Shown here piece after piece: positions 1 through 64,000 of a DNA stretch of 64,000 nt (position 1 is its first letter; each line of letters opens with the position of its first letter). The stretch is from Nostoc sp. LPT. GTDB lineage: Bacteria; Cyanobacteriota; Cyanobacteriia; Cyanobacteriales; Nostocaceae. The position numbers and the translations under genes were made by a program. The notes under the pieces were generated by a model. The model made no database searches. It saw only the letters and a program-made list of their open reading frames with translations, and was not told the origin of the DNA. The stretch is taken from assembly GCF_017115165.1 (NCBI RefSeq), contig NZ_JABXKF010000032.1, positions 1 through 64,000 on the forward strand. Reading direction: 5' to 3'.

Positions 1-330
1 ATTTACTAAGGTTTTAGCTTTAGTTTTACCCCACCCTAACCATCACTGCGATTAAGTAGGTAATCTTTGGGATTTAAGAAGAAATTCGACTTGTGTGTAC
101 ACGGTACCCTTAGTAAGGGAGGACGGCGTAGCCAGGGGTAAATATATGCAGCTTTACAAAGAAACGGTATAAGAACTAGCACAAATGGCTAGCAGTGTAT
201 CTCTAGAACATTGCTTTTCTTGAGTGTTTATCTTTAGGTATAAAATAATAAAGAAAAAAATCTGGTGAATTCACTAAAAACTAAAAAACGAAGCGCAGAG
301 TAAAAAGCTTGTCAAATTCAGAGGTTAATC
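1..330. other. Intergenic region, no gene seen
   Basis: No reading frame with coding character is visible. A 13-base hairpin-like palindrome, CCCTTAGTAAGGG, lies near 107-119. The last part is A-rich, and a GAGG at 321-324 could be the ribosome binding site of the next gene. No terminator or promoter can be assigned. Confidence 0.5.
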
Positions 331-903
331 GTGTTTATCGACTACATCACACTCATGTTGATCAATATGGTAGCTGGGTTATTTCTACTCGCTGACTATG
401 TGTATCGTGGTATAGATAATTCTAACCAAAAACCGTGGATTCCGGGATTTGGAATTACTGGGGCGATCGCCTTAACAACTGGTTTACACATGAGCTTCAC
501 CTGGCCAGTCATCGGTAGCTTCAATATTGCCTTCGGTGAAACAAGTGTCTTATTTGGAATCTTGTTTATTGCAGCAGCGCTCGCCCTGGCTCAAGGTTGG
601 GATTTATTGACAATAGCAATTTACGGCTTTTTTGCTGGTGTAGTTGCGATCGTAGTGGGTATCCGGATCATCAACTTGAATTTGACAAAGCAACCGCTTT
701 TATCAGGAATCGGCTTTATATTAACTGGGTTAGGTGGTATTTTTGCAGCACCAACTCTTTATTGGAAAACCAACCGAACTTGGCGGCTAATTGGCGTAGC
801 AGTGCTGATAGTAGCCGCTCTAATTTGGGCATTGACTGGATATTTATCTTACTGGAATCATTTAGAGAGTTTCCAAAAGTGGGTTCCTGCGCCGATGCGG
901 TAA
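331..903 (+). CDS. DUF981-type integral membrane protein
   Basis: A 190-residue protein made almost wholly of hydrophobic helices (about six to seven predicted membrane segments) with short polar loops, so an inner membrane location is expected. The N-terminal LMLINMVAGLFLLADY stretch and the Gly-rich helices resemble the DUF981 family of uncharacterised membrane proteins; this is recognition by eye. The start is a GTG preceded by GAGG about six bases upstream, and no ATG lies earlier in frame. The glutaredoxin gene follows 24 bases downstream on the same strand, so the two may be co-transcribed. No catalytic motif is visible and the function is unknown. Confidence 0.7.
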   Translation: MFIDYITLMLINMVAGLFLLADYVYRGIDNSNQKPWIPGFGITGAIALTTGLHMSFTWPVIGSFNIAFGETSVLFGILFIAAALALAQGWDLLTIAIYGFFAGVVAIVVGIRIINLNLTKQPLLSGIGFILTGLGGIFAAPTLYWKTNRTWRLIGVAVLIVAALIWALTGYLSYWNHLESFQKWVPAPMR

Positions 904-927
904 GCAATGATCTAGGCTAGAGACATA

Positions 928-1266
928 GTGAAAACCTTGCTTAAGATCAATATGCTGGACTTTCTTAATCCCCTTTTAAATCGCCATCCAGAGCGAGTCA
1001 AAGCCAACGTCGAACTTTACACCTGGCAAACTTGTCCTTACTGCATTCGTGCCAAAATACTGCTGTGGTGGAAAGGTGTAAATTTTACTGAATACAAAAT
1101 CGACGGTGACGAAGCAGCCAGAGCTAAAATGGCAGAACGCGCCAAAGGTCGCCGTACCGTACCACAAATTTTTATCAATAACCAGCACATTGGCGGCTGC
1201 GATGACCTCTATCAATTAGACACACAAAGTCAACTCGATCCCCTTTTAGCCCAAGCCGCTATTTAG
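928..1266 (+). CDS. grxC: Dithiol glutaredoxin (GrxC type)
   Basis: Small thioredoxin-fold oxidoreductase that reduces disulfides or glutathione mixed disulfides at the expense of glutathione in the cytosol. The CPYC active site is at residues 36-39 counted from the GTG at 928. The cis-proline segment (RTVPQIFIN) and the glutathione-binding IGGCDDL motif follow in the usual order. An ATG at 952 gives a 104-residue protein closer to the usual length for bacterial Grx3 and may be the true start; neither start has a clear Shine-Dalgarno. The gene lies directly behind the DUF981 gene. Family assignment is secure; the start is not. Confidence 0.93.
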   Translation: MKTLLKINMLDFLNPLLNRHPERVKANVELYTWQTCPYCIRAKILLWWKGVNFTEYKIDGDEAARAKMAERAKGRRTVPQIFINNQHIGGCDDLYQLDTQSQLDPLLAQAAI

Positions 1267-1343
1267 AAATCAAATTAGCCCCCAACAATTTCTTTGGTGA
1301 TGTGATGTTGGGCAATTTTGGATTTTAAATTGCTCGGTGAGCA

Positions 1344-1403
1344 AGTTCGTAGTAAGGACTTTAGTCCTTAATTTTCTAAGCACTAAAGTGCTTACTACAA
1401 ACT
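1344..1403. repeat. Dispersed-type imperfect inverted repeat (60 bp)
   Basis: Two 27-base arms face each other (AGTTCGTAGTAAGGAC... and ...CTTACTACAAACT). Each arm holds its own small palindrome: GGACTTTAGTCC on the left and GCACTAAAGTGC on the right. Most arm differences are paired inside their own small stem, so the folded form is a cruciform or clover-like structure. It follows the glutaredoxin gene and resembles the short palindromic intergenic repeats common in filamentous cyanobacteria. Confidence 0.7.
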
Positions 1404-1672
1404 TTTCATTACTAGCTTAGACATTGTGCCAATAAATAGTGCTGAGTTCCGAGTGCTGAGTGCTGAGTTGAAAGACCACGCCACTTGCGGGTGGGGTATC
1501 AACCTCCTCCTGAAAAAAAGATTCCGCGCCACTTGCGGGCGGGGCTAAAACCCAAGTACATCAGTACCGAGTACTTTTTCTTCACTCAGAACTCAGCACT
1601 CAGTACTGAGTTGGTAAACTGTACTGCAAGTTTGCCCACCTTTAGGGCAAGGAATATCGAATTGATAAGAAT
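1404..1672. repeat. Repeat-rich gap before tadA
   Basis: Contains heptamer-like units (GTGCTGAGT/GAGTGCTGAGT near 1438-1470, and the opposite-strand form CTCAGCACTCAGTACTGAG near 1590-1610). An 18-base unit, CGCCACTTGCGGGYGGGG, occurs twice at 1479-1496 and 1527-1544. A 64-codon open frame here is built from these repeats and is not considered a gene. Confidence 0.6.
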
Positions 1673-2158
1673 ATGCTAACTAAGTATACAGAATATCTTA
1701 TACATCAACAATGGATGAGTTATGCCTTAGAATTAGCAAAAACAGCAGGTGATGCAGGTGAAATCCCTGTAGGTGCTGTTATCATTGATTCGACAGGCAA
1801 ATTGCTAGCGCAAGGAGAAAACAGAAAAGAGCGCGACAAAGATCCCACCGCTCATGCGGAAATTCTCGCTCTCAAGACAGCGGCAACAAGTTTACAAAAT
1901 TGGCATCTTAATGAATGCACCCTCTATGTAACTCTCGAACCTTGCCCGATGTGTGCAGGTGCGATCGTCCAATCACGATTAGGATTACTTGTATATGGAG
2001 TAGACGATACAAAAACTGGCGCAATTCGTACAGTTATTAACATCCCCGATAGCGCTGCTTCTAATCACCGCTTACAGGTAATCGGAGGCATACTAGAGTC
2101 AGCTTGTCGTCAGCAATTACAGATTTGGTTTGCTACTAAGCGGCGTCAGGTAAAATAA
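1673..2158 (+). CDS. tadA: tRNA-specific adenosine deaminase
   Basis: Zinc-dependent deaminase that converts adenosine-34 of the tRNA-Arg(ACG) wobble position to inosine. The cytidine-deaminase fold signature is complete: H61-A-E63 (zinc ligand and catalytic glutamate) and P90-C91-P-M-C94 (two zinc cysteines), followed by the AGAIVQSR segment. At 161 residues it has the normal family length. The ATG at 1673 gives an N-terminus of a few extra residues before the conserved first helix (MSYALELA), so an internal ATG at residue 15 is an alternative. It stands alone behind a repeat-rich gap. Confidence 0.95.
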   Translation: MLTKYTEYLIHQQWMSYALELAKTAGDAGEIPVGAVIIDSTGKLLAQGENRKERDKDPTAHAEILALKTAATSLQNWHLNECTLYVTLEPCPMCAGAIVQSRLGLLVYGVDDTKTGAIRTVINIPDSAASNHRLQVIGGILESACRQQLQIWFATKRRQVK

Positions 2159-2270
2159 CGGACAGAGGTAAAACTGTCCATCTAGTACGACACAAGTCAC
2201 ACAAGAGAATCTACGGTGTAACTAATCAGGCATCTTGTTAAATTTTACCCGTCAATCAGCTACATCCGTC

Positions 2271-3029
2271 ATGATGGAATTTTACTCTTCATCCGATACC
2301 TGCCAGCAAACCCCGACAAATCCTCAGGTAGATAGCACTACCTCAAGGGTTTCTCCTTGGTTAAGTCCTCTGGCATATTTATTAGGGCGTCACTGCCTAT
2401 TACCATTATTCTTTGGACAAATTAGAATAACCGGACAAAAAAATATCCCTAGAACTGGGCCTGTGATCCTTGCGCCTACCCATAGGGCGCGTTGGGATGC
2501 ATTGCTCGTACCTTACGCTACCTCTGATTGTCGCAGAGAACAAGACCTGCGGTTTATGGTGACTATTGACGAATGCCAAGGTTTGCAAGGCTGGTTTGTC
2601 CAACGTTTGGGGGGGTTTCCTGTAAATTCTAAGCATCCGTCAATCCGCACGCTGCGACATGGAGTAGAGCTACTTCAGCAGCATAAAACCTTGGTGATTT
2701 TTCCAGAAGGTAACATTTTTCGTGATGGCCAAGTTCACCAATTGAAGCCAGGAATTGCTCGTCTTGCTTTGAGTGCTGAATCTAGTCATTCCGGGCTAGG
2801 AGTGAAAATTATACCCATAGGCATTAACTACAGCCAACCTTATCCCAATTGGGGTACAGATGTAAGTATTGACATTGGCTCTCCAATCAAAGTCGCGGAT
2901 TACATGAATGGCTCTATAAAACAAGATGCCAAAAGCATTACAACTGATTTAGCAAAGGCACTGCAACAGTTAAGTCATCAAGAAACAAAAATTACTAACC
3001 ACGCATTTGCAGAAATTACTAATTCTTGA
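2271..3029 (+). CDS. PlsC-family 1-acyl-sn-glycerol-3-phosphate acyltransferase
   Basis: Predicted membrane-associated acyltransferase of phospholipid/glycolipid synthesis that transfers an acyl group to lysophosphatidate or a related acceptor. The catalytic HX4D box is H71-RARW-D76, and the acceptor-binding block FPEG is at 144-147, with a GGFPV block between them, all in normal order. The ATG at 2271 gives 252 residues; an in-frame TTG at 2235 would add 12 residues with no family support. It starts about 110 bases after tadA on the same strand. The exact acceptor cannot be read from the sequence. Confidence 0.87.
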   Translation: MMEFYSSSDTCQQTPTNPQVDSTTSRVSPWLSPLAYLLGRHCLLPLFFGQIRITGQKNIPRTGPVILAPTHRARWDALLVPYATSDCRREQDLRFMVTIDECQGLQGWFVQRLGGFPVNSKHPSIRTLRHGVELLQQHKTLVIFPEGNIFRDGQVHQLKPGIARLALSAESSHSGLGVKIIPIGINYSQPYPNWGTDVSIDIGSPIKVADYMNGSIKQDAKSITTDLAKALQQLSHQETKITNHAFAEITNS

Positions 3030-3793
3030 TATAGTCAAACCTGATAATTATTGACCGTGCATAATTTAGAAACTGCACCTTTTCAATATTTGACACTAAT
3101 TGCTAACTGCTATATTCATCCTAAGTAAGTCACAAAAGATTAGTGGTGTTTTGCAACCTTTGAGTATGTATATATATAGATTACCCTCTATTAATGATAT
3201 ATTCAGCCAAATTGGCATTTTTTTGCAATAGCTAATTAATTGCCTGCAAACTACTGAATAGCTTGATGATAAATATTTTCACTATTTAGTCAGACAGTTA
3301 AGTAAAAAGTTGGGAAGCGCGGACTGAGGATATCGCTATTCTGAACTAGTACAGTACCGCGTAAATAAACCACCCATTCAAAACCAATGAAATGCTTACG
3401 CTGTATTAATTTTGAATTTTGAATTTTGAATTTTGAATTCCGCCTTGCGGTACTAGTTTGGTGCGATGCCTACGGTTTTTGCTAACCTACGCAAATACTT
3501 CAAGCAGTGCTTTGGGAAAATTATCCTGCCAAATATTCTAGTTAAGCTGAGATAATTATTGGGGAAGAAAGTCGGTAGTCAGACAGATGGTAACGCACTC
3601 CACCGTAGGTATCACTGATCGCGGCGATATAAGTTAGTTGGTATACAGGGGTAATGGGAACTCTATTAAACTGATTTTTAGTCTAAATCAGAGATACTTA
3701 GGATGTAACTTTGCTTTGTCCAAGACCAAAACAGAGTTAAGATACCCGAAGTTTCCGTAACTCTTTTATATAGTTGTCGCACTAATTGATCCC
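3030..3793. other. Long intergenic region carrying a MITE-like repeat
   Basis: No gene is visible in this 764-base AT-rich gap. It holds the repeat at 3353-3457, listed separately. The remainder shows no recognised terminator, riboswitch or promoter. Confidence 0.5.
3353..3457. repeat. MITE-like dispersed repeat, copy 1
   Basis: About 105 bases flanked by perfect 8-base terminal inverted repeats AGTACCGC (3353-3360) and GCGGTACT (3447-3454), with ACTAGT just outside the left end and at the right end. The interior starts GCGTAAATAAA and contains a TTTTGAA heptamer tandem array (about four units). A second, diverged and interrupted copy lies at 57237-57355. There is no internal reading frame, so any movement would depend on a transposase elsewhere. 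Confidence 0.7.
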
Positions 3794-4402
3794 ATGAACA
3801 CTGCTGTCGCTGTTACCTTGATGCACCATACTGTTTTATCAGTTATAGCAGTCCTCAGCCTGCTATCACCTGTGAATGCTCAGGTATCACAGTCACCAGG
3901 CACTACCAGCCAACCACAACTCATTGATCCCAACGCTCCTAATAATCTCCGCCCCATAACCGAAAGTAACAGCCTTTTGAGCATTGCAGGTGGCGATCGC
4001 TTAGTAAAAGATGCAGAACAAGCCGTTTCTGCTCAAAACTACCCCTTAGCTGCCAAGAAACTGCAAGAAGCACGTCAAGTTTATAATCAGCTATCTAATT
4101 TTTATCAAGAGTTAAATTCTAGCTTTTCGGGAATTGACAACAGAGTTTCTGATTCTCAGCGTCAAAAAGCTCTATTAACAGCCCAAAAGCGAGATGAAGC
4201 TACTTTTCAGCTAGCATTGGTACATCGGGCACAAAATCAGCCAGAATTAGCTGTACCATTGTTGATTCAAATAATTAAGAGTCAAAACCCAACGCGGGAT
4301 TTAGGCAAAAAAGCCTATAAACAGTTGTTTGAGTTGGGTTTTGTTGATTCTCCCTATCCCAGAGAAGGTGGTAATTCATCCTCCTCATCTCCAAAAAAAT
4401 AA
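3794..4402 (+). CDS. Secreted helical-repeat (TPR-like) protein of unknown function
   Basis: A 202-residue protein with an N-terminal signal peptide (hydrophobic core about residues 13-27, likely cleavage after VNA at about 29), so periplasmic location is predicted. After a Pro/Asn-rich linker, residues about 70-180 are Ala/Gln/Lys-rich amphipathic helices (for example EQAVSAQNYPLAAKKLQEA and ATFQLALVHRAQNQPELAV) that look like tetratricopeptide-type hairpins. The tail is Ser-rich. I do not recognise a named family. The gene stands alone between two large gaps. Confidence 0.7.
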   Translation: MNTAVAVTLMHHTVLSVIAVLSLLSPVNAQVSQSPGTTSQPQLIDPNAPNNLRPITESNSLLSIAGGDRLVKDAEQAVSAQNYPLAAKKLQEARQVYNQLSNFYQELNSSFSGIDNRVSDSQRQKALLTAQKRDEATFQLALVHRAQNQPELAVPLLIQIIKSQNPTRDLGKKAYKQLFELGFVDSPYPREGGNSSSSSPKK

Positions 4403-4624
4403 ATTAAATTTTTGTTACCTCTTTTTACCTACATTTTCCTAAGCAGTTGCTTGGGAACGCCCCAGTGCTAGGATAGAGCTATCTGCCGTAACCTTGACCC
4501 AGCGTTCTCAAGCAATACACCCCAGAGGTGCCTTTGTCTACAGCCTTGCCAAAGCCTGAAGTTGGCACAGGCATTTGCTCTATATCTGTTAATAATAGAA
4601 AAGTAAGTTTTTTCAGGAATTGCG

Positions 4625-4882
4625 ATGATTAGTCCGCAACAGGTTGAGGAAATGATCAAGGCGGAACTGCCAGACGCACAGGTTCAGGTGCAAGACTTGA
4701 CTGGGGGCGGCGACCACTATCAGGTGACAGTAGTTTCATCGCACTTTGCAGGTAAAGGACTAGTGCAACAGCACCAGTTAGTTTATGGTGCGTTGGGTCA
4801 AGCTATGTCAACTGAAGCGATTCATGCCTTGGCGGTGAAAACATACACTCCCGAAGCTTGGCAAGCAACAGCAGCTTCGTAA
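4625..4882 (+). CDS. BolA-family protein
   Basis: An 85-residue BolA/IbaG-type protein. Family members bind CGFS monothiol glutaredoxins through a shared [2Fe-2S] cluster and act in iron-sulfur trafficking or iron sensing. The region from about residue 24 to 75 ([15 protein letters not shown], then [12 protein letters not shown], then [11 protein letters not shown]) follows the BolA pattern, with the [13 protein letters not shown]-like end typical of the family. The next gene encodes the CGFS glutaredoxin expected as partner, 87 bases downstream. Confidence 0.92.
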
Positions 4883-4969
4883 ATAAGAGTTAGAAGTTAG
4901 GAGTTATGAATTTTGACTCCTCACTCCTCACTCCTCACTGTTGAATCCAACATAGGAAACATAAATACC
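4883..4969. repeat. Short tandem repeats between bolA-like gene and grxD
   Basis: The spacer carries GTTAGAAGTTAGGAGTTA units followed by about three copies of the heptamer ACTCCTC. The two halves are roughly complementary and could pair. The repeat lies inside a likely two-gene operon. Confidence 0.6.
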
Positions 4970-5293
4970 ATGACACCAGAACTCAAAGACAAAATTGATA
5001 GCTTGGTACAAGAAAACAAGATTTTAGTTTTCATGAAGGGAAACAAGTTAATGCCCCAATGTGGTTTCTCCAACAATGTTGTGCAGATTCTCAATACCTT
5101 GGGAGTTCCCTTTGAGACGGTTGACGTTCTATCAGACCCGGAAATTCGTCAAGGTATTAAAGAATACTCTAGCTGGCCCACAATTCCCCAAGTGTATCTC
5201 AATGGTGAATTCCTTGGCGGTTCTGACATCTTAATTGAACTGTACCAAAAAGGTGAATTGCAGCAAAAGGTAGAAGTAGCATTAGCTTCTTAA
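4970..5293 (+). CDS. grxD: CGFS monothiol glutaredoxin (Grx4/GrxD type)
   Basis: A 108-residue glutaredoxin of the cluster-carrying class, which binds a bridging [2Fe-2S] cluster with glutathione and passes it on, usually together with BolA. The CGFS motif is at residues 31-34, preceded by KGNKLMPQ. SSWPTIPQVYLNGEFLGGSDI supplies the cis-Pro and glutathione-binding segments. I chose the ATG at 4970; an in-frame TTG at 4913 would translate intergenic repeat sequence and has no family support. A clear terminator follows at 5370-5420. Confidence 0.95.
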   Translation: MTPELKDKIDSLVQENKILVFMKGNKLMPQCGFSNNVVQILNTLGVPFETVDVLSDPEIRQGIKEYSSWPTIPQVYLNGEFLGGSDILIELYQKGELQQKVEVALAS

Positions 5294-5369
5294 TCTTTCT
5301 TTACGCAAATTAAAGGATATGCTGCTGAATTTGCCCTTCGCAATCAAGGCAATGTGCCGTTTTTAATAT

Positions 5370-5420
5370 CCTTGAAAGAAAGGAGAGACACTATATTCTC
5401 TCCCCTTTCAAGGGTTTTTT
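5370..5420 (+). terminator. Rho-independent terminator after grxD
   Basis: Arms CCTTGAAAG...GGAGAGA and TCTCTCC...CTTTCAAGG pair over about 16 bases with a small internal bulge, closed by a short AT-rich loop and followed by GTTTTTTAA. It lies 77 bases downstream of the grxD stop. Confidence 0.85.
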
Positions 5421-5648
5421 AATCGGTTTCTCACAAAAATACTCTTTGTTGGACTTAATTTTATAGCTAGCCAACAATCCCCTCAGTCGCATTGGCAAAA
5501 CCAATATAGGACTAAGGGGATGCGTTTAATCAATACAATAAATATCTCCAAAATTTCACACCACGACAACCCGTTGACCAATACAGATAATATGCTATAA
5601 TTATCTGCGGTAATTAACGGTTACTATCAATGACCAGGTAAATGGTAC
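5421..5648. other. Convergent intergenic spacer
   Basis: Lies between the grxD terminator and the minus-strand gene ending at 5649. It contains an imperfect inverted pair (CCCCTCAGTC near 5480 and GGACTAAGGGG near 5510) that could terminate the minus-strand gene. Nothing else is recognised. Confidence 0.4.
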
Positions 5649-5897
5649 TTAGTAGTAATCGGGTTGTGGCTGTGGTTGCGGGACTGCAAAGTTCGATCCA
5701 TCGTACAAGTAGCGGCTGGCTTCCTCTTCTAGGCGATGAATCAGAAAAGGTTCAATGACGTTGCTATGTCGCAGTGCGGCTAGATATCCATCCAAATACA
5801 TCCGCATATCATCTGTGCGATAACCGCGATTCCATAGCTCGACGAAGGCGTCGGTGAGTCTTTGGTAATAGCGGATGGTTTGTGTGTCTTGGAGCAT
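5649..5897 (-). CDS. Conserved small cyanobacterial protein (DUF6761-like)
   Basis: An 82-residue soluble protein rich in aromatic and charged residues. Helical segments include TIRYYQRLTDAFVELW, then MRMYLDGYLAALRHS and IHRLEEEASRYLYD, and the tail PQPQPQPDYY is low complexity. I associate this pattern with a small cyanobacteria-only family (DUF6761), from memory. There is no catalytic motif, signal peptide or membrane segment. The ATG start fits the conserved body. It is transcribed toward grxD and appears monocistronic. Confidence 0.75.
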   Translation of the reverse strand: MLQDTQTIRYYQRLTDAFVELWNRGYRTDDMRMYLDGYLAALRHSNVIEPFLIHRLEEEASRYLYDGSNFAVPQPQPQPDYY

Positions 5898-6488
5898 AAC
5901 TGCTGTATTAATCTCTTTGGAATGAGAATTGTAAATGATTCACGCTCAAATGTGAACTGTAATTTCACTTTGGCATTAACTCAAAGTCAACACATCTACT
6001 TTGGGTAATACCCTCATAGCAGCTACAAGCTTCTTTAATCCTATTCCAGAAAACATCGATTCTAGTTAGCTGTTGAGTTATTTTTTTGATTTTCACAATC
6101 AACAGCCCAATTGTATTGATGTTATATTCCTTGATAGAAGCACTAAAATTTTTGCGAAAAAATCGACTTTCACATCAGGTTGAAAAGCTGTTGTAGTAAG
6201 GTTAGCTGATTGGGTTCTAGATATTTGTCATATAACACCCATCTAAAAGCAAAATGTTAAGCTAAAAGAACTTTTCATAAGTCTAACAACACTTTCTAAA
6301 AATTTAATAAAAATTTAATAATATTTATAATCGGCTATTGGCAAGGCATAAAGGCATAAGTTAAAGATATTAACACTCATTTTATTAGGAAATGTAAAGT
6401 TAATCGCAATTGAAGTAACAAAGGCTACAAAACCTTAGAGATGGGCTTGTTACTTTGAAAGTCATCGACGCTAAGGGATCTTGCCACC
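5898..6488. other. AT-rich divergent intergenic region
   Basis: About 590 bases between a minus-strand small gene and the plus-strand response regulator, so it should contain both promoters. It is very AT-rich near 6290-6330 with direct repeats of AATTTAATAA. No NtcA-type palindrome or other defined operator was found by eye. Confidence 0.4.
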
Positions 6489-7262
6489 GTGGGTTCGGTT
6501 TGTATAGAAATCATTGAGGGGAATCCTCATCTGAGATCGTTGTTGGGTTGGCACTTGCAACAACTGGAATACCGCGTGCATCAAGCTGCCAGTATTTATC
6601 AAGCAAGGGAAGTATTTTTAAGCCATCAACCAACACTGGTAGTTTTAGATGCAGACCTGCCTGATGGTGATGGTATTGAGTTTTGTCGTTGGTTGCATCG
6701 TCAGCAGCAGCCTCTAATCTTAATGCTATCTGCCCGTAATAGTGAAGCTGATATAGTCGCAGGTTTAAAGGCGGGTGCAGATGATTACCTGAGCAAACCT
6801 TTTGGAATGCAAGAGTTTTTGGCACGGGTAGAGGCACTGATTCGCCGGAAGCGCACACCTACGGCACCAGCTTATTTGGATTATGGCACTTTGCAAATCG
6901 ATTTAGTTCAGCGTCGTGTCCGCTTTCAGGGGGAGTTTATTGATTTAACGCCCCAGGAATTCAGTCTGCTGTACGTTTTAGCACAAGCTGGAGGAGTACC
7001 TTTAAGTAGATCAGAATTGTTGCGTCGTGCTTGGCCTGACGCTATTGATAACCCTCGTACCATTGATACTCACGTTTTATCGCTGCGGAAAAAGGTTGAA
7101 TTAGATCCCCGGCAACCCAATTTGATTCAAACTATCCGCAATGTTGGATACCGTTTTAACATGGAAATTTTGAATACCAATATTTCACAGTCACAGACAA
7201 CAAAGTTAGCTAGAGAGAGATTTAATAATCAACGTTCAACACTTACTAGTAGTCAAGTGTGA
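6489..7262 (+). CDS. OmpR-family response regulator with atypical receiver
   Basis: A 257-residue two-domain regulator: receiver domain about 1-120 and winged-helix DNA-binding domain about 128-228 (LTPQEFSLLYVLAQ ... RTIDTHVLSLRKKVE ... TIRNVGYRF). The phosphoacceptor aspartate (D54), the switch serine (S81) and the conserved lysine (K103 in SKPF) are present. The Mg-binding acidic cluster near the N-terminus reads E10-G11-N12 where two or three acidic residues are usual, so phosphorylation may be weak or absent. The start is GTG at 6489 with no strong Shine-Dalgarno. No histidine kinase is adjacent. The NblR-like group of cyanobacterial regulators is a possible relative; this is not established. 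Confidence 0.88.
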   Translation: MGSVCIEIIEGNPHLRSLLGWHLQQLEYRVHQAASIYQAREVFLSHQPTLVVLDADLPDGDGIEFCRWLHRQQQPLILMLSARNSEADIVAGLKAGADDYLSKPFGMQEFLARVEALIRRKRTPTAPAYLDYGTLQIDLVQRRVRFQGEFIDLTPQEFSLLYVLAQAGGVPLSRSELLRRAWPDAIDNPRTIDTHVLSLRKKVELDPRQPNLIQTIRNVGYRFNMEILNTNISQSQTTKLARERFNNQRSTLTSSQV

Positions 7263-7323
7263 ATGGCGCATTGGGGTGAGGGGGAGTAAGAAAACGATTC
7301 CTGATTCCTGTCTCATCCAAAAT

Positions 7324-8097
7324 TTAAAATCCAAAATCGTCCTGAGCTGCTGCTTGAATCAGGCTTTTTCGTAATTCAATCCAGTCTATCTCTGAGGCTG
7401 TTTGATTTGCGAATAAATGACCTTGTTGTAGGTGTAATAACCGAGTGCAAAACATCTGGGCTAGTTCCAGTTGGTGATTGACCATGAGAATCGTGGTTTG
7501 ATGACTTTGACTCAACTGGGTTAAGACTTGCATTAGATGAATAGCCGTACCAGCATCTAGGGCAGAGGTTGGCTCGTCTAATAATAATATTTTAGGCTGG
7601 ATGACTAAGGCACGAGCGATCGCTACTAGTTGTCGTTGTCCTGCAGAAAGTTGCACCTCTGTTCGCTCTAACCATTCATTGGGAATGTGCAGTTGGTCTG
7701 TCCAGTAATTGACTCGTTCCTGAATTGTCTGTTTGGGCAAACCACGCAAAACTAAAGGATAAGCCAAGGCTTGCCCAACTGTCATCCCCAACAGCTTTGA
7801 TTCTTGCAATACAAGTACAAGCATCTGCCGTAGCTGGATAACGGGAATTTGGCGATATTCTTGATTTTCTAGATAGAGTTTACCACTCGTGGGTTCAATT
7901 AGGCGGTTGAGGAGGCGTAATAACGAAGTTTTACCAGCGCCTACTGGGCCTACAATGGCAATGCGATCGCTCTGGAATACCTCTAAGGAAATATCCTGCA
8001 ATATGGGGTATCCCTGCTGATTGCTGGGAAGTTGGGTTTTCAGCTTTGTAAACAGATTAACTTGCTCTAGCCTGAGTGTGGCTTTTGCTGTATTCAA
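7324..8097 (-). CDS. ABC transporter ATP-binding protein
   Basis: A 257-residue ABC ATPase that would power a transporter at the inner membrane. Walker A is GPVGAGKT (50-57), the signature LSAGQ is at 150-154, Walker B LLLDEP is at 171-176 and the H-loop histidine is H208. The start appears to be TTG at 8097, because no ATG occurs before the conserved body. The DNA just upstream is a nonamer tandem repeat (GGGARATGA units), so no ribosome binding site is evident. No permease gene is beside it; the next minus-strand gene upstream is an unrelated two-helix membrane protein. The substrate is unknown. Confidence 0.9.
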   Translation of the reverse strand: MNTAKATLRLEQVNLFTKLKTQLPSNQQGYPILQDISLEVFQSDRIAIVGPVGAGKTSLLRLLNRLIEPTSGKLYLENQEYRQIPVIQLRQMLVLVLQESKLLGMTVGQALAYPLVLRGLPKQTIQERVNYWTDQLHIPNEWLERTEVQLSAGQRQLVAIARALVIQPKILLLDEPTSALDAGTAIHLMQVLTQLSQSHQTTILMVNHQLELAQMFCTRLLHLQQGHLFANQTASEIDWIELRKSLIQAAAQDDFGF

Positions 8098-8102
8098 GGG
8101 GA

Positions 8103-8178
8103 GTGGGGAAATGAGGGAGATGAGGGAAATGAGGGAGATGAGGGAGAAATAACCAATGCCCCATGCCCCATGCCCAAT
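8103..8178. repeat. Nonamer tandem repeat and CCATGCC repeats
   Basis: Four to five copies of a 9-base unit GGGARATGA are followed by ATGCCCC units. The array fills nearly the whole gap between the ABC ATPase start and the next gene's stop. Similar GGGGATGA units occur at 9298-9322 and, within a coding region, at 20641-20670. Confidence 0.75.
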
Positions 8179-8179
8179 T

Positions 8180-8746
8180 TTAAGTTAATTGTGCAGTAGT
8201 TAATGCTGTAGCGATCGCCCAGCCATCGACTAATAGTAGCAGCAGAGTGAATACTAGTAAAATCAGGTACATCCAGGGCTGCGCTAAAGGGCGAACATCT
8301 GTGGTGTCAATGCTCGTCTTTGCTTGGACAATTTGCACCAAACGGGCAAATCCAGCTATACGCATCGGTAGTAAATAAGCTTTTCCATCCTGGCTGAGGA
8401 AGTAATAAACTAGCCCTCCTTGACCAGTGGTGCGGGGTTTTAACTCTTTAACTTGTGACCAAGGTAAAGACCAGCCTTTACGAAAAAAGCGAGGCACCCA
8501 GGCGGGGTAAGTAACCTGAATTCCCTCGTCATCTACCGTTACTTGTTCAGTTAATACTGCGTACAAGGCAACTAAACCGATGCCAATCCCTATCCACAAT
8601 AATTCTGGAGATACGGGTGCAGCTGTTACCTGCGATAAGAAGGGTAATGGGACTGTGAGTGCTATGTATAGACTCAGCAACGTTATCCGAATCAAAGGAG
8701 ACAGACGAAAAACAGAAGCTGAGATATTGGCTGAGTTTGCTGTCAC
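8180..8746 (-). CDS. Membrane protein with PH-like central domain, function unknown
   Basis: A 188-residue protein with two N-terminal hydrophobic helices (about 17-40 and 48-66), a soluble central part (about 68-150: VTVDDEGIQVTYP ... WSLPWSQVKELKP ... YYFLSQDGKAYLLP) and one C-terminal membrane helix (about 158-180). The central part has the beta-strand spacing of bacterial PH-like membrane proteins, which is an inference from pattern only. The start is GTG at 8746. It lies between the ABC ATPase and the DUF4079-like gene on the same strand, but repeats separate them and co-transcription is uncertain. Confidence 0.65.
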   Translation of the reverse strand: MTANSANISASVFRLSPLIRITLLSLYIALTVPLPFLSQVTAAPVSPELLWIGIGIGLVALYAVLTEQVTVDDEGIQVTYPAWVPRFFRKGWSLPWSQVKELKPRTTGQGGLVYYFLSQDGKAYLLPMRIAGFARLVQIVQAKTSIDTTDVRPLAQPWMYLILLVFTLLLLLVDGWAIATALTTAQLT

Positions 8747-8814
8747 GGCTCAATTACAATGCTTTTCTTCATTGTAGGGTAGGTCTATCTCCCTGGTGGT
8801 TGGGGTGTGGTAGT

Positions 8815-9276
8815 TCACGGTAAATACTTTTGCACTACAATCCAACCAGTAAGGGACACCCAGGCAAATCCTATAAACAAAATAATATTGACGCCGATGT
8901 GTAAGGGTCTGGCCCAAGGTCGTCTGACACTAATTTGGGTCGCACTAAAAGCAGACAGTAGAACTAATGCTACCACTACCAACCCAGCGATTAGGTGTGA
9001 CGAGTGACCTAAAGAGCCAAAGTGCCCGAAAGTGCCAACAATGCCGATCGCTAGCAGTAGTAGCACTAAACTTACCATACTGATGCCTATTGTATAGTGG
9101 AGCGATCGCACCTCTTTATTACCGCCGATAAATGGGGTAATAAAAGGGAATTGCTGCGAAGTTCTCGCCCGAAACATCCAAACGCCAGTAACTGCTAACA
9201 TCAGATATGCCAGCAGGGATAATCCCATTGACCAGGCGGCTATTTTCCACAACCAAAGAAATGAAGGCAGATTCAT
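8815..9276 (-). CDS. DUF4079-like four-helix membrane protein
   Basis: A 153-residue protein with four strongly hydrophobic segments (about 8-34, 58-80, 88-108 and 122-146). Conserved-looking histidines stand at helix edges (LHYTIG, HFGSLGHSSHL, PLHIGVN), giving a look of small haem- or quinone-binding membrane proteins; that is inference. I assign it tentatively to DUF4079, a family seen in cyanobacteria and plastids. The ATG at 9276 is chosen because translation upstream would run through intergenic tandem repeats. Confidence 0.68.
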   Translation of the reverse strand: MNLPSFLWLWKIAAWSMGLSLLAYLMLAVTGVWMFRARTSQQFPFITPFIGGNKEVRSLHYTIGISMVSLVLLLLAIGIVGTFGHFGSLGHSSHLIAGLVVVALVLLSAFSATQISVRRPWARPLHIGVNIILFIGFAWVSLTGWIVVQKYLP

Positions 9277-9283
9277 AAGATTG

Positions 9284-9390
9284 ATTGTAGATGAGATAGG
9301 GGATGAGGGGGATGAGGGAGAGCAGAGGAGCAGGGGAGCAGAGGAGAAGTTGCAGTAAGTTTTTCCCCCATGCCCAATGCCCAATAAATA
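9284..9390. repeat. Tandem repeat cluster (GATGAGGGG and CAGAGGAG units)
   Basis: Units GGGGATGAG are followed by three octamers CAGAGGAG/CAGGGGAG/CAGAGGAG at 9323-9346 and then CCCAATG units. The same octamer is found four times in tandem inside a coding region at 21962-21993. Confidence 0.8.
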
Positions 9391-9395
9391 ACAAA

Positions 9396-9423
9396 CAAAA
9401 AGGGCTGCTGAATTAGCAACCCT
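9396..9423 (-). terminator. Rho-independent terminator of the DUF1830 gene
   Basis: On the minus strand, GGGTTGCT and AGCAGCCC form an 8-base stem with one wobble pair around the loop AATTC, followed by TTTTTG. It lies 25-50 bases past the stop of the gene at 9448. Confidence 0.8.
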
Positions 9424-9447
9424 TAAATTTAGATAAAATTGTTTTTT

Positions 9448-9843
9448 TTAATCAACCGAGGCTAAACCAAGGATTTGCAAGGGTTTTGTAGTATCTCCGA
9501 TTTTTGTATTAATTTGCTGCACCATTAATTTGGTATTAATAGGGTCTTTTCCATCTGATGAGTCTGTATCAAACTCATAAGTACTGGGTTCTTCGAGCAT
9601 CAGGCGATCGCACGGAATCTTATCGGATAAAATTGCACTTGCCATCATCCCTGTATGAATCTCCACTTGACCTTTTCGCGGAGCTTCAAAAACTAAACGT
9701 TGTCCAGGGAAAACAACCCTTTCAAAGTACCAGTTGGGAATATTGGAGATGCGAGCTACCTGTATTTTGCTCGTGGCATTAATGTAGCAGCAGAGAATTT
9801 TTCCTGATTGCTCAGGTGGTAGAGGATCTAATATTTGAGCCAT
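9448..9843 (-). CDS. DUF1830-family cyanobacterial protein
   Basis: A 131-residue soluble protein. The segment about residues 14-65 (KILCCYINATSKIQVARI, then PNWYFERVVFPGQRL and VEIHTG) matches what I know of DUF1830, a family restricted to cyanobacteria with no assigned function. The C-terminal half is Asp/Thr-rich and less constrained. The ATG start fits the conserved region. A good terminator follows, and the gene is probably monocistronic. Confidence 0.85.
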   Translation of the reverse strand: MAQILDPLPPEQSGKILCCYINATSKIQVARISNIPNWYFERVVFPGQRLVFEAPRKGQVEIHTGMMASAILSDKIPCDRLMLEEPSTYEFDTDSSDGKDPINTKLMVQQINTKIGDTTKPLQILGLASVD

Positions 9844-10435
9844 AACTGCTGAGGAGCTTTACGCCACAATTTTACATTACACTAGCCAAGCCTAGCACCC
9901 ACTGATCCCCAGTTGCTGTAACTGCGAATACCAACTGAGTAGTTGTAGATTATTTCTGTCTAAAGATATATTTTTAGTTATGAAAATTTTGTAAATATTC
10001 ACACCTTTTTCGGAATTATACACTATAGATAAAAGTTTTTGATATTTTTTTCTAGTATGAAAGTTTCAATTCTCTTAAAACAGATTGTTAGGGAATTGAC
10101 ATAACAACGATCCCCTTGCTTTTTGCATAGCGAGGAAGTGAGTTTTGCTGTTTCATCTATCCCAGGATTAATCGACGGGGATCATCGCTTAATGAATAAA
10201 CTCAATGTTATGGTAAAGCTATATGAAAAAATGACTTCATAAAGCTCTCTATAGATTCTATGTATGTTTTATGCATAGAAATTTTAGCGTTTTCCGCAGT
10301 TGCTAACGGTAGTTTCTTCGGATTTACCAATAATCGGCTGAAATGTCAAGCACGATTGCGACCGATAAAACCAAATAAAACAAGCACATATTTTAAGACT
10401 GGATGTTTCTCTCGCTTTTTCCACAGATTGGCAAG
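9844..10435. other. Long divergent intergenic region
   Basis: About 590 AT-rich bases between the DUF1830 gene and the radical SAM gene, expected to hold both promoters. A distant inverted pair (GATCCCC near 10110 and GGGGATC near 10177) is visible. No cobalamin riboswitch hallmark was recognised, although the downstream gene is of the B12-binding radical SAM type. Confidence 0.4.
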
Positions 10436-12028
10436 ATGGAAGTTAAAACACAGATGATAGAAAATCGAATTCTTTATGTTCGGCTTCCTTGTAACCCTAT
10501 CTTTCCTATAGGGGTTGTCTACCTGAGCGATCATGTCCACAAGCAGTTTCCTAATATTGAACAGCGCATCTTTGATTTGGGAACGGTGCCACCTTTAGAC
10601 TACAGTTCGGCTCTGGATCGTTGTATTGATGAATTTAAACCGACACTACTAGTATTTTCTTGGCGGGATATTCAAATTTATGCCCCAGTTGGCGGACGTG
10701 GTGGTAACCCGCTGCAAAATGCTTTTGAATTTTACTACGCTAAGAATCCTCTATTGAAACTACGCGGCGGATTAGGCGGTTTGCGAATATTCATCGCTTA
10801 CTATGTAGAGTTGTGGCGCAACCAAAGCTTAATCAAACGCGGTTTAAAACGTGCCCAAAAATATAATTCTAATGCTCGTGTAGTTGTCGGTGGGGGTGCA
10901 GTCAGCGTATTTTACGAGCAACTGGGTAAAAGCTTACCCCAAGGGACAATTATTTCTGTGGGTGAAGGCGAAACCCTGCTGGAAAAACTTTTAAGTGGCA
11001 GAGATTTTCGAGATGAACGCTGTTACGTTGCCGGAGAAACTCAACCACGGAAACGGCTAATTCACGAACAACCTACCCCAATAGAAAAAACAGCTTGTAA
11101 CTACGACTACATCGAAAGCATCTGGCCGGAATTTAACTATTACTTACAAGAGCAAGACTTTTATATAGGTGTACAAACTAAACGTGGTTGTCCCCACAAC
11201 TGTTGTTATTGCGTCTACACCGTCGTCGAAGGCAAACAAGTACGCATCAACCCAGCAGATGAAGTCGTTGCTGAGATCCGCCAATTATACGATCACGGCA
11301 TTCGCAACTTCTGGTTTACCGATGCCCAATTCATCCCCGCGAAAAAATTTATCGCCGATGCCATAGAACTATTGCAAAAAATCGTCGATTCTGGTATGAC
11401 AGATATCCACTGGGCAGCATATATCAGAGCCGACAATTTGACACCCGAATTGTGTGACTTGATGGCGAAAACCGGGATGAACTATTTTGAAATCGGGATT
11501 ACTAGTGGTTCTCAAGAACTTGTGCGGAAAATGCGGATGGGGTACAATCTGCGAACTGTCTTGCAAAACTGCCGTGACTTAAAAGCTGCTGGTTTCAACG
11601 ACTTAGTTTCCGTCAACTACTCCTTTAACGTGATTGACGAACGTCCCGAAACCATCCGCCAAACCATCGCTTACCACCGCGAACTAGAACGGATTTTTGG
11701 CGCTGATAAAGTCGAACCTGCCATCTTCTTTATTGGACTACAACCCCATACCCATTTAGAAGAATACGCTTTCAAAGAAGGCATCCTCAAACCAGGGTAC
11801 AATCCAATGAGTTTGATGCCGTGGACAGCCAAAAAACTTCTCTGGAATCCCGAACCCCTTGGTTCATTTTTCGGCGAAGTCTGCTTGCAAGCTTGGCAAC
11901 AAAACCCCAACGACTTCGGACGCGAAGTTATGAAAATCTTAGAAGAAAAGCTGGGTTGTGCTGACTTAGAAGCAGCACTGACAGCACCATTAGAAACGAA
12001 AGAAAAACAGTTAGCAGGTGTATCCTAG
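10436..12028 (+). CDS. B12-binding-type radical SAM protein
   Basis: Predicted radical S-adenosylmethionine enzyme of about 530 residues. The N-terminal third looks like a cobalamin-binding domain (VVVGGGAVSVFYEQL, then SVGEGETLLEKLL). The [4Fe-4S] motif CPHNCCYC gives cysteines 252, 256 and 259 counted from 10436, followed by the TIM-barrel half (FWFTDAQFIP, YFEIGITSGSQELVRKMRMGYN, DLVSVNYSFNVIDERPETI). Enzymes of this architecture include methyltransferases and cyclases such as BchE and the hopanoid methylases; the substrate cannot be named. ATGs at 10403, 10436 and 10454 are all possible starts; none has a good Shine-Dalgarno. Confidence 0.88.
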   Translation: MEVKTQMIENRILYVRLPCNPIFPIGVVYLSDHVHKQFPNIEQRIFDLGTVPPLDYSSALDRCIDEFKPTLLVFSWRDIQIYAPVGGRGGNPLQNAFEFYYAKNPLLKLRGGLGGLRIFIAYYVELWRNQSLIKRGLKRAQKYNSNARVVVGGGAVSVFYEQLGKSLPQGTIISVGEGETLLEKLLSGRDFRDERCYVAGETQPRKRLIHEQPTPIEKTACNYDYIESIWPEFNYYLQEQDFYIGVQTKRGCPHNCCYCVYTVVEGKQVRINPADEVVAEIRQLYDHGIRNFWFTDAQFIPAKKFIADAIELLQKIVDSGMTDIHWAAYIRADNLTPELCDLMAKTGMNYFEIGITSGSQELVRKMRMGYNLRTVLQNCRDLKAAGFNDLVSVNYSFNVIDERPETIRQTIAYHRELERIFGADKVEPAIFFIGLQPHTHLEEYAFKEGILKPGYNPMSLMPWTAKKLLWNPEPLGSFFGEVCLQAWQQNPNDFGREVMKILEEKLGCADLEAALTAPLETKEKQLAGVS

Positions 12029-12095
12029 TAAACACGAATTATAATTTTCCTCCTTTGTGTCCTCTGCGCCTCTGCGGTTATTTTTATCAAATCCC

Positions 12096-13493
12096 ATGTT
12101 AGAAGGTTCAATCCTACAACAGCTAGAAACAGCCCATCGCCACACCACCAGGCCAATTCGATTCGGTGTTTACTACAAAAACACCTTAGTTGCCCTGTGC
12201 CACGCTCTCGAAGACCATATCTTAACCGATGACGGTACACCCTTAGTCATCACAGCCTTCCAACAGGGTAAATGGTATCTACAAGAAGCTGAACGATATG
12301 CAGACATCGCCCAGCGCAGCCGCCAAATTGCCATCATGGCTGCCTCTGAATCCGGCTTTGCTGAACATCCTACCAGCCAGCTACCCAATGTAGACTTAGT
12401 AAGATTAGATCCAAGCGATCCAGTAGCGCAAGAGTGGCATTTAATTATTTTATCGCCAAAATACACAGCAATGGTAATTTGTCAAGAATTATCAGAGGCT
12501 GATTATGGCAACGCTGGAGTACCGACATCAGACTTAGAGCGCAAATTTTATGGCTTGTGGACATTTGAGCCAGAGTTAGTGCAAGAGACAGCAGAAATAG
12601 CGATCGCTCACATCAGTAAATACAACCCAGAACTGGCACAAAAACTCACAGCCGATAAACAGCAAATTGTACCTTCAATGGACAGATCCCAAAATTTAGG
12701 TGCAGTTGTCTCTCGTGTAGTAGATTACCTCCAGACTGGGCAAGAGAATTTATCCATCCCCACAGCGCTTCAGAAACAAACCCTAGATCGCAACTTGGTT
12801 TCTAACGAAATCCAAGCCTTTTTGCGAATGGCGCAACTGATGGATATGGCAGATGTCAACAATCCAATGGCAGCTGCGGAAGTAGTAGTTCTTGCGGAAG
12901 CGATCGCCCAGCTTTTGGATCTTCCCGCATGGCAGATTAAAAGATTGCGGCTAGCGGCTTTGTTGCATCGCATAGATCCATTACAAAAAGCAGAAAGCGT
13001 TCTCACTGGTGGTATATCCATACGCTACCAAGAAGATGCCCCCAGTTCTCCCTTAACTTGCCCCTTAGTACCAGGGGCCCAGGTATTGCGAACTATGCCA
13101 CGACTGCGAGCAGTTGCCCAAATTATTACTCATCAAACCGAGTGGTGGAATGGCACAGGGGAACCAGCAGGTTTAGCTGGAGATGAAATACCTCTAGAGT
13201 CGAGAATTTTGGCATTATTGGCAGACTTTCAGTTGCGACTCAATCAGCGAAAATCGTCAAATCAAAGCCAGGAGCAGATATGTACTCAAGCTTTAGATGA
13301 GTGCAGACAGCAACAATCTACCCGCTTTGACCCTAAACTTGTAGATACCCTAGCTTTATTAGTTATGGGTTTACAACAGGGACTTGACTTACCCTTGATG
13401 ACACCCAAATTCAGCGCTGGCATCTGGATACTTGATTCCCAATGGGATAGCCACAGCAAGATAAGTGAGCAGATTGGTAGTTACTTTACATGA
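12096..13493 (+). CDS. DICT sensory-domain protein with C-terminal HD-like region
   Basis: A 465-residue soluble protein. The N-terminal part (about 1-170: LETAHRHTTRPIRFGVYYKNTLVALCHALED ... WHLIILSPKYTAMVICQEL) fits the DICT domain, a sensory module found with cyanobacterial two-component and cyclic-di-GMP proteins. The C-terminal part (about 240-420: LLDLPAWQIKRLRLAALLHRIDP ... RAVAQIITHQTEWWNGTGEPAGLAGDEIPLESRILALLADF) resembles HD-GYP-type helices, but a complete HD or GYP catalytic motif is not evident. The ATG at 12096 was chosen; the upstream GTG at 12057 would translate a common intergenic repeat. The stop overlaps the start of the pentapeptide gene (ATGA), implying translational coupling. 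Confidence 0.78.
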   Translation: MLEGSILQQLETAHRHTTRPIRFGVYYKNTLVALCHALEDHILTDDGTPLVITAFQQGKWYLQEAERYADIAQRSRQIAIMAASESGFAEHPTSQLPNVDLVRLDPSDPVAQEWHLIILSPKYTAMVICQELSEADYGNAGVPTSDLERKFYGLWTFEPELVQETAEIAIAHISKYNPELAQKLTADKQQIVPSMDRSQNLGAVVSRVVDYLQTGQENLSIPTALQKQTLDRNLVSNEIQAFLRMAQLMDMADVNNPMAAAEVVVLAEAIAQLLDLPAWQIKRLRLAALLHRIDPLQKAESVLTGGISIRYQEDAPSSPLTCPLVPGAQVLRTMPRLRAVAQIITHQTEWWNGTGEPAGLAGDEIPLESRILALLADFQLRLNQRKSSNQSQEQICTQALDECRQQQSTRFDPKLVDTLALLVMGLQQGLDLPLMTPKFSAGIWILDSQWDSHSKISEQIGSYFT

Positions 13494-14128
13494 ACATTGA
13501 AGCCATTAGATTAGGAAAACTCAAACAACTTCCAGGGGCAAATTTAGAAGACGAAGAACTCTCCCGACTGGATTTAAGCCGGATTAATCTTGCTGGTGCT
13601 ACCCTTGTCGGCACTAATTTCGCGGCTTCCAAACTCGAAGGTGGACATTTGGAGGGGGCAAATTTGATGGGAGCCAACCTCCAAGAAACTGATTTGCGCG
13701 CGAACCTGATGGGAGCAAACCTGATGCAAGCAGATTTAACAGGCGCTGACTTGCGGGGTAGCAATTTGCGTGGCGCTAACTTGATGGGAGCTAGACTCAG
13801 TGATGTGTCATTGGTGGGTGCTTTCTTGAGTGGTGCTAATTTAATGAATGTGAACTTGCAAGGCGTTGACTTGCGCGGTGCTGATCTGCGCGGTGCAAAC
13901 CTGACTGGAGCAAATCTCAAAGGTACAGACTTGAGTCGTGCCGATTTGCAAGGGGCATTGTTGAGTGAAGCAAACCTGGAAGAAGCTGACTTGCGGGGGG
14001 CGAATTTAGCAGGGGCGAATTTTTCAGGGGCGAATTTGCTTTGTGCAGAGTTAGAAGGTGCAAATTTAAACGGCGTTAATTTGAATAAAGCGTGTGTGGT
14101 GGGGACAGTTGTGGAAGCTGCGTTTTGA
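13490..14128 (+). CDS. Pentapeptide-repeat protein
   Basis: A 212-residue protein built of tandem A(N/D)LXX pentapeptides from about residue 30 to the end (for example ANLMGANLQETDLRANLMG and ADLRGANLTGANLKGTDLS), which form a right-handed quadrilateral beta-helix. There is no signal peptide, so cytosolic location is expected. It overlaps the stop of the DICT gene by four bases, so the pair is very probably one operon and a functional pair. One repeat near residue 66 (TDLRANLMG) is short by two residues, causing a small register slip. The biochemical role is unknown. Confidence 0.9.
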   Translation: MNIEAIRLGKLKQLPGANLEDEELSRLDLSRINLAGATLVGTNFAASKLEGGHLEGANLMGANLQETDLRANLMGANLMQADLTGADLRGSNLRGANLMGARLSDVSLVGAFLSGANLMNVNLQGVDLRGADLRGANLTGANLKGTDLSRADLQGALLSEANLEEADLRGANLAGANFSGANLLCAELEGANLNGVNLNKACVVGTVVEAAF

Positions 14129-14137
14129 ATAGGCGTT

Positions 14138-14308
14138 AATTTATACAGACTGCGATGAATAATATACTAGACTAGCAAGGAACACCACAATAATGCTGGT
14201 ACAAATCCAGTTTTCGTCTACGGCTGCGAGTCGTTGAAACATCAAACCTTGAGGATGCCTTACCAAATCTGAAATGATGTTGGTGTCTAACAGGTATTGA
14301 TAGGTCAT
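14138..14308 (-). pseudogene. Truncated PIN-domain (VapC-type) toxin remnant
   Basis: A 56-codon open frame starts MTYQYLLDTNIISDLV, the classic N-terminus of a VapC-type PIN ribonuclease with the first catalytic Asp (D8 in LLDTNI). The match continues through HPQGLMFQRLAAVDENWICTSIIV. After that point, where PIN toxins normally read AELRYG and continue for about 80 more residues, the frame changes to unrelated hydrophobic sequence and stops. The other acidic catalytic residues are absent, so the protein would be inactive. No obvious antitoxin is adjacent. Confidence 0.75.
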
Positions 14309-14388
14309 TGGGCAGGATTAAAGCACAATTTCATCGATTAACAAGCTGTAAGTTGAACAGCTTATCTAAGCCCGTGGTGAAGAATAGA

Positions 14389-14634
14389 CTAGCTTTCCAC
14401 GGGAGGAGATTTGATGCTGCGTACTCTATTATCAATATATTCTTGTGGAAAAATTTGCCTTCCTAATACCAGCGCTTCTTGCCTTTCCTCATCTGTCATA
14501 TAATCATCTCCTTTGAGTCCCCGTGGAGTACATCGAGGATCTCCTCCAGCATCCAAATATCGCTGACGTGCGATCGCAAATAATTCTAATATTCTTTGCG
14601 CTTGCTGCTGTTTAATGGTGTTAGATTGCGTCAT
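14389..14634 (-). CDS. Small hypothetical protein (81 aa)
   Basis: A soluble charged protein: an N-terminal helix (KQQQAQRILELFAIARQRYLDAGGD) followed by a Tyr/Asp-rich segment (KGDDYMTDEERQEALVLGRQIFPQEYIDNRV). I do not recognise the family. It lies just upstream (in minus-strand order) of the truncated PIN toxin and starts 4 bases after the stop of the start-less frame at 14639-14884. Its position before a toxin remnant could hint at an antitoxin, but no AbrB, Phd, RHH or HTH pattern is visible, so this is weak. Confidence 0.55.
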   Translation of the reverse strand: MTQSNTIKQQQAQRILELFAIARQRYLDAGGDPRCTPRGLKGDDYMTDEERQEALVLGRQIFPQEYIDNRVRSIKSPPVES

Positions 14635-14638
14635 CGTT

Positions 14639-14884
14639 TTATTCCCATCCGAAGGTCACTACTTCGCCGTTTTGTAATATCGTTGCCAAGGGTAAAACAG
14701 TGCTAGGAGTTTGAATATGCCAATACCCTGTGTCTTCATCATTTAATCTCCAAACAAGTAAATTTAGAGCTTCTAGGGCATTTATTACTAAGTATTGCTC
14801 TTCTATAGGTTCCACAAATGGTAAGTGTGTATGTAAGCCAGTGCTGATATTATCAGAGAGGCGATCGCTCAGTCCTTCTTCGCG
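14639..14884 (-). pseudogene. Open frame lacking a start, probably 5'-truncated gene
   Basis: A clean 81-codon frame ends four bases before the next gene and reads like a real protein C-terminus (VEPIEEQYLVINALEALN, then LLVWRLNDEDTGYWHIQT and ILQNGEVVTFGWE). It has no ATG. The frame opens immediately after the stop codon of the lipoprotein gene at 14885, and the only near starts are a CTG early and a GTG at about codon 24. Its 5' end includes an 18-base sequence (14861-14878) identical to part of the CPBP/lipoprotein junction at 16478-16495, so the original 5' end may have been lost by recombination. The function is not recognised. Confidence 0.5.
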
Positions 14885-15427
14885 TTAATATACTTTCGTT
14901 GTCTTATTGGGGCATTTTACTACACCGTTTATGTATTCTGGTCGAGAGGGTATACGACCATAAATTTCAACGTTTTTACAAACAATACTTAGGGTTTTCA
15001 GTTGTTTATCTCCAGTAATGGGAACAGCAAAGACTGCTCCAACATACGACTTAAGCTCAAAGCCCCACTTTCCATTACAATAGTCTTGAACGCCATAGCT
15101 ATAAACAGCATCAGTAGTTGTCTTAGAGATAACGTCAGGATTTAAATCAGTATAGTAACGATAACAAATTTGTGTTCCGAAAATTGGTGGAAAGGAACCA
15201 TATTTAGTTCCTGGTTCATCAGGAGGTTTAAAAAAGGTTTTGTGTTTGGAGAAGTAGCTCTGTTGCTCCCGAATCTTATATATAATATGTTTTTCTGCTT
15301 CTTTCTCAAGTCTTGATATCTTTTCATCCATTGCCTTATTTTCGTCTTCATTCTTACACCCACTAAAAAGTAAGTTTAGTGGAATAATTAGTACTAAAGC
15401 TGATACGATTAATATTTTTATTTCCAT
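14885..15427 (-). CDS. Putative lipoprotein with type IV pilin G/H-like domain
   Basis: A 180-residue protein with a lipoprotein signal (MEIKILIVSALVLII, lipobox ending FSGC, Cys about 24), so a membrane-anchored periplasmic or cell-surface location is predicted. Residues about 40-180 (REQQSYFSKHKTFF, then CYRYYTDL and WGFELKSYVGAVFAVPITG, ending with CKNVEIYGRIPS) resemble the C-terminal domain of cyanobacterial type IV pilin-like G/H proteins. That domain normally follows a prepilin leader, not a lipobox. The 5' end matches the next upstream gene over an 82-base duplication, suggesting the export signal was acquired by fusion. Domain assignment is by eye. Confidence 0.7.
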   Translation of the reverse strand: MEIKILIVSALVLIIPLNLLFSGCKNEDENKAMDEKISRLEKEAEKHIIYKIREQQSYFSKHKTFFKPPDEPGTKYGSFPPIFGTQICYRYYTDLNPDVISKTTTDAVYSYGVQDYCNGKWGFELKSYVGAVFAVPITGDKQLKTLSIVCKNVEIYGRIPSRPEYINGVVKCPNKTTKVY

Positions 15428-15473
15428 ATATGAAGCGATCGCTCAGGTTGCTATCGTATCCACAAAGCTAGTA
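15392..15473. repeat. 82-bp duplicated segment, copy B
   Basis: Aligns without gaps to 16435-16516, about 70 of 82 bases identical by eye, most differences in one 8-base block. It covers the start codon and signal-peptide codons of the gene ending at 14885 plus upstream sequence that corresponds to the 3' end of the CPBP gene. A HIP1 octamer (GCGATCGC) lies in the middle of both copies. Confidence 0.85.
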
Positions 15474-15534
15474 TTTATAGGGTGGACAATGCCCACTACA
15501 TACGGGCTTAAGATTTTACTATTTAGTCTTTAAT

Positions 15535-16470
15535 CTAATCCCTCTTCTTGATATTTACTTTATCAATAAATAGCTTTTCAAATTTCATTTGCTTTTTTAT
15601 AGAATTAAATTCATTAGGAAACTGTGTAAGCTCGCTATAAGAGGCTCCACGCCAAATAGTATGAGAATCGTAGATAACCTTCTGTAAATTAACATTTTTT
15701 AGAGAAGCACTGCTCAGGTTAGCTCCACTTAGATTAGTATTAACAAGATGACCGCCGCTCAGTAGAGCTGCTTCCAAATTAGCATTTATAAACTGTGTTT
15801 CTTGCAAGTTTGCACCTAAAAGTGAACTGTGATCTAGATTGGCATTTGTAAGGTTAGCTTCTTTGAGATTTGCATGATACAAGCTACTCAAACTTAAATT
15901 CGCACCTTGTAAATTTGCTTTTTTTAGATTAGCGTAATCTAGTTCTGCTGACTCTAAGAAAGCGCTATTTAAATTAGCTTTCTCTAAATTTACTTTATTG
16001 AGTTTTGCCCAGTTTAGTTTTGCATTAGTCAAATCAGCATCACTTAGATTAGCTTCGCTTAAATCCAAACTTGATAAGTCAGTTTGAATAAGTTTCGCTC
16101 CCTTCAATTTAGTTCCTTTTAATGAAGCCTCATAGGTAACATTACAGTAATCATCACCAATTTCTGATATACCCATTTTCCCTTTGTCGCCAACATCATC
16201 TCGCCATCTTAGTTCAGCTTTAGTTAAATCAGCCCCTTGTAGATTGGCTCCGTCTAATTTAGCATTAGTCAGTTCAGCTTCTCTTAAATCTGCTTCAGCT
16301 AAATCAGTATTTGTTAAATCAGCACCACCTAAATCACACTTGGGACATTTTTTAGTTGTTAGCAACTGCTTCACATGAGCCGGATTTGAAGTTTTTTTAG
16401 CCTGACAATCTTTACAACTAGAAAGAAAAGTAAGTAATAAAGCTGATACGATTAATACTTTTATTTTCAT
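15535..16470 (-). CDS. Pentapeptide-repeat lipoprotein
   Basis: A 311-residue protein with a lipoprotein signal (MKIKVLIVSALLLTFLSSC, lipobox Cys about 19), so it should be lipid-anchored outside the cytosol. Pentapeptides run from about residue 47 to 270 (GGADLTNTDLAEADLREAEL, etc.). They are interrupted at about 89-113 by a non-repeat loop (RWRDDVGDKGKMGISEIGDDYC). An N-terminal pair CPKC at about 41-44 gives a possible metal or disulfide site. The start overlaps the CPBP stop by four bases (ATGA), so translation is probably coupled. Role unknown. Confidence 0.85.
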   Translation of the reverse strand: MKIKVLIVSALLLTFLSSCKDCQAKKTSNPAHVKQLLTTKKCPKCDLGGADLTNTDLAEADLREAELTNAKLDGANLQGADLTKAELRWRDDVGDKGKMGISEIGDDYCNVTYEASLKGTKLKGAKLIQTDLSSLDLSEANLSDADLTNAKLNWAKLNKVNLEKANLNSAFLESAELDYANLKKANLQGANLSLSSLYHANLKEANLTNANLDHSSLLGANLQETQFINANLEAALLSGGHLVNTNLSGANLSSASLKNVNLQKVIYDSHTIWRGASYSELTQFPNEFNSIKKQMKFEKLFIDKVNIKKRD

Positions 16471-16516
16471 ATATGACGCGATCGCTCAGTCCTTCCCCGT
16501 ATCCACAAAGCTAGTA
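16435..16516. repeat. 82-bp duplicated segment, copy A (probable source)
   Basis: Spans the last codons of the CPBP protease gene and the start plus signal-peptide codons of the pentapeptide lipoprotein gene. Because both flanking genes are intact here, this is probably the original copy; 15392-15473 is the derived one. An 18-base part (16478-16495) is present exactly a third time at 14861-14878. Confidence 0.85.
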
Positions 16517-17300
16517 CACTCATTAACAACACCCCCATCACTCCTTGTAGAGGATTATTATTTACACCAGTTACCCAATCAGGAACTTGACCAGAATATT
16601 TCACTAATTTACCCACATTAATAATGTAGTAACCCCATACGAAGCCACCATGCAGACCAATTGGTAAACCTAAGCGTCCCCTCCGCCAACGTTTTCCCCA
16701 TACTTGCGTTAACCCCAGCAGTACTAAAGCTGGAAATTGCGGCAGTGTATGAATAATTGCCTCCAAGGGTTTAATAAAGTGCAATGTAGCAAACGCAATT
16801 GCATCTGTCCACAGTGCCACACGCGGACTGTAATCTCGTTGTAATTCATCTAGCAACCAGCCTCTGAATAACAATTCCTCAGCAAAACCGATGCCCAAGC
16901 CAACAAGTAAACCCTCTAAAATTACTTTCAGCAAAAAAACTTTCGGTTGTTGCCACACCAACCAACCCAACAAACTTTCTACCCCAAAAAGTATCAGAAT
17001 ATTAATTATCCCCATAGCCAAGCCACGCAGTAAATCTACACCGTTTTGCCGCGTGAATTCTAAGCCATAATGCTGCAGAATTTGGGGCTGCTGGTAGACA
17101 TATTTACCCCATAATCTCAGAATAAAAATAAATACTGCATATAACAATACCAATGTCAATATACTTTCTAAATTTGAATCATGCACTAGTAAGTATATTG
17201 GTGTAGCCAATGGCAACCATAGCAACAATAAAGTCAAAATAAAAGCACCCAGCCTAATAGGGGCAGGGCGTTCAGCTAAACGGACAAGGTTTTTTTTCAT
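16467..17300 (-). CDS. CPBP-family intramembrane metalloprotease
   Basis: A 277-residue integral membrane protein with about seven hydrophobic helices. The CPBP (Abi/CaaX protease-like) motifs are in order: E141-E142-LLF-R146 with the following GWL, H174 in LHFIKP and H217 in GLHGGFVWG. Family members cleave within membranes or act in bacteriocin self-protection; here no bacteriocin cluster is seen. The C-terminus ends in GRTERSRHI, encoded by the duplicated HIP1-containing segment. It overlaps the downstream lipoprotein gene by four bases. Confidence 0.9.
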   Translation of the reverse strand: MKKNLVRLAERPAPIRLGAFILTLLLLWLPLATPIYLLVHDSNLESILTLVLLYAVFIFILRLWGKYVYQQPQILQHYGLEFTRQNGVDLLRGLAMGIINILILFGVESLLGWLVWQQPKVFLLKVILEGLLVGLGIGFAEELLFRGWLLDELQRDYSPRVALWTDAIAFATLHFIKPLEAIIHTLPQFPALVLLGLTQVWGKRWRRGRLGLPIGLHGGFVWGYYIINVGKLVKYSGQVPDWVTGVNNNPLQGVMGVLLMSVLALWIRGRTERSRHI

Positions 17301-17338
17301 ACTAAGTTAAGTCATCAATCACTAGTCAATACTCCAAA

Positions 17339-17372
17339 TTTTGACCAATGACCAATGACCAATGACTAATGA
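17339..17372. repeat. Heptamer tandem array (CCAATGA) touching the clpS stop
   Basis: About five copies of the heptamer TGACCAA/TGACTAA directly follow the clpS stop codon on the minus strand. The same heptamer class occurs at the stop of rpsJ (29670-29699) and at the start of pyrF (54226-54255). Confidence 0.85.
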
Positions 17373-17654
17373 CTATTCATCAGGTTCAATCGTGCTACTT
17401 AAACCGTGACTTTTCAATGTTTCGCAATAAAACTCAGCGTGTTCCAGGGCGCAAGCAATGACTAAAGCTAGCCCGTTAGTATGGGCTTCCATCATGATGC
17501 TCACAGCTTGGGGTTGGGTAAGGCTAGGTACAGTGGCTATTAGCGACTGTACAACATGCTCCATAGAGTTGTAGTCGTCGTTATGGAGCAAAACGCGATA
17601 CCGAGGCGCGAGCTTGCGGGTTGTGGAAGGCTTTTCAATGGTTTCAACTGACAC
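17373..17654 (-). CDS. clpS: ATP-dependent Clp protease adaptor ClpS
   Basis: A 93-residue adaptor that delivers N-end-rule substrates to the ClpAP/ClpCP protease. The core (YRVLLHNDDYNSMEHVVQSL, then MMEAHTNGLALVIACALEHAE) matches the family. The DD/N residues after LLHN and the hydrophobic pocket residues for the substrate N-terminus are present. The N-terminal 15 residues form the usual flexible extension. Many cyanobacteria have two ClpS proteins; this looks like the canonical ClpS1 form. A heptamer tandem repeat starts right at its stop. Confidence 0.95.
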   Translation of the reverse strand: MSVETIEKPSTTRKLAPRYRVLLHNDDYNSMEHVVQSLIATVPSLTQPQAVSIMMEAHTNGLALVIACALEHAEFYCETLKSHGLSSTIEPDE

Positions 17655-17949
17655 GGCTCTTTGCTCTTTTCTCGTTACTTCACTACAACAAAATCTCTGT
17701 TTTGCGATCGCTCAACAGTTATTTACCTATTCTATAGTATTTCTGCTCAGATACTATGCTAGGAAAACCTTTGGCTGCCAGGGATTGGTTGTATTAGTTT
17801 TGCGTAGCCACTTAGATAAGGCACACGTCTAAGACATGCCTGCCATAAGAGTGCTACCCTAATCTTACAGAAGCTTTTCTTAAAGTAGCGCATTTTCACT
17901 TTTAAGATTAAGCAAGTTGCAAGCAAAATAATCCTTGCCCCTGCCCAAG

Positions 17950-18315
17950 ATGGACATGAGCCTAGATTTTCTTCAAGCGGGACAAATTGTGTCTCTAGAG
18001 TATGGCGACAGGAACCTGTATGCAGAAGTCATTCAATTTGTAGTTTCCCGCCAGCTATGCTGGGTGCGTCCTTTATTAATGGTTACTTTCATAGAAGAAT
18101 CACCGCTAATTACCGATTTGCGAGATGCATCTGACTTACTTTGGCCTGCCAATTTATTTCGCCCAGCATTAGACACAGAAGTAATTACCTTCTTGAGCCA
18201 ACTTTTAGCGAAAGAACCAAAAACTGAACCTGATTCAGTCGCAAAGCAGCAACTCAATCAGTTTATTCACCAACTTTGGCAAGCATATCAAGAGGGATTG
18301 GTGATTGGGGATTAG
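17950..18315 (+). CDS. Conserved cyanobacterial protein of unknown function
   Basis: A 121-residue acidic soluble protein with a beta-rich first half (FLQAGQIVSLEYGDRNLYAEVI, then CWVRPLLMV) and a helical second half (FLSQLLAKEP, KQQLNQFIHQLWQAYQEGL). I recognise the general pattern of a cyanobacterial orphan family but no named domain. The ATG at 17950 is preferred over a TTG five codons upstream. It is transcribed away from clpS; a palindrome-rich repeat block follows it. Confidence 0.7.
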   Translation: MDMSLDFLQAGQIVSLEYGDRNLYAEVIQFVVSRQLCWVRPLLMVTFIEESPLITDLRDASDLLWPANLFRPALDTEVITFLSQLLAKEPKTEPDSVAKQQLNQFIHQLWQAYQEGLVIGD

Positions 18316-18540
18316 GGATTGGGCATCCCTTCTCTACGAGACGCTACGCGAACGGCAACTCTTGGAAACGCTACGCGTAGCAAGCTTTAAGAGCAGGGGT
18401 ACGATCAGGGCAAGTGGGCATTGGGAATAGACAACATAGAGACTTCTTGAATAATTCTTCCTTGTCTTCCTTGTCCCCCTTATCTTCCCAGTCCCAGCGA
18501 TGCACTGAACTGCCGAAGTGTCCCTAATTTCCAGTCTCTT
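18316..18540. repeat. Cluster of short palindromic repeats
   Basis: Contains a 25-base sequence at 18329-18353 that is the exact reverse complement of 49169-49193 (core CGAGACGCTACGCG). A perfect 12-base palindrome GCTACGCGTAGC lies at 18370-18381, and a CTTGTCTTCCTTGTCCCC-type repeat near 18450-18490. No gene is supported here. Confidence 0.75.
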
Positions 18541-18598
18541 CCTCAACTGTAGCGAATACCAGCATCTTTCATGCGTTGAATACTGGGAAATCCGATTG

Positions 18599-18820
18599 CT
18601 ACATCCTTCGCACCCGAAATTTTTTCGTTCCTTGGTAAGGTGGATAATTGTGGTTAACAGCGTCGTCAATCGCCTCATGCATCACCTGAAGTATATGACT
18701 AGAAGTCAGTTTATCTGGATCGCCAGTAGCCATATTGATGATATCAACTCCCTTAGCAACGAGTTCATTCCGCTTGTGGACAAATTCAGCAAACAGATTG
18801 GGAGGAATTTTTTTAGGCAT
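18599..18820 (-). pseudogene. Fragment of a class I aminotransferase (DapL-like N-terminus)
   Basis: The 73-codon frame (PPNLFAEFVHKRNELVAKGV, then IINMATGDPDKLTSSHILQV and HNYPPYQGTKKF) closely resembles the first ~75 residues of LL-diaminopimelate aminotransferase-type PLP enzymes. The family is about 400 residues, and the lysine that binds PLP and all later motifs are missing. The frame ends at a stop right after the GTKKF segment. The glycine of the usual IGDPD motif is replaced (ATGDPD), which also suggests decay. It is a degraded gene fragment. Confidence 0.78.
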
Positions 18821-19075
18821 TTAGCGAACTGTATGAAGATTTACTACGAATGCACAATGTAGAGGTTCATTAGCACAGTTTACGCCACCTTAAGTATTTA
18901 AATAATCAACCTCATAGAAAAATACTAGCAATGATATCGCCCTTGTATCCCTCTGCTAAATTTAATTACGAATTACGTTAGAGAGTCCTCGTATCCTTAC
19001 AGAGAAGCAAGCTACACACAACTTCTGTCTGCGACACGCTGTTCGCGTTCGTAGAGAGCGTCATTATGAATTATT

Positions 19076-19273
19076 TTAAAATAGGCTAGGAACCAACTGG
19101 ATTCGCCCAGCATCCATCTCTGCCATTAATAATTCTAGGGCTTCGTAATCAACATCAGAAATGTAACCCAGTTCTGTCAGTTCTGAGTTTATTTCATTCT
19201 CTATCTCAGGAGTTAGTTTTTTAATGTCAAGAGCTTTTTCTACCAATTTACGAATAGCGTACTGAGTTCTCAT
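19076..19273 (-). CDS. Small conserved cyanobacterial protein (65 aa)
   Basis: A short acidic helical protein (MRTQYAIRKLVEKALDIKKL, then EIENEINSELTELGYISDVD and YEALELLMAEMDAGRIQLVP). I recall close relatives with the LMAEMDAGRI segment in many filamentous cyanobacteria, without assigned function. The ATG at 19273 gives the compact form; an in-frame ATG 12 codons upstream (19309) is less likely. No membrane segment or catalytic motif is present. It is monocistronic. Confidence 0.7.
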   Translation of the reverse strand: MRTQYAIRKLVEKALDIKKLTPEIENEINSELTELGYISDVDYEALELLMAEMDAGRIQLVPSLF

Positions 19274-19309
19274 AGAGTAATAATCCAACTGTAATATGGC
19301 ACTAATCAT

Positions 19310-19745
19310 CCCAGATCAGCCTCAGTATAAAGAGTGATCCAAATACTAACTTGCTAGTGATATATATCACAATTTAATTAGTTAGATAGATAATTCACTA
19401 TGACTTTGCCGTATGCCATCAGCAACGCTAAAGTGGGAGATTTAACCTAACGTTAAGACTTGGCTAAATTAGCTTTAGTTATAGACTAAGCAAGGTTTAT
19501 CAGCATAGTTACTGATAATTTGTCTGCTCTATGGCTGTCTATAGTTGATTGTTTTTGAAGTGACATAAAAAAAAAGTATATATAAACACATTTTAACCTG
19601 GAATTATAACAATCTTTAAACAGACATACTAAAGCAATAAAGATTTAGCAAAGAGAGCTAAGACGTATGGTCGATGCAACAAAATAGAGTTTATGTTCAA
19701 ATAATCCTTAGCTTGACGCTTCAAAATTCTTAATAGGATGTAACT
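19310..19745. other. AT-rich region upstream of the STAS gene
   Basis: About 430 bases without a gene, very AT-rich near 19560-19640. It lies between divergent genes, so it should carry both promoters. No defined operator or RNA fold was recognised. Confidence 0.4.
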
Positions 19746-20075
19746 ATGCAGGCAGTGCTTAACTATCCCAAGATTGCAGTTATTCGCCCCCAAGGGTGTT
19801 TAAATGCTGCAAACGCCTTGGAATTTGAACGAGATATGACTACAGCGTTGGCGCAAAATGGTATTTCCATCTTGGTAGTAGACCTCGCAGCAGTAGAATC
19901 GTTAGACAGCGCGGGGTTGATGGCATTGTTATCTACACACAAGCAGGCTCTTACTTTAGGAAGAAGTTGCCGACTTTGTGCTGTTGCTCCACAAATTAGA
20001 ATTATTTTTGAACTAACGCAACTCGATAGGGTATTTGAAATATTAGATGCTGAAGCTGAGTTGGCCCAAACATAA
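19746..20075 (+). CDS. STAS-domain anti-sigma factor antagonist
   Basis: A 109-residue single-domain STAS protein of the SpoIIAA/RsbV class. Such proteins bind a partner kinase or anti-sigma factor and are switched by phosphorylation of a conserved serine. Here the site is S55 in ESLDSAGLMALL, with the preceding VVDLAAV strand and D54 in place. The ATG follows an AGGA-like sequence about eight bases upstream. No partner kinase or phosphatase gene is adjacent. Confidence 0.92.
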   Translation: MQAVLNYPKIAVIRPQGCLNAANALEFERDMTTALAQNGISILVVDLAAVESLDSAGLMALLSTHKQALTLGRSCRLCAVAPQIRIIFELTQLDRVFEILDAEAELAQT

Positions 20076-20223
20076 CTTTATATAAAAGCACAAAGGTTTG
20101 GGCAATAAGTAGAGTTTTTGTAAAGGAGTTGTAAGTTACAACGATAAATTCTGTTATAAGACCTAATTCAATGCTAAGGTTGGGATTGGGTAGCTGTAAT
20201 TAAGGTAGCTAGAAGATAGCACA

Positions 20224-22923
20224 GTGGTTGTTGCAGTTGAAAGATTAATAACGTCGGATATTTTAAAACCAGCCCGTTACCTGGGTAACGAGCTGTCAGC
20301 AGTACACAAACCTTGGGATACGACAGCAATACATTGGGTTTTAACTTACCCAGAAGTATATGAAGTCGGTGCATCTAATTTAGGGCACATCATCCTTTAT
20401 AACATCTTGAATGCGCAACCGCGTCAATTGTGCGATCGCGCCTACCTCCCAGGAAAAGACCTGGCAGCCAAACTACGCGAAACTAATACGCCATTGTTTG
20501 CGGTAGAGTCAAAGCGATCGCTGACAGAATTCGACATTTTAGGCTTTAGCCTCAGTTACGAACTGGGTGCAACTAACATCCTCGAAATGTTGGATTTGGC
20601 TGGAATTCCATTGACGTGGCGAGAAAGGCAAAAAGCAGGGAAAGTAATGGGAGATGAGGAAGTAACGGGAGATGAGGAAGCAATACCACCCTCATCCTCC
20701 TCATCTCCTTTTCCGTTGATTTTTGCTGGTGGGCAAACAGCGACATCGAATCCTGAGCCTTATGCTGACTTCTTCGACTTTTTCGCCCTTGGAGATGGAG
20801 AAGAACTACTGCCAGAAATTGGTTTGGTGTTGGAAGAAGGCAAACAAGCAGGATTGAGTCGGGAACATCTGTTACTTGATTTGGCACAGATACCTGGCGT
20901 ATATGTCCCTCAGTTTTACGATATGGCAGAGAATGGCTCAGTTCATCCTCGTCGCCCAGACGTGCCAAAACGAATTCTGCGACGGGTTGCAACTCCCATA
21001 CCAGCATATTCCATTGGTCTAGTTCCCTATGTAGAAACGGTGCATGACCGCTTGAGTATTGAGATTCGGCGTGGTTGCACTCGTGGCTGTCGCTTCTGTC
21101 AACCAGGAATGCTAACTCGACCAGCACGGGATGTAGAACCCGATCGGGTTGTAGAAGCAATTGAACAAGGTATGCGGGCAACTGGTTACAATGAGTTTTC
21201 CCTCCTATCTCTGAGTTGTTCTGATTATTTGTCCCTACCAGCAGTGGGGATGGAAATCAAAAATCGCTTAAAAAATGAAAATATTTCTCTGACTCTACCA
21301 AGTCAACGGGTAGACAGATTTGATGAGAATATTGCCAATATCCTGGGAGGCACACGGCAAGGTGGACTAACTTTTGCTCCAGAAGCTGGTACTCAGCGGA
21401 TGCGAGACATTGTGAATAAGGGGTTGACAAATGAAGAATTGTTGCGGGGAGTAAAAACCGCTTGGGAACAAGGCTGGGATAAAATAAAGTTGTATTTTAT
21501 GATTGGCTTGCCGGGTGAAACGGATGCTGACGTTGTGGGCATTGCGGAAACGGTAAGCTGGCTACAGCGAGAATGTCGAGGTAAGGGAAGAAAACCCCTA
21601 AACTTTAACCTGACAATTTCTAACTTTACGCCCAAACCCCATACACCATTCCAGTGGCACTCAGTTTCTACCGCTGAATTTAAGCGAAAACAAAACCTGT
21701 TGCGGCAAGAATTCCGCCGAATAAAGGCAGTGAAGGTAAATTTTACCGATGTCCGCATTTCGGCAATGGAAGATTTTGTGGGACGAGGCGATCGCAATTT
21801 GAGCAAAGTAGTCCGCCTTGCCTGGGAATTGGGTGCAGGTATGGATTCCTGGTATGAAAATTTAGATCGGGCTTTTAGCGCTTGGGGGTCTGCGATCGTC
21901 CAAGCCGATTTAGATTGGAAATACCGCCAAGTAGAAAATGGCGAATGGAATTTGTTTCACGCAGAGGAGCAGAGGAGCAGAGGAGCAGAGGAGAATACCC
22001 CACTCAGCACTCACTCCCTCGATATTCCCCTACCTTGGGATCATATTGATACCGGGATTGACAAAAAGTGGCTTCAAGAAGACTTGCAACGCGCTCTAGA
22101 AGCTGCAATTGTACCTGACTGCTCTTTTGAAGGTTGTTCTCACTGTGGTGTCTGTGGCACCGACTTTGGGCATAACGTGGTGATTGAATCACCTGCTATC
22201 CCAAAATTTGCTGGCGAGTTTGTCCCCAACACAACTAAGGCGCAAAGACTGCGAGTTTGGTTTGGAAAACAAGGTAATATGGCTTTGATCAGCCATCTCG
22301 ATTTAATCCGTCTGTTTGACCGAGTTGTACGGCGAGCAGGTTTACCAATTGCTTTTACTGGTGGGTTTCACCCAATGCCACGGATTTCTCTAGCAACTGC
22401 TTTGGCTCTAGGGGCTACTAGCAGCGGTGAAATTGCAGATTTTGAGTTAACAGTGCCAGTGGAAGTTGATACTTTCCGAGAACAGTTAGCTTGTGAAATG
22501 CCCACAGACATACCTATATATAATGTAGAGCAGATAGATTTAAAAGCTAGTGCCGCTACCCAACTGCTAGAGTCCGCAGAGTATTTAATTACTGTAGCAG
22601 CACTTGCAGAAACAACACCCATACAATGGCAAAACTGGATTGATACAATCAAAGCAAAAGAGGAACTTTGGTACGAGCAAATAACTAAATCAGGCAAAAG
22701 CCAGTTAATAAATCTGCGCGATCGCTTATTTGAACTGGAGTTAGTAGAAAACTACAACTGCGTTGCAGAATCTATGTCATCTGTAATCCGTTATCTAGGT
22801 AGCTATCGCCAGGACGGTTTGCTGTTGCGTCCCGAACAAATCCTGTTTATGCTAGGGATGGTGGCTGGTGTAGAATTTCAACTCCTGCACATCCACCGCA
22901 ATCGGCTAATTTTAGGGGTATAA
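20224..22923 (+). CDS. TIGR03960-family radical SAM protein with C-terminal DUF2344 domain
   Basis: An 899-residue fusion. The N-terminal part is a B12-binding-like domain (LTYPEVYEVGASNLGHIILY). The radical SAM domain has C285, C289 and C292 in RRGCTRGCRFCQ, and LTFAPEAGTQRMRDIVNKG and KLYFMIGLPGE follow. The C-terminal 230 residues (LRVWFGKQGNMALISHLDL, PRISLATALALGATS) are DUF2344/TIGR03936; as I recall, some bacteria encode the two parts separately. A Cys cluster (CSFEGCSHCGVCG) lies between the domains. Two in-frame low-complexity inserts (about 137-165 and 580-603) are translated intergenic repeats. The start is GTG. The reaction is not established. Confidence 0.88.
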   Translation: MVVAVERLITSDILKPARYLGNELSAVHKPWDTTAIHWVLTYPEVYEVGASNLGHIILYNILNAQPRQLCDRAYLPGKDLAAKLRETNTPLFAVESKRSLTEFDILGFSLSYELGATNILEMLDLAGIPLTWRERQKAGKVMGDEEVTGDEEAIPPSSSSSPFPLIFAGGQTATSNPEPYADFFDFFALGDGEELLPEIGLVLEEGKQAGLSREHLLLDLAQIPGVYVPQFYDMAENGSVHPRRPDVPKRILRRVATPIPAYSIGLVPYVETVHDRLSIEIRRGCTRGCRFCQPGMLTRPARDVEPDRVVEAIEQGMRATGYNEFSLLSLSCSDYLSLPAVGMEIKNRLKNENISLTLPSQRVDRFDENIANILGGTRQGGLTFAPEAGTQRMRDIVNKGLTNEELLRGVKTAWEQGWDKIKLYFMIGLPGETDADVVGIAETVSWLQRECRGKGRKPLNFNLTISNFTPKPHTPFQWHSVSTAEFKRKQNLLRQEFRRIKAVKVNFTDVRISAMEDFVGRGDRNLSKVVRLAWELGAGMDSWYENLDRAFSAWGSAIVQADLDWKYRQVENGEWNLFHAEEQRSRGAEENTPLSTHSLDIPLPWDHIDTGIDKKWLQEDLQRALEAAIVPDCSFEGCSHCGVCGTDFGHNVVIESPAIPKFAGEFVPNTTKAQRLRVWFGKQGNMALISHLDLIRLFDRVVRRAGLPIAFTGGFHPMPRISLATALALGATSSGEIADFELTVPVEVDTFREQLACEMPTDIPIYNVEQIDLKASAATQLLESAEYLITVAALAETTPIQWQNWIDTIKAKEELWYEQITKSGKSQLINLRDRLFELELVENYNCVAESMSSVIRYLGSYRQDGLLLRPEQILFMLGMVAGVEFQLLHIHRNRLILGV
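20641..20712. repeat. Repeat insert 1 inside the TIGR03960 gene
   Basis: In-frame GGGAGATGAGGAAGTAAC-type units followed by CCTCATCCTCCTCATCTCC, which is roughly the reverse complement of the first units, so the segment can fold back. It encodes MGDEEVTGDEEAIPPSSSSS, which is out of character with the enzyme. Confidence 0.75.
21962..22018. repeat. Repeat insert 2 inside the TIGR03960 gene
   Basis: Four perfect tandem octamers CAGAGGAG at 21962-21993 are followed by CACTCAGCACTCACTCCC, both unit types seen in intergenic DNA of this window. They encode AEEQRSRGAEENTPLSTHS in frame, between the radical SAM domain and the Cys cluster. Confidence 0.85.
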
Positions 22924-23860
22924 TCCCTATAGGGCAACTTGCTAGTATTTGTCCTAAGATGGCAGTTTGCAGGAATTGATTTTTAGCAAGGTTGCGTTAG
23001 AATAGGGTGAAGAGAAATTTTCTGGCGCTGCATTGAATTAGCTGGTTCACTACCCTGGTATTCTGGGGGCGAAAGCAAAGATATTAGAGTGCAACTTCTA
23101 GGATTTTATCCTAGACAAATCAAAAAGTAGATTAAAGAATGCACACTCTCTCTATAGCTACCCTGTGAATCAGTAACTAACAGCAGGCTCGGTTAGCTTC
23201 TCTAAATCCATGCTTTTAAACAACTGCTGAATGTCTAATCCAGGTAGTGCCCAAGAGCTAGTGCATTACTTTTTTAGAGTTAAAGCAACCGCTGTCGGTT
23301 ATGCCGACTTGTAGACGTATACGAGACGCGCAAAGCGCTGCTTGTCTTAGGCTAGAGCGGCTCAAGACAGGTTAGCAACTGGCGCAGCTGAGTATAGCCC
23401 TAAGATAAATCCGGGGAATGGAAAATAGAAATAGTTTCTTTTTCTTAACGAATTCAGTAGGTTACTCTCAAATAAAGCATCCTGAGTTAAAATGCCCACT
23501 CAGGATTTAGAACTTTCAACTCAGAACTCTCTTGATTGAGGGTATTGCATCACAAATCAACCACGGACGGTTGATTTAATTGCTTAAACGATATGTAGCA
23601 GTTCAGGAATAATCAGCCGTAAAAACGCTCTTAAGAGCGCCAATAGCTATTTAACTTAGAAGCTCAGATTTGCGATTTTTATTATCAGTAGCGCCTTTTG
23701 AGGGTTGCGAGGGCAGCGAAAGTATAATATCAAACCGAGAAAACACTAGTAATTAAAACTAACGCCAAGACGCAAGTAGTTTTGAATTATTAAGTAATTA
23801 ACCGGACTTGATACAACAAACCTCAAACCTGTAAGTGCTGCCAATTTTTGAGGAAATTGA
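22924..23860. promoter_or_regulatory. Long hairpin-rich region upstream of rne
   Basis: 937 bases without a gene. Perfect short stems are TCTAGGAT/ATCCTAGA (23097-23115), ATCCTGAGT/ACTCAGGAT (23479-23506), AAATCAACC/GGTTGATTT (23554-23577) and the palindrome CGCTCTTAAGAGCG (23626-23639). A TATAAT with a poor -35 partner lies at about 23725. RNase E genes are often autoregulated through their 5' leader, so some of these stems may belong to it if transcription starts far upstream. The segment 23287-23400 also looks like dispersed palindromic repeats. Confidence 0.5.
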
Positions 23861-25999
23861 ATGCCAAAACAAATTATTATCGCGGAGCAGCACCAAATTG
23901 CTGCGGTTTTTTCTGAAGATCAAATACAGGAACTCGTTGTTGCTACGGGTCATCATCAAATAGGTGATATCTACTTAGGAGTAGTAGAAAACGTATTACC
24001 TGGGATAGATGCGGCTTTTGTCAATATTGGTGACCCAGAGCGCAACGGTTTTATTCATGTTACCGACTTGGGGCCATTGAAGCTGAAGCGTACCGCTGCG
24101 GCAATTACAGAACTATTAGCACCACAACAGAAAGTTTTGGTGCAAGTAATGAAAGAGCCAACGGGGACAAAAGGACCCAGGCTCACGGGTAATATTACCT
24201 TACCTGGACGCTACGTAGTACTGATGCCCTACGGTCGGGGCGTCAATTTATCCCGACGGATTAAAAGTGAAAGTGAGCGCAACCGCTTGCGAGCGCTGGC
24301 GATTTTGGTCAAACCGGCGGGAATGGGTTTGCTTGTGCGTACAGAAGCAGAAGGCAAACCCGAAGAAGCGATTATGGAAGATTTGGAATTGCTGCAAAAG
24401 CAATGGGAGGCTATCCAGCAGGAAGCGCATTCCACCCGTGCTCCAGCACTGCTCAACCGAGACGATGACTTTATCCAGCGCGTATTGCGGGATATGTACG
24501 GCGCGGATGTCAATCGGATTGTCGTGGATTCCAGCACTGGTTTAAAGCGCGTCAAACAGTACTTGCAGAATTGGAGTGGCGGTCAAACACCGCAGGGATT
24601 GTTGATTGACCATCATCGCGATCGCTCCCCAATTTTAGAGTACTTCCGCATCACTGCTGCGATTCGAGAAGCCCTGAAACCGAGAGTAGACCTACCTTCT
24701 GGTGGTTACATTATCATCGAGCCAACGGAGGCATTAACCGTAATCGATGTTAACTCAGGTTCCTTCACGCGATCGGCAACTGCTAGAGAAACAGTTTTGT
24801 GGACAAACTGCGAAGCAGCAACAGAAATTGCTCGCCAGTTGCGTCTGCGAAATATCGCTGGCGTGATCGTCGTTGATTTTATCGATATGGAATCGCGACG
24901 TGACCAACTGCAAGTTCTCGAACACTTTAATAAAGCACTCAAAGCAGACAAAGCTCGTCCCCAGATTGCCCAACTTACCGAACTAGGTCTAGTAGAATTG
25001 ACCCGCAAACGTCAGGGTCAAAATATTTATGAATTGTTTGGTGAAACTTGCCCCACCTGTGGCGGTTTAGGACATACCGTGCGTCTGCCTGGAGAACTCG
25101 AAAACCGATTACCGATACCGGCAGAGACACCAGAGCGCGAGCGTTTTGTATCCTTGCCTCACCGAGAACCACGTCAGCCATCTGCCCGCATCCCAGAACC
25201 ACGAGAAACCTATGATGGATTTGGGGAAGCATTTGACGGCGACTCGGAATTGAGCAACCTCAATCTGATCAATCATCCTAGTTATCAAGAACTTAATGAT
25301 AAGCGCCGTACCCGCACTCGCCGCAGTCGAATTGGTGTCAATGGATTAAACGGGAAAGATGAAGCTCGGATTGTTCCCAATCCTCTGGCTTTTGTTAATG
25401 AGCCAGACTTAGACCTTGATATGGAACCAGAACTAGGAGTTGCGCCAGAAATTCCTTCACCCACCCTTGGTAAACCAGGCTGGAGTGAAAGAGTAGAGCG
25501 CACTAAAATTATCAAGGCAGAACCAGTTAAGCCAGTGGTAGAACCACCGGAGATTAGAACTGTAGAAATGAGCCTCCAAGAACAGGATATATTTGCCTTG
25601 ATGGGAATATCTCCCTTGGTGAAGTTAGAGCAAGAGGTTAAAAATACCAAATCTGTGATTATTAATGTGATTCAGCCCGGTCAACAGCCAACGACCCCAA
25701 TTGAATCAACCTCAGAATCAACTATTGTCCAAAAAGCAACACCTGAAATAATCACTATTGCCCAAAAGGCAACACCTGAAATAACTGCAAGCAAAATACC
25801 GACACCAAAAGTTATTGAGCCAGAACAAAAATCTTTGAGCGAAGAGACAACTGAACCATCGGAGTTGACTATGAATCCTTCGGGACGCTTGTCTGCGAAA
25901 ACCGCCGCGAACGAGATCGCAGATGAAAGCGAAGCTAATAGCAGCGCCACTGCCAGCCGCCGTCGCCGCCGCCGTTCCTCTGCGATTGAGGATAATTAA
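23861..25999 (+). CDS. rne: Ribonuclease E/G
   Basis: A 712-residue endoribonuclease that starts mRNA decay and processes stable RNAs. Order: S1 RNA-binding domain (about 35-120), 5'-sensor/RNase H-like region, and DNase I-like catalytic region with the metal-binding aspartates D296 (VIDVNSG) and D339 (VDFIDME). The zinc-link motif CPTCGG follows (C397, C400). The C-terminal 260 residues are an acidic, low-complexity tail ending in a run of six arginines (700-705). A short Arg-rich tail of this kind is reported to bind polynucleotide phosphorylase in cyanobacteria. rnhB follows 8 bases downstream, so they form an operon. Confidence 0.96.
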   Translation: MPKQIIIAEQHQIAAVFSEDQIQELVVATGHHQIGDIYLGVVENVLPGIDAAFVNIGDPERNGFIHVTDLGPLKLKRTAAAITELLAPQQKVLVQVMKEPTGTKGPRLTGNITLPGRYVVLMPYGRGVNLSRRIKSESERNRLRALAILVKPAGMGLLVRTEAEGKPEEAIMEDLELLQKQWEAIQQEAHSTRAPALLNRDDDFIQRVLRDMYGADVNRIVVDSSTGLKRVKQYLQNWSGGQTPQGLLIDHHRDRSPILEYFRITAAIREALKPRVDLPSGGYIIIEPTEALTVIDVNSGSFTRSATARETVLWTNCEAATEIARQLRLRNIAGVIVVDFIDMESRRDQLQVLEHFNKALKADKARPQIAQLTELGLVELTRKRQGQNIYELFGETCPTCGGLGHTVRLPGELENRLPIPAETPERERFVSLPHREPRQPSARIPEPRETYDGFGEAFDGDSELSNLNLINHPSYQELNDKRRTRTRRSRIGVNGLNGKDEARIVPNPLAFVNEPDLDLDMEPELGVAPEIPSPTLGKPGWSERVERTKIIKAEPVKPVVEPPEIRTVEMSLQEQDIFALMGISPLVKLEQEVKNTKSVIINVIQPGQQPTTPIESTSESTIVQKATPEIITIAQKATPEITASKIPTPKVIEPEQKSLSEETTEPSELTMNPSGRLSAKTAANEIADESEANSSATASRRRRRRSSAIEDN

Positions 26000-26007
26000 T
26001 TTACTTT

Positions 26008-26667
26008 ATGCTAGAAACATCGCCAACACTTTTGGAACAATCCACTTGGTTGGAGTTTTCTACCTTGTTGTCAGAGATTCCAGGGTTGGTTGCAGGTGTG
26101 GATGAAGTAGGGCGAGGTGCTCTATTTGGCCCTGTGGTGGCGGCAGCAGTGATCTTACCAGATCGCGCTTTGCCAATACTGATGGCAGCTAAAATCAAAG
26201 ACAGTAAAAAGTTGTCTAGTTCTCGGAGAACTCAGCTAGTGCAGCAAATTTGTGGGCTGGCTATAGACTGGAAAATTGGGTTTGCTTCTACTGCCGAAAT
26301 TGACAAGATAAATATTTTGCAAGCAACGTTGTTAGCAATGAAGCGGGCTGTGCTGAAGTTAAAAGTACAGCCTGCACTTTGCTTGATTGACGGCAATCAG
26401 TCAATCAAAGATTTGCTATTACCGCAACAAACAATAGTCAAAGGAGACGAGCGATCGCTCGCTATTGCCTCTGCTAGTATTATCGCTAAGGTTTGGCGTG
26501 ACGATCTGGTAATGCATTTAGCATTAAAGTACCCTATGTACAACCTGGAAAATAACAAGGGTTATGGTAGCCAGCGGCATTTGCTGGCTTTGCAACAATA
26601 CGGGCCCTCGCCCCTACATCGTCAGTCTTTTCGTCCTTGCCAAATCAAAGGTCTGAGTGTTGAGTGA
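26008..26667 (+). CDS. rnhB: Ribonuclease HII
   Basis: A 219-residue enzyme that removes ribonucleotides from RNA-DNA hybrids and DNA. The family start motif GVDEVGRGALFGPV gives D32 and E33. Further acidic residues come in KDSKKLS and CLIDGNQ, and the HxxYxxxxNKGYGSQRH-like block (MYNLENNKGYGSQRH) is present. The length is normal and the ATG is 8 bases after the rne stop. The two RNA-metabolism genes are co-transcribed in many cyanobacteria. Confidence 0.95.
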   Translation: MLETSPTLLEQSTWLEFSTLLSEIPGLVAGVDEVGRGALFGPVVAAAVILPDRALPILMAAKIKDSKKLSSSRRTQLVQQICGLAIDWKIGFASTAEIDKINILQATLLAMKRAVLKLKVQPALCLIDGNQSIKDLLLPQQTIVKGDERSLAIASASIIAKVWRDDLVMHLALKYPMYNLENNKGYGSQRHLLALQQYGPSPLHRQSFRPCQIKGLSVE

Positions 26668-26803
26668 TTGAAGAAGAATACAGAATTCAGAATGAATTAA
26701 TCGGGGATTCAGACCTTCTACTAATTACAGAATTCAATTCTGTAGCTTGCTTCCCTGAAAGGGTATTCTGGCGACTGACTCCTGAATTCTGTTTGTTAAA
26801 AAA

Positions 26804-27391
26804 TTACTCAGCATTCAGGATTGGTAATTCAGTACTATCACTGTCAAGTCCTCTATCTTTAGTTTGTGATATCACCCAATAGCGATAATCAGTCAAAAGT
26901 TGATTTAATAACCTTTGCTTGACCGATAACAGGACGCTTTTAAGCAAACCATTACCAGTAGCTTCTAAAATCGGCTTAGGAGTGAAGGAAAATGGCGGTG
27001 GGAAATCCACCAGCACTTCTAAATCAGCTTTTCCTTGCAGGCGAGTGCCAGTGCTAAACTCTTTCGGAGACAAATACCCTTTTAAATTGAGAGCAAAGCG
27101 CTGGTTAATATACTCGAAACCTAAAATTTCGCAGTTTAGCGATCGCAAATAAATTATTCCATTTGATTCTGCCCAGACTCTCATGTCTACAGTAGGTTGA
27201 ATACTCAATGACATAAAAGTCAGCGGACGCATTTTCAAGCGAAATACTTCCTCAGAAAGTTGCTGAATCCGGCTATTGTCAACCAAAGCCTTAACCAGAC
27301 GTTGAGGCTGACGCAAGTAGTGCTGAATGGGAATAGGCTGCTCTGGAACAGCGATTTCAACCGATTGGGAGGCAGTAAACCGGGTAGCCAT
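26804..27391 (-). CDS. DUF1997-family protein
   Basis: A 195-residue soluble protein: MATRFTASQSVEIAVPEQPI, then PIQHYLRQPQRLVKALVDNS and IQQLSEEVFRLKMRPLTFM. This matches the DUF1997 family of cyanobacteria and plants, which has a lipid- or ligand-binding-like beta-barrel pattern with no proven function. The last ~15 residues (LDSDSTELPILNAE) overlap a repeat-rich spacer containing ACAGAATTCA/TGAATTCTGT inverted units and may not be conserved. The gene is convergent with rnhB. Confidence 0.85.
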   Translation of the reverse strand: MATRFTASQSVEIAVPEQPIPIQHYLRQPQRLVKALVDNSRIQQLSEEVFRLKMRPLTFMSLSIQPTVDMRVWAESNGIIYLRSLNCEILGFEYINQRFALNLKGYLSPKEFSTGTRLQGKADLEVLVDFPPPFSFTPKPILEATGNGLLKSVLLSVKQRLLNQLLTDYRYWVISQTKDRGLDSDSTELPILNAE

Positions 27392-27844
27392 GAGCTGATA
27401 AAAATATCTGTTTCTTAATTTTAATATTTTTTAACAACTTAGTTCTGATTATTAGAAAAGTACAAAATTTATTGACTATAAAAACGATTGTTGCTTATCA
27501 GGTATACATCATTAGCAAAAAGTTGGTACGCTCATTCTATCTTTAGTTCAATAAATATAGATTAGGATTTAAGTATTGACAAAAAATCAATAATATGCTT
27601 ATTTGTTTGGTTAGAAACCAATATAATTGCTCTTGAATCTTCAGAGGGATTTAGCAAAAAAAACTCCTAGGAAATGTATCTGCTAGAAGACTGATTTTCT
27701 TGGATACATATTTCGTTCTATCCGTTTAGTGCGTAAATTTTAGAGATAACAGTGTTTAGTAAGAGTAGATGTTGGATATATTTGCCAAACCAAAATATCA
27801 TAATCTCTGTTTACGCATTAAACTCGCAACTCAAGGCTAAAAGC
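27392..27844. other. AT-rich divergent spacer before pheA
   Basis: About 450 bases between the DUF1997 gene and pheA, strongly AT-rich. An in-frame extension of pheA to 27752 is possible but is not supported by the family. Nothing specific was recognised. Confidence 0.4.
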
Positions 27845-28720
27845 ATGACTTTATCGATCACACATTTAGGGCCTCCCGGCACTTACACAGAACAAGCAGC
27901 TGTTTTTTATGTCAACTGGTTGAGCAAAAGTACGGGAACTGAAGCTATATTATGCCCCTATCCCACTATCCCTCAATCACTGCACGCCGTTGCTAATGGT
28001 CAAGCTCACTTGGCTGTTGTGCCAGTAGAAAATTCTATTGAAGGGAGTGTGACTACAACAATGGATACACTATGGCAGTTGGACAGTTTGCGTATTCAGT
28101 TGGCTTTGGTATTACCCATTGCCCATACGTTAATTTCCTGCGCATCTAATTTAGATAAAATTAAAACTGTTTACTCTCACCCGCAAGCTTTGGCACAATG
28201 TCAGGGATGGTTAGAGCGGTTTCTCCCGACTGTACAGATTATTCCCAGCAATTCTACAACCGAAGCACTACAGCGATTGGAACAAGAGACAACAACAGCA
28301 GCGATCGCTTCTAGTAGAGCAGCTCAACTCTACAACCTGCCCATACTTGCTAGTGGCATCAACGACAACCCAGAAAACTTTACTCGTTTTTGGGTAGTAA
28401 GTCAGGGTGAAGCGGAAGTTGGATATCAAGCATCAACAACACGCGCCAGCCACACATCGCTGGCTTTTAGTATGCCTGCCAACACACCCGGAGCATTGGT
28501 CAAACCTTTGCAAATATTTGCTCAACTAGGGATTAACCTCAGCCGCATTGAATCTCGTCCGACAAAGCGATCGCTAGGCGAATACTTGTTTTTCATGGAT
28601 TTAGAAGCAGATGCGAAGGAAGCACAAATGCAATCTGCTTTAGCCGAATTAACTATCCACACAGAGATTTTAAAAATTCTTGGCGCTTACAATGTTTTAC
28701 CGATCAGCGGCGTTACTTAA
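27845..28720 (+). CDS. pheA: Prephenate dehydratase
   Basis: A 291-residue enzyme converting prephenate to phenylpyruvate in phenylalanine synthesis. The N-terminal PDT domain shows THLGPPGTYTEQAA, then VPVENSIEGSVTTTMD and the catalytic NPENFTRF (Thr-Arg-Phe) motif. The C-terminal ACT domain has ESRPTKRSLGEYLFFMD, the ESRP motif associated with phenylalanine feedback. It is a monofunctional dehydratase with no chorismate mutase domain. The ATG at 27845 puts the conserved TLSITHLGP at the N-terminus; an ATG 31 codons upstream adds unconserved sequence. Confidence 0.95.
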   Translation: MTLSITHLGPPGTYTEQAAVFYVNWLSKSTGTEAILCPYPTIPQSLHAVANGQAHLAVVPVENSIEGSVTTTMDTLWQLDSLRIQLALVLPIAHTLISCASNLDKIKTVYSHPQALAQCQGWLERFLPTVQIIPSNSTTEALQRLEQETTTAAIASSRAAQLYNLPILASGINDNPENFTRFWVVSQGEAEVGYQASTTRASHTSLAFSMPANTPGALVKPLQIFAQLGINLSRIESRPTKRSLGEYLFFMDLEADAKEAQMQSALAELTIHTEILKILGAYNVLPISGVT

Positions 28721-28815
28721 GAAGTTAGGAATTATCTGTTATTAGTTAGAGACTATAAATTATAATTTGTCAATCTTTTATTTTTTGTTATTTCTTTCTA
28801 ACTCCTAACTCAGTA

Positions 28816-28838
28816 CAGACGCGATTAATCGCGTCTCT
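28816..28838. repeat. Perfect 18-base palindrome between pheA and the LON gene
   Basis: GACGCGATTAATCGCGTC at 28818-28835 is a perfect palindrome embedded in CTCCTAACT heptamer-like units in a convergent gap. A related pair (GCGATTAATCGC) occurs at 34671-34682. It could serve as a bidirectional terminator or a dispersed palindromic element. Confidence 0.7.
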
Positions 28839-28847
28839 CCTAACTCC

Positions 28848-29495
28848 TCACTTTTGACTAAATGTATCTTTGAGAACAGCGCGAGCTGCCAAGTGATTCC
28901 GAGTAGAAGTTAAAATTTCTGCTTCCCGCTCTAGACGAGTTACAGTATCTTGCATTTCTAACAATAATTGCTGCTCTGCGGCGACACCATAAAGATTACT
29001 GGCTACCCAATAAGATAACTCTGTTGGTAGATCGGGCAAATCTTCTGGTAATTCAATGTTTTGTTCGGTTAATTTGGCTGACAGACGCACAACATCTCGC
29101 AGTAGTTGGTCTACTTCAGTTGATAAAGGTCGCAAATCCTTAGTAGGTGGTTGGTCTTCAATCCACTCAACTAAGCCAACGCGATATGGCTTTTCACGAA
29201 CATACTCTAATACACGAAATCTTTGCTGCCCTAAAGTCATCATTTTGATCCGATCGTCTGGCAGCCGTTGGTGATGAATGATTTCGGCACAGCAACCAGT
29301 GTTTGCAATTGTACCTTTGACTGGATCGAACATTAAAACACCGAACCTGCGATCGCTCTCCAAAATCGTGTTCATCATGATTCGGTAGCGAAATTCAAAT
29401 ATGTGCAGGGGTAATGGCCTGGTAGGAAACAGAACTACTTCGGGTAACGGGAACAGAGGTAGTTCGCGAACTGCAATTTTAGAAGATGATGTCAT
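28848..29495 (-). CDS. LON substrate-binding domain protein
   Basis: A 215-residue protein corresponding to the N-terminal domain of Lon protease alone, with no AAA or peptidase part. Motifs: VRELPLFPLPEVVLFPTRPL, then LHIFEFRYRIMM and FGVLMFDPVKGTIANTGCCA. A helical C-terminal part follows (LLEMQDTVTRLEREAEILTS). Such stand-alone LON-domain proteins are widespread in cyanobacteria and plastids. They are presumed to bind unfolded or hydrophobic protein segments, without proven partners. It is transcribed convergently with pheA. Confidence 0.92.
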   Translation of the reverse strand: MTSSSKIAVRELPLFPLPEVVLFPTRPLPLHIFEFRYRIMMNTILESDRRFGVLMFDPVKGTIANTGCCAEIIHHQRLPDDRIKMMTLGQQRFRVLEYVREKPYRVGLVEWIEDQPPTKDLRPLSTEVDQLLRDVVRLSAKLTEQNIELPEDLPDLPTELSYWVASNLYGVAAEQQLLLEMQDTVTRLEREAEILTSTRNHLAARAVLKDTFSQK

Positions 29496-29587
29496 TGTTG
29501 CTTTGGGATAAACTTAATCTTTAAAATTTCTTTTTCTCTGCTTTTCCCGTACTTTATCTACATTCTATCATTTGTTTCCTAGCTAAA

Positions 29588-29618
29588 TAAAAGCCCTGAG
29601 ATATATTTCTTCAGGGCT
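29588..29618 (-). terminator. Rho-independent terminator of the str operon
   Basis: On the minus strand AGCCCTGA pairs perfectly with TCAGGGCT around an AT-rich loop and is followed by TTTATTT. It lies about 80 bases beyond the rpsJ stop. Confidence 0.85.
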
Positions 29619-29664
29619 GTGTAAAAATTCATACTAATGTCATTTATCTTTTGTCCTTGTCCTT

Positions 29665-29699
29665 TGCTAATGACAAATGACCAATGACTAATGACTAAA
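29665..29699. repeat. Heptamer tandem array touching the rpsJ stop
   Basis: Units AATGACA/AATGACC/AATGACT (about four) lie immediately after the rpsJ stop codon on the minus strand, before the operon terminator. Same class as the arrays at clpS and pyrF. Confidence 0.8.
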
Positions 29700-30017
29700 T
29701 TAAAGTTTGACTTCAATATCTACACCCGATGGTAGATCCAATTTCATTAGGGCATCAATAGTTTTAGAAGAGGGCTGGTAAATGTCAATAATCCGGCGAT
29801 GAGTACGGGTTTCAAAGTGCTCCCGTGAATCTTTATCTACGTGGGGCGATCGCAGCACACAATAGATCCGGCGTTTTGTTGGTAAAGGAATTGGGCCTAT
29901 AGCTGTAGCGTTGGTGCGGTTAGCCGTGTCTACAATCTTCTCGCAAGATGTATCTAATAACCGCCTGTCAAAAGCTTGTAAGCGAATTCTAATCTTCTGC
30001 TGCTGTAGAGTTGTCAT
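29700..30017 (-). CDS. rpsJ: 30S ribosomal protein S10
   Basis: A 105-residue small-subunit protein, also the NusE transcription factor. The sequence [20 protein letters not shown], then [22 protein letters not shown] and [18 protein letters not shown], is typical S10. It is the last gene of rpsL-rpsG-fusA-tuf-rpsJ, the cyanobacterial arrangement of the str operon with S10 behind tuf. A 180-base gap with a strong hairpin separates it from tuf, so it may be expressed at a different level. Confidence 0.98.
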
Positions 30018-30140
30018 CTTTAATTTTCCAGGTTCTGCGTAATTAGGGGAGTATTTACAGGTTAAAGGTTACAGGGTAAAGGTTACAGAAAACTATCACC
30101 TGTCTCCTGTAACCTATTACCTTATTTATAGAGGGAAGAG

Positions 30141-30182
30141 AAAGGAGCAGAGAGGCAAAATACATACCATCTCTGCTCCTTT
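30141..30182. other. Perfect 13-bp hairpin between tuf and rpsJ
   Basis: AAAGGAGCAGAGA (30141-30153) and TCTCTGCTCCTTT (30170-30182) are exact reverse complements separated by 16 bases. The hairpin begins 19 bases beyond the tuf stop. No U-tract follows on the minus strand, so it is not a classic terminator; attenuation, RNA processing or 3'-end protection are possible. Confidence 0.8.
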
Positions 30183-30200
30183 GTTATGAGCAAAAAGGTG

Positions 30201-31430
30201 CTACTTGATAATTTTGGAGACGACACCAGCACCGATGGTGCGACCACCTTCGCGGATAGCGAAGCGCATTCCTTGTTCAATCGCGATCGCGTTGATCAAT
30301 TCTACTGTCATCTTGATGCGATCGCCTGGCATCACCATTTCTACTTCTTTGCCTTCATCGGAAGTATAGGCTTTGATAGTACCAGTTACATCGGTTGTCC
30401 GCACGTAGAACTGGGGACGGTAGCCAGCGAAAAATGGAGTCTTACGACCACCTTCTTTTTCTGTTAGGACGTACACTTCACCTTCAAATTCATTATGAGG
30501 TTTAATTGAACCTGGTTTGGCAATTACCATACCCCGTTCAATATCAGCCTTCTGGATACCCCGGAGTAGTACGCCAGCGTTATCTCCAGCCATACCTTGC
30601 TCAAGACTCTTCTTGAACATTTCAATCCCAGTTACAGTAGTAGCGCGAGTATCTCTGATACCTACTAGTTCAACGTTATCGCCAACTTTGACTACACCGC
30701 GTTCAATCCGACCAGTGGCTACAGTACCACGACCTGTGATTGAGAACACGTCTTCTACAGCCATCAGGAAGGGTTTATCAACATCCCGCTCAGGTGTGGG
30801 AATGTAAGAATCTACAGCATCCATCAGTTCATAGATTTTGTCTACCCAAGGATTTTCTCCTCGTTGGGTCTTGGGATTCTTGGTCATTGCTTCCAGAGCT
30901 TGCAGACCAGAGCCTTTGATAATAGGGATATCATCGCCAGGGAAATCATAGCTGCTTAACAGTTCTCTTAGTTCTAGTTCCACTAGTTCCAAGAGTTCTG
31001 GGTCATCCATCAAGTCTTCTTTGTTCAAGAAGACAACCAGACTAGGAACGCCAACCTGTTTTGCCAACAGAATGTGTTCGCGGGTTTGCGGCATAGGACC
31101 ATCGGTAGCAGCAACTACGAGGATACCTCCGTCCATCTGTGCAGCACCGGTGATCATGTTCTTCACATAGTCAGCGTGTCCTGGACAGTCTACGTGAGCA
31201 TAGTGCCGACTTGCAGTTTCATACTCTACGTGAGCAGTATTGATGGTAATACCCCGTGCCTTTTCTTCTGGAGCATTATCAATTTGGTCGTAGCCCTTAG
31301 CTACAGCCTGACCCATAGCTGCCAAGGTCATGGTGATGGCTGCTGTCAAGGTAGTTTTACCGTGGTCAACGTGACCAACTGTACCGATATTAATGTGGGG
31401 TTTATTCCTTTCAAACTTTGCGCGTGCCAT
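30201..31430 (-). CDS. tuf: Elongation factor Tu
   Basis: A 409-residue GTPase that carries aminoacyl-tRNA to the ribosome. G1 GHVDHGKT (19-26), switch [10 protein letters not shown], and NKED come in order, followed by domains II and III. The length and the insertion [20 protein letters not shown] are typical of cyanobacterial/plastid EF-Tu. The ATG is preceded by AAGGAAATGAG. It lies 23 bases after fusA in the str operon. Confidence 0.99.
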
Positions 31431-31453
31431 GAATGCTCATTTCCTTATTTTAA

Positions 31454-33532
31454 CTAAGCGTTCCCTTTGCTTTTTGCAATGATAGTTTCAGCTACGCTGC
31501 GAGGCACCTCTTCGTAGTGGCTGAACTCCATCGTGAAGATACCCCGACCTTGTGTCTTTGACCGGATATCAGTGGCGTAGCCAAACATGGTCGCCAGTGG
31601 AACTTTGGATGCGACCTTAGCAAGTCCCTGTTCGGTGCTTTGGCTTTCAATTTGCCCTCGGCGAGCAATGAGGTCGCCAATGACGTTCCCGATATAGTCT
31701 TCAGGAACTTCAACCTCAACTTTCATCATAGGCTCTAAGAGGACGGGTGAAGCTTTTAGCACAGCCTCTTTCATCGCCATTGAACCAGCGATTTTGAAAG
31801 CCATTTCCGAAGAGTCTACATCGTGGTATGACCCATCAATTAGCGTCGCTTTGACGTCAATCAACGGATATCCAGCTAGAACACCGGATTCGCAGCTTTC
31901 TTTCATTCCTTGTTCTGCGGGGCCAACGTACTCTTTAGGTACTGAACCACCAGCAATTTTGGAAACGAATTCAAAGCCAGTACCTGGGTCTCCAGGCTCC
32001 AAATTGATCACAACGTGACCGTATTGGCCTTTACCACCACTTTGGCGGATAAATTTGCCCTCAATTTTGCTTACAGCTTTCCGAATTGTTTCTCGGTAAG
32101 CTACTTGCGGCGCACCTACATTCGCTTCCACCTTGAATTCTCGTAACATCCGGTCTACTAGAATTTCTAGGTGTAGCTCTCCCATCCCCGCGATTACGGT
32201 TTGGTTTGTTTCCGGATCGACGCGGACGCGGAAGGTGGGATCTTCTTCTGAGAGAGATTGCAGAGCTTTGGACAGCTTGTCCATGTCGTTCTTGGTTTTG
32301 GGTTCAACCGCCACCGAGATCACAGGCTCAGGAATGAATAGGGATTCCAGAATTACTGGCGATCCATCATCACAGAGCGTGTCACCTGTCAAGGTGTCTT
32401 TCAATCCCAAAGCTGCTCCCAAATCACCTGCTCGCAGTTCATCGACATCTTGCCGATCGTCTGCCTTCATTAAAACTAAGCGGGAAATCCGTTCTTTTTT
32501 ATTCTTACTAGCGTTGAGAACGTAGCTGCCCTTTTTCAGGACACCAGAATAAACACGAACAAATGTCAGGCGACCGTAAGGGTCAGCCATAATCTTGAAT
32601 GCCAGGGCTGCTAAGGGTTCGTTGTCATCAGCCCGCCGCTCAACAGTATCGCCATTGGGCAGTAAGCCTTGAATTGGCGGTACTTCACTTGGCGCTGGCA
32701 GGTAATCGACAACGGCATCCAGCATTAACTGTACACCTTTGTTTTTGAATGCCGAACCGCAAAGTACTGGTACAATTGTCCCCGCAATTGTGCCTTTACG
32801 CAGGGCAGTCCGAACTTCCTGTTCTGTAAGTTCTTCGCCCTCGAAGTACTTAGTCATCAGAGCATCATCTGTTTCTGCCGCGGCTTCTATTAGCTTAGTG
32901 CGGAATTCGTCTACCTGCGCTTGCAATGCTTCCGGGATATCGGTTTCTTGGATATCAGTTCCTTGATCATTTGCGTAAATATACGCACGCATCCGTACTA
33001 AATCAACGATACCTTGGAAGTCGTTTTCACTACCGATTGGTAGTTGAATGGCGATCGCATTCGCCCGCAGGCGATCGCGGATTTGGTCGTGAACTTTATA
33101 AAAGTTCGCTCCGGTGCGATCCATCTTGTTGATAAAGGCTATCCGAGGAACTTTGTAGCGTTCTGCTTGCCGCCACACTGTCTCAGACTGCGGTTGCACG
33201 CCGCCCACAGAACAAAATACTGCGATTACACCATCTAACACGCGCATGGAACGCTCAACTTCAATTGTGAAGTCTACGTGACCCGGAGTATCGATAATGT
33301 TAATTTGATGATCTTTCCAACTGGTACTGATCGCAGCAGCAGTAATGGTAATTCCCCGCTCCCGCTCCTGCTCCATCCAGTCTGTGACGGCAGTTCCTTC
33401 ATGAACTTCGCCAATTTTATGAATTATTCCAGAGTAAAATAATATTCTCTCTGTTGTTGTTGTTTTGCCCGCATCTATATGCGCCGCAATACCAATGTTG
33501 CGTACTTTCTCTAGCGGGATCGTGCGTGCCAC
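31454..33532 (-). CDS. fusA: Elongation factor G
   Basis: A 692-residue GTPase that catalyses ribosomal translocation. G1 AHIDAGKT (17-24), DTPGHVDF and NKMDRTGA are in order, and domain IV and V sequences end in [16 protein letters not shown]. The start is GTG with a strong Shine-Dalgarno (AGGAGGT) just upstream, which decides this start. It is located between rpsG and tuf in the str operon. Full length and intact. Confidence 0.99.
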
Positions 33533-33670
33533 AGCTACCTCCTATAGTTTTTGCCTCATGATATCTTGTATATTACTCTTTGTTAAGATTCTATACTTTT
33601 ACGGAAAACCGTCTTTTTTTTGTAAATCCACGATATAGCGCTTCGGCAAGGCGATATATCGCTTTTTTAC
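33533..33670. other. rpsG-fusA spacer with two plus-strand hairpins
   Basis: ACGGAAAACCGT followed by eight T (about 33601-33620), and CGATATAGCG...GCGATATATCG followed by CTTTTTT (about 33631-33667), both look like terminators on the plus strand, opposite to the operon. They could stop antisense transcription or be dispersed elements. Confidence 0.6.
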
Positions 33671-34141
33671 TTAGTAACGATAATGTGCGAATGCTTTGTT
33701 AGCTTCCGCCATCCGGTGCGTCTCTTCACGTTTGCGAATGGCATTGCCTGTTTCGTTGGCAGCATCCATTAACTCATTTGCCAATTTGCTTGCCATTGTC
33801 CGGCCTGGTCTAGACCGGGAATATTGCACTAACCAACGCAGTGCTAGGGTAGTGCCCCGTTCTGTACGCACTTCCATTGGTACTTGGTAGGTTGCTCCAC
33901 CAACTCGCCGAGCTTTTACTTCTACTAAAGGCGTGGCATTTCGCACTGCTCTTTCAAAGGTTTCCAACGCACCAGCACCAGTGCGTTCTTCAATAGTTTT
34001 TAATGCATCATAAACAATGCGTGCGGCAAGTGATTTTTTGCCATGACGCATGATCCGTCTGATAATCATGCTCACAAGGCGACTGTTATATACAGAGTCA
34101 GACGGAACTGGGCGCCTTTGAATAACACCACGACGAGACAT
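33671..34141 (-). CDS. rpsG: 30S ribosomal protein S7
   Basis: A 156-residue small-subunit head protein that binds the 3' domain of 16S r[23 protein letters not shown], then [20 protein letters not shown] and [19 protein letters not shown] are typical. The ATG is preceded by AAAGGTGAAG. In the str operon it is separated from rpsL by an unusually long 547-base gap carrying an inverted-repeat element. Confidence 0.99.
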
Positions 34142-34688
34142 ACTTCACCTTTAATTCGGAATTGGCAACGAAATTATATGCTATCAGACACCGGAAACTA
34201 AAAGCGGTAGAACCCAACCCTCAGACTTCCTCTATTTTTTTCGACCGTTGCAGCAAGACTGACTTAATTGAATGCCAATTCTTGATTTTGGATTTTGGAT
34301 TAAAAGTTTTCGGTATATATTCCGATCCCAAGGATCTGAACAAATCAAAAGTCTGTAAGCCTAATTCCCTTGTGGGATCGACCAATCCAAAATCGCAAAT
34401 CTAAGAATCTAAAATTGTTTGACTTGCTACCTGCAACGAAATACTCAAGGCGACAAGATTATAAACTTTAATGTTCAGATGAGAAATTAGCTGTAGATTA
34501 CAGTATTTTCCTCCTCAGAACTTCTACACTTGCTCGCTTAGTGTAGATGTAAGCTTGCTTGATTTCTTGAAACAGACTTTGGCGGTCTTCATAACTACTG
34601 TTAGAACAAAGACGGCGCTCCTTCTTTTACCCTTCAGCGCTTTCAAGGTAGACGATTAATCGTGTTAAATGCGATTAATCGCCTAATC
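34142..34688. other. Long gap inside the str operon with nested inverted repeats
   Basis: The outer arms GATTTTGGATT (34284-34294) and AATCCAAAATC (34384-34394) are exact reverse complements. Inner arms CGATCCCA (34323-34330) and TGGGATCG (34373-34380) also pair. A further GCGATTAATCGC motif lies at 34671-34682. No gene is seen. The element separates rpsL from rpsG, which may therefore need a second promoter. Confidence 0.7.
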
Positions 34689-35072
34689 CTATTTTTTTGC
34701 TTCTTTAGGACGCTTGGTTCCATACTTGGAACGGCCTTGCTTGCGGTCTTTGACTCCGGCTGTATCTAGGGTGCCACGGATAATGTGGTATCTCACGCCT
34801 GGTAGATCCTTAACCCGACCGCCACGAATCATCACAACTGAGTGTTCTTGTAAGTTGTGACCAATGCCTGGAATGTAAGCTGTGACTTCAAATCCAGAGG
34901 TAAGTCTAACTCTTGCTACTTTGCGTAGGGCTGAGTTAGGCTTTTTTGGTGTGGTCGTGTATACTCTGGTACAAACTCCCCGACGTTGGGGGCATTGTTT
35001 CAGAGCTGGGGACTTGGTTTTCTGACGCGCTTGTTCGCGCTCATTTCGGATTAGCTGCTGTATTGTTGGCAT
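34689..35072 (-). CDS. rpsL: 30S ribosomal protein S12
   Basis: A 127-residue decoding-centre protein. [20 protein letters not shown], then [20 protein letters not shown] and [19 protein letters not shown] are the canonical motifs. The residues around [11 protein letters not shown] and GGRVKDLPG, where streptomycin-resistance changes occur in other bacteria, look wild type. It is the first gene of the str operon. Confidence 0.99.
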
Positions 35073-35204
35073 GAGTTACAGCGCGTAAAGCTGCTTATGG
35101 TCTAAGTTTTAACAAATCCTGATTATATCTTTTTTTTCGGTCTTATGTCAATTGTTATTTTTGCTTAGTGATTGAACATCTGTTTTTTGACTAATGTTCA
35201 ATCA

Positions 35205-35528
35205 CTAATGACTCAAGGAGAAGGAATTGCCACAGCCACAGGTAGCGATCGCCTGAGGATTGTGGAAGCGAAAACCACCACCCATTAAGTCTTCTGAATA
35301 ATCCACCCTCAAACCTTTAAGGTAATTTAAGCTTGTGGCATCAATGACTACTTGAATCTCATCCAACTCGAAAACCTGGTCGCCGACTTTTATTGCTTCA
35401 TCAAAGGACATATCATAAAAGAATCCAGAACAACCACCTGGTTTTACTGCCAATCGAAATAAGACATTTTGCTGCTTGGACTTTATTCGCCCAATCTCAC
35501 TTACGGCTGCTTGACTCAGATGAATCAT
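35205..35528 (-). CDS. HesB/IscA/SufA-family iron-sulfur assembly protein
   Basis: A 107-residue A-type carrier that receives and delivers iron-sulfur clusters. The three invariant cysteines are C33 (GGCSG), C97 and C99 (CGCG), with the SFSL end. The ATG at 35528 was chosen; a TTG six codons upstream is in frame. The gene lies upstream of the str operon on the same strand, 130 bases before rpsL, probably in its own unit. Confidence 0.95.
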   Translation of the reverse strand: MIHLSQAAVSEIGRIKSKQQNVLFRLAVKPGGCSGFFYDMSFDEAIKVGDQVFELDEIQVVIDATSLNYLKGLRVDYSEDLMGGGFRFHNPQAIATCGCGNSFSLSH

Positions 35529-35778
35529 GGAACTCGTTTTTTGCAATTGAATACCCCATCTTCCATTTTACAGATAGGTTGACCCTTGCTTGTGCAAAAT
35601 TCCAAATCATCAAAGGCATGAGCACGATCACTATTACTACATTTATAACACTAACATGCTTCAGTCCCCACCTTAACAAGGTAGGGACTTCTGGGGTGCA
35701 ATAGTTCGTTTACAAAGACGGTTTACATAAAAATGTATTCAGCTTTGAGATTAAAGCTTTAATAGCATTCTTTTGGTT

Positions 35779-36198
35779 TTAATCTTTGGTACGGGCATAG
35801 TCATCTTGGTAGCGGATAATATCATCTTCTCCTAAATATTCGCCATTTTGGACTTCAATCAACACCAAGGGGATCACGCCAGGATTCTCTAAACGATGAG
35901 ATGTACATTGAGGTACATAGGTTGACTCATTATTACTCAGTAAGACTTCTTTCTCACCACAAACTACTCTAGCTGTACCAGAGACGACAATCCAATGTTC
36001 GCTGCGGTGATGGTGCATTTGTAGACTGAGGCGGTGTCCTGGCTTAACTTCGATGCGCTTAATTTTGTATCCGCGCCCTTCTTCCAAAACTGTAAAAGCA
36101 CCCCAAGGACGTAATTCAGTTGCAGCAGAGCCCCTAGAAGTTATGTTTGGAGGGAGGTGTAGAGTTTCAGTCTGTGTAGTTTCTTGATATCGAGCCAT
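35779..36198 (-). CDS. Cupin-type mannose-6-phosphate isomerase domain protein
   Basis: A 139-residue single-domain cupin similar to the C-terminal isomerase domain of mannose-1-phosphate guanylyltransferase/phosphomannose isomerase enzymes. RPWGAFTVLEEGRGYKIKRI, then EVKPGHRLSLQMHHHRSEHW and STYVPQCTSHRLENPG contain the metal-binding His/Glu set of that family. The ATG at 36198 is chosen because it follows GAGG at the right distance; an ATG seven codons upstream exists. The likely role is GDP-mannose or polysaccharide precursor synthesis. It appears monocistronic. Confidence 0.9.
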   Translation of the reverse strand: MARYQETTQTETLHLPPNITSRGSAATELRPWGAFTVLEEGRGYKIKRIEVKPGHRLSLQMHHHRSEHWIVVSGTARVVCGEKEVLLSNNESTYVPQCTSHRLENPGVIPLVLIEVQNGEYLGEDDIIRYQDDYARTKD

Positions 36199-36505
36199 AG
36201 TTACCTCATTTGAAGACATAACAAACCGTTGGTACTCTTAATTATTGATAAAAAATCTGGCGCTATCTTGCAACCTTAAAAATCAGCAATTTTGTCGCAC
36301 TTTGATAAACATAGCAAAATCAAACCTTATGGTGTAAACCATCACTACTAAAACTCTGATGTCTACACCAAGTCTTCATCAAGCTAAATGACAGCTTGTT
36401 CTAAACTTTAAAAAATGACTAGGGATTGGGGATTGGTCATAGGGCATGGGGCATTGGTGATTAAGAGAATTCCTTATTCCTTATTCCCTATTCCCCATTC
36501 CCTGA

Positions 36506-38560
36506 TTATCGTGGTTGCAGGAAAATACCAATTCCGTTATGAACACGAGCAGCGGTACTGGGCGAGCGATCGAGTAGTTGCCCTCCTAAATAAAGGCTGG
36601 TAGAACTACCGCCGTCCAAATTTAGGGCATCCACACAGCCCATGAGTTGCATCAATTGGGCGTGTTCTGCCAAATTAGGGCCATAACCGCCGGCACGATT
36701 ATGTGTGGCAGTAATCATCACTGTGCCTGTTTCTGTTGTGCAAATACCGCTACGAATAGCCTTTTCGGCAATAAAGGCATTACTAAATTTTTCGCCTTTG
36801 GCATCAAGGACAATTTGACGATTTTGGACTAATAGCGGCCCAGCACCGATAATGTAGGGATAACGACTAAAATCAGCTGGAGTAGTGGCGCTGGAAATAC
36901 TTACTGCGCTTCCAATAGGTAGTTGTGAGGCAGCACTAGCAGCGTTAGCGCGTAAAGTTAGCAGGTAGCCATCTTGGGGAATTGGAACTGCTGTCTCACC
37001 AACTTTGCCGCCTGGTAACTGATTGGTAATTTGGTTTTTTTGTACCACTAAGATAATTTCGTTATCTGTTAGGGGTGTGTAAGTTGATCCCCAAGCTGAG
37101 GTGTAACGAGCAATGCCACTTTGAATGTAGCCACTGTTGAGAAACAGAATTGGTAGGCGCTGGTCATTTGCTGTAATTAAAGTTTCTTCCAAGGTGAGAC
37201 GACCGAAGTAAAATTGGCCTGAATCATTCCAAGCGATCGCACCCCGGTTAAGAATTGGGCCTGATAACCACTGACTATCCCGACGAATTGCACCCAATGG
37301 CAATCTGTTATTACGGTTAAAATAACCACCATTAATTCCAGCTACTGCTAAGTAACGTTGTGCTGTTTGAATTAAGGGAGCAGTACCTGCAAGTCCATCA
37401 GGACTAGCCCACATAGGTTTCAAAATTAGCCCAAATTTGCGGGGATTAACTTCTAACCAGACCACAGGAAAGCGTTCTGTGCCTAAGTTGACATAATGCT
37501 GTCGCCAGCGCAATCCTGGGGCCCAAGTAATATCCCGCTCTTCTAAAGGATCGGGTCGAATATCGATAATCAGGCGATTGGGGTTAGCGACAGTACTAAC
37601 TTGAGGCGATAGACCAAAGGGAACGCTTAGACTAATAATCGTTTGGTTTTTCATCACCTCCACTTTTTGAATCAGTGGTTCAGGGGCTGGTAGTATTGGT
37701 TGTGTTGGTGTCGCTGGTGATAATTGTTTGAGCAGGTTTGGCAGCAATGTTGGTGGTGCTGCTGGTGGCTGGGGGGTATAGCGTTCTATCAAAACAGGGT
37801 CAGCTATTCCATCCAGGGTAATTGTCCACTGTCTATTTGGCGGTACAGTGGATTTGGGAGTTGGCGTATCTGGATCGGAAGAGGGAGTTTGCAGTTTGGC
37901 GATCGCTGACCCTTGTGCAACTTGCCAGGGAGTTGAACGATCTAAATTGACAAGAATTCGAGTCTGTTGCAAAGGGGCACTTGCTTCTGGAGGTTCCTGA
38001 CTCTGAACAATATTTGTGACTTGTGCTTTTGGGGTAGCAATTTCCAAGGTGTTGCCATTAGCTTGGATTTGCCATCCTGATGTTTGAGCAAAATTAGTGA
38101 TATCCAGATAGCGATATGCCCCTATTAGCCTAGCGGCTAAAACTTGTGGCGTTGTTATCGGCGAAAACCACTGTATTGGTTGCCTCGCTGAATTACTACT
38201 GTTTAAGAAATTTACTCCAATTAATTGCCTGAATGCCCCATCATTGAGATGAGTTGTCACCTGACCAGATTTTCCAGGTTGCTGCAACCAAGTTCCTGGT
38301 AGAGTACGACCATTGAGGGAAATTTGATTACCAGAAAATGCCGTGCCTGTTAAAAGAGGTGTAGGTAACTGTGAGATTAACTTGGGTGTTGATTTGGTGG
38401 TTTTTAGGGACTCCTGGGCGTTGAGAGGATAGGTAGTAATTAAGCACAGTACTGTCAAAAGTATTGGTGACACAGTAGCCAGAAAAAATTTGCGTTCGCC
38501 CTTGGTGTTGACGGAGCCATCGCGAATCCCTGATTGGCAACAATTCGGCATTTTTACCAT
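36506..38560 (-). CDS. Secreted phosphodiester glycosidase (NAGPA-domain) protein
   Basis: A 684-residue exported protein with a signal-type hydrophobic segment at about 25-48. Residues about 50-390 carry AMIN-like/copper amine oxidase-like beta segments (ILVNLDRSTPW, TIISLSVPFGLSP, NRLIIDIRPDPLEERD). The C-terminal domain is the phosphodiester glycosidase family: AVAGINGGYFNRNNRLPLGA, then FSRYPYIIGAGPLLV and VDALNLDGGSSTSLYLGGQL, with the NxDGGxS motif. Cell-envelope polysaccharide trimming is a likely role, without direct proof. The Pro-rich linker near 240-290 is low complexity. It is followed by a convergent repeat-rich spacer. Confidence 0.88.
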   Translation of the reverse strand: MVKMPNCCQSGIRDGSVNTKGERKFFLATVSPILLTVLCLITTYPLNAQESLKTTKSTPKLISQLPTPLLTGTAFSGNQISLNGRTLPGTWLQQPGKSGQVTTHLNDGAFRQLIGVNFLNSSNSARQPIQWFSPITTPQVLAARLIGAYRYLDITNFAQTSGWQIQANGNTLEIATPKAQVTNIVQSQEPPEASAPLQQTRILVNLDRSTPWQVAQGSAIAKLQTPSSDPDTPTPKSTVPPNRQWTITLDGIADPVLIERYTPQPPAAPPTLLPNLLKQLSPATPTQPILPAPEPLIQKVEVMKNQTIISLSVPFGLSPQVSTVANPNRLIIDIRPDPLEERDITWAPGLRWRQHYVNLGTERFPVVWLEVNPRKFGLILKPMWASPDGLAGTAPLIQTAQRYLAVAGINGGYFNRNNRLPLGAIRRDSQWLSGPILNRGAIAWNDSGQFYFGRLTLEETLITANDQRLPILFLNSGYIQSGIARYTSAWGSTYTPLTDNEIILVVQKNQITNQLPGGKVGETAVPIPQDGYLLTLRANAASAASQLPIGSAVSISSATTPADFSRYPYIIGAGPLLVQNRQIVLDAKGEKFSNAFIAEKAIRSGICTTETGTVMITATHNRAGGYGPNLAEHAQLMQLMGCVDALNLDGGSSTSLYLGGQLLDRSPSTAARVHNGIGIFLQPR

Positions 38561-39342
38561 AATTTACTAAGTACTTTTGAAAACTATCACCCCAGGTATA
38601 AACTAACTAATTATTTGGAAATATAAAGAAAGCATGACTTTATTTTTGAATAAATATGTTAGTCTATATGTTGGCTATTTATCTCTTTTAAACACAGATT
38701 AATTTATTTAGACGCTAAAGCCACTGCAATCAAGTGTTTTAACTCCCACTAATTTTAACCACACCATATACGGTAGTTTTGGTTATCAAAACTGGATTAA
38801 GATATTTAATCCTAGCTGAAGGTTGCTAATATGATTATTTCAGTAATGTCTAGTTCATAGTAATACATGCGGCAACTGGGAAGCGGCAAAATTATAGACA
38901 ACAAAAATATTTGGGAATTGTCAAATGGGTATATATTGTAATACGCTGATTTTATTGCTGAATCGGGATGATTTTGGCTTTAGAACATAGTACAGCGTTT
39001 AGTTTTAGTTTTGTTTTAGGTGAGCCAAAAAAAATAGGCTCGGTAAGTAGCTAGTGTGCATCTGGAAAAAAGGGATTGAGAAAATACTTAACTTCAAAAT
39101 ATAAAAAAGAAACTGTCAGGGCAAAAATAATGTCTTGGCGGAGGTAACTTGTCTAACACCGCATAAACACATAAAAAACACGCAATCATTTTAACACGGG
39201 GAACTGATAAAGTAAAACCGAAGTTAAAATTTTTTTTCCCTAAATTTCGGTGCTTATATATTTTTCCATCGCTGAATTTAGAAATTTTTTCCCACAATAA
39301 TGTAGTGGCAAAATTAGTAACTCAATACTTCAGGAACAGGGT
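38561..39342. other. Long promoter region of the glutamate synthase gene
   Basis: About 780 AT-rich bases between divergent genes. Glutamate synthase genes in cyanobacteria are often under nitrogen control, so I looked for NtcA boxes (GTA-N8-TAC). A near match with wrong spacing (GTA-N10-TAC) lies near 38931-38946; no correct one was found. No RNA gene or repeat was recognised. Confidence 0.4.
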
Positions 39343-42300
39343 ATGAATAATAAACCGATGAATCAAGACCAGGAAATCACAGCGGATATCAACTCAAGAG
39401 ATACCTATCAGGGGCAAAAGTGGTTAGTAGAGGAACGAGATGCCTGTGGTGTAGGTTTTATTGTTCATCGCCAGAATCATACCAGCCACAAAATTGTCGA
39501 AAAAGCCTTAGCTGCTTTAACCTGCTTAGAACATCGGGGAGGTTGTAGCGCTGATCGCGACTCTGGTGATGGTGCTGGAGTATTGACAGCAATCCCTTGG
39601 GAGTTGTTCCAACAAGACTTTGCCCAAAGGGGGAAGGAATTTCCATCCACCAATAATATAGCTGTGGGGATGATATTTCTCCCACAAGAACAGCAAGCTG
39701 CACAAAAAGCTAGGGTGACTGTTGAGCAAGTAGCTGCTGAAGAGAAATTAATTGTATTGGGTTGGCGAGTAGTGCCAGTGCAACCTGATTTGTTGGGGGT
39801 ACAAGCAAGAGAAAATCAACCCCAGATTGAACAAGTTTTGTTAGCTTCTGTTGACAAAAGCGGCGATGAATTGGAACGCCAATTGTACATTACCCGCCGC
39901 CGAATTAGTAAAGCTGCAACTAACATCTCAGAAGAATTTTATATCTGTTCGTTGTCAAGTCGCACAATTGTCTATAAAGGTATGGTGCGTTCCGCTGTCT
40001 TGGGCAGCTTTTACGACGATTTAAAAAATCCAGCTTACAAAAGCGCCTTTGCTGTTTATCACCGCCGCTTTAGTACCAATACCATGCCCAAGTGGCCCCT
40101 AGCCCAACCGATGCGGCTTTTGGGTCACAACGGTGAAATCAATACCTTATTGGGTAACATCAACTGGATGATGGCACGAGAAGCTAGTCTGAATCATCCT
40201 GTATGGGGTGATCGCATCGAGGAACTCAAGCCATTAGTTCATATTGATAACAGTGACTCAGCCACCCTAGACAACGTAGTGGAATTACTGGTGTGCTCTG
40301 GACGCAGCCCCTTGGAGGCTTTAATGATTATGGTTCCAGAGGCTTACCAAAATCAGCCTTCTTTACATAAATTTCCAGAAATTGTTGATTTCTACGAATA
40401 TTACAGTGGTTTGCAAGAAGCGTGGGACGGGCCAGCACTTTTAGTATTCAGCGATGGCAAAAAAGTTGGTGCAACTCTAGATCGTAATGGTTTAAGACCA
40501 GCTCGTTACGCGATCACCAAAGATGATTACATTGTTGTAGCTTCGGAAGCTGGTGTGGTGGACTTCCCAGAAGCCGATATTGTCGAGAAAGGTAGACTCG
40601 GCCCAGGGCAAATGATCGCCGTAGATTTAGAAAATCATGAAGTGCTGAAGAATTGGGATATAAAGGGGCGCATCGCCAAGCAGCACCCTTATGGAGAATG
40701 GCTGCAACAGCACCGTCAAGAATTAAAGTCATTGGTGAGCCAACGCGGTCTTCTCCCAAGGGGAGACGCCAAGGGCGATAGCGCAGCGTTAGCGAGTCAT
40801 CGAGCGTCTGGGGGTCTCCCCCATGAGCGATTGGCGAACCCTGAAGGGGTCATTAGTCATCCGTCATTAGCAAATGGCAATGGCAAAGGACAATTGACTA
40901 TTGACCAAGGACAATTGACTATTGACAAGCAAACCTTACTTCAGCGTCAAACTGCCTTTGGGTACACCACAGAAGATGTGGAAATGGTGATTCATCCAAT
41001 GGCGATCGCAGGTTCTGAGCCGACTTTCTGCATGGGTGATGATATTCCCTTAGCGGTGCTATCACAAAAGCCACACCTGCTTTATGACTATTTCAAACAG
41101 CGCTTTGCTCAGGTGACAAACCCGGCGATCGATCCCCTGCGGGAAAAGCTAGTAATGTCTCTGAAAGTTGAACTGGGTGAACGGGGTAACTTATTAGAAC
41201 CCAAGGCAGAATATGCTCGGAGATTGAAACTCGAATCGCCAGTGTTAACGGATGGTGAATTAGAGGCGATTAAGCTGTCAGGATTTGCGACGGCTGAGTT
41301 GTCAACCCTGTTTGCGATCGCCACCGGCCCAGAAGGATTAAAGTCCGCAGTCCAATCTTTACAAGTACAAGCAGCTGAATCAGTCCGCGCAGGTGCAAAG
41401 ATTTTAATATTAAGCGACCAGATCCCCTCAAGCTCTCTTGATGCAGGTATCAGCACGGAATACACCTACATTCCCCCCCTGTTAGCAGTGGGCGCTGTAC
41501 ATCACCATCTGATTCGTGAGGGGTTGCGAATGAAAACATCCCTGATTGTGAATACTGCTCAATGCTGGAGTACCCATCACTTTGCTTGTCTGATTGGCTA
41601 CGGTGCTGGTGCAGTTTGTCCGTATATGGCTTTAGATACGGTGCGTGATTGGTGGTCTGATCCCAAAACTCAAAAGTTAATGGGGGTACAAAAAATTCCC
41701 ACCCTCACCCTAGAACAAGCTTTAGGAAATTATCGCAAAGCAGTAGAGTCAGGTTTGCTCAAAATTCTCTCCAAGATGGGAATTTCTCTGCTCTCCAGCT
41801 ATCAAGCAGCCCAAATCTTTGAAGCGATTGGCATTGGTGGAGATTTAATCGAACTGGGATTTCGTGGTACGACTTCCCGCATCGGTGGTTTGAGTGTTAC
41901 CGAACTCGCTGATGAAGTACTTTCCTTCCACAGCAAAGCTTTCCCAGAACTGACGACCAATAAGTTAGAAAACCTGGGCTTTGTGCAATACCGTCCTAAC
42001 GGCGAGTACCACATGAATAGCCCAGAAATGGTTAAGGCGTTGCATAAAGCTCTAGATGGCAAAAACTACGACCACTACGAAGTTTACAAAAAGCACCTCC
42101 AAGGCAGACCAGTAACAGCCTTGCGGGACTTGCTAGACTTCCAAGGCGATCGCAGCCCAATTTCTCTAGAAGAAGTAGAGTCGGTAACTGAAATTGTCAA
42201 GCGCTTCTGCACAGGTGGCATGTCTTTGGGTGCTTTGTCAAGAGAAGCCCATGAAACTTTAGCAATCGCTATGAATCGCATTGGCGGGAAATCAAATTCT

Positions 42301-44157
42301 GGAGAAGGTGGCGAAGATCCAGTGCGCTACACAGTTCTAGATGATGTGGATGAGTCTGGTTACTCGCCAACCCTACCTCATTTAAAAGGATTGCAGAATG
42401 GCGATCGAGCTTATAGTGCCATTAAGCAAGTTGCATCGGGACGCTTTGGTGTGACGCCAGAGTACCTAGTTAACGCCAAACAAATTGAAATCAAAATTGC
42501 CCAAGGTGCCAAGCCTGGGGAAGGTGGACAACTGCCAGGGCCCAAAGTAAGCCAATACATTGCGATGTTAAGGCGCTCCAAGCCAGGTGTAACGCTGATA
42601 TCACCACCACCGCACCACGATATTTATTCGATTGAAGACCTAGCACAACTGATTTTTGATCTGCACCAAATAAATCCGAAAGCAAAGGTGTCGGTGAAGC
42701 TAGTTGCAGAAGTTGGCATTGGTACGATCGCTGCTGGTGTAGCCAAAGCAAACGCTGATATCATCCAGATTTCTGGTCATGATGGTGGTACAGGGGCATC
42801 ACCACTTAGTTCGATTAAGCACGCTGGTTCGCCGTGGGAACTCGGTTTAAGTGAAGTGCATCGCGTTTTGATGGAAAATAGTTTGCGCGATCGCGTGATT
42901 TTGCGGGTAGATGGCGGACTCAAGAGTGGCTGGGATGTGGTAATAGGTGCATTGATGGGCGGTGAAGAATTTGGTTTCGGCTCCATCGCCATGATTGCTG
43001 AAGGCTGTATCATGGCGCGAGTTTGCCACATGAATACCTGCCCTGTAGGTGTTGCTACTCAGAAAGAAGAACTCCGTAAGCGGTTTACAGGAATACCAGA
43101 ACAAGTTGTCAACTTCTTCTATTTCATCGCTGAAGAAGTGCGTAGTTTGTTAGCCCGACTTGGCTACCGTTCTTTATCAGAAATCATTGGACGTGCAGAT
43201 TTGTTAAAACTGCGCCAAGAGGCAAAACTCACCAAAACGCGATCGCTAAATCTGGACTGTTTACTTCAGCTACCAAATAGCAGAGACAATCGTAGCTGGT
43301 TGGTGCATGAAGAAGTTCACAGCAATGGCGTGGTTTTGGATGACAAGTTCCTTGCCGATGCCGAAATTCAGACTGCTATTAGAAATCAGTCTACTGTCAC
43401 CAAGACTTACCCAATTATCAATACTGACAGAACAGTAGGCACAAGATTAGCGGGAGCGATCGCTTCCCAGTACGGTGACAGTGGCTTTGAAGGACAAATT
43501 AATCTCAACTTTACAGGTAGTGTTGGACAAAGCTTTGGTGCTTTCAACCTCCCAGGCATAATTCTGAGCCTAGAAGGAGAAGCAAACGACTATGTAGGTA
43601 AAGGGATGCATGGTGGTGAAATCATCATTAAACCTCCAACTGATGCTACCTATAACGCATCACAAAACGTGATAGTTGGCAATACCTGCCTCTATGGTGC
43701 TACTGGTGGCATATTATTTGCCAACGGATTAGCAGGAGAGCGCTTTGCTGTGAGAAACTCCAAAGGCATTGCAGTGATTGAAGGCGCTGGGGATCACTGC
43801 TGTGAATACATGACAGGTGGTGTGATTGTTGTCCTTGGCAAAGTAGGACGTAACGTAGCAGCGGGAATGACTGGTGGACTGGCATACTTCTTGGATGAAG
43901 ACGACTTATTTCGTGAGTTAGTCAACCCAGAAATTGTCAAAATTCAGCGGGTGATTACCGAAGTAGGTGCAAAGCAACTGCAAGAATTAATCCAAACTCA
44001 TGCAGAACGCACTGGTTCACCAAAGGCAAAGAAAATTCTGCAAAATTGGCAAGAATTTTTGCCGAAATTCTGGCAGTTAGTTCCGCCTTCTGAAGCTGAT
44101 AGTCCAGAAGCCAATCCTGAAAAAACAACTGAGTTCAGTTTAGTAAGCAGTCATTAA
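39343..44157 (+). CDS. glsF: Ferredoxin-dependent glutamate synthase
   Basis: A 1604-residue GOGAT that makes two glutamates from glutamine and 2-oxoglutarate. After a 34-residue propeptide, C35 (DACGVGFIV) is the amidotransferase nucleophile. Central, FMN-binding synthase and C-terminal beta-helix domains follow ([35 protein letters not shown]). The 3Fe-4S cysteines are C1222, C1228 and C1233 (Cx5Cx4C). No NADPH-binding small-subunit gene is adjacent, which supports the ferredoxin form. About 60 residues (468-528) are an in-frame repeat insert not expected in the family. A terminator follows. Confidence 0.96.
40746..40930. repeat. In-frame palindromic repeat insert in glsF
   Basis: Contains TCTCCC/GGGAGA and GGGGG/CCCCC palindromes (40751-40830), and then two perfect 20-base units starting AAGGACAATTGACTATTG at 40886-40905 and 40907-40926 with a 21-base period. 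All are in the glsF frame and encode a Gly/Ser/Arg-rich stretch ([20 protein letters not shown]). Confidence 0.85.
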
Positions 44158-44188
44158 GAGACTGACAACAAATAAATTCAATCTTGTG

Positions 44189-44214
44189 AGGCAGGCTTTC
44201 CGGCCTGCCTTTCG
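44189..44214 (+). terminator. Terminator after glsF
   Basis: AGGCAGGC (44189-44196) and GCCTGCCT (44203-44210) form a perfect 8-base GC-rich stem with loop TTTCCG, followed by TTCG. It begins about 30 bases after the stop; the T-tract is weak. A second stem (ATACCCCAAGGG/CCCTTGAGGTAT) lies at 44335-44363. Confidence 0.75.
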
Positions 44215-44493
44215 ATAAAACAAGGGTTTTGGCGTCAAAAAACTTTTGTATTATTTATCTAACAACGCTAAATCTGGTTTTCTATGACAATGGTTCTCGT
44301 AACCCGAATAATATATTGCACCCTAACAAGCAAAATACCCCAAGGGAAACACCCTTGAGGTATAAGCATAATTGTTTAAGAATATAAACTTTATTCTTAA
44401 ACCCCCCAGCAAAATCGACGAAAAGCTTGATTTATTGTTGAGAGGTAGGGAGGAGTGTAACGGTTACATCTTTTCAAAAAACAGACTCTACTT
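44215..44493. other. Gap after glsF, no gene seen
   Basis: Apart from the second hairpin at 44335-44363, which might terminate transcription from either side, no gene or repeat was recognised. Confidence 0.4.
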
Positions 44494-44811
44494 TTACACA
44501 GGCTCTACTGTCACAGTGTAATTGGTATTGTTAGTATTGAGGAAGGACGCAACCCTTGCATAGTAAGTGTCTGGAGTTAAGTTACTAGTAATCGCATCCG
44601 ATGTAGTCCCACTATTAACGGAAGAACCAAGGAAAACTTGATTGCTATTATACAGTGTGAGATCGGCATCTGCTGCTAGATTGTCAATTCGCACTCTATA
44701 ATTTCCGCCTTCGCTGACACTAAATTTGTAGTAATCGAATTGATCGCTGCTGCCAACAAAATCATTTTGGGATCTGGAAATGTTGCTACCAAACTCACAT
44801 ATATTTAGCCG
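44494..44811 (-). pseudogene. Truncated PPC-domain (pre-peptidase C-terminal) fragment
   Basis: A 105-codon frame without a start codon reads DQFDYYKFSVSEGGNYRVRI, then DNLAADADLTLYNSNQVFLG and TSNLTPDTYYARVASFLNTN, ending YTVTVEPV. This is the classic PPC beta-sandwich domain found at the C-terminus of secreted proteases and large surface proteins. The frame opens after a TGA at 44812, the domain is nearly complete, and the rest of the parent protein is absent. The ATG-less 5' end indicates a remnant. Confidence 0.78.
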
Positions 44812-44971
44812 TCAAGCCTGAAGCTTAACAACTCAAGCTGAAGCATCTCTTATTCATTTTCAATAAAAATCTAATTTTAGCGATAATACTAAGAGCTAAT
44901 TGGTCAAGTATATCTGACTGAAACTTCAGTGTTCAAGTTAGTATTGACAAATTACCTATAATTAATAATTA

Positions 44972-45880
44972 TTACTTTTTGTTAGCAAGCAACTTTTGGT
45001 CTGTATCTTCGATTTCTAAAAGTTCTGGAATAGTCACAAAGCGATAGCCTTGCTTTTTAAAGTTGCTAATAATTTCTGGTAAAGCTTGCACAGTTCTGGA
45101 ACGATTACCACCACCATCATGCATTAACACAATCCCACCAGGTTTAGAATCTTTAATCACGTTATTGATCAACTTTGGTACAGTTGGTAACTTGTAGTCT
45201 GTGGAATCAGCCGACCACATCACCACAGCATACTTTTGTCCTTTAGCATAACCAGCTAATCCATTGTGTAGCATGCCACCAGGCGGTCGGAACAGATTTG
45301 TTTTGACACCTGTAACTTGATAAATTAAGTCTGTTGTGCGCTCAATTTCAAAAGCAGCTGCTTGTTGATTAAAGAAGTGATACCAGTGATGCCAAGTATG
45401 GTTGGCAATGACGTGACCTTGAGCGACAATCTGCTTTCCTAACTCTGGATAATTTTTTAGATTCTGCCCGACTACAAAAAACGTCCCTTTGATATTATTT
45501 GATTTCAGAATACTTAGCACTTGCTCTGTTGTCTGAGGCCAAGGGCCATCATCAAAGGTGAGAGCAATCACTTTCTCACCCTGAGTAAGCTTTGCAGCCT
45601 TAATGATTTCCCCTTGAAAACGTGATGGTATAGGGTAGGCTATACCCTTTGTTTGTGCTTCTTGCTGCCAACTTGTAAGCATCGTCGCCTTTAATTTCTC
45701 AATGCGCTGCTGAGTTCCTACGTTTGCAGATACATCCTTAATATTTATACTTGGTCTACTCTGAGCCTCTGAAGCATTTGGTCTTAGAAGCATCATAAAA
45801 GCAAGACTAAAAACACCACCTAAAGCAAGTAGCGCAATTAATATTCCTTCTGGCCACAGAAACGACTTATTGTTTTCCAC
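44972..45880 (-). CDS. Polysaccharide deacetylase (NodB homology domain)
   Basis: A 302-residue membrane-anchored hydrolase with one N-terminal signal anchor (about 12-33) and the catalytic domain outside the cytosol. Motif 1 is TFDDGPWP with D110 (base) and D111 (metal). Motif 2 HTWHH gives H161 and H165. Motif 3 is RPPGG, and the later motif IVLMHDGG supplies the catalytic His. Family 4 carbohydrate esterases remove N-acetyl groups from peptidoglycan or chitin-like polymers; the exact polymer is unknown. It is followed by the PPC remnant and preceded by a 1.6-kb gap. Confidence 0.92.
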   Translation of the reverse strand: MENNKSFLWPEGILIALLALGGVFSLAFMMLLRPNASEAQSRPSINIKDVSANVGTQQRIEKLKATMLTSWQQEAQTKGIAYPIPSRFQGEIIKAAKLTQGEKVIALTFDDGPWPQTTEQVLSILKSNNIKGTFFVVGQNLKNYPELGKQIVAQGHVIANHTWHHWYHFFNQQAAAFEIERTTDLIYQVTGVKTNLFRPPGGMLHNGLAGYAKGQKYAVVMWSADSTDYKLPTVPKLINNVIKDSKPGGIVLMHDGGGNRSRTVQALPEIISNFKKQGYRFVTIPELLEIEDTDQKLLANKK

Positions 45881-47493
45881 CTCAAAGCTCCTTCAAAGAT
45901 CGAACCATCACCACGGTTATGACGGTACGTTATAGCACATTTTTATTAGATATTTAGATACCAGCTGCTTTCTGGTAATCATGAAAATTGGTATTGGTAC
46001 TAACGAGAATTCAGAATTGATAAGACAGACTATATTGCTTTAACTGAAATCTATATGCTCTAGATTTGGACAGCGTTGAATATACAATACTTGGTACTGT
46101 TTAATTTCAACCTAGTCATAAAAGGTAAGCTCTGCCCTTCCACATTATTACCGCTAGCTCTAAGAAGGAGAGGAACACAATCAGATAATTAACCACACCC
46201 CAAAATCCTCTTAAATAGGAGTTATGAATTAGTTGCTGTTTTTCAGTTCACCGTTAAGGCAGCATTATCCTTTGAAGTTTTATAGATTTTCAAATAAGAT
46301 CAACTAAGCTGTCATACCGACAATTTGCACTTTTAGCAGACTGAAGTTTTTTTTAGCCAGACTTTCTGACAGTAAAACTGTATAATTTATAACTTAAGTG
46401 AATTGTTTGATTAACATACAAAACTACTTACAAGGGCGGGTTGTCTTTAAAAAAAGAGTCTGGTAAACTATTAGTTCTATTCTTGATAGGATATATTTTA
46501 CTGCCTGTTGCCATTATTTCTTTTTTAAGAAAAAGTTAAATTTTCAACTAACAGAATGTTACCTTGTACTTTCTATGAAATAGACCAGACGAAAATTGAT
46601 TCAATATAGTTTCTCATTGCCAAGGGGCATTTATTCTTTAAATCTAGTCATCTTTGACTGATTCAGCAAAAATAATTCTATCAGCAGCTTACTTCTCTTT
46701 CGGATGCTGATACTTTAGCCGAAATTGCTAGCTAGTAGCTTTCTGTCTGTGAATGTTTTTCTCGATAATTAAGTATGTTTATATCTTAATTAATAGTACA
46801 GTTTAATATGCACTGTCACCGTGTAATTACGGAAATTAATTTCGTATATATAGGCAAGTGATTAAAATGAGAATAGGATGACATCTATCCATTGAAGCAT
46901 TAAAGTCTATATTTAATATTGAAAAGTAGTATTTTTTACTAAAAACCCTTATTCAACTATATTTCTGCATTTAAAAATATATTTACATTTTGACTAATTT
47001 TATGTAATATCACTTAATAATACAGACCAAAATATATTTTCTTGCAACTTGACCTCCAGCAAAACTACCCTCTGCCTTTTTTCAGTAAAGTGAGGTAGAT
47101 ACTGTCAAACATGGGGTAGACTATTTTGCGACTCTACGACCAATTTTCTGTTTAAAGAAAAAACCTACTGGTTGTATCCCTCTAGCAGTCTGTAACTAGC
47201 TTCTTTTGCAGAAAGAGACAAAACTTACGATTATCTCATAACTTGCCTTATAATTACAGCAATTAGAATTTTTATTTTTAATTATCTATTTAGCAATCCT
47301 AATTATTAGCTTATATTATCTTAGACAAGTCATAGTTTATTTACAGCACTTCTGCTCATCTTTGGTAAATGGATAAGTGTATTATTTAATGTCTGTATAG
47401 GTTGACCCTAAACCCTGTTTTCCTATTAATATACCTTTTGAGTCAAAATAATCAAGGTATTTGTCTCACTTCTGAAACTGGCTAGAAACTTTT
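45881..47493. other. 1.6-kb AT-rich region without an annotated gene
   Basis: The largest gap of the window, between divergent genes. No rRNA, tRNA, known riboswitch or degraded gene was recognised. A possible 32-codon membrane peptide lies at 46441-46539. The gap could also hide a small RNA, but no convincing terminator stem was found by eye. Confidence 0.4.
46441..46539 (+). CDS. Possible 32-residue single-helix membrane peptide
   Basis: A TTG-initiated frame encodes a Lys-rich N-terminus (LKKESGK), a hydrophobic stretch of about 19 residues (LLVLFLIGYILLPVAIISF) and a basic end (LRKS). AAGGGCGGG sits directly upstream as a possible ribosome binding site, although the spacing is short. The pattern, one membrane helix with charged ends, resembles small photosynthetic-complex subunits, but it is not one I recognise. 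It may be chance in AT-rich DNA. Confidence 0.3.
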   Translation: MSLKKESGKLLVLFLIGYILLPVAIISFLRKS

Positions 47494-48066
47494 ATGATTC
47501 CTCACGAAAGTGATGCAAAAGAAGAGCGTGCGTCGTTAAAAGTATGGCGTAGTTGGCAAGAAAATCTGATTTTAATTGCGATCGCACTAGGTTTGGCATT
47601 CTTAATCAGGACTTTTATCGCCGAACCGCGCTATATACCTTCTGACTCAATGTTACCAACCTTACATACTGGCGATCGCTTGGTAGTTGAAAAAATCTCC
47701 TACCATTTTCACCCTCCCATAACTGGAGATATTATTGTTTTTCAGCCACCCGCAGAATTACAACGTCGAGGATATCCCAAAGACCAAGCGTTCATCAAGC
47801 GAGTTATTGGCCAGCCGGGTGAGGTAATTAGTGTTGCTTCTGGCAAAGTCTACCTCAACGGTCAACCCTTGGCAGAAGACTACATCGCTGAACCTCCAAA
47901 TCAGCCATATCTACCAGTAAAAGTCCCAGAAGACAAATTTTTCGTTATGGGAGATAATCGCAACGATAGTAATGATTCTCGCTATTGGGGCTTTTTACCC
48001 AGAAAAAATGTCATCGGTCGAGCAACGTTTCGCTTTTGGCCTCTTGATCGCATTGGGTTCATTTAA
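47494..48066 (+). CDS. lepB: Signal peptidase I
   Basis: A 190-residue membrane-anchored protease that removes signal peptides from exported proteins. One N-terminal transmembrane segment (about 24-42) precedes box B with the catalytic S52 (PSDSMLPTL). K102 is the general base (FIKRVIGQPGE), and GDNRNDSNDSR is box E. The length is normal for the cyanobacterial/plastid type with a single anchor. The ATG is the only suitable start. Cyanobacteria usually have two paralogues, so the symbol is generic. Confidence 0.95.
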   Translation: MIPHESDAKEERASLKVWRSWQENLILIAIALGLAFLIRTFIAEPRYIPSDSMLPTLHTGDRLVVEKISYHFHPPITGDIIVFQPPAELQRRGYPKDQAFIKRVIGQPGEVISVASGKVYLNGQPLAEDYIAEPPNQPYLPVKVPEDKFFVMGDNRNDSNDSRYWGFLPRKNVIGRATFRFWPLDRIGFI

Positions 48067-48151
48067 TCAATTTTGGATTTTAGATTTTCTTTCCATCCAA
48101 AATTCCAAATTTCCAGAGTTAGAAGTTATTTTAAAACTTCTAACTTTTAAT

Positions 48152-48685
48152 TTAAAACCTCAAATAATACATCATCTGAGCGATCGCATCACCAGTTAAC
48201 TCTAACCGCCGTTGGAAATCAGCCAGGTTACGGTAAGGCCCGGCTGATTGCCGATTTTGCACTACTGTTTCCGCCAAAGACAAATCTATAAATGGAATTT
48301 GTGCTAATTTTTCAACGGTTGCTGTATTTGGGTTGACTAAATAGGTAGGATTTTCTAAAGATTCGTGGTCATAGTAAATAAAATTCAGCAAAGGCTTTAA
48401 TGGTTCTAGGCGCGGCGCTGGTATACCCAAAGCCGCAGCGATATCTTCAATACAGTAAAATTTCACACCCGAATGTGAAAGTTCCACAAGCGATCGCGCT
48501 TGGTGAATTGACAAACCTGGTAGGCGTAACCAATCATCTACAGTGGCTTGATTAGCATCAATGCGGATACCTAATTGAGCCGCTATCTGAATTTCTTCCC
48601 CAGATTGTAGGCGATAGTAGGGATCGTTGAGGAGCTTGGCGCGGAGTTTTTGCAGTCTGGAATTTAAAGGTAGCCAGTTATTCAT
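48152..48685 (-). CDS. Helix-hairpin-helix (ComEA-type) protein
   Basis: A 177-residue soluble protein with two helix-hairpin-helix units. The first is RIDANQATVDDWLRLPGLSI (then HQARSLVELSHSG) and the second is LVNPNTATVEKLAQIPFIDL (then SLAETVVQNRQSAGPYRNLA). Such NxNxAxxxxLxxLPGI repeats bind DNA without sequence specificity in ComEA and related proteins. No signal peptide is evident, so a cytosolic role is more likely than DNA uptake. It lies just downstream of the TM2 gene on the minus strand with a 14-base gap, suggesting one transcription unit. Confidence 0.82.
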   Translation of the reverse strand: MNNWLPLNSRLQKLRAKLLNDPYYRLQSGEEIQIAAQLGIRIDANQATVDDWLRLPGLSIHQARSLVELSHSGVKFYCIEDIAAALGIPAPRLEPLKPLLNFIYYDHESLENPTYLVNPNTATVEKLAQIPFIDLSLAETVVQNRQSAGPYRNLADFQRRLELTGDAIAQMMYYLRF

Positions 48686-48699
48686 GATTGTCGCTTACC

Positions 48700-49074
48700 T
48701 CAAGAAATCTGGTCTAGCAATTGGCGGCGCTTTTGTTCAAATTCATACTCTGAAATCAGTCCATCCTGGCGCAGAGCATCTAATTCCCGCATTGCGTCAG
48801 CGATCGCTCCTACCTGATTAATCGCTTTTTGTGAGTTCCTTGCCGCTGACTTGCCTAGATTAAAGTTACGATCAAAAGCTTCTTCGTCTTGGGCTAAATA
48901 CCAAACTCCCTCAATCGCACTAGCTACCTTGGGGATAGGCGTCCAGGAAAGCAACACATACAAAACACCCCACAAAGGCTGTCCCAGGTAGAATTTATGT
49001 AATCCTGAAATTGTCAGCGTGCCAGAAAAAGCTAAAACAGCAGCAACACTTCGACTTTTGCGCTTGGTCAACAT
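48700..49074 (-). CDS. TM2-domain membrane protein with C-terminal SHOCT-like helix
   Basis: A 124-residue protein. The TM2 domain (about 8-55: SRSVAAVLAFSGTLTISGLH then KFYLGQPLWGVLYVLLSWTP) has two membrane helices and the typical G-x-H-x-F-Y-L-G turn. The C-terminal motif MRELDALRQDGLISEYEFEQ (then KRRQLLDQI) is a SHOCT-like oligomerisation helix. The ATG at 49074 is chosen; 23 upstream codons are Cys-rich and unlike the family. Function unknown; these proteins are common in bacteria. Confidence 0.85.
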   Translation of the reverse strand: MLTKRKSRSVAAVLAFSGTLTISGLHKFYLGQPLWGVLYVLLSWTPIPKVASAIEGVWYLAQDEEAFDRNFNLGKSAARNSQKAINQVGAIADAMRELDALRQDGLISEYEFEQKRRQLLDQIS

Positions 49075-49421
49075 ATTTCTAATAAATATACGAATACCAC
49101 AGTTCCTACAATAAGACAGCCAAAAGGCACAGAAACAATTCAAAACTCAATCATTCAAAATTCCATAAGTTCGCGTAGCGTCTCGTAGAGAAGAAAAGTA
49201 ATTTAGTAAACATCCTGGCTATATTGCTAAATTTATAATCACTAGTCACCATATAAATTCATTTTAGTCAACTACCCTGTCTTGCCCTTCGGACTTTCAG
49301 ACTTTTGGGTGGTAAGTCCCACAATTTAATAAATATTTGAAGAAATTTGAGTAAGTTTCACATGACTGTGCATTGAGCTTTGATGCTAATTTTAAGTTTT
49401 TAATGGATTTAGATTACTACG
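49075..49421. other. Divergent spacer with short palindromic repeat
   Basis: The 25-base sequence at 49169-49193 (core CGCGTAGCGTCTCG) is the exact reverse complement of 18329-18353. The rest is AT-rich and should hold promoters for the genes on both sides. Confidence 0.6.
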
Positions 49422-50354
49422 ATGTCACAGACCTTCCTACCGCCAGAATGGTTTAAACAGCTTTGTGATCCTTACGCTGTGCTAGGAATTTCTGTGAGTG
49501 CTGACGATCGCCAGATTTTTAAACGCTATCACACTTTAGCGAAACTCCTACATCCCGATCGCTATGCTAAAAGCTGCAATCCAGACCAAGAATTGGCAAC
49601 GGCAATACTTAGCTATTTAATCAATCCAGCTTACGAACAACTCAAACATCGACACAAGCGCTTGATTGCTATAGCCATGTTGCGATCAGACGCAAGAGTA
49701 TTACAGCAGCAAGCTTTGTGTGGGCAAAGTGCCATAGCTGAAGAAATTATGGAAATGTCACCACCCCAAGCAGAATTGTTTTATGAAGAAGCGATCGCCT
49801 CCTATGCAGAAGCTCAATACAAATCACTCCATCAGTTTTATCAAGTTACGCAACAAATTAGTATACTAAACTTAGTTTATTTACAGTTGCATAAACCTGA
49901 CCTGTTTCTACCGCAAAAAGTTGTTCCCATCATCCCTGAAGTAGAAGTCAAGCCAGTTGAATTGACATTAAATGAAAAAACTAATGTCAAACCAGTTTTG
50001 ACAAACTACGCCCAACGTCACTACCAGCGAGCGATTGAGTACGTCAGACTAGCCAATTGGGCTTTAGCCGTGCAAGAACTGCGCGATGCCATCAAGTTAG
50101 AGCCAAATAACAGCGACTATTATGCGTTATTAGGTTTAGTACATCTAAAACAGAAATTTATCGGGATGGCTAGGGTTTACATCCGTCAGGCATTAAAACT
50201 TAACCCGCAAGATTTACTAGCTCAAAAATACGCTACCAGATTAAAAATTGAACCGGGTGAAAACACCAATCCTAAATCAATGGCTAAAGCTCTGAGTATT
50301 GCGGCTTTATTAAGTCGATTTAACAAGGGAAAACGTTCTCAAGTCAAGTGTTGA
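49422..50354 (+). CDS. J-domain protein with TPR-like C-terminus
   Basis: A 310-residue protein. The N-terminal J domain (about 17-75) contains DPYAVLGISVSADD and the HPD tripeptide H44-P-D46, required to stimulate DnaK ATPase. The C-terminal part has a tetratricopeptide unit pair (HYQRAIEYVRLANWALAVQE then LRDAIKLEPNNSDYYALLGL and KFIGMARVYIRQALKLNPQD). The architecture, J plus TPR, suggests a co-chaperone that brings DnaK to a specific client. It lacks the Gly/Phe and zinc domains of DnaJ. Followed 126 bases later by the DUF1825 gene. Confidence 0.9.
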   Translation: MSQTFLPPEWFKQLCDPYAVLGISVSADDRQIFKRYHTLAKLLHPDRYAKSCNPDQELATAILSYLINPAYEQLKHRHKRLIAIAMLRSDARVLQQQALCGQSAIAEEIMEMSPPQAELFYEEAIASYAEAQYKSLHQFYQVTQQISILNLVYLQLHKPDLFLPQKVVPIIPEVEVKPVELTLNEKTNVKPVLTNYAQRHYQRAIEYVRLANWALAVQELRDAIKLEPNNSDYYALLGLVHLKQKFIGMARVYIRQALKLNPQDLLAQKYATRLKIEPGENTNPKSMAKALSIAALLSRFNKGKRSQVKC

Positions 50355-50480
50355 AATTTCGGTAACAAACCGTACTAAAACCGAAGCTTCGTGACTAGAT
50401 TACTCCCCTAGACTAAAATAATAAATAGAAGTAAAGCTATTAAGCTACTGAGTCTGGGCACTCAGTTTAATATAAGCAAT

Positions 50481-50804
50481 ATGGGATTCTTCGATTCTGA
50501 AATAGTTCAACAAGAAGCAAAACAGCTGTTTGAGGATTATCAAGCGCTGATCAAGCTTGGCAACAGCTACGGCAAATTTGACCGCGACGGCAAAAAGCTG
50601 TTTATTGAGCAAATGGAAGCGATGATGGATCGGTATCGCATCTTTATGAAGCGCTTCGAGCTATCAGAAGATTTCATGGCACAAATGACAGTAGAACAAC
50701 TGAAAACGCAATTAGGTCAGTTCGGTGTCACCCCGCAACAAATGTTTGACCAAATGCACCTCACTTTAGAACGGATGAAAGCCGAGCTAGAAAAACAGCC
50801 CTAG
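50481..50804 (+). CDS. DUF1825-family cyanobacterial protein
   Basis: A 107-residue helical soluble protein (MGFFDSEIVQQEAKQLFEDY, then KLFIEQMEAMMDRYRIFMKR, then QMTVEQLKTQLGQFG). It belongs to DUF1825, found only in cyanobacteria, with no known role. The helices have heptad-like spacing and could form a coiled coil or bundle. It may share a transcript with the J-domain gene. An in-frame spacer repeat follows its stop. Confidence 0.88.
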   Translation: MGFFDSEIVQQEAKQLFEDYQALIKLGNSYGKFDRDGKKLFIEQMEAMMDRYRIFMKRFELSEDFMAQMTVEQLKTQLGQFGVTPQQMFDQMHLTLERMKAELEKQP

Positions 50805-50912
50805 TCAATTTTAGATTTTGTGGAAAGTCAGATCGCCCGCAGTCGGCACTCCAACTTTCCAAGCCAGATTTTGGATTCATTGGCAATCCAAAATTCAAAA
50901 TCTAAAACTAAA

Positions 50913-52838
50913 TTATTGTGACTTGGGACGAGAAAACTGCGAAGGTGGCTTGAAGTTTTCTACAGGTACGTTCTTGAGTGCCTTCTCCATAAAATCTTTC
51001 CAAATGGGAGCGACCATCACACCACCTGTGGCATGGTCAGCTAATTGTCTGTTGTCATCTCTCCCTACCCAGACAGCAGTTGTCAACTGTGGCACAGTAC
51101 CAACAAACCAAATATCTTTTTCTGATGATGTTGTTCCCGTTTTTCCTGCGGCTGGGCGACCGAGAGCAGCACCTTTACCTGTACCTTCAGTGATTACCGA
51201 TCGCATCACATCTAGAATTGCTGCTGATGCCCAAGGATCGAGAACTAACTGCGGTTTAGGCGTGTTATCTAGCAACACGTTACCACTACTATCGGTAACA
51301 CGAGCAATTACAGTTGGTGGAGATTGCCAGCCATAATTAGCAAAAGTAGCATAGGCACTAGCCATTTCCAGAGGTGTAACACCAATTGCCCCAAGTGGTA
51401 AGGAAGTCACAGGTTCCATTGGACTCATAATGCCCAAGGTACGACAGGTTTCTATGACTCTATTCATCCCTACAGCCTTACCAATCTTGATGACCGGAAT
51501 GTTGCGCGATTGGGCTAAAGCTCTACGGATTGGCATAGCTCCGCTAAAACCGCCATCATAATTTCTGGGAAAGTACCAACCGTTACCATCTCGATAGCTA
51601 ACTGGAGCATCTACCACCGTTGAGTCTGGCCCATATTTACCAGTAGCAAAAGCAGTGTAGTATACAAACGGTTTAAAAGAAGATCCAGGCTGGCGCTGAG
51701 ATTGAGTTGCACGATTAAACTCACTGGTCTTAGGATCTATACCACCCACCAGTGCTTTGATAAAATGTGTGCGCGGATCTATTGCCACCAAGGCCATTTG
51801 ATTCTTAGATAATCCTTGCCCCAGAAGTGTTTTATGCCACTTAGTAACAGTTTCCTCTGCCATGATTTGGAAGTTGGCATCAACTGTAGTTTGCACCCGC
51901 ATCCCGCCTTTAAGTAGTGTCTCACGCCCAAACTTTTTAGCCAACTCCTGCGCTACAGTATTGGTTACATAAGGTAGAGCACTACCTTGAAAGGATTTAA
52001 TTCTCCCAAGTTTGATTTCTTGCTTGAGGGCATTGTCGTATTCTGACTGGCTGATCCAGTTCAAATCCAGCATCCGTTTCAGCACTTCTTTTTGTTTCTG
52101 TTTTGCCAGCTTCATGCTCACAAACGGGCTGAATTCTTCTGGTGCTTGGATCAAACCCGCCATCATTGCTGACTCACCCAAGCTTAAATATTCTGATGAC
52201 TTATTAAAGTAACTGCGGGCTGCCGTTTGTACACCATAATTGTTATGACCCCAATAAACTTGATTGAGGTACATTTCTAAAATTTGGTCTTTAGTGAGAA
52301 TTTGCTCTAACCGGATTGCTAGCACCCCCTCTGCTAACTTGCGGGTAAAGGCACGCTTGCGAGACAAAAATAGATTTTTTACCAATTGCATGGTGACAGT
52401 AGAGCCACCCTCTTTGACTCCACCTGCTGCTGCGTTAACTACTACAGCACGCCCAACGCCGACGGGGTTAATACCGTGGTGATCGTAAAAGTGGCTATCT
52501 TCACTTGCCAACACTGCCCGTTTTAAATTCGGCGAAATTCTGTCTAGAGGTACAACTTCCCGGTTGGCTTCCCCGTGAATACTCGTTAAGAGTTTGCCCT
52601 TAAGGTCATAAATGTAAGTCGTTTCTGAGGGAAAGAAGTTACGTAGCTGTCTCACATCTGGCAAATTACGGAAACTGATGGCTAAACCAACCAGTCCTCC
52701 GGCTACAATGGAACTTGCCAGCATGGTGATTGAGAGGAGAGTACCGCCAGTTACCTGACCGACTCCTTTCAAAAACTCAAAACCTGATGAAGCCCGACGC
52801 TGTGGCTGTTTATCTTCAAAAGTCCTAGACGACGACAC
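50913..52838 (-). CDS. Class A penicillin-binding protein (PBP1A type)
   Basis: A 641-residue bifunctional peptidoglycan synthase. The cytosolic tail is short, one transmembrane segment lies at about 32-56, and the catalytic domains are in the periplasm. The GT51 glycosyltransferase has EDSHFYDHHG with catalytic E113, then GGSTVTMQLVKNLFL. The transpeptidase has SxxK at S386-S-F-K389, AQSRNIPVI (SxN) and KTGTTSSEKD (KTG). The start is GTG with GAGGAAGTG upstream. Filamentous cyanobacteria carry several class A PBPs, so no number is given. It is convergent with the DUF1825 gene. Confidence 0.94.
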   Translation of the reverse strand: MSSSRTFEDKQPQRRASSGFEFLKGVGQVTGGTLLSITMLASSIVAGGLVGLAISFRNLPDVRQLRNFFPSETTYIYDLKGKLLTSIHGEANREVVPLDRISPNLKRAVLASEDSHFYDHHGINPVGVGRAVVVNAAAGGVKEGGSTVTMQLVKNLFLSRKRAFTRKLAEGVLAIRLEQILTKDQILEMYLNQVYWGHNNYGVQTAARSYFNKSSEYLSLGESAMMAGLIQAPEEFSPFVSMKLAKQKQKEVLKRMLDLNWISQSEYDNALKQEIKLGRIKSFQGSALPYVTNTVAQELAKKFGRETLLKGGMRVQTTVDANFQIMAEETVTKWHKTLLGQGLSKNQMALVAIDPRTHFIKALVGGIDPKTSEFNRATQSQRQPGSSFKPFVYYTAFATGKYGPDSTVVDAPVSYRDGNGWYFPRNYDGGFSGAMPIRRALAQSRNIPVIKIGKAVGMNRVIETCRTLGIMSPMEPVTSLPLGAIGVTPLEMASAYATFANYGWQSPPTVIARVTDSSGNVLLDNTPKPQLVLDPWASAAILDVMRSVITEGTGKGAALGRPAAGKTGTTSSEKDIWFVGTVPQLTTAVWVGRDDNRQLADHATGGVMVAPIWKDFMEKALKNVPVENFKPPSQFSRPKSQ

Positions 52839-53011
52839 GGCTATTTCACTTCCTCACTTGTAAATTTAACTGTAATTGATTGGGTGAAGCAAGGCGGTTA
52901 GTTTTTTGCAATTATAGTAGTTTGGCAGATAAGAAAGTGGATAAATTGCCAGTGAATATAACCAACTTAACTTCTAGTGTGCAAAACATAGCTAATAATG
53001 AATCTCTTCGG

Positions 53012-54202
53012 ATGACGCAAGATATGAATTGTTTGCGTCGTGGTGTAGTAGAAGTATTCCCACAATCAGATGATGTTAACAGCGAAAGTTTAGAAAGGCT
53101 CTTACTAACTACACAACAACCTTTAAGGGTCAAATTAGGGATTGACCCTACAGGTACTGATATTCATCTTGGTCATAGCATACCAGTACGAAAACTGCGA
53201 GGATTTCAAGATGCAGGTCATACAGCAGTTTTAATTATTGGCGATTTTACAGCACGTATTGGCGATCCAACTGGTAAATCTGAAGTGCGTCGTCAGCTTA
53301 CAGAAGCAGATGTAGCTAAAAATGCTCAGACTTATTTAGATCAAGTACGTCCTATCTTGGATTTTGACACACCAGGAAGGTTAGAGGTGCGCTATAACTC
53401 CGAATGGCTCTCTGGGTTAAACTTAGAGAAAATTTTGGAGTTACTCTCCACGATGACGGTGGGACAGATGTTAGCGAAGGAAGGATTTGCCGATCGCTAT
53501 AAAAAAGAGAATCCGATTTTTATCCATGAGTTCCTGTACCCGTTAATGCAAGGTTTTGATTCCGTTGCCGTTGAGGCAGATGTGGAATTGGGAGGGACTG
53601 ATCAGAAATTTAACCTTGCTGTGGGCAGAGATTTGCAGCGCCATTTTGGTCAAAAGCCCCAATTTGGTATGCTGCTGCCAATTTTGATTGGCACGGATGG
53701 CGTGCAAAAAATGTCTAAGTCTTTAGGTAATTATATCGGATTGTCAGAACACCCAGGACAAAAGTATCAAAAGTTGCAAGGAGTTCCCGATAATCTACTA
53801 GAACAGTATTTTGAACTGTTGACAGATTTACCTTTGGATCAACTGCCAGAAAATCCCCGCGATCGCCAAACACTCTTAGCATGGGAAGTTGTTAAACAGT
53901 ACCACGGTGAAACCGCAGCCCAAGAAGCAAAAGTTGCAGCCCAAAGCGGCGGCAAAGAAGGTGCTGTTCCAGAATTTTCTCTAGCTGGCGTGCAGCAATT
54001 TCCTACTAAGTTAGCGTATATTCTCAATGTCACTGGCTTGTGCAAAAGTACCGGGGAAGGAAAGCGGAAAATTCAAGAAGGTGGAGTACGCCTAGATGGC
54101 GATCGCATCACTGATGCTGACACCACTTTCGATGCTCCTAGTGAATTACACGGTAAAGTTTTACAAGTTGGGAAAAATAAGTTTGTGCGCTTAGTACCCT
54201 AA
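53012..54202 (+). CDS. tyrS: Tyrosyl-tRNA synthetase
   Basis: A 396-residue class I synthetase that charges tRNA-Tyr. The HIGH-type motif is HLGH within [22 protein letters not shown] is the tyrosine-binding block, and KMSKS is present. The S4 RNA-binding domain occupies about the last 65 residues ([14 protein letters not shown]). The ATG at 53012 gives the expected length; in-frame starts at 52952 (GTG) and 52880 would extend it by up to 44 unconserved residues. It is divergent from the PBP gene. Confidence 0.95.
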
Positions 54203-54225
54203 ATTGGGAGTGAGAATGAAAAAAC

Positions 54226-54255
54226 TAATGACAAATGACCAATGACCAATGACAA
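54226..54255. repeat. Heptamer array supplying the pyrF start codon
   Basis: Four units AATGACA/AATGACC/AATGACC/AATGACA give ATGs at 54228, 54235, 54242 and 54249, each in a different frame from its neighbour. Only 54242 leads into pyrF; the others meet a stop within six codons. No Shine-Dalgarno can lie in this array. Confidence 0.85.
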
Positions 54256-54958
54256 AATAATTGTGGCTTTAGATGTGCCGGATGAACAAGCTGCGATCGC
54301 TCTTATAGATCGGCTACCGCAAGTGGTTTGGTGGAAAGTCGGTTTAGAGTTGTTTACTAGCACTGGCCCGATAATTCTGGAAGTGTTAAAGTCTCGCCAA
54401 AAGCGCATTTTCTTGGATTTAAAGTTTGATGATATTCCTAATACCGTTGCTGGTGCTTGCCGGAGTGCAGCTAGATACGGAGTGGATTTACTGACAATTC
54501 ATGCTACTGCTGGTAGAGATGCCCTGAAAGCCGCAACTGAGGCGGCACAGTCAGGGGCTGCAAAAGCAGGTGTACAGCCACCAAAGTTAATTGCTATTAC
54601 CCTGCTGACGAGCATTTCTGCTCGGCAGTTGGCATTTGATTTAAAAATACCTCTAGAATTGCCAGAATATGCTCTAGAAATGGCACTGCTGGCTCAAGAA
54701 TCTGGTTTGGATGGGGTAGTTTGTTCGCCTCAAGAGGTGGCACAGCTACGACAAACTTGTGGAGATGACTTTTTGCTTGTTTGTCCGGGGGTTAGACCAA
54801 CTTGGGCAGACAAAGGCGATCAAAAGCGATCGCTCACTCCAGTCCAAGCCATTAAAGCCGGTGCAGATTATCTAGTGATTGGTCGTCCCATCACCGCTAC
54901 TACTGAGCCTGAGTTAGCCTGGAAGCGGATTTCTGAGGAGTTAATCACGGTGGCATGA
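54242..54958 (+). CDS. pyrF: Orotidine 5'-phosphate decarboxylase
   Basis: A 238-residue TIM-barrel enzyme that makes UMP, the last step of de novo pyrimidine synthesis. The catalytic DxKxxD array is D59-L-K61-F-D-D64, IVALDVP opens the barrel, and VCPGVRP plus [11 protein letters not shown] bind phosphate. The start ATG and the next three codons come from a heptamer tandem repeat. The following gene overlaps by four bases (ATGA). tyrS lies 40 bases upstream on the same strand. Confidence 0.96.
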
Positions 54959-55635
54959 AGCTAAGAGTCAGTGAGAAACTCAGAGTGGAGGGTGTAGAGG
55001 AGAACAATCTCGCTTCTTCGCTCAGTCAGAAAAATTATAGTTTCCTGTTTGCTTGTGGCTTCTGGGTTGTAGTTTCAAATAGCTTTGCTTACCCAGCCTT
55101 CTCGATAAACCCCACTCCTAAACCCTCAGCGCTAGCAGAAAGGGAAAATGTTAACAGTGATGCGAGTTCTTTGTGTTCTGAGCAAAATTTAGAAACATTA
55201 ACTATACAGCTACTGCAAAAATTACCTAGTTATACCAATCGCGCTAGTCAACGCGCCCGCCGCCTCAGTAGAAGCAGTCAAGTTTACAGTTATATGTTAG
55301 TGGCAGGAAGACCTGAGTTTACTCCTCTGCCCCTTAACCTTGAAGAATATAGTGCAGATGCGTCTAAAAGTGCTGCATCAGGAGTTGAGCAAGTTTTCTT
55401 TACTACCTTGGAGCGGCAGTACATAGATAAGAAAGCTGTAGAATTGCAAGAATTTCACTGGCTGTTATTGACTAAAACTAAAAATGGTTGGCAACTAGTG
55501 ATGATGTTTTCTCAAGTTGGTTCCTATTTACAACAGCAGCCATTATCTCCACCACGAGATAGTAGTAACGGTACTGTTGCCCAAGGGGTTAAAGCTTGGT
55601 TGCGCGATTGTGAAGCTGGAAGTTTACGTCAATAA
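54955..55635 (+). CDS. Conserved cyanobacterial protein, function unknown
   Basis: A 226-residue protein. A hydrophobic segment at about 28-48 ([20 protein letters not shown]) could be an internal signal or anchor after a charged 27-residue start, so export is likely. The body ([20 protein letters not shown], then [20 protein letters not shown] and [20 protein letters not shown]) has the look of a cyanobacterial orphan family. The ATG overlaps the pyrF stop, giving translational coupling, though functional linkage to pyrimidine synthesis is not implied. Confidence 0.75.
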
Positions 55636-55829
55636 AACCTAATTCCCAATCTTCGTAAATTAGAAGAATATTAACGTCAGTTCGGGTTAAGGAGGTTTAT
55701 TTAACTTTAACAGTCTGAAACGACACAAGTACGTTAATATATCCCAAAATCAAGCAACGGTATAATAAGGGTTTCAGCTTATCCCGAACTCAGGTTATGT
55801 AATAAATCAAGTAAGATTTTGAAAAAGCT

Positions 55830-56696
55830 ATGCTAGATCAGATGTTGATTGGTCGCTACGAAATTCAAAAACAACTGGGTAAAAATTCCGGCCGTCAAAC
55901 TGTGCTGGCTATCGATCATCAAACTCAAGAGTTAGTTGTAATTAAGCTACTGACATTTAATGAAGACTTTGAATGGCAATCCTTAAAACTTTTTGAACGA
56001 GAAGCAGAAGTTTTAAAATCATTGGATCACCCCGCTATTCCTCGTTATCTCAACTACTTTGAGATTGAGCGGGGTTTTGCCCTAGTTCAAAGCTATATCA
56101 ATGCTAGGTCACTTGAAGAACACGTCCAAGCGGGTAGAACTTTTAAAGAATTTTCAGTCAAACAGATTGCTATAGATATCTTAGAAATCCTTACTTATCT
56201 TCATAGTCGGCTACCTCCCGTCATTCACCGAGATATAAAACCTAGTAATATTCTTTTAACTGAGCAAACAGAGTACAGTTCTGCTAAGGTGTATCTGATA
56301 GATTTTGGCTCTGTTCAAACTGCTGTTAACATCCCTCAAGGAACAATCACGATAGTTGGAACTTACGGTTATATGCCGATGGAACAATTTGGTGGACAAA
56401 CTGTTCCTGCATCCGATATTTACAGTTTAGGGGCAACTTTGATTTATCTAGTAACTGGGCGACATCCAACAGAGTTACCCCAAGATGATGGACGGATTGC
56501 TTATGAGCAAATAGTCAGTCTCAGCCCTGCGTTGGCTAATTGGCTACAGTTAATGACTGAACCGAGCTTAAAACGACGACTAAAATCGGCTAAGGTAGCA
56601 TTGGACGTACTGGAGCAGGTTAAAAAATCACGTTTGGTTAGTCAATGGGAGGGTGAAGGTAGAGAAAAGGTTTTAAGGTGGTACATACACGAATAA
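55830..56696 (+). CDS. Serine/threonine protein kinase (Hanks type)
   Basis: A 288-residue cytosolic kinase consisting almost only of the catalytic domain. The Gly loop is degenerate (LGKNSGRQT, about 16-24), the ATP-binding lysine is K39 (VVIKLL), the catalytic loop is H133-RDIKPSN with D135, and the DFG aspartate is D158. The activation segment TYGYMPMEQFGG and SDIYSLGATLIYLVTGRHP follow. There is no C-terminal sensor, TPR or membrane segment. It stands alone, and a TATAAT lies near 55763 upstream. Confidence 0.93.
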   Translation: MLDQMLIGRYEIQKQLGKNSGRQTVLAIDHQTQELVVIKLLTFNEDFEWQSLKLFEREAEVLKSLDHPAIPRYLNYFEIERGFALVQSYINARSLEEHVQAGRTFKEFSVKQIAIDILEILTYLHSRLPPVIHRDIKPSNILLTEQTEYSSAKVYLIDFGSVQTAVNIPQGTITIVGTYGYMPMEQFGGQTVPASDIYSLGATLIYLVTGRHPTELPQDDGRIAYEQIVSLSPALANWLQLMTEPSLKRRLKSAKVALDVLEQVKKSRLVSQWEGEGREKVLRWYIHE

Positions 56697-57583
56697 AGTA
56701 GTTGTGCCGCTTCGGTTATCGTGTTGGCACTAGTATAAAAGCTATTTGTTTAGTTTATGTATTTATTCAATAGCAAATACAGTAAACCACATTTAATTTG
56801 AAATGTGGGTATTGTTGAAAGCTGTAATTACATTCAGTATTAATCAATAACTGAAGTGATGTTTGCTGACATCTTTCTAATTAATGATCGCCAGATAATA
56901 CTTGCTATAAGAAAATGATAACCTTTTACTATTTTAATATCCCAAAATTGAAATTAAAAAAATACTTAGTACCACAAAATATTTATGCAATAGTTCTAAT
57001 ATCTAAAAATACCTACTTAAATTCTTTAGAAAGAAGATTATCACTTGTGGTTAAAAACTACATTGAAATAATTGCAATAAAGAGATTTAGAACATCTTGA
57101 TTAGGATCGTTTGATTGAGGAGATTGAAAGATTGGGTAATGAACAATAACACAAATTTGAAAGTTATTTACTTCCTTTGAAATGCTCTTACGCGGCATAG
57201 CCCCTTGTTAAAGGTAAGCTAACTTTTTACAACACGGCGTAAATAAATTACCCATTTCAAATCAGTAAAATGCTTACTCTGTATTCATTTTGAATTTTGT
57301 TCGCGAGTCCGCAAGCGTCATTGTAAATTTTGAATTCGCCTCTTGCGGTACTAGTTATTTTCATAGAAGATACATCACCTAACTAGCTCGTATCAGTATA
57401 ATTTTACCTGTATCTTTAGGAAGATTTTTAGGAAAAATAGCTAATATATAGCTAAAAGAAGCAGACATTATTTAAAAACGCAGATTGGCTTGAATTTAAG
57501 CGTTGTAACTCCCGTTTTTTGGCGATAACATGGAAAGAAGTTTATTTCAAGCTTTATCAAACCGCCTTTAGCGTCAGTTTTTT
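56697..57583. other. Long AT-rich gap with MITE-like copy 2
   Basis: Holds the repeat at 57237-57355. A 61-codon frame at 56915-57100 is AT-driven (Ile/Leu/Lys/Tyr-rich) and not accepted as a gene. No RNA gene was recognised. Confidence 0.45.
57237..57355. repeat. MITE-like dispersed repeat, copy 2 (interrupted)
   Basis: Shares with 3359-3457 the start GCGTAAATAAA, the block AATGCTTACNCTGTATT, the TTTTGAATTTTG segment and the end TTGCGGTACTAGT. About 28 extra bases (around 57300-57327, including GCGAGTCCGCAAGCGTCATT) interrupt the TTTTGAA array. The left terminal repeat is degraded. Confidence 0.7.
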
Positions 57584-57850
57584 ATGGACATTCAGTTAAT
57601 TAACATCGGCTTTGGTAACATCGTGTCTGCCAACCGAGTAGTTGCCATTGTCAGTCCAGAGTCTGCCCCGATTAAGCGGATTATTACCGATGCACGGGAT
57701 AGAGGTCAACTGATTGATGCAACTTATGGTCGTCGCACTAGAGCTGTAATTATCACCGATTCCAGCCACGTAATTCTCTCAGCAATTCAGCCGGAAACGG
57801 TAGCGAATCGCTTTGTAATCTCTCGCGATCATCAAACTGTAGATAATTGA
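57584..57850 (+). CDS. remA: DUF370/RemA-family DNA-binding regulator
   Basis: An 88-residue protein of the extracellular matrix regulatory protein A family ([20 protein letters not shown], then [20 protein letters not shown] and [20 protein letters not shown]). In Bacillus subtilis RemA is a ring-forming activator of matrix genes. The arginine-rich segment [10 protein letters not shown] fits the DNA-contact region. gmk follows about 170 bases downstream, the same neighbour as in Firmicutes. The target genes in this organism are unknown. Confidence 0.92.
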
Positions 57851-58019
57851 CTAGCAGTGGGTTTTTCCCACTCCTCTTTGTACCTTATCGGTAGTACCAT
57901 GTGAATTAGACAAATTTTCTGTCACTCTTGCTACAAATTCTTTAGTCACTAGTGGACTAGACCAGGAACACAAGACTAATGAATAATATGTATTGATTGA
58001 TTCACAGGTTGAAGGGATA

Positions 58020-58616
58020 ATGCCAGTTTTACCCATCCAGAGTAGTGCTACTACTGAAGAATGCTTACATTTAGGCAAGTTAATTGTTTTAACTGGCCCC
58101 AGTGGGGTTGGTAAAGGCACTTTAATGCGATCGCTCCTAGAGCGTCATCCAAAACTCTATTATTCTGTATCTGTAACAACTCGTTCTCCCCGTCCAGGGG
58201 AAATCGATGGCAAAAGTTATTACTTCATCAGCCACAGTAAGTTTGAACAATTAGTTGCTGAAGGTAAATTTTTAGAATGGGCAGAATTTGCTGGTAACTA
58301 TTACGGCACTCCCCGTGAAGCTGTACTTAACCAAATTAATTCTGGTAAGTTGGTGGTGCTGGAAATTGAACTAGAAGGGGCAAGACAAATTCGTGCTTCC
58401 TTTCCCAGTGCCCTCAGGATTTTTATTTTACCGCCTTCCTTTGATGAATTAGAGAAACGAATACGCTTTCGTGCCCAAGACTCTGAAGAAGCGATCGCCC
58501 GCCGTCTGCTCCGCGCCCAAGAAGAAATTCAAGCCGCAGATGAATTTGATATTAAAATCGTTAATGACGATTTTGAAACTGCTTTAAATGATATTGAAGC
58601 AGTTTTGTTTAAATAA
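58020..58616 (+). CDS. gmk: Guanylate kinase
   Basis: A 198-residue enzyme converting GMP to GDP. The P-loop GPSGVGKGT is at 26-34; the GMP-binding region [20 protein letters not shown], then [15 protein letters not shown], and the lid segment [10 protein letters not shown] follow. The ATG at 58020 has AAGG seven bases upstream; a TTG nine codons earlier is unlikely. Gene order remA-gmk matches that in many bacteria. A heptamer-rich (CTCCTAA) convergent gap follows. Confidence 0.95.
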
Positions 58617-58678
58617 ATTAGGAGTTAAGAGTTAGAAGTTATGAATTATTTAAACTCCTAACTCCTAACTCCTAGTAA
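58617..58678. repeat. CTCCTAA/TTAGGAG repeats between gmk and psaL
   Basis: TTAGGAGTTAAGAGTTAGAAG and three copies of ACTCCTA are inverted relative to each other. The gap is convergent, so the resulting hairpin could terminate both genes. Confidence 0.65.
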
Positions 58679-59200
58679 TTAACCAAATAGACCTTGAATT
58701 AGTGCCAAATTACTAGTCAAAAAGTAAGCAACTACTGCACCACCAATACCACCAATCAAGAAAGAACTGGCGAAATTGTTCCAGCTTTCTTTAGAGTTAA
58801 AAGCATCTGCTGGAAGCTTAGGTACGGTAACACTAGGAAGTGCTTTGGGTGGATTGCTACCGGCATATAGTGACAGAGCGCCTGTGAGAACTACAACCAG
58901 GCCAATGGCTGACAGCAACCCAGCTAAGTTAGCATCACTTGTATCCCGCAGTGGGCCCAATTTGGCAAAGGGACCAAATAGCCAGTAACCATGAGCCATA
59001 CCAACTTCTAAACCGCGTCTAGCAGGAGCCAAACCTGGGCGATAGGCAGGTAAATAATTAATGAACCACTTGCTCAAGGGAGAAGCATTAATCGGGGTTT
59101 CTAGGTTGCCTATCTGTGGATCGCCAAATGCGGGAAAAACAACTTCCCGATTTCTGGGATCGCTGGGAAGATTCTTTGATGCATCTACTGCTTGTGCCAT
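58679..59200 (-). CDS. psaL: Photosystem I subunit XI
   Basis: A 173-residue thylakoid membrane subunit needed for PSI trimer or tetramer formation. The N-terminal stroma-side segment (DPRNREVVFPAFGDPQIGNL), then ETPINASPLSKWFINYLPAY and RPGLAPARRGLEVGMAHGYW, and three membrane helices are typical. The ATG has GAGGCG about ten bases upstream. It follows psaF-psaJ on the same strand, but a terminator lies between. No psaI was seen next to it. Confidence 0.97.
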   Translation of the reverse strand: MAQAVDASKNLPSDPRNREVVFPAFGDPQIGNLETPINASPLSKWFINYLPAYRPGLAPARRGLEVGMAHGYWLFGPFAKLGPLRDTSDANLAGLLSAIGLVVVLTGALSLYAGSNPPKALPSVTVPKLPADAFNSKESWNNFASSFLIGGIGGAVVAYFLTSNLALIQGLFG

Positions 59201-59310
59201 ATTTTATGTTCGCCTCTAAATTAAAATGGTGGCCTTTTTATATTAATAATAATTGTAGCCAAAGATGTCTTTTTGCTAGGAAGTTTAGAAAAATTAATTT
59301 AGCTTATTTA

Positions 59311-59352
59311 AAAACTGTGAAACTCGTGATCCTGTTTACAGATCGCGAGTTT
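59311..59352 (-). terminator. Terminator between psaJ and psaL
   Basis: On the minus strand AAACTCGCGATC and GATCACGAGTTT pair over 12 bases with one mismatch around a short loop, followed by CACAGTTTTTAAA. It lies about 125 bases past the psaJ stop and about 110 before psaL, so psaL probably has its own promoter in between. Confidence 0.75.
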
Positions 59353-59476
59353 CAAAAAACTATTTTTGCTGCCTATTTTGGTGATAATTCTGCTTAACTA
59401 AGCTGAATACATCAACTACACAATATTAAGCAAAAAATAAGACATTGATTCAACTGTCCTAAATCCTATTTAACAC

Positions 59477-59626
59477 TTATGGTAATGGGTGGAAAAGTAG
59501 GTCGGGGAAAAAGCGGTTGAATTCAATCAAGATACCTGCTGTGATGAACAGCCATATCGTAGTGGCCACGGGCGCTGTGGAAATGAATTTAATCAAATAA
59601 GCTGATTGGTCGCCTTTGTCTGCCAT
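59477..59626 (-). CDS. psaJ: Photosystem I subunit IX
   Basis: A 49-residue single-helix subunit that binds pigments and stabilises PsaF in photosystem I. The protein reads [20 protein letters not shown], then a membrane helix ([15 protein letters not shown]), then [13 protein letters not shown], the standard PsaJ C-terminus. It follows psaF by 39 bases, and psaFJ is the normal cyanobacterial operon. It is easily missed because it is short. Confidence 0.95.
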
Positions 59627-59665
59627 GAATTTAGTCTCCAAAACAAATGAATTAATTAAGCTGAT

Positions 59666-60160
59666 TTAGCGTGGGGAAATGGGGATTTCTGTATCCTTGG
59701 CTGCTAATTTTCCAGAGAGAAGTTCTTGGACTGCTGCTACTGGCCAAGTAAAGCCTGACGCCATGATAGGTAGTGCCAAACCAAGATCGATTTGGATTTC
59801 TTTTTGTTCAGTGTTAGATTCCTTTTTAATTGCTTGCAGATAGGCACGACCTACCCAACCAATCCAACCAGCAATATATAGAAACAAAATGCTAGGGATC
59901 AAAAAGTCACCAGCATGATTTAGACTACCATCAACAATCAAGTGGGGGTACCCCTCAGGGCCGCACAGCTCCTGAGAATAACGCTCAAACCGCTTTTTCC
60001 CTGATTGGGGGTCAGCGGTGGTATTACGGGCATTAGCTGCTAGCTCTTGAAAAGCGGGATTGTCTCTGCACGGTGTCAAATTCGCCCCTAAAGCTTGTGC
60101 TGGGGGGGCAAAGTTGAACCAAAGACTAATCGCTAACATCAAAGCAAACAATCGTCGCAT
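59666..60160 (-). CDS. psaF: Photosystem I subunit III
   Basis: A 164-residue PSI subunit on the lumenal side near the plastocyanin/cytochrome c6 docking site. The signal peptide is residues about 1-23 (AQA cleavage). The mature N-terminus starts [18 protein letters not shown], with paired cysteines (C32 and the C in SQELCGPEG). One membrane helix (about 85-105) and a second hydrophobic stretch (about 125-145) follow. It is transcribed with psaJ. The upstream gap contains a long CAGCACT repeat, but the psaF promoter should lie close to the gene. Confidence 0.97.
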
Positions 60161-60483
60161 AGAGTTGTTTCCTTTTATTACAAAACAAGAAGTTCTTTGT
60201 ACAAAACGAAGCGGCTTGTACAGTTGTTTATTTGCATAACTAGGAAGTCATCATACTCTTGGGTGGGAACCGAGTAAAGTTTAAGTAAATAAAAGTTAAA
60301 GCTTCTCAACCAAAATTAGTGCTGAGTGCTGAGTAACGAGTGCTGAGTATAAGAATTGTTGTTGTAGGGTAGTAAAGAAGCAAGATTTTCTCTTTACTAT
60401 TCAGGACTTAGGACTTAGCACTCAGCACTCAGCACTCAGCACTCAGCACTCAGCACTCAGAAACTCAGCACTCAGCACTCTCA
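60161..60483. repeat. psaF-tsaD divergent gap with large heptamer inverted repeat
   Basis: Units GTGCTGAGT lie near 60319-60348, and about nine units of the complementary heptamer ACTCAGC/CAGCACT lie at 60415-60480, ending one base before the tsaD ATG region. The two blocks can pair into a long stem with a 70-base loop. The psaF promoter must lie in the first ~130 bases. Confidence 0.8.
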
Positions 60484-61533
60484 ATGACAACCGTTTTAGC
60501 AATAGAAACCAGTTGTGATGAAACAGCCGTCGCAATTGTTAAGAACCGTAAAGTTTGCAGCAGTATCGTAGCCTCGCAAATTCCAGTCCATCAGCAGTAT
60601 GGCGGGGTAGTACCAGAAGTAGCGTCTCGCCAGCACTTGGAAACAATCAATGAAGCGATCGCACAAGCTTTAGAGCAAGCCCAATTAGACTGGGGAAAAA
60701 TCGATGCAATTGCCGCCACTTGTGCGCCTGGACTCGTAGGAGCGCTATTAGTGGGGTTAACTGCTGCCAAAACCTTGGCAATGGTACACAACAAGCCATT
60801 TTTGGGAGTTCATCACCTTGAAGGTCACATTTACGCAACTTACTTGAGCGAATCAACTTTAAATCCCCCTTTCCTTAGCTTACTGGTTTCAGGCGCACAT
60901 ACAAGCTTGATTTATGTCAAAGATTGTGGTCAATACGAAACTCTGGGACAAACCCGTGATGATGCTGCAGGTGAAGCCTTTGATAAAGTGGCGCGATTGT
61001 TAAAGCTGGGTTATCCCGGTGGGCCAGTGATTGACAAGTTGGCACAAGAGGGGAATCCTCAAGCCTTTGCTCTACCAGAAGGAAGAGTTTCTCTACCTGG
61101 TGGGGGGTTTCATCGTTATGATGCGAGTTTTAGTGGGTTAAAAACGGCTGTATTACGTTTAGTGCAGCAGTTAGAGAAAGATAGTGGACAAGTACCAGTG
61201 GCAGATGTAGCAGCTAGTTTTCAGGATACCGTAGCGCGATCACTAACCAAAAGAGCGATCGCCTGTGCCCTTGACTATGGTCTAGACACAATTGCCATTG
61301 GTGGCGGTGTAGCAGCTAATAGCGGGTTGAGAAAAAACCTCCAAGCCGCCGCCGTTAAACATAACCTACGCGTCTTATTCCCACCTTTAAAATTCTGTAC
61401 CGATAACGCCGCTATGATTGGCTGTGCCGCTGCTGACCATCTATCTCGTGGTCATACATCCCCCCTCACACTAGGCGTTGAGTCTAGGTTAGGGCTTACT
61501 CAGGTAATGAAGTTGTATCAACCTGTTGAGTAG
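60484..61533 (+). CDS. tsaD: tRNA N6-adenosine threonylcarbamoyltransferase
   Basis: A 349-residue ASKHA-fold enzyme that transfers the threonylcarbamoyl group to A37 of ANN-decoding tRNAs. The metal-binding HxxxH is H111-LEG-H115, and [13 protein letters not shown] opens the protein. [26 protein letters not shown] and the C-terminal DNAAMIG are also conserved. The ATG abuts a heptamer repeat array, so the usual ribosome binding site is missing or formed by repeat sequence. Length normal. Confidence 0.96.
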
Positions 61534-61575
61534 TCATTTGTCATTTGTAACTACCAATGCCCAATGCCCTATACC

Positions 61576-62493
61576 TTATACCCTATAACTATTGACTATC
61601 GCTCGGATATGATCGGCCACTGCATCCGGCTGTTCTAACATAGCCAGATGTCCGCAATTAGGAATTTCCAGAACATTTTCACCACAATATTGAAAAAGTC
61701 TGTGAAAGCTAGCTAAATGGCGCACATACTTGGGTTCCATAACCTTGTCTTGGGCGCCAGCCAAAAAATAAACTGGCTGCTTCAGTTGGGATACTAGCTC
61801 AGGTAAACGATTGATTTCTTCTTCAGTTGTGGAGTCTAACAGAGTTCCCAGAGCCGCTTCTGGGTCAGCCACGACGAAATCTATTACCCGCTGACGTGCC
61901 CAATAGCGCTCCAAAGGACGAGCCACACTAGCTCTGGTAAACAGTAAATCAATCAAAGGCACTTGGGACAGCCAGCGCGGACGGACTTGCAAAAATTTCT
62001 GACCTGCCGAGCGAAACTGCTCAAAGGCTTCTTTGAGGTAAATACCACCGCCAGCGTTGATACAGATAACTCCCTTAACACACTCAGGTATTTGATCTGC
62101 TCCCCAAAGAGCGATCGTCCCGCCTAATGAGTGACCAATTAGCCAAGCACTTTTAATATTCAACTGTTTCAAAAGAGCTGCTAAATCCTGAGTATACGCA
62201 GCAGGAGTATAAAGAAAATCGAAAGATGAGTCAACCGCACTACTGGAGATGGGCGTCAGACTCAAAAACGTTTGTGCTCGACTAAAATCGGTTTTTACCT
62301 GGGACTGGGATTCACCAAAACCCCGCAAATCATAGGACAGGCACTGCAAATCATCTGATAGGCGGGAAATCACAGGTTGCCAATATCCACGGCTATTGAG
62401 CCAACCGTGGATAAATACTAAAGCATGGGGGCAGGAAGTGGGAGCCGTTAGCTCGTATGCGTGTGGAACGCCCAAGATTTCGATAGTTGCCAT
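61576..62493 (-). CDS. Alpha/beta hydrolase
   Basis: A 305-residue soluble alpha/beta-hydrolase-fold protein. The oxyanion segment FIHGWLNSRGYWQPV comes first, then nucleophile S122 in GHSLGG. A helical cap covers about 150-230, an acid residue lies in AGAQDKVM, and the catalytic His is in CGHLAMLEQPD near the C-terminus. The complete Ser-Asp-His set suggests an esterase, lipase or C-C hydrolase; the substrate cannot be read. It is transcribed convergently with tsaD. Confidence 0.9.
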   Translation of the reverse strand: MATIEILGVPHAYELTAPTSCPHALVFIHGWLNSRGYWQPVISRLSDDLQCLSYDLRGFGESQSQVKTDFSRAQTFLSLTPISSSAVDSSFDFLYTPAAYTQDLAALLKQLNIKSAWLIGHSLGGTIALWGADQIPECVKGVICINAGGGIYLKEAFEQFRSAGQKFLQVRPRWLSQVPLIDLLFTRASVARPLERYWARQRVIDFVVADPEAALGTLLDSTTEEEINRLPELVSQLKQPVYFLAGAQDKVMEPKYVRHLASFHRLFQYCGENVLEIPNCGHLAMLEQPDAVADHIRAIVNSYRV

Positions 62494-62607
62494 ACTTATA
62501 TCGTACCCTTAAGGACGGGTGCGACTAAATACTAAAGTGGGAAGAGTTAGAAGTTAGGAGTGAGAAATTTTTAATTCATAACTCATAACTCATAGCTTTT
62601 CACTTTT

Positions 62608-63327
62608 TTATTTACCCAGCAACCTTTGTCGCACTCCTTCAGCAATTTTGTGACCCAGATATTCAGGAATGAGGCTTTCATTCGGCCCTAACAAGTAGAG
62701 AATTAGCCGTGTACGTCCGCGCCAAACCAGTAAATTGGCATTGACTACCAAAAGGTCTTCCTGCCAGATAGCGTACATCACTTTGTAGAATAATCCTGGT
62801 TGATTATCAGCTTCAATCACTAGAGCAGGGAGATGAAAGACCGGATCGACATAGAACTCAGTTTGTACCTGCTCTAAGCCAGTGTCAAGATTAAATTCTA
62901 CTGCCAGCATCTCTTCTACCTCAAACCGACCTCCTAAAGCCTCGCGAATGGCGCGACAGACATTTTCTGCGGTTTTCTCGGTCAAGGCTTTACTACCACG
63001 AGATACCAAAAGTTTGATAAAAACTAACATTGGCGGACGGATCTGACCGTATAGACTCAGACCGTGGATAGTCAACCCATAAGCTGCTAGTACACCAAAA
63101 ATATCGCTGAGGAGAAAAGACTGGTTGCGGTAAGCAAAATGCAGGGCACTTTTGCTACCTTCCGGTTTCAGCTCAATAACAGCGCGTCTAGTTTTATAGA
63201 GACGGTAGGCTAGCCGCAAATTTTGCAGTTGAATTTCACTACTGACGAATTGCTCATAAAACTGGGGAAACGCTCGGTTAAAGCGCTTTAGGAGTTCCAG
63301 TGTCGAAGATTTTAAACCAGAAGCCAT
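62608..63327 (-). CDS. ACT-like domain protein (GlnD-type C-terminal region)
   Basis: A 239-residue soluble protein. A helical start (SSTLELLKRFNRAFPQFYEQ) is followed by two ACT-like betaalphabeta units. The first is FLLSDIFGVLAAYGLTIHGL; the second is ALVIEADNQPGLFYKVMYAI, then WQEDLLVVNANLLVWRGRTR. The unit DNQPGLFYKV is like the ACT repeats at the end of GlnD uridylyltransferases, which sense glutamine; here no nucleotidyltransferase domain is present. The ATG at 63327 was chosen; upstream codons to 63510 are translated GGGAATTG-type intergenic repeats. Confidence 0.78.
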   Translation of the reverse strand: MASGLKSSTLELLKRFNRAFPQFYEQFVSSEIQLQNLRLAYRLYKTRRAVIELKPEGSKSALHFAYRNQSFLLSDIFGVLAAYGLTIHGLSLYGQIRPPMLVFIKLLVSRGSKALTEKTAENVCRAIREALGGRFEVEEMLAVEFNLDTGLEQVQTEFYVDPVFHLPALVIEADNQPGLFYKVMYAIWQEDLLVVNANLLVWRGRTRLILYLLGPNESLIPEYLGHKIAEGVRQRLLGK

Positions 63328-63807
63328 TGTTAAGGGTAAAACTCGCTTGCTTTCGTCATCTGGGGGCTGGGTGTTTGGGACTGGGGACTGGAGATTGAGG
63401 ACTGGGAGGACAAGGGGACAACAAAAGAGTGTTCTCGATACCCAATGTCCAATTCCCAATTCCCAATGCCCAATCCTGTGTATACAATTCACTCCTAAGC
63501 TAACTTGCATTTAAGCTCTATAGGAGCAATTGCCAGGATTAGGTTTTTCTATTATGAATGCGTGAATTTTGAATTGTTTATATCCTTACCCTTTTGGTGA
63601 ATTTCTCCTAGCCTTTACAACAAAATGCTAAAGTTGAAAATGATTGGTGTGAAACACGCTCTAACTGGCTGTTACCATTACAAATCCCGAAAACAACCGA
63701 AAAACTTTGAGTGTAAAGGGTAGTAAATGGGGGTAGCGATGTTAAAAGTGAATCAACACTCCTGAGAGTGGAAACCAATTCAGTTATACTACCCGAACCG
63801 CGTTGGC
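63328..63807. other. Divergent gap with GGGAATTG-type repeats
   Basis: CCCAATTCCCAATTCCCAATG units and GGGGACTGG/GGACTGGGA units fill about 63360-63475. The rest is AT-rich and leads to the GNAT gene. A GTAGCGATG at 63734 gives no long frame. Confidence 0.55.
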
Positions 63808-64000
63808 ATGGGTTTTTGGAAAACTTGGTTTAGTACTCCTGAATCTGTAGGGACAACTAGGACAAACCTCTTTGAAGAGCATACAGCAGAAACTGCGGGC
63901 AATAGCCCCAGTAGTATTAGCGAAGCTTCTTCAAAGGAGGCTCGGATCGTGTTCAGCACGGAACGAGATATTGACTTATATGAGCTAGAAGAACTCTGTG
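63808..64000 (+). CDS. GNAT-family acetyltransferase, 5' part (runs off the window)
   Basis: The first 64 codons of a gene cut by the window end. The translation (MGFWKTWFSTPESVGTTRTN, then SSKEARIVFSTERDIDLYEL and EELC) matches the N-terminus I know from a GNAT acetyltransferase conserved in cyanobacteria and related to plastid NSI/Ycf52. The acetyl-CoA-binding part lies beyond the window, so the call rests on the N-terminal sequence only. The Ser/Thr-rich segment at about 18-42 is a variable linker. Confidence 0.7.
   Translation, partial: MGFWKTWFSTPESVGTTRTNLFEEHTAETAGNSPSSISEASSKEARIVFSTERDIDLYELEELC

Follow-up and report, generated by a model that had tools for sequence, protein, structure and literature searches.

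The window analysed here, a stretch of 64,000 nucleotides from Nostoc sp. LPT, carries gltS, the gene of a ferredoxin-type glutamate synthase (39343-44157), on the forward strand, as are all features of this locus described below. The gene has 1604 codons with no internal stop, and its product displays the Pfam domains GATase_2 (residues 35-453), Glu_syn_central (534-831), Glu_synthase (890-1275) and GXGXG (1357-1540). At the joint between the amidotransferase (GATase_2) and the central (Glu_syn_central) domains lies a nested insert of 114 bp net, or 38 codons (40737-40850; protein S466-V503), delimited by the empty site of L035, L040 and other relatives. It splits an older in-frame, STRR-like heptamer linker, GTCATTG...CTATTGA (40728-40926), which is recognisable by its 7-base period and from the empty linkers of relatives. 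A first-pass annotation had described fold-back sequences and two perfect units at a 21-bp period as an in-frame insert of about 60 codons following the amidotransferase part. Fold-backs and units do lie inside the open GltS frame, and the location coincides with the domain boundary given by Pfam and with a region modelled as disordered. That an insert is present in frame holds, its size does not, and the 21-base repeats have to be removed from it: the second half of the supposed insert is ancestral linker, present in insert-free relatives.

Architecture of the insert and state of the enzyme

Three modules are nested in the order outer (15 bp), 27 bp, 30 bp, outer (42 bp). The outer hairpin element, with a total length of 57 bp, consists of a left part, GAGCCAACGCGGTCT (40737-40751), which is common to the gltS of L032 and L033 and has dispersed copies, and a right part, TGGGGGTCTCCCCCATGAGCGATTGGCGAACCCTGAAGGGGT (40809-40850), identified by comparison with the same two relatives. 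Enclosed by them are a middle element of 27 bp, TCTCCCAAGGGGAGACGCCAAGGGCGA (40752-40778), and an inner element of 30 bp, TAGCGCAGCGTTAGCGAGTCATCGAGCGTC (40779-40808). Outer and middle elements are found without the inner one in a purL copy (L016) and in similar copies, and L028 has most of the inner element without the middle one. All three modules (57, 27 and 30 bp) are multiples of three; gltS would have stayed open because of this and because the frame used is free of stops. A GT precedes the insert (40735-40736) and the insert itself finishes in GT (40849-40850); the pair may be a 2-bp target duplication.

Fold-backs occur at 40752-40766 (TCTCCCAAGGGGAGA) and 40810-40822 (GGGGGTCTCCCCC), both within the open GltS frame. 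The outer core folds clearly (z -3.5 and -2.8), the DNA of the 114-bp insert reaches z -2.3 (3/200 shuffles as stable), and RNA folding of 40740-40935 is moderate (z -2.4, 2/200 shuffles as stable). The 58 nt at 40752-40809, comprising the 27- and 30-bp modules and one further base, form no convincing hairpin when folded alone, since they show z -1.4 with 17/200 shuffles. Such fold-back potential could be taken as a sign that the insert is lost on the way to the finished enzyme, as an intron, as an intein or by ribosome bypass, which we consider very improbable: the insert is read through without a stop, both linker anchors are in one frame in 52/52 linkers of the genus, and Rfam showed nothing of note in 40400-41300, its one snoRNA match being sub-threshold (E 0.33). 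In addition, 38 residues are far too short for an intein. The insert loop is probably present in the mature GltS enzyme.

Where the window GltS has 62 residues (query 462-525), that of Synechocystis has 8 (chain 427-436). An AlphaFold2 model of residues 1-900, built with 40 aligned sequences, displayed a mean pLDDT of 79.7 and matched 1ofd best in the PDB (TMq 0.83). Residues 473-523 fall below a pLDDT of 50, with both sides folded, so that the insert region is modelled as disordered. Pairwise dN/dS against seven relatives was 0.071-0.142 on the N side of the insert and 0.065-0.090 on its C side, values which, being pairwise, average in time preceding the insertion. No second GOGAT was detected in the own genome when a 267-residue GltS segment was searched (8 matches, all of them gltS itself or the repeat; 30/30 candidates scored), and a separate GltS search agrees for the matches listed, with 10/18 candidates scored. 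An assembly artefact or a decaying pseudogene might be suspected, as the inner 57 bp are seen at the GltS site in a single assembly and the gltS of the congener G003 (L082) consists of several pieces and contains a stop, through decay or sequencing errors. The outer element is found in the gltS of two other assemblies, and the intact 1604 codons, the low dN/dS and the lack of a second GOGAT in these searches likewise make this explanation highly unlikely.

Unoccupied and partly occupied sites in related genomes

Of the 53 genus genomes, 52 yielded the GltS linker, the exception being the fragmentary G044. Counted from QHPYGEWL to the downstream anchor, it measures 83 codons in the window, 60 in L034, 63 in L032 and 73 in L033, while the remaining 48/52 span 38-52 codons, without the 38 residues, so that the conservation named in the first-pass annotation as speaking against its proposal was not seen; most of the other cyanobacterial linkers examined are shorter still. 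The empty site GTCATTGGTCATTAGTCATCC is found in L035 and L040, and DNA alignment reveals the same bases in the window, split by the 114 bp with GT on both sides. The gltS of L032 and L033 carries the outer hairpin alone: after subtraction of the 27 and 30 bp, the window insert is identical to that of L033 at 56/57 bases and to that of L032 at 54/57. The outer copies in gltS have GCCAA/TTGGC, where the common genus form is GCCAG/CTGGC; both stem sides are changed in the window, L032 and L033, and the three are therefore probably of one element lineage. In L034 this position holds an unrelated 45-bp insert, and the L033 linker contains another 24 bp (TACTTCGGCTGCGCTCAGTACAAG) downstream. The linker of Goleter apudmare (L166) has the residues HTLRQGEAP, resembling HTLREGEAP inserts of CobD loops.

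Several units with a 7-base period, as in STRR heptamer arrays, make up the GltS linker. Lag-7 identity was 0.43-0.72 in nine insert-free linkers tested, with 0.64 in L035, and at most 0.386 in 90-nt windows over the rest of the window gltS. The perfect 21-bp units (40886-40906 and 40907-40926; TRF score 82) lie inside this older linker and are one array variant, the left unit of L035 and L040 differing by few bases. For the L035 linker, which has no insert, folding reaches z -5.0. Judged by sequence, the GltS linker is an older, genus-wide, translated heptamer array. Two linker types among L035-L082 (the second being SSQSSDVNGNGHLAAENGNGH...) are mixed across the gene tree, a scatter that suggests linker exchange between lineages. 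Twelve heptamer peaks were seen in the window, 10 of which fall outside ORFs of at least 200 codons, and arrays of several types are located outside long ORFs at 60401-60480, 36420-36503 and 29669-29700. Among at least 30 heptamer arrays with long open frames across the genus, four loci were inspected, none of which shows the array inside a protein; at the heptamer locus L278 the frame continues, as judged by eye, into a ribosomal protein resembling L6.

In the gene tree, the window GltS stands beside L040, which has no insert, and L032 and L033, with the outer element, stand in another clade with moderate support (86/77). The near flanks of the window insert are at least as similar to L040 and do not follow the distribution of the element. 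This conflict could be explained by local recombination, by repeated loss or by separate insertions into a favoured heptamer site. For GltS, we infer insertion rather than loss.

Eighty named relatives, of which 57 linkers were readable, were compared by linker distance. It is 65-102 in 18 Nostocales, a class assigned by name, and 112 by the same measure in the window; the other 39 have 55-60, except one Thermoleophilia MAG with 90. All 18 Nostocales linkers are longer than usual cyanobacterial ones and often Asn-Gly-rich, so that a long joint may be useful there. The GltS loop could then be a selected functional addition, such as a regulatory or partner-binding linker, instead of tolerated repeat DNA. 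We regard this as unlikely, given that the length and sequence of the loop vary among related species, that unrelated repeats occupy the same spot and that the same residues occur in unrelated proteins.

Dispersed copies and their host genes

At E <= 10, 62 matches to the whole stretch noted in the first-pass annotation were found in the own genome, itself and many matches to the heptamer half included. The outer left arm alone, with up to three mismatches, was detected at 26 places and its reversed-pattern control at none, confirming the expectation that the nucleotide unit occurs elsewhere in the genome; it is dispersed in the genus as well. The outer 43-mer core (<=3 mismatches) is present in 33/53 genus genomes, with controls at 0 and 48 copies in G012. 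For a 32-mer core at <=2 mismatches, the order-wide figures are 15/120 genomes and 10/70 genera, the own included, with a maximum of 156 in G136. Of 29 other own-genome loci among the matches listed, 11 match the heptamer half only, and of the remaining 18 a single one is inside an ORF of 200 codons or more, which indicates by this rough test that most copies examined are outside genes. The intergenic copy L026 sits between the same heptamers as the GltS insert. The repeat CACTTGTACTGAGCG occurs at 22 places in the own genome with at most one mismatch. Partial matches were seen in 5 of 72,556 plasmid records.

The translated insert has matches in at least 46 of 53 genomes (E <= 0.01), mostly in short frames. 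Fifteen candidate loci were tested for an ORF over the element, and at seven of them the element is read in the GltS frame and has Pfam domains surrounding or adjoining it. Copies in the GltS frame are located in CobD of G009 (the G045 copy is an ortholog, 94% identical) and in a polyketide synthase and an NRPS adenylation region of G013. The element further lies in the linker of an HTH-PBP protein (G049), at the domain end of an MnmC2-like methyltransferase (G008), just upstream of the domain of a GH38 protein (G003) and within the kinase domain of a kinase hybrid (G035). Three reverse-frame matches (L233, L234 and L236), located within the first 62 codons of ORFs, were not counted; L235 has no ORF over the element, L128 and L130 show no Pfam family, and L125, in which the insert residues were read, gave no core match at the tested locus.

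Among the own-genome copies examined, the one inside such a long ORF is in purL (a partial protein, just under the curated cut-off), in opposite orientation to the GltS copy. Here too a series exists: L306 and L307 carry the outer element, L305 (the window strain) and L308 the outer element plus the 27-bp module, with one base different in L308. The first PurL match ends at residue 488-491, the element start, in 39/53 genomes, and the loop itself was read in four. CobD loops (L249-L274, codons ~131-170) were read in 26/53 genomes; all 26 keep the frame, with 34-79 codons. Their heptamers are of the GTCATTG type in 22 and of another type in four, several unrelated repeats are inserted, and four loops of 34 codons are plain heptamer arrays (lag-7 identity 0.57-0.61). 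From these readings, the CobD loop of the Nostoc genomes covered is hypervariable and largely translated heptamers. That the repeats are always in one frame was rejected: the purL copy is reversed, the reverse frame also yields long ORFs, so that the frame is not exclusive, and the frame in which CACTTGTACTGAGCG is read in the GltS of L034 is not the one used in the CobD of L254.

Proposed origin and relation to known repeats

The Nostoc GltS joint would be a hypervariable, unstructured segment made from translated intergenic heptamer repeats, which a small dispersed hairpin repeat entered at a heptamer boundary. A 27-bp and a 30-bp repeat would afterwards have nested in this outer hairpin, with the frame kept, which would have left the enzyme with 38 extra residues in a flexible loop that tolerates them, probably in a nearly neutral way. 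We hold this course of events to be very probable; the nested structure, the empty and partly filled sites, the dispersed copies, the open frame, the domain position and the low pairwise dN/dS all argue for it. The original proposal of a tolerated in-frame palindrome insertion is supported by this sequence evidence. The same hairpins, in frame in enzymes of related strains, suggest that small intergenic repeats keep adding protein segments. Going further, loops of Nostoc core enzymes may act as landing pads, translated heptamer arrays that attract small mobile hairpins, which enter one another at fixed positions; in that case the GltS, CobD and PurL loops would document the activity of the elements as it proceeds and would represent a general route from noncoding mobile DNA to new protein segments, an idea for which we see even chances of being right or wrong. 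Since empty, outer-only and nested states coexist at the same codon in related species, insertion order, target choice and protein tolerance are directly testable. Annotators and structure predictors should be aware that some Nostoc protein loops are translated repeats.

Small dispersed repeats (SDR) of Nostoc punctiforme were reportedly described by Elhai et al. in 2008 (Genome Res. 18:1484; cited in PMC3116915). SDR are hairpin repeats of 21-27 nt in heterocystous cyanobacteria, highly repeated, dispersed and recently mobile, and often embedded in heptamer arrays and nested in each other. Likewise, the gltS modules are embedded in a heptamer array and nested. The 27- and 30-bp modules are dispersed but form weak hairpins, and the outer core folds well (z -3.5) but is longer, at about 55 bp. 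Likened to SDR by description, the modules seen here differ in lying in frame within core enzymes and in showing partly occupied forms of a single coding site. STRR heptamers are short tandemly repeated repetitive sequences of heterocystous cyanobacteria, known also from rnpB and the trnL intron. Such 7-base arrays lie between genes in these genomes, whereas the array is translated as a linker in gltS and as a loop in cobD.

Among repeats with intragenic copies, GTAG/CGTC-tagged REPs lie within ORFs of several species, where clusters encode up to 43-82 residues, and REP families exist in Nostoc and Anabaena; the parts of that paper covered here name no intragenic cyanobacterial REP (PMC3733652). 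The gltS element is not of the GTAG-tagged kind, as its outer element starts with GAGCC and the stem closes at GGC before GAACCC. In literature surveyed by titles and abstract openings, with most subscription journals outside, neither in-frame repeats in cyanobacterial GltS nor a paper joining in-frame palindromes with nested Nostoc heptamer repeats was found.

Rickettsia palindromic elements, according to the parts of the sources covered, are dispersed palindromes of about 150 bp that insert into genes without loss of the frame and are tolerated there (PMC10969869; PMC3733652). The first-pass annotation had drawn this parallel, which stands in kind: the gltS repeat is dispersed, lies in frame in several unrelated genes and leaves them open. 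The likeness is one of behaviour, with elements of about 150 bp, as far as those sources go, set against cyanobacterial modules that measure 27-57 bp and are nested. In-frame palindromes in Rickettsia and tagged REPs in ORFs are already known from the same portions of these papers (PMC10969869; PMC3733652). Apparently new are the cyanobacterial core enzymes as hosts, the nested states found at a single codon in each of two genes and the heptamer arrays as possible landing pads. In-frame palindrome insertion, best known from Rickettsia, is extended here to cyanobacteria and to central enzymes of nitrogen, purine and cobalamin metabolism.
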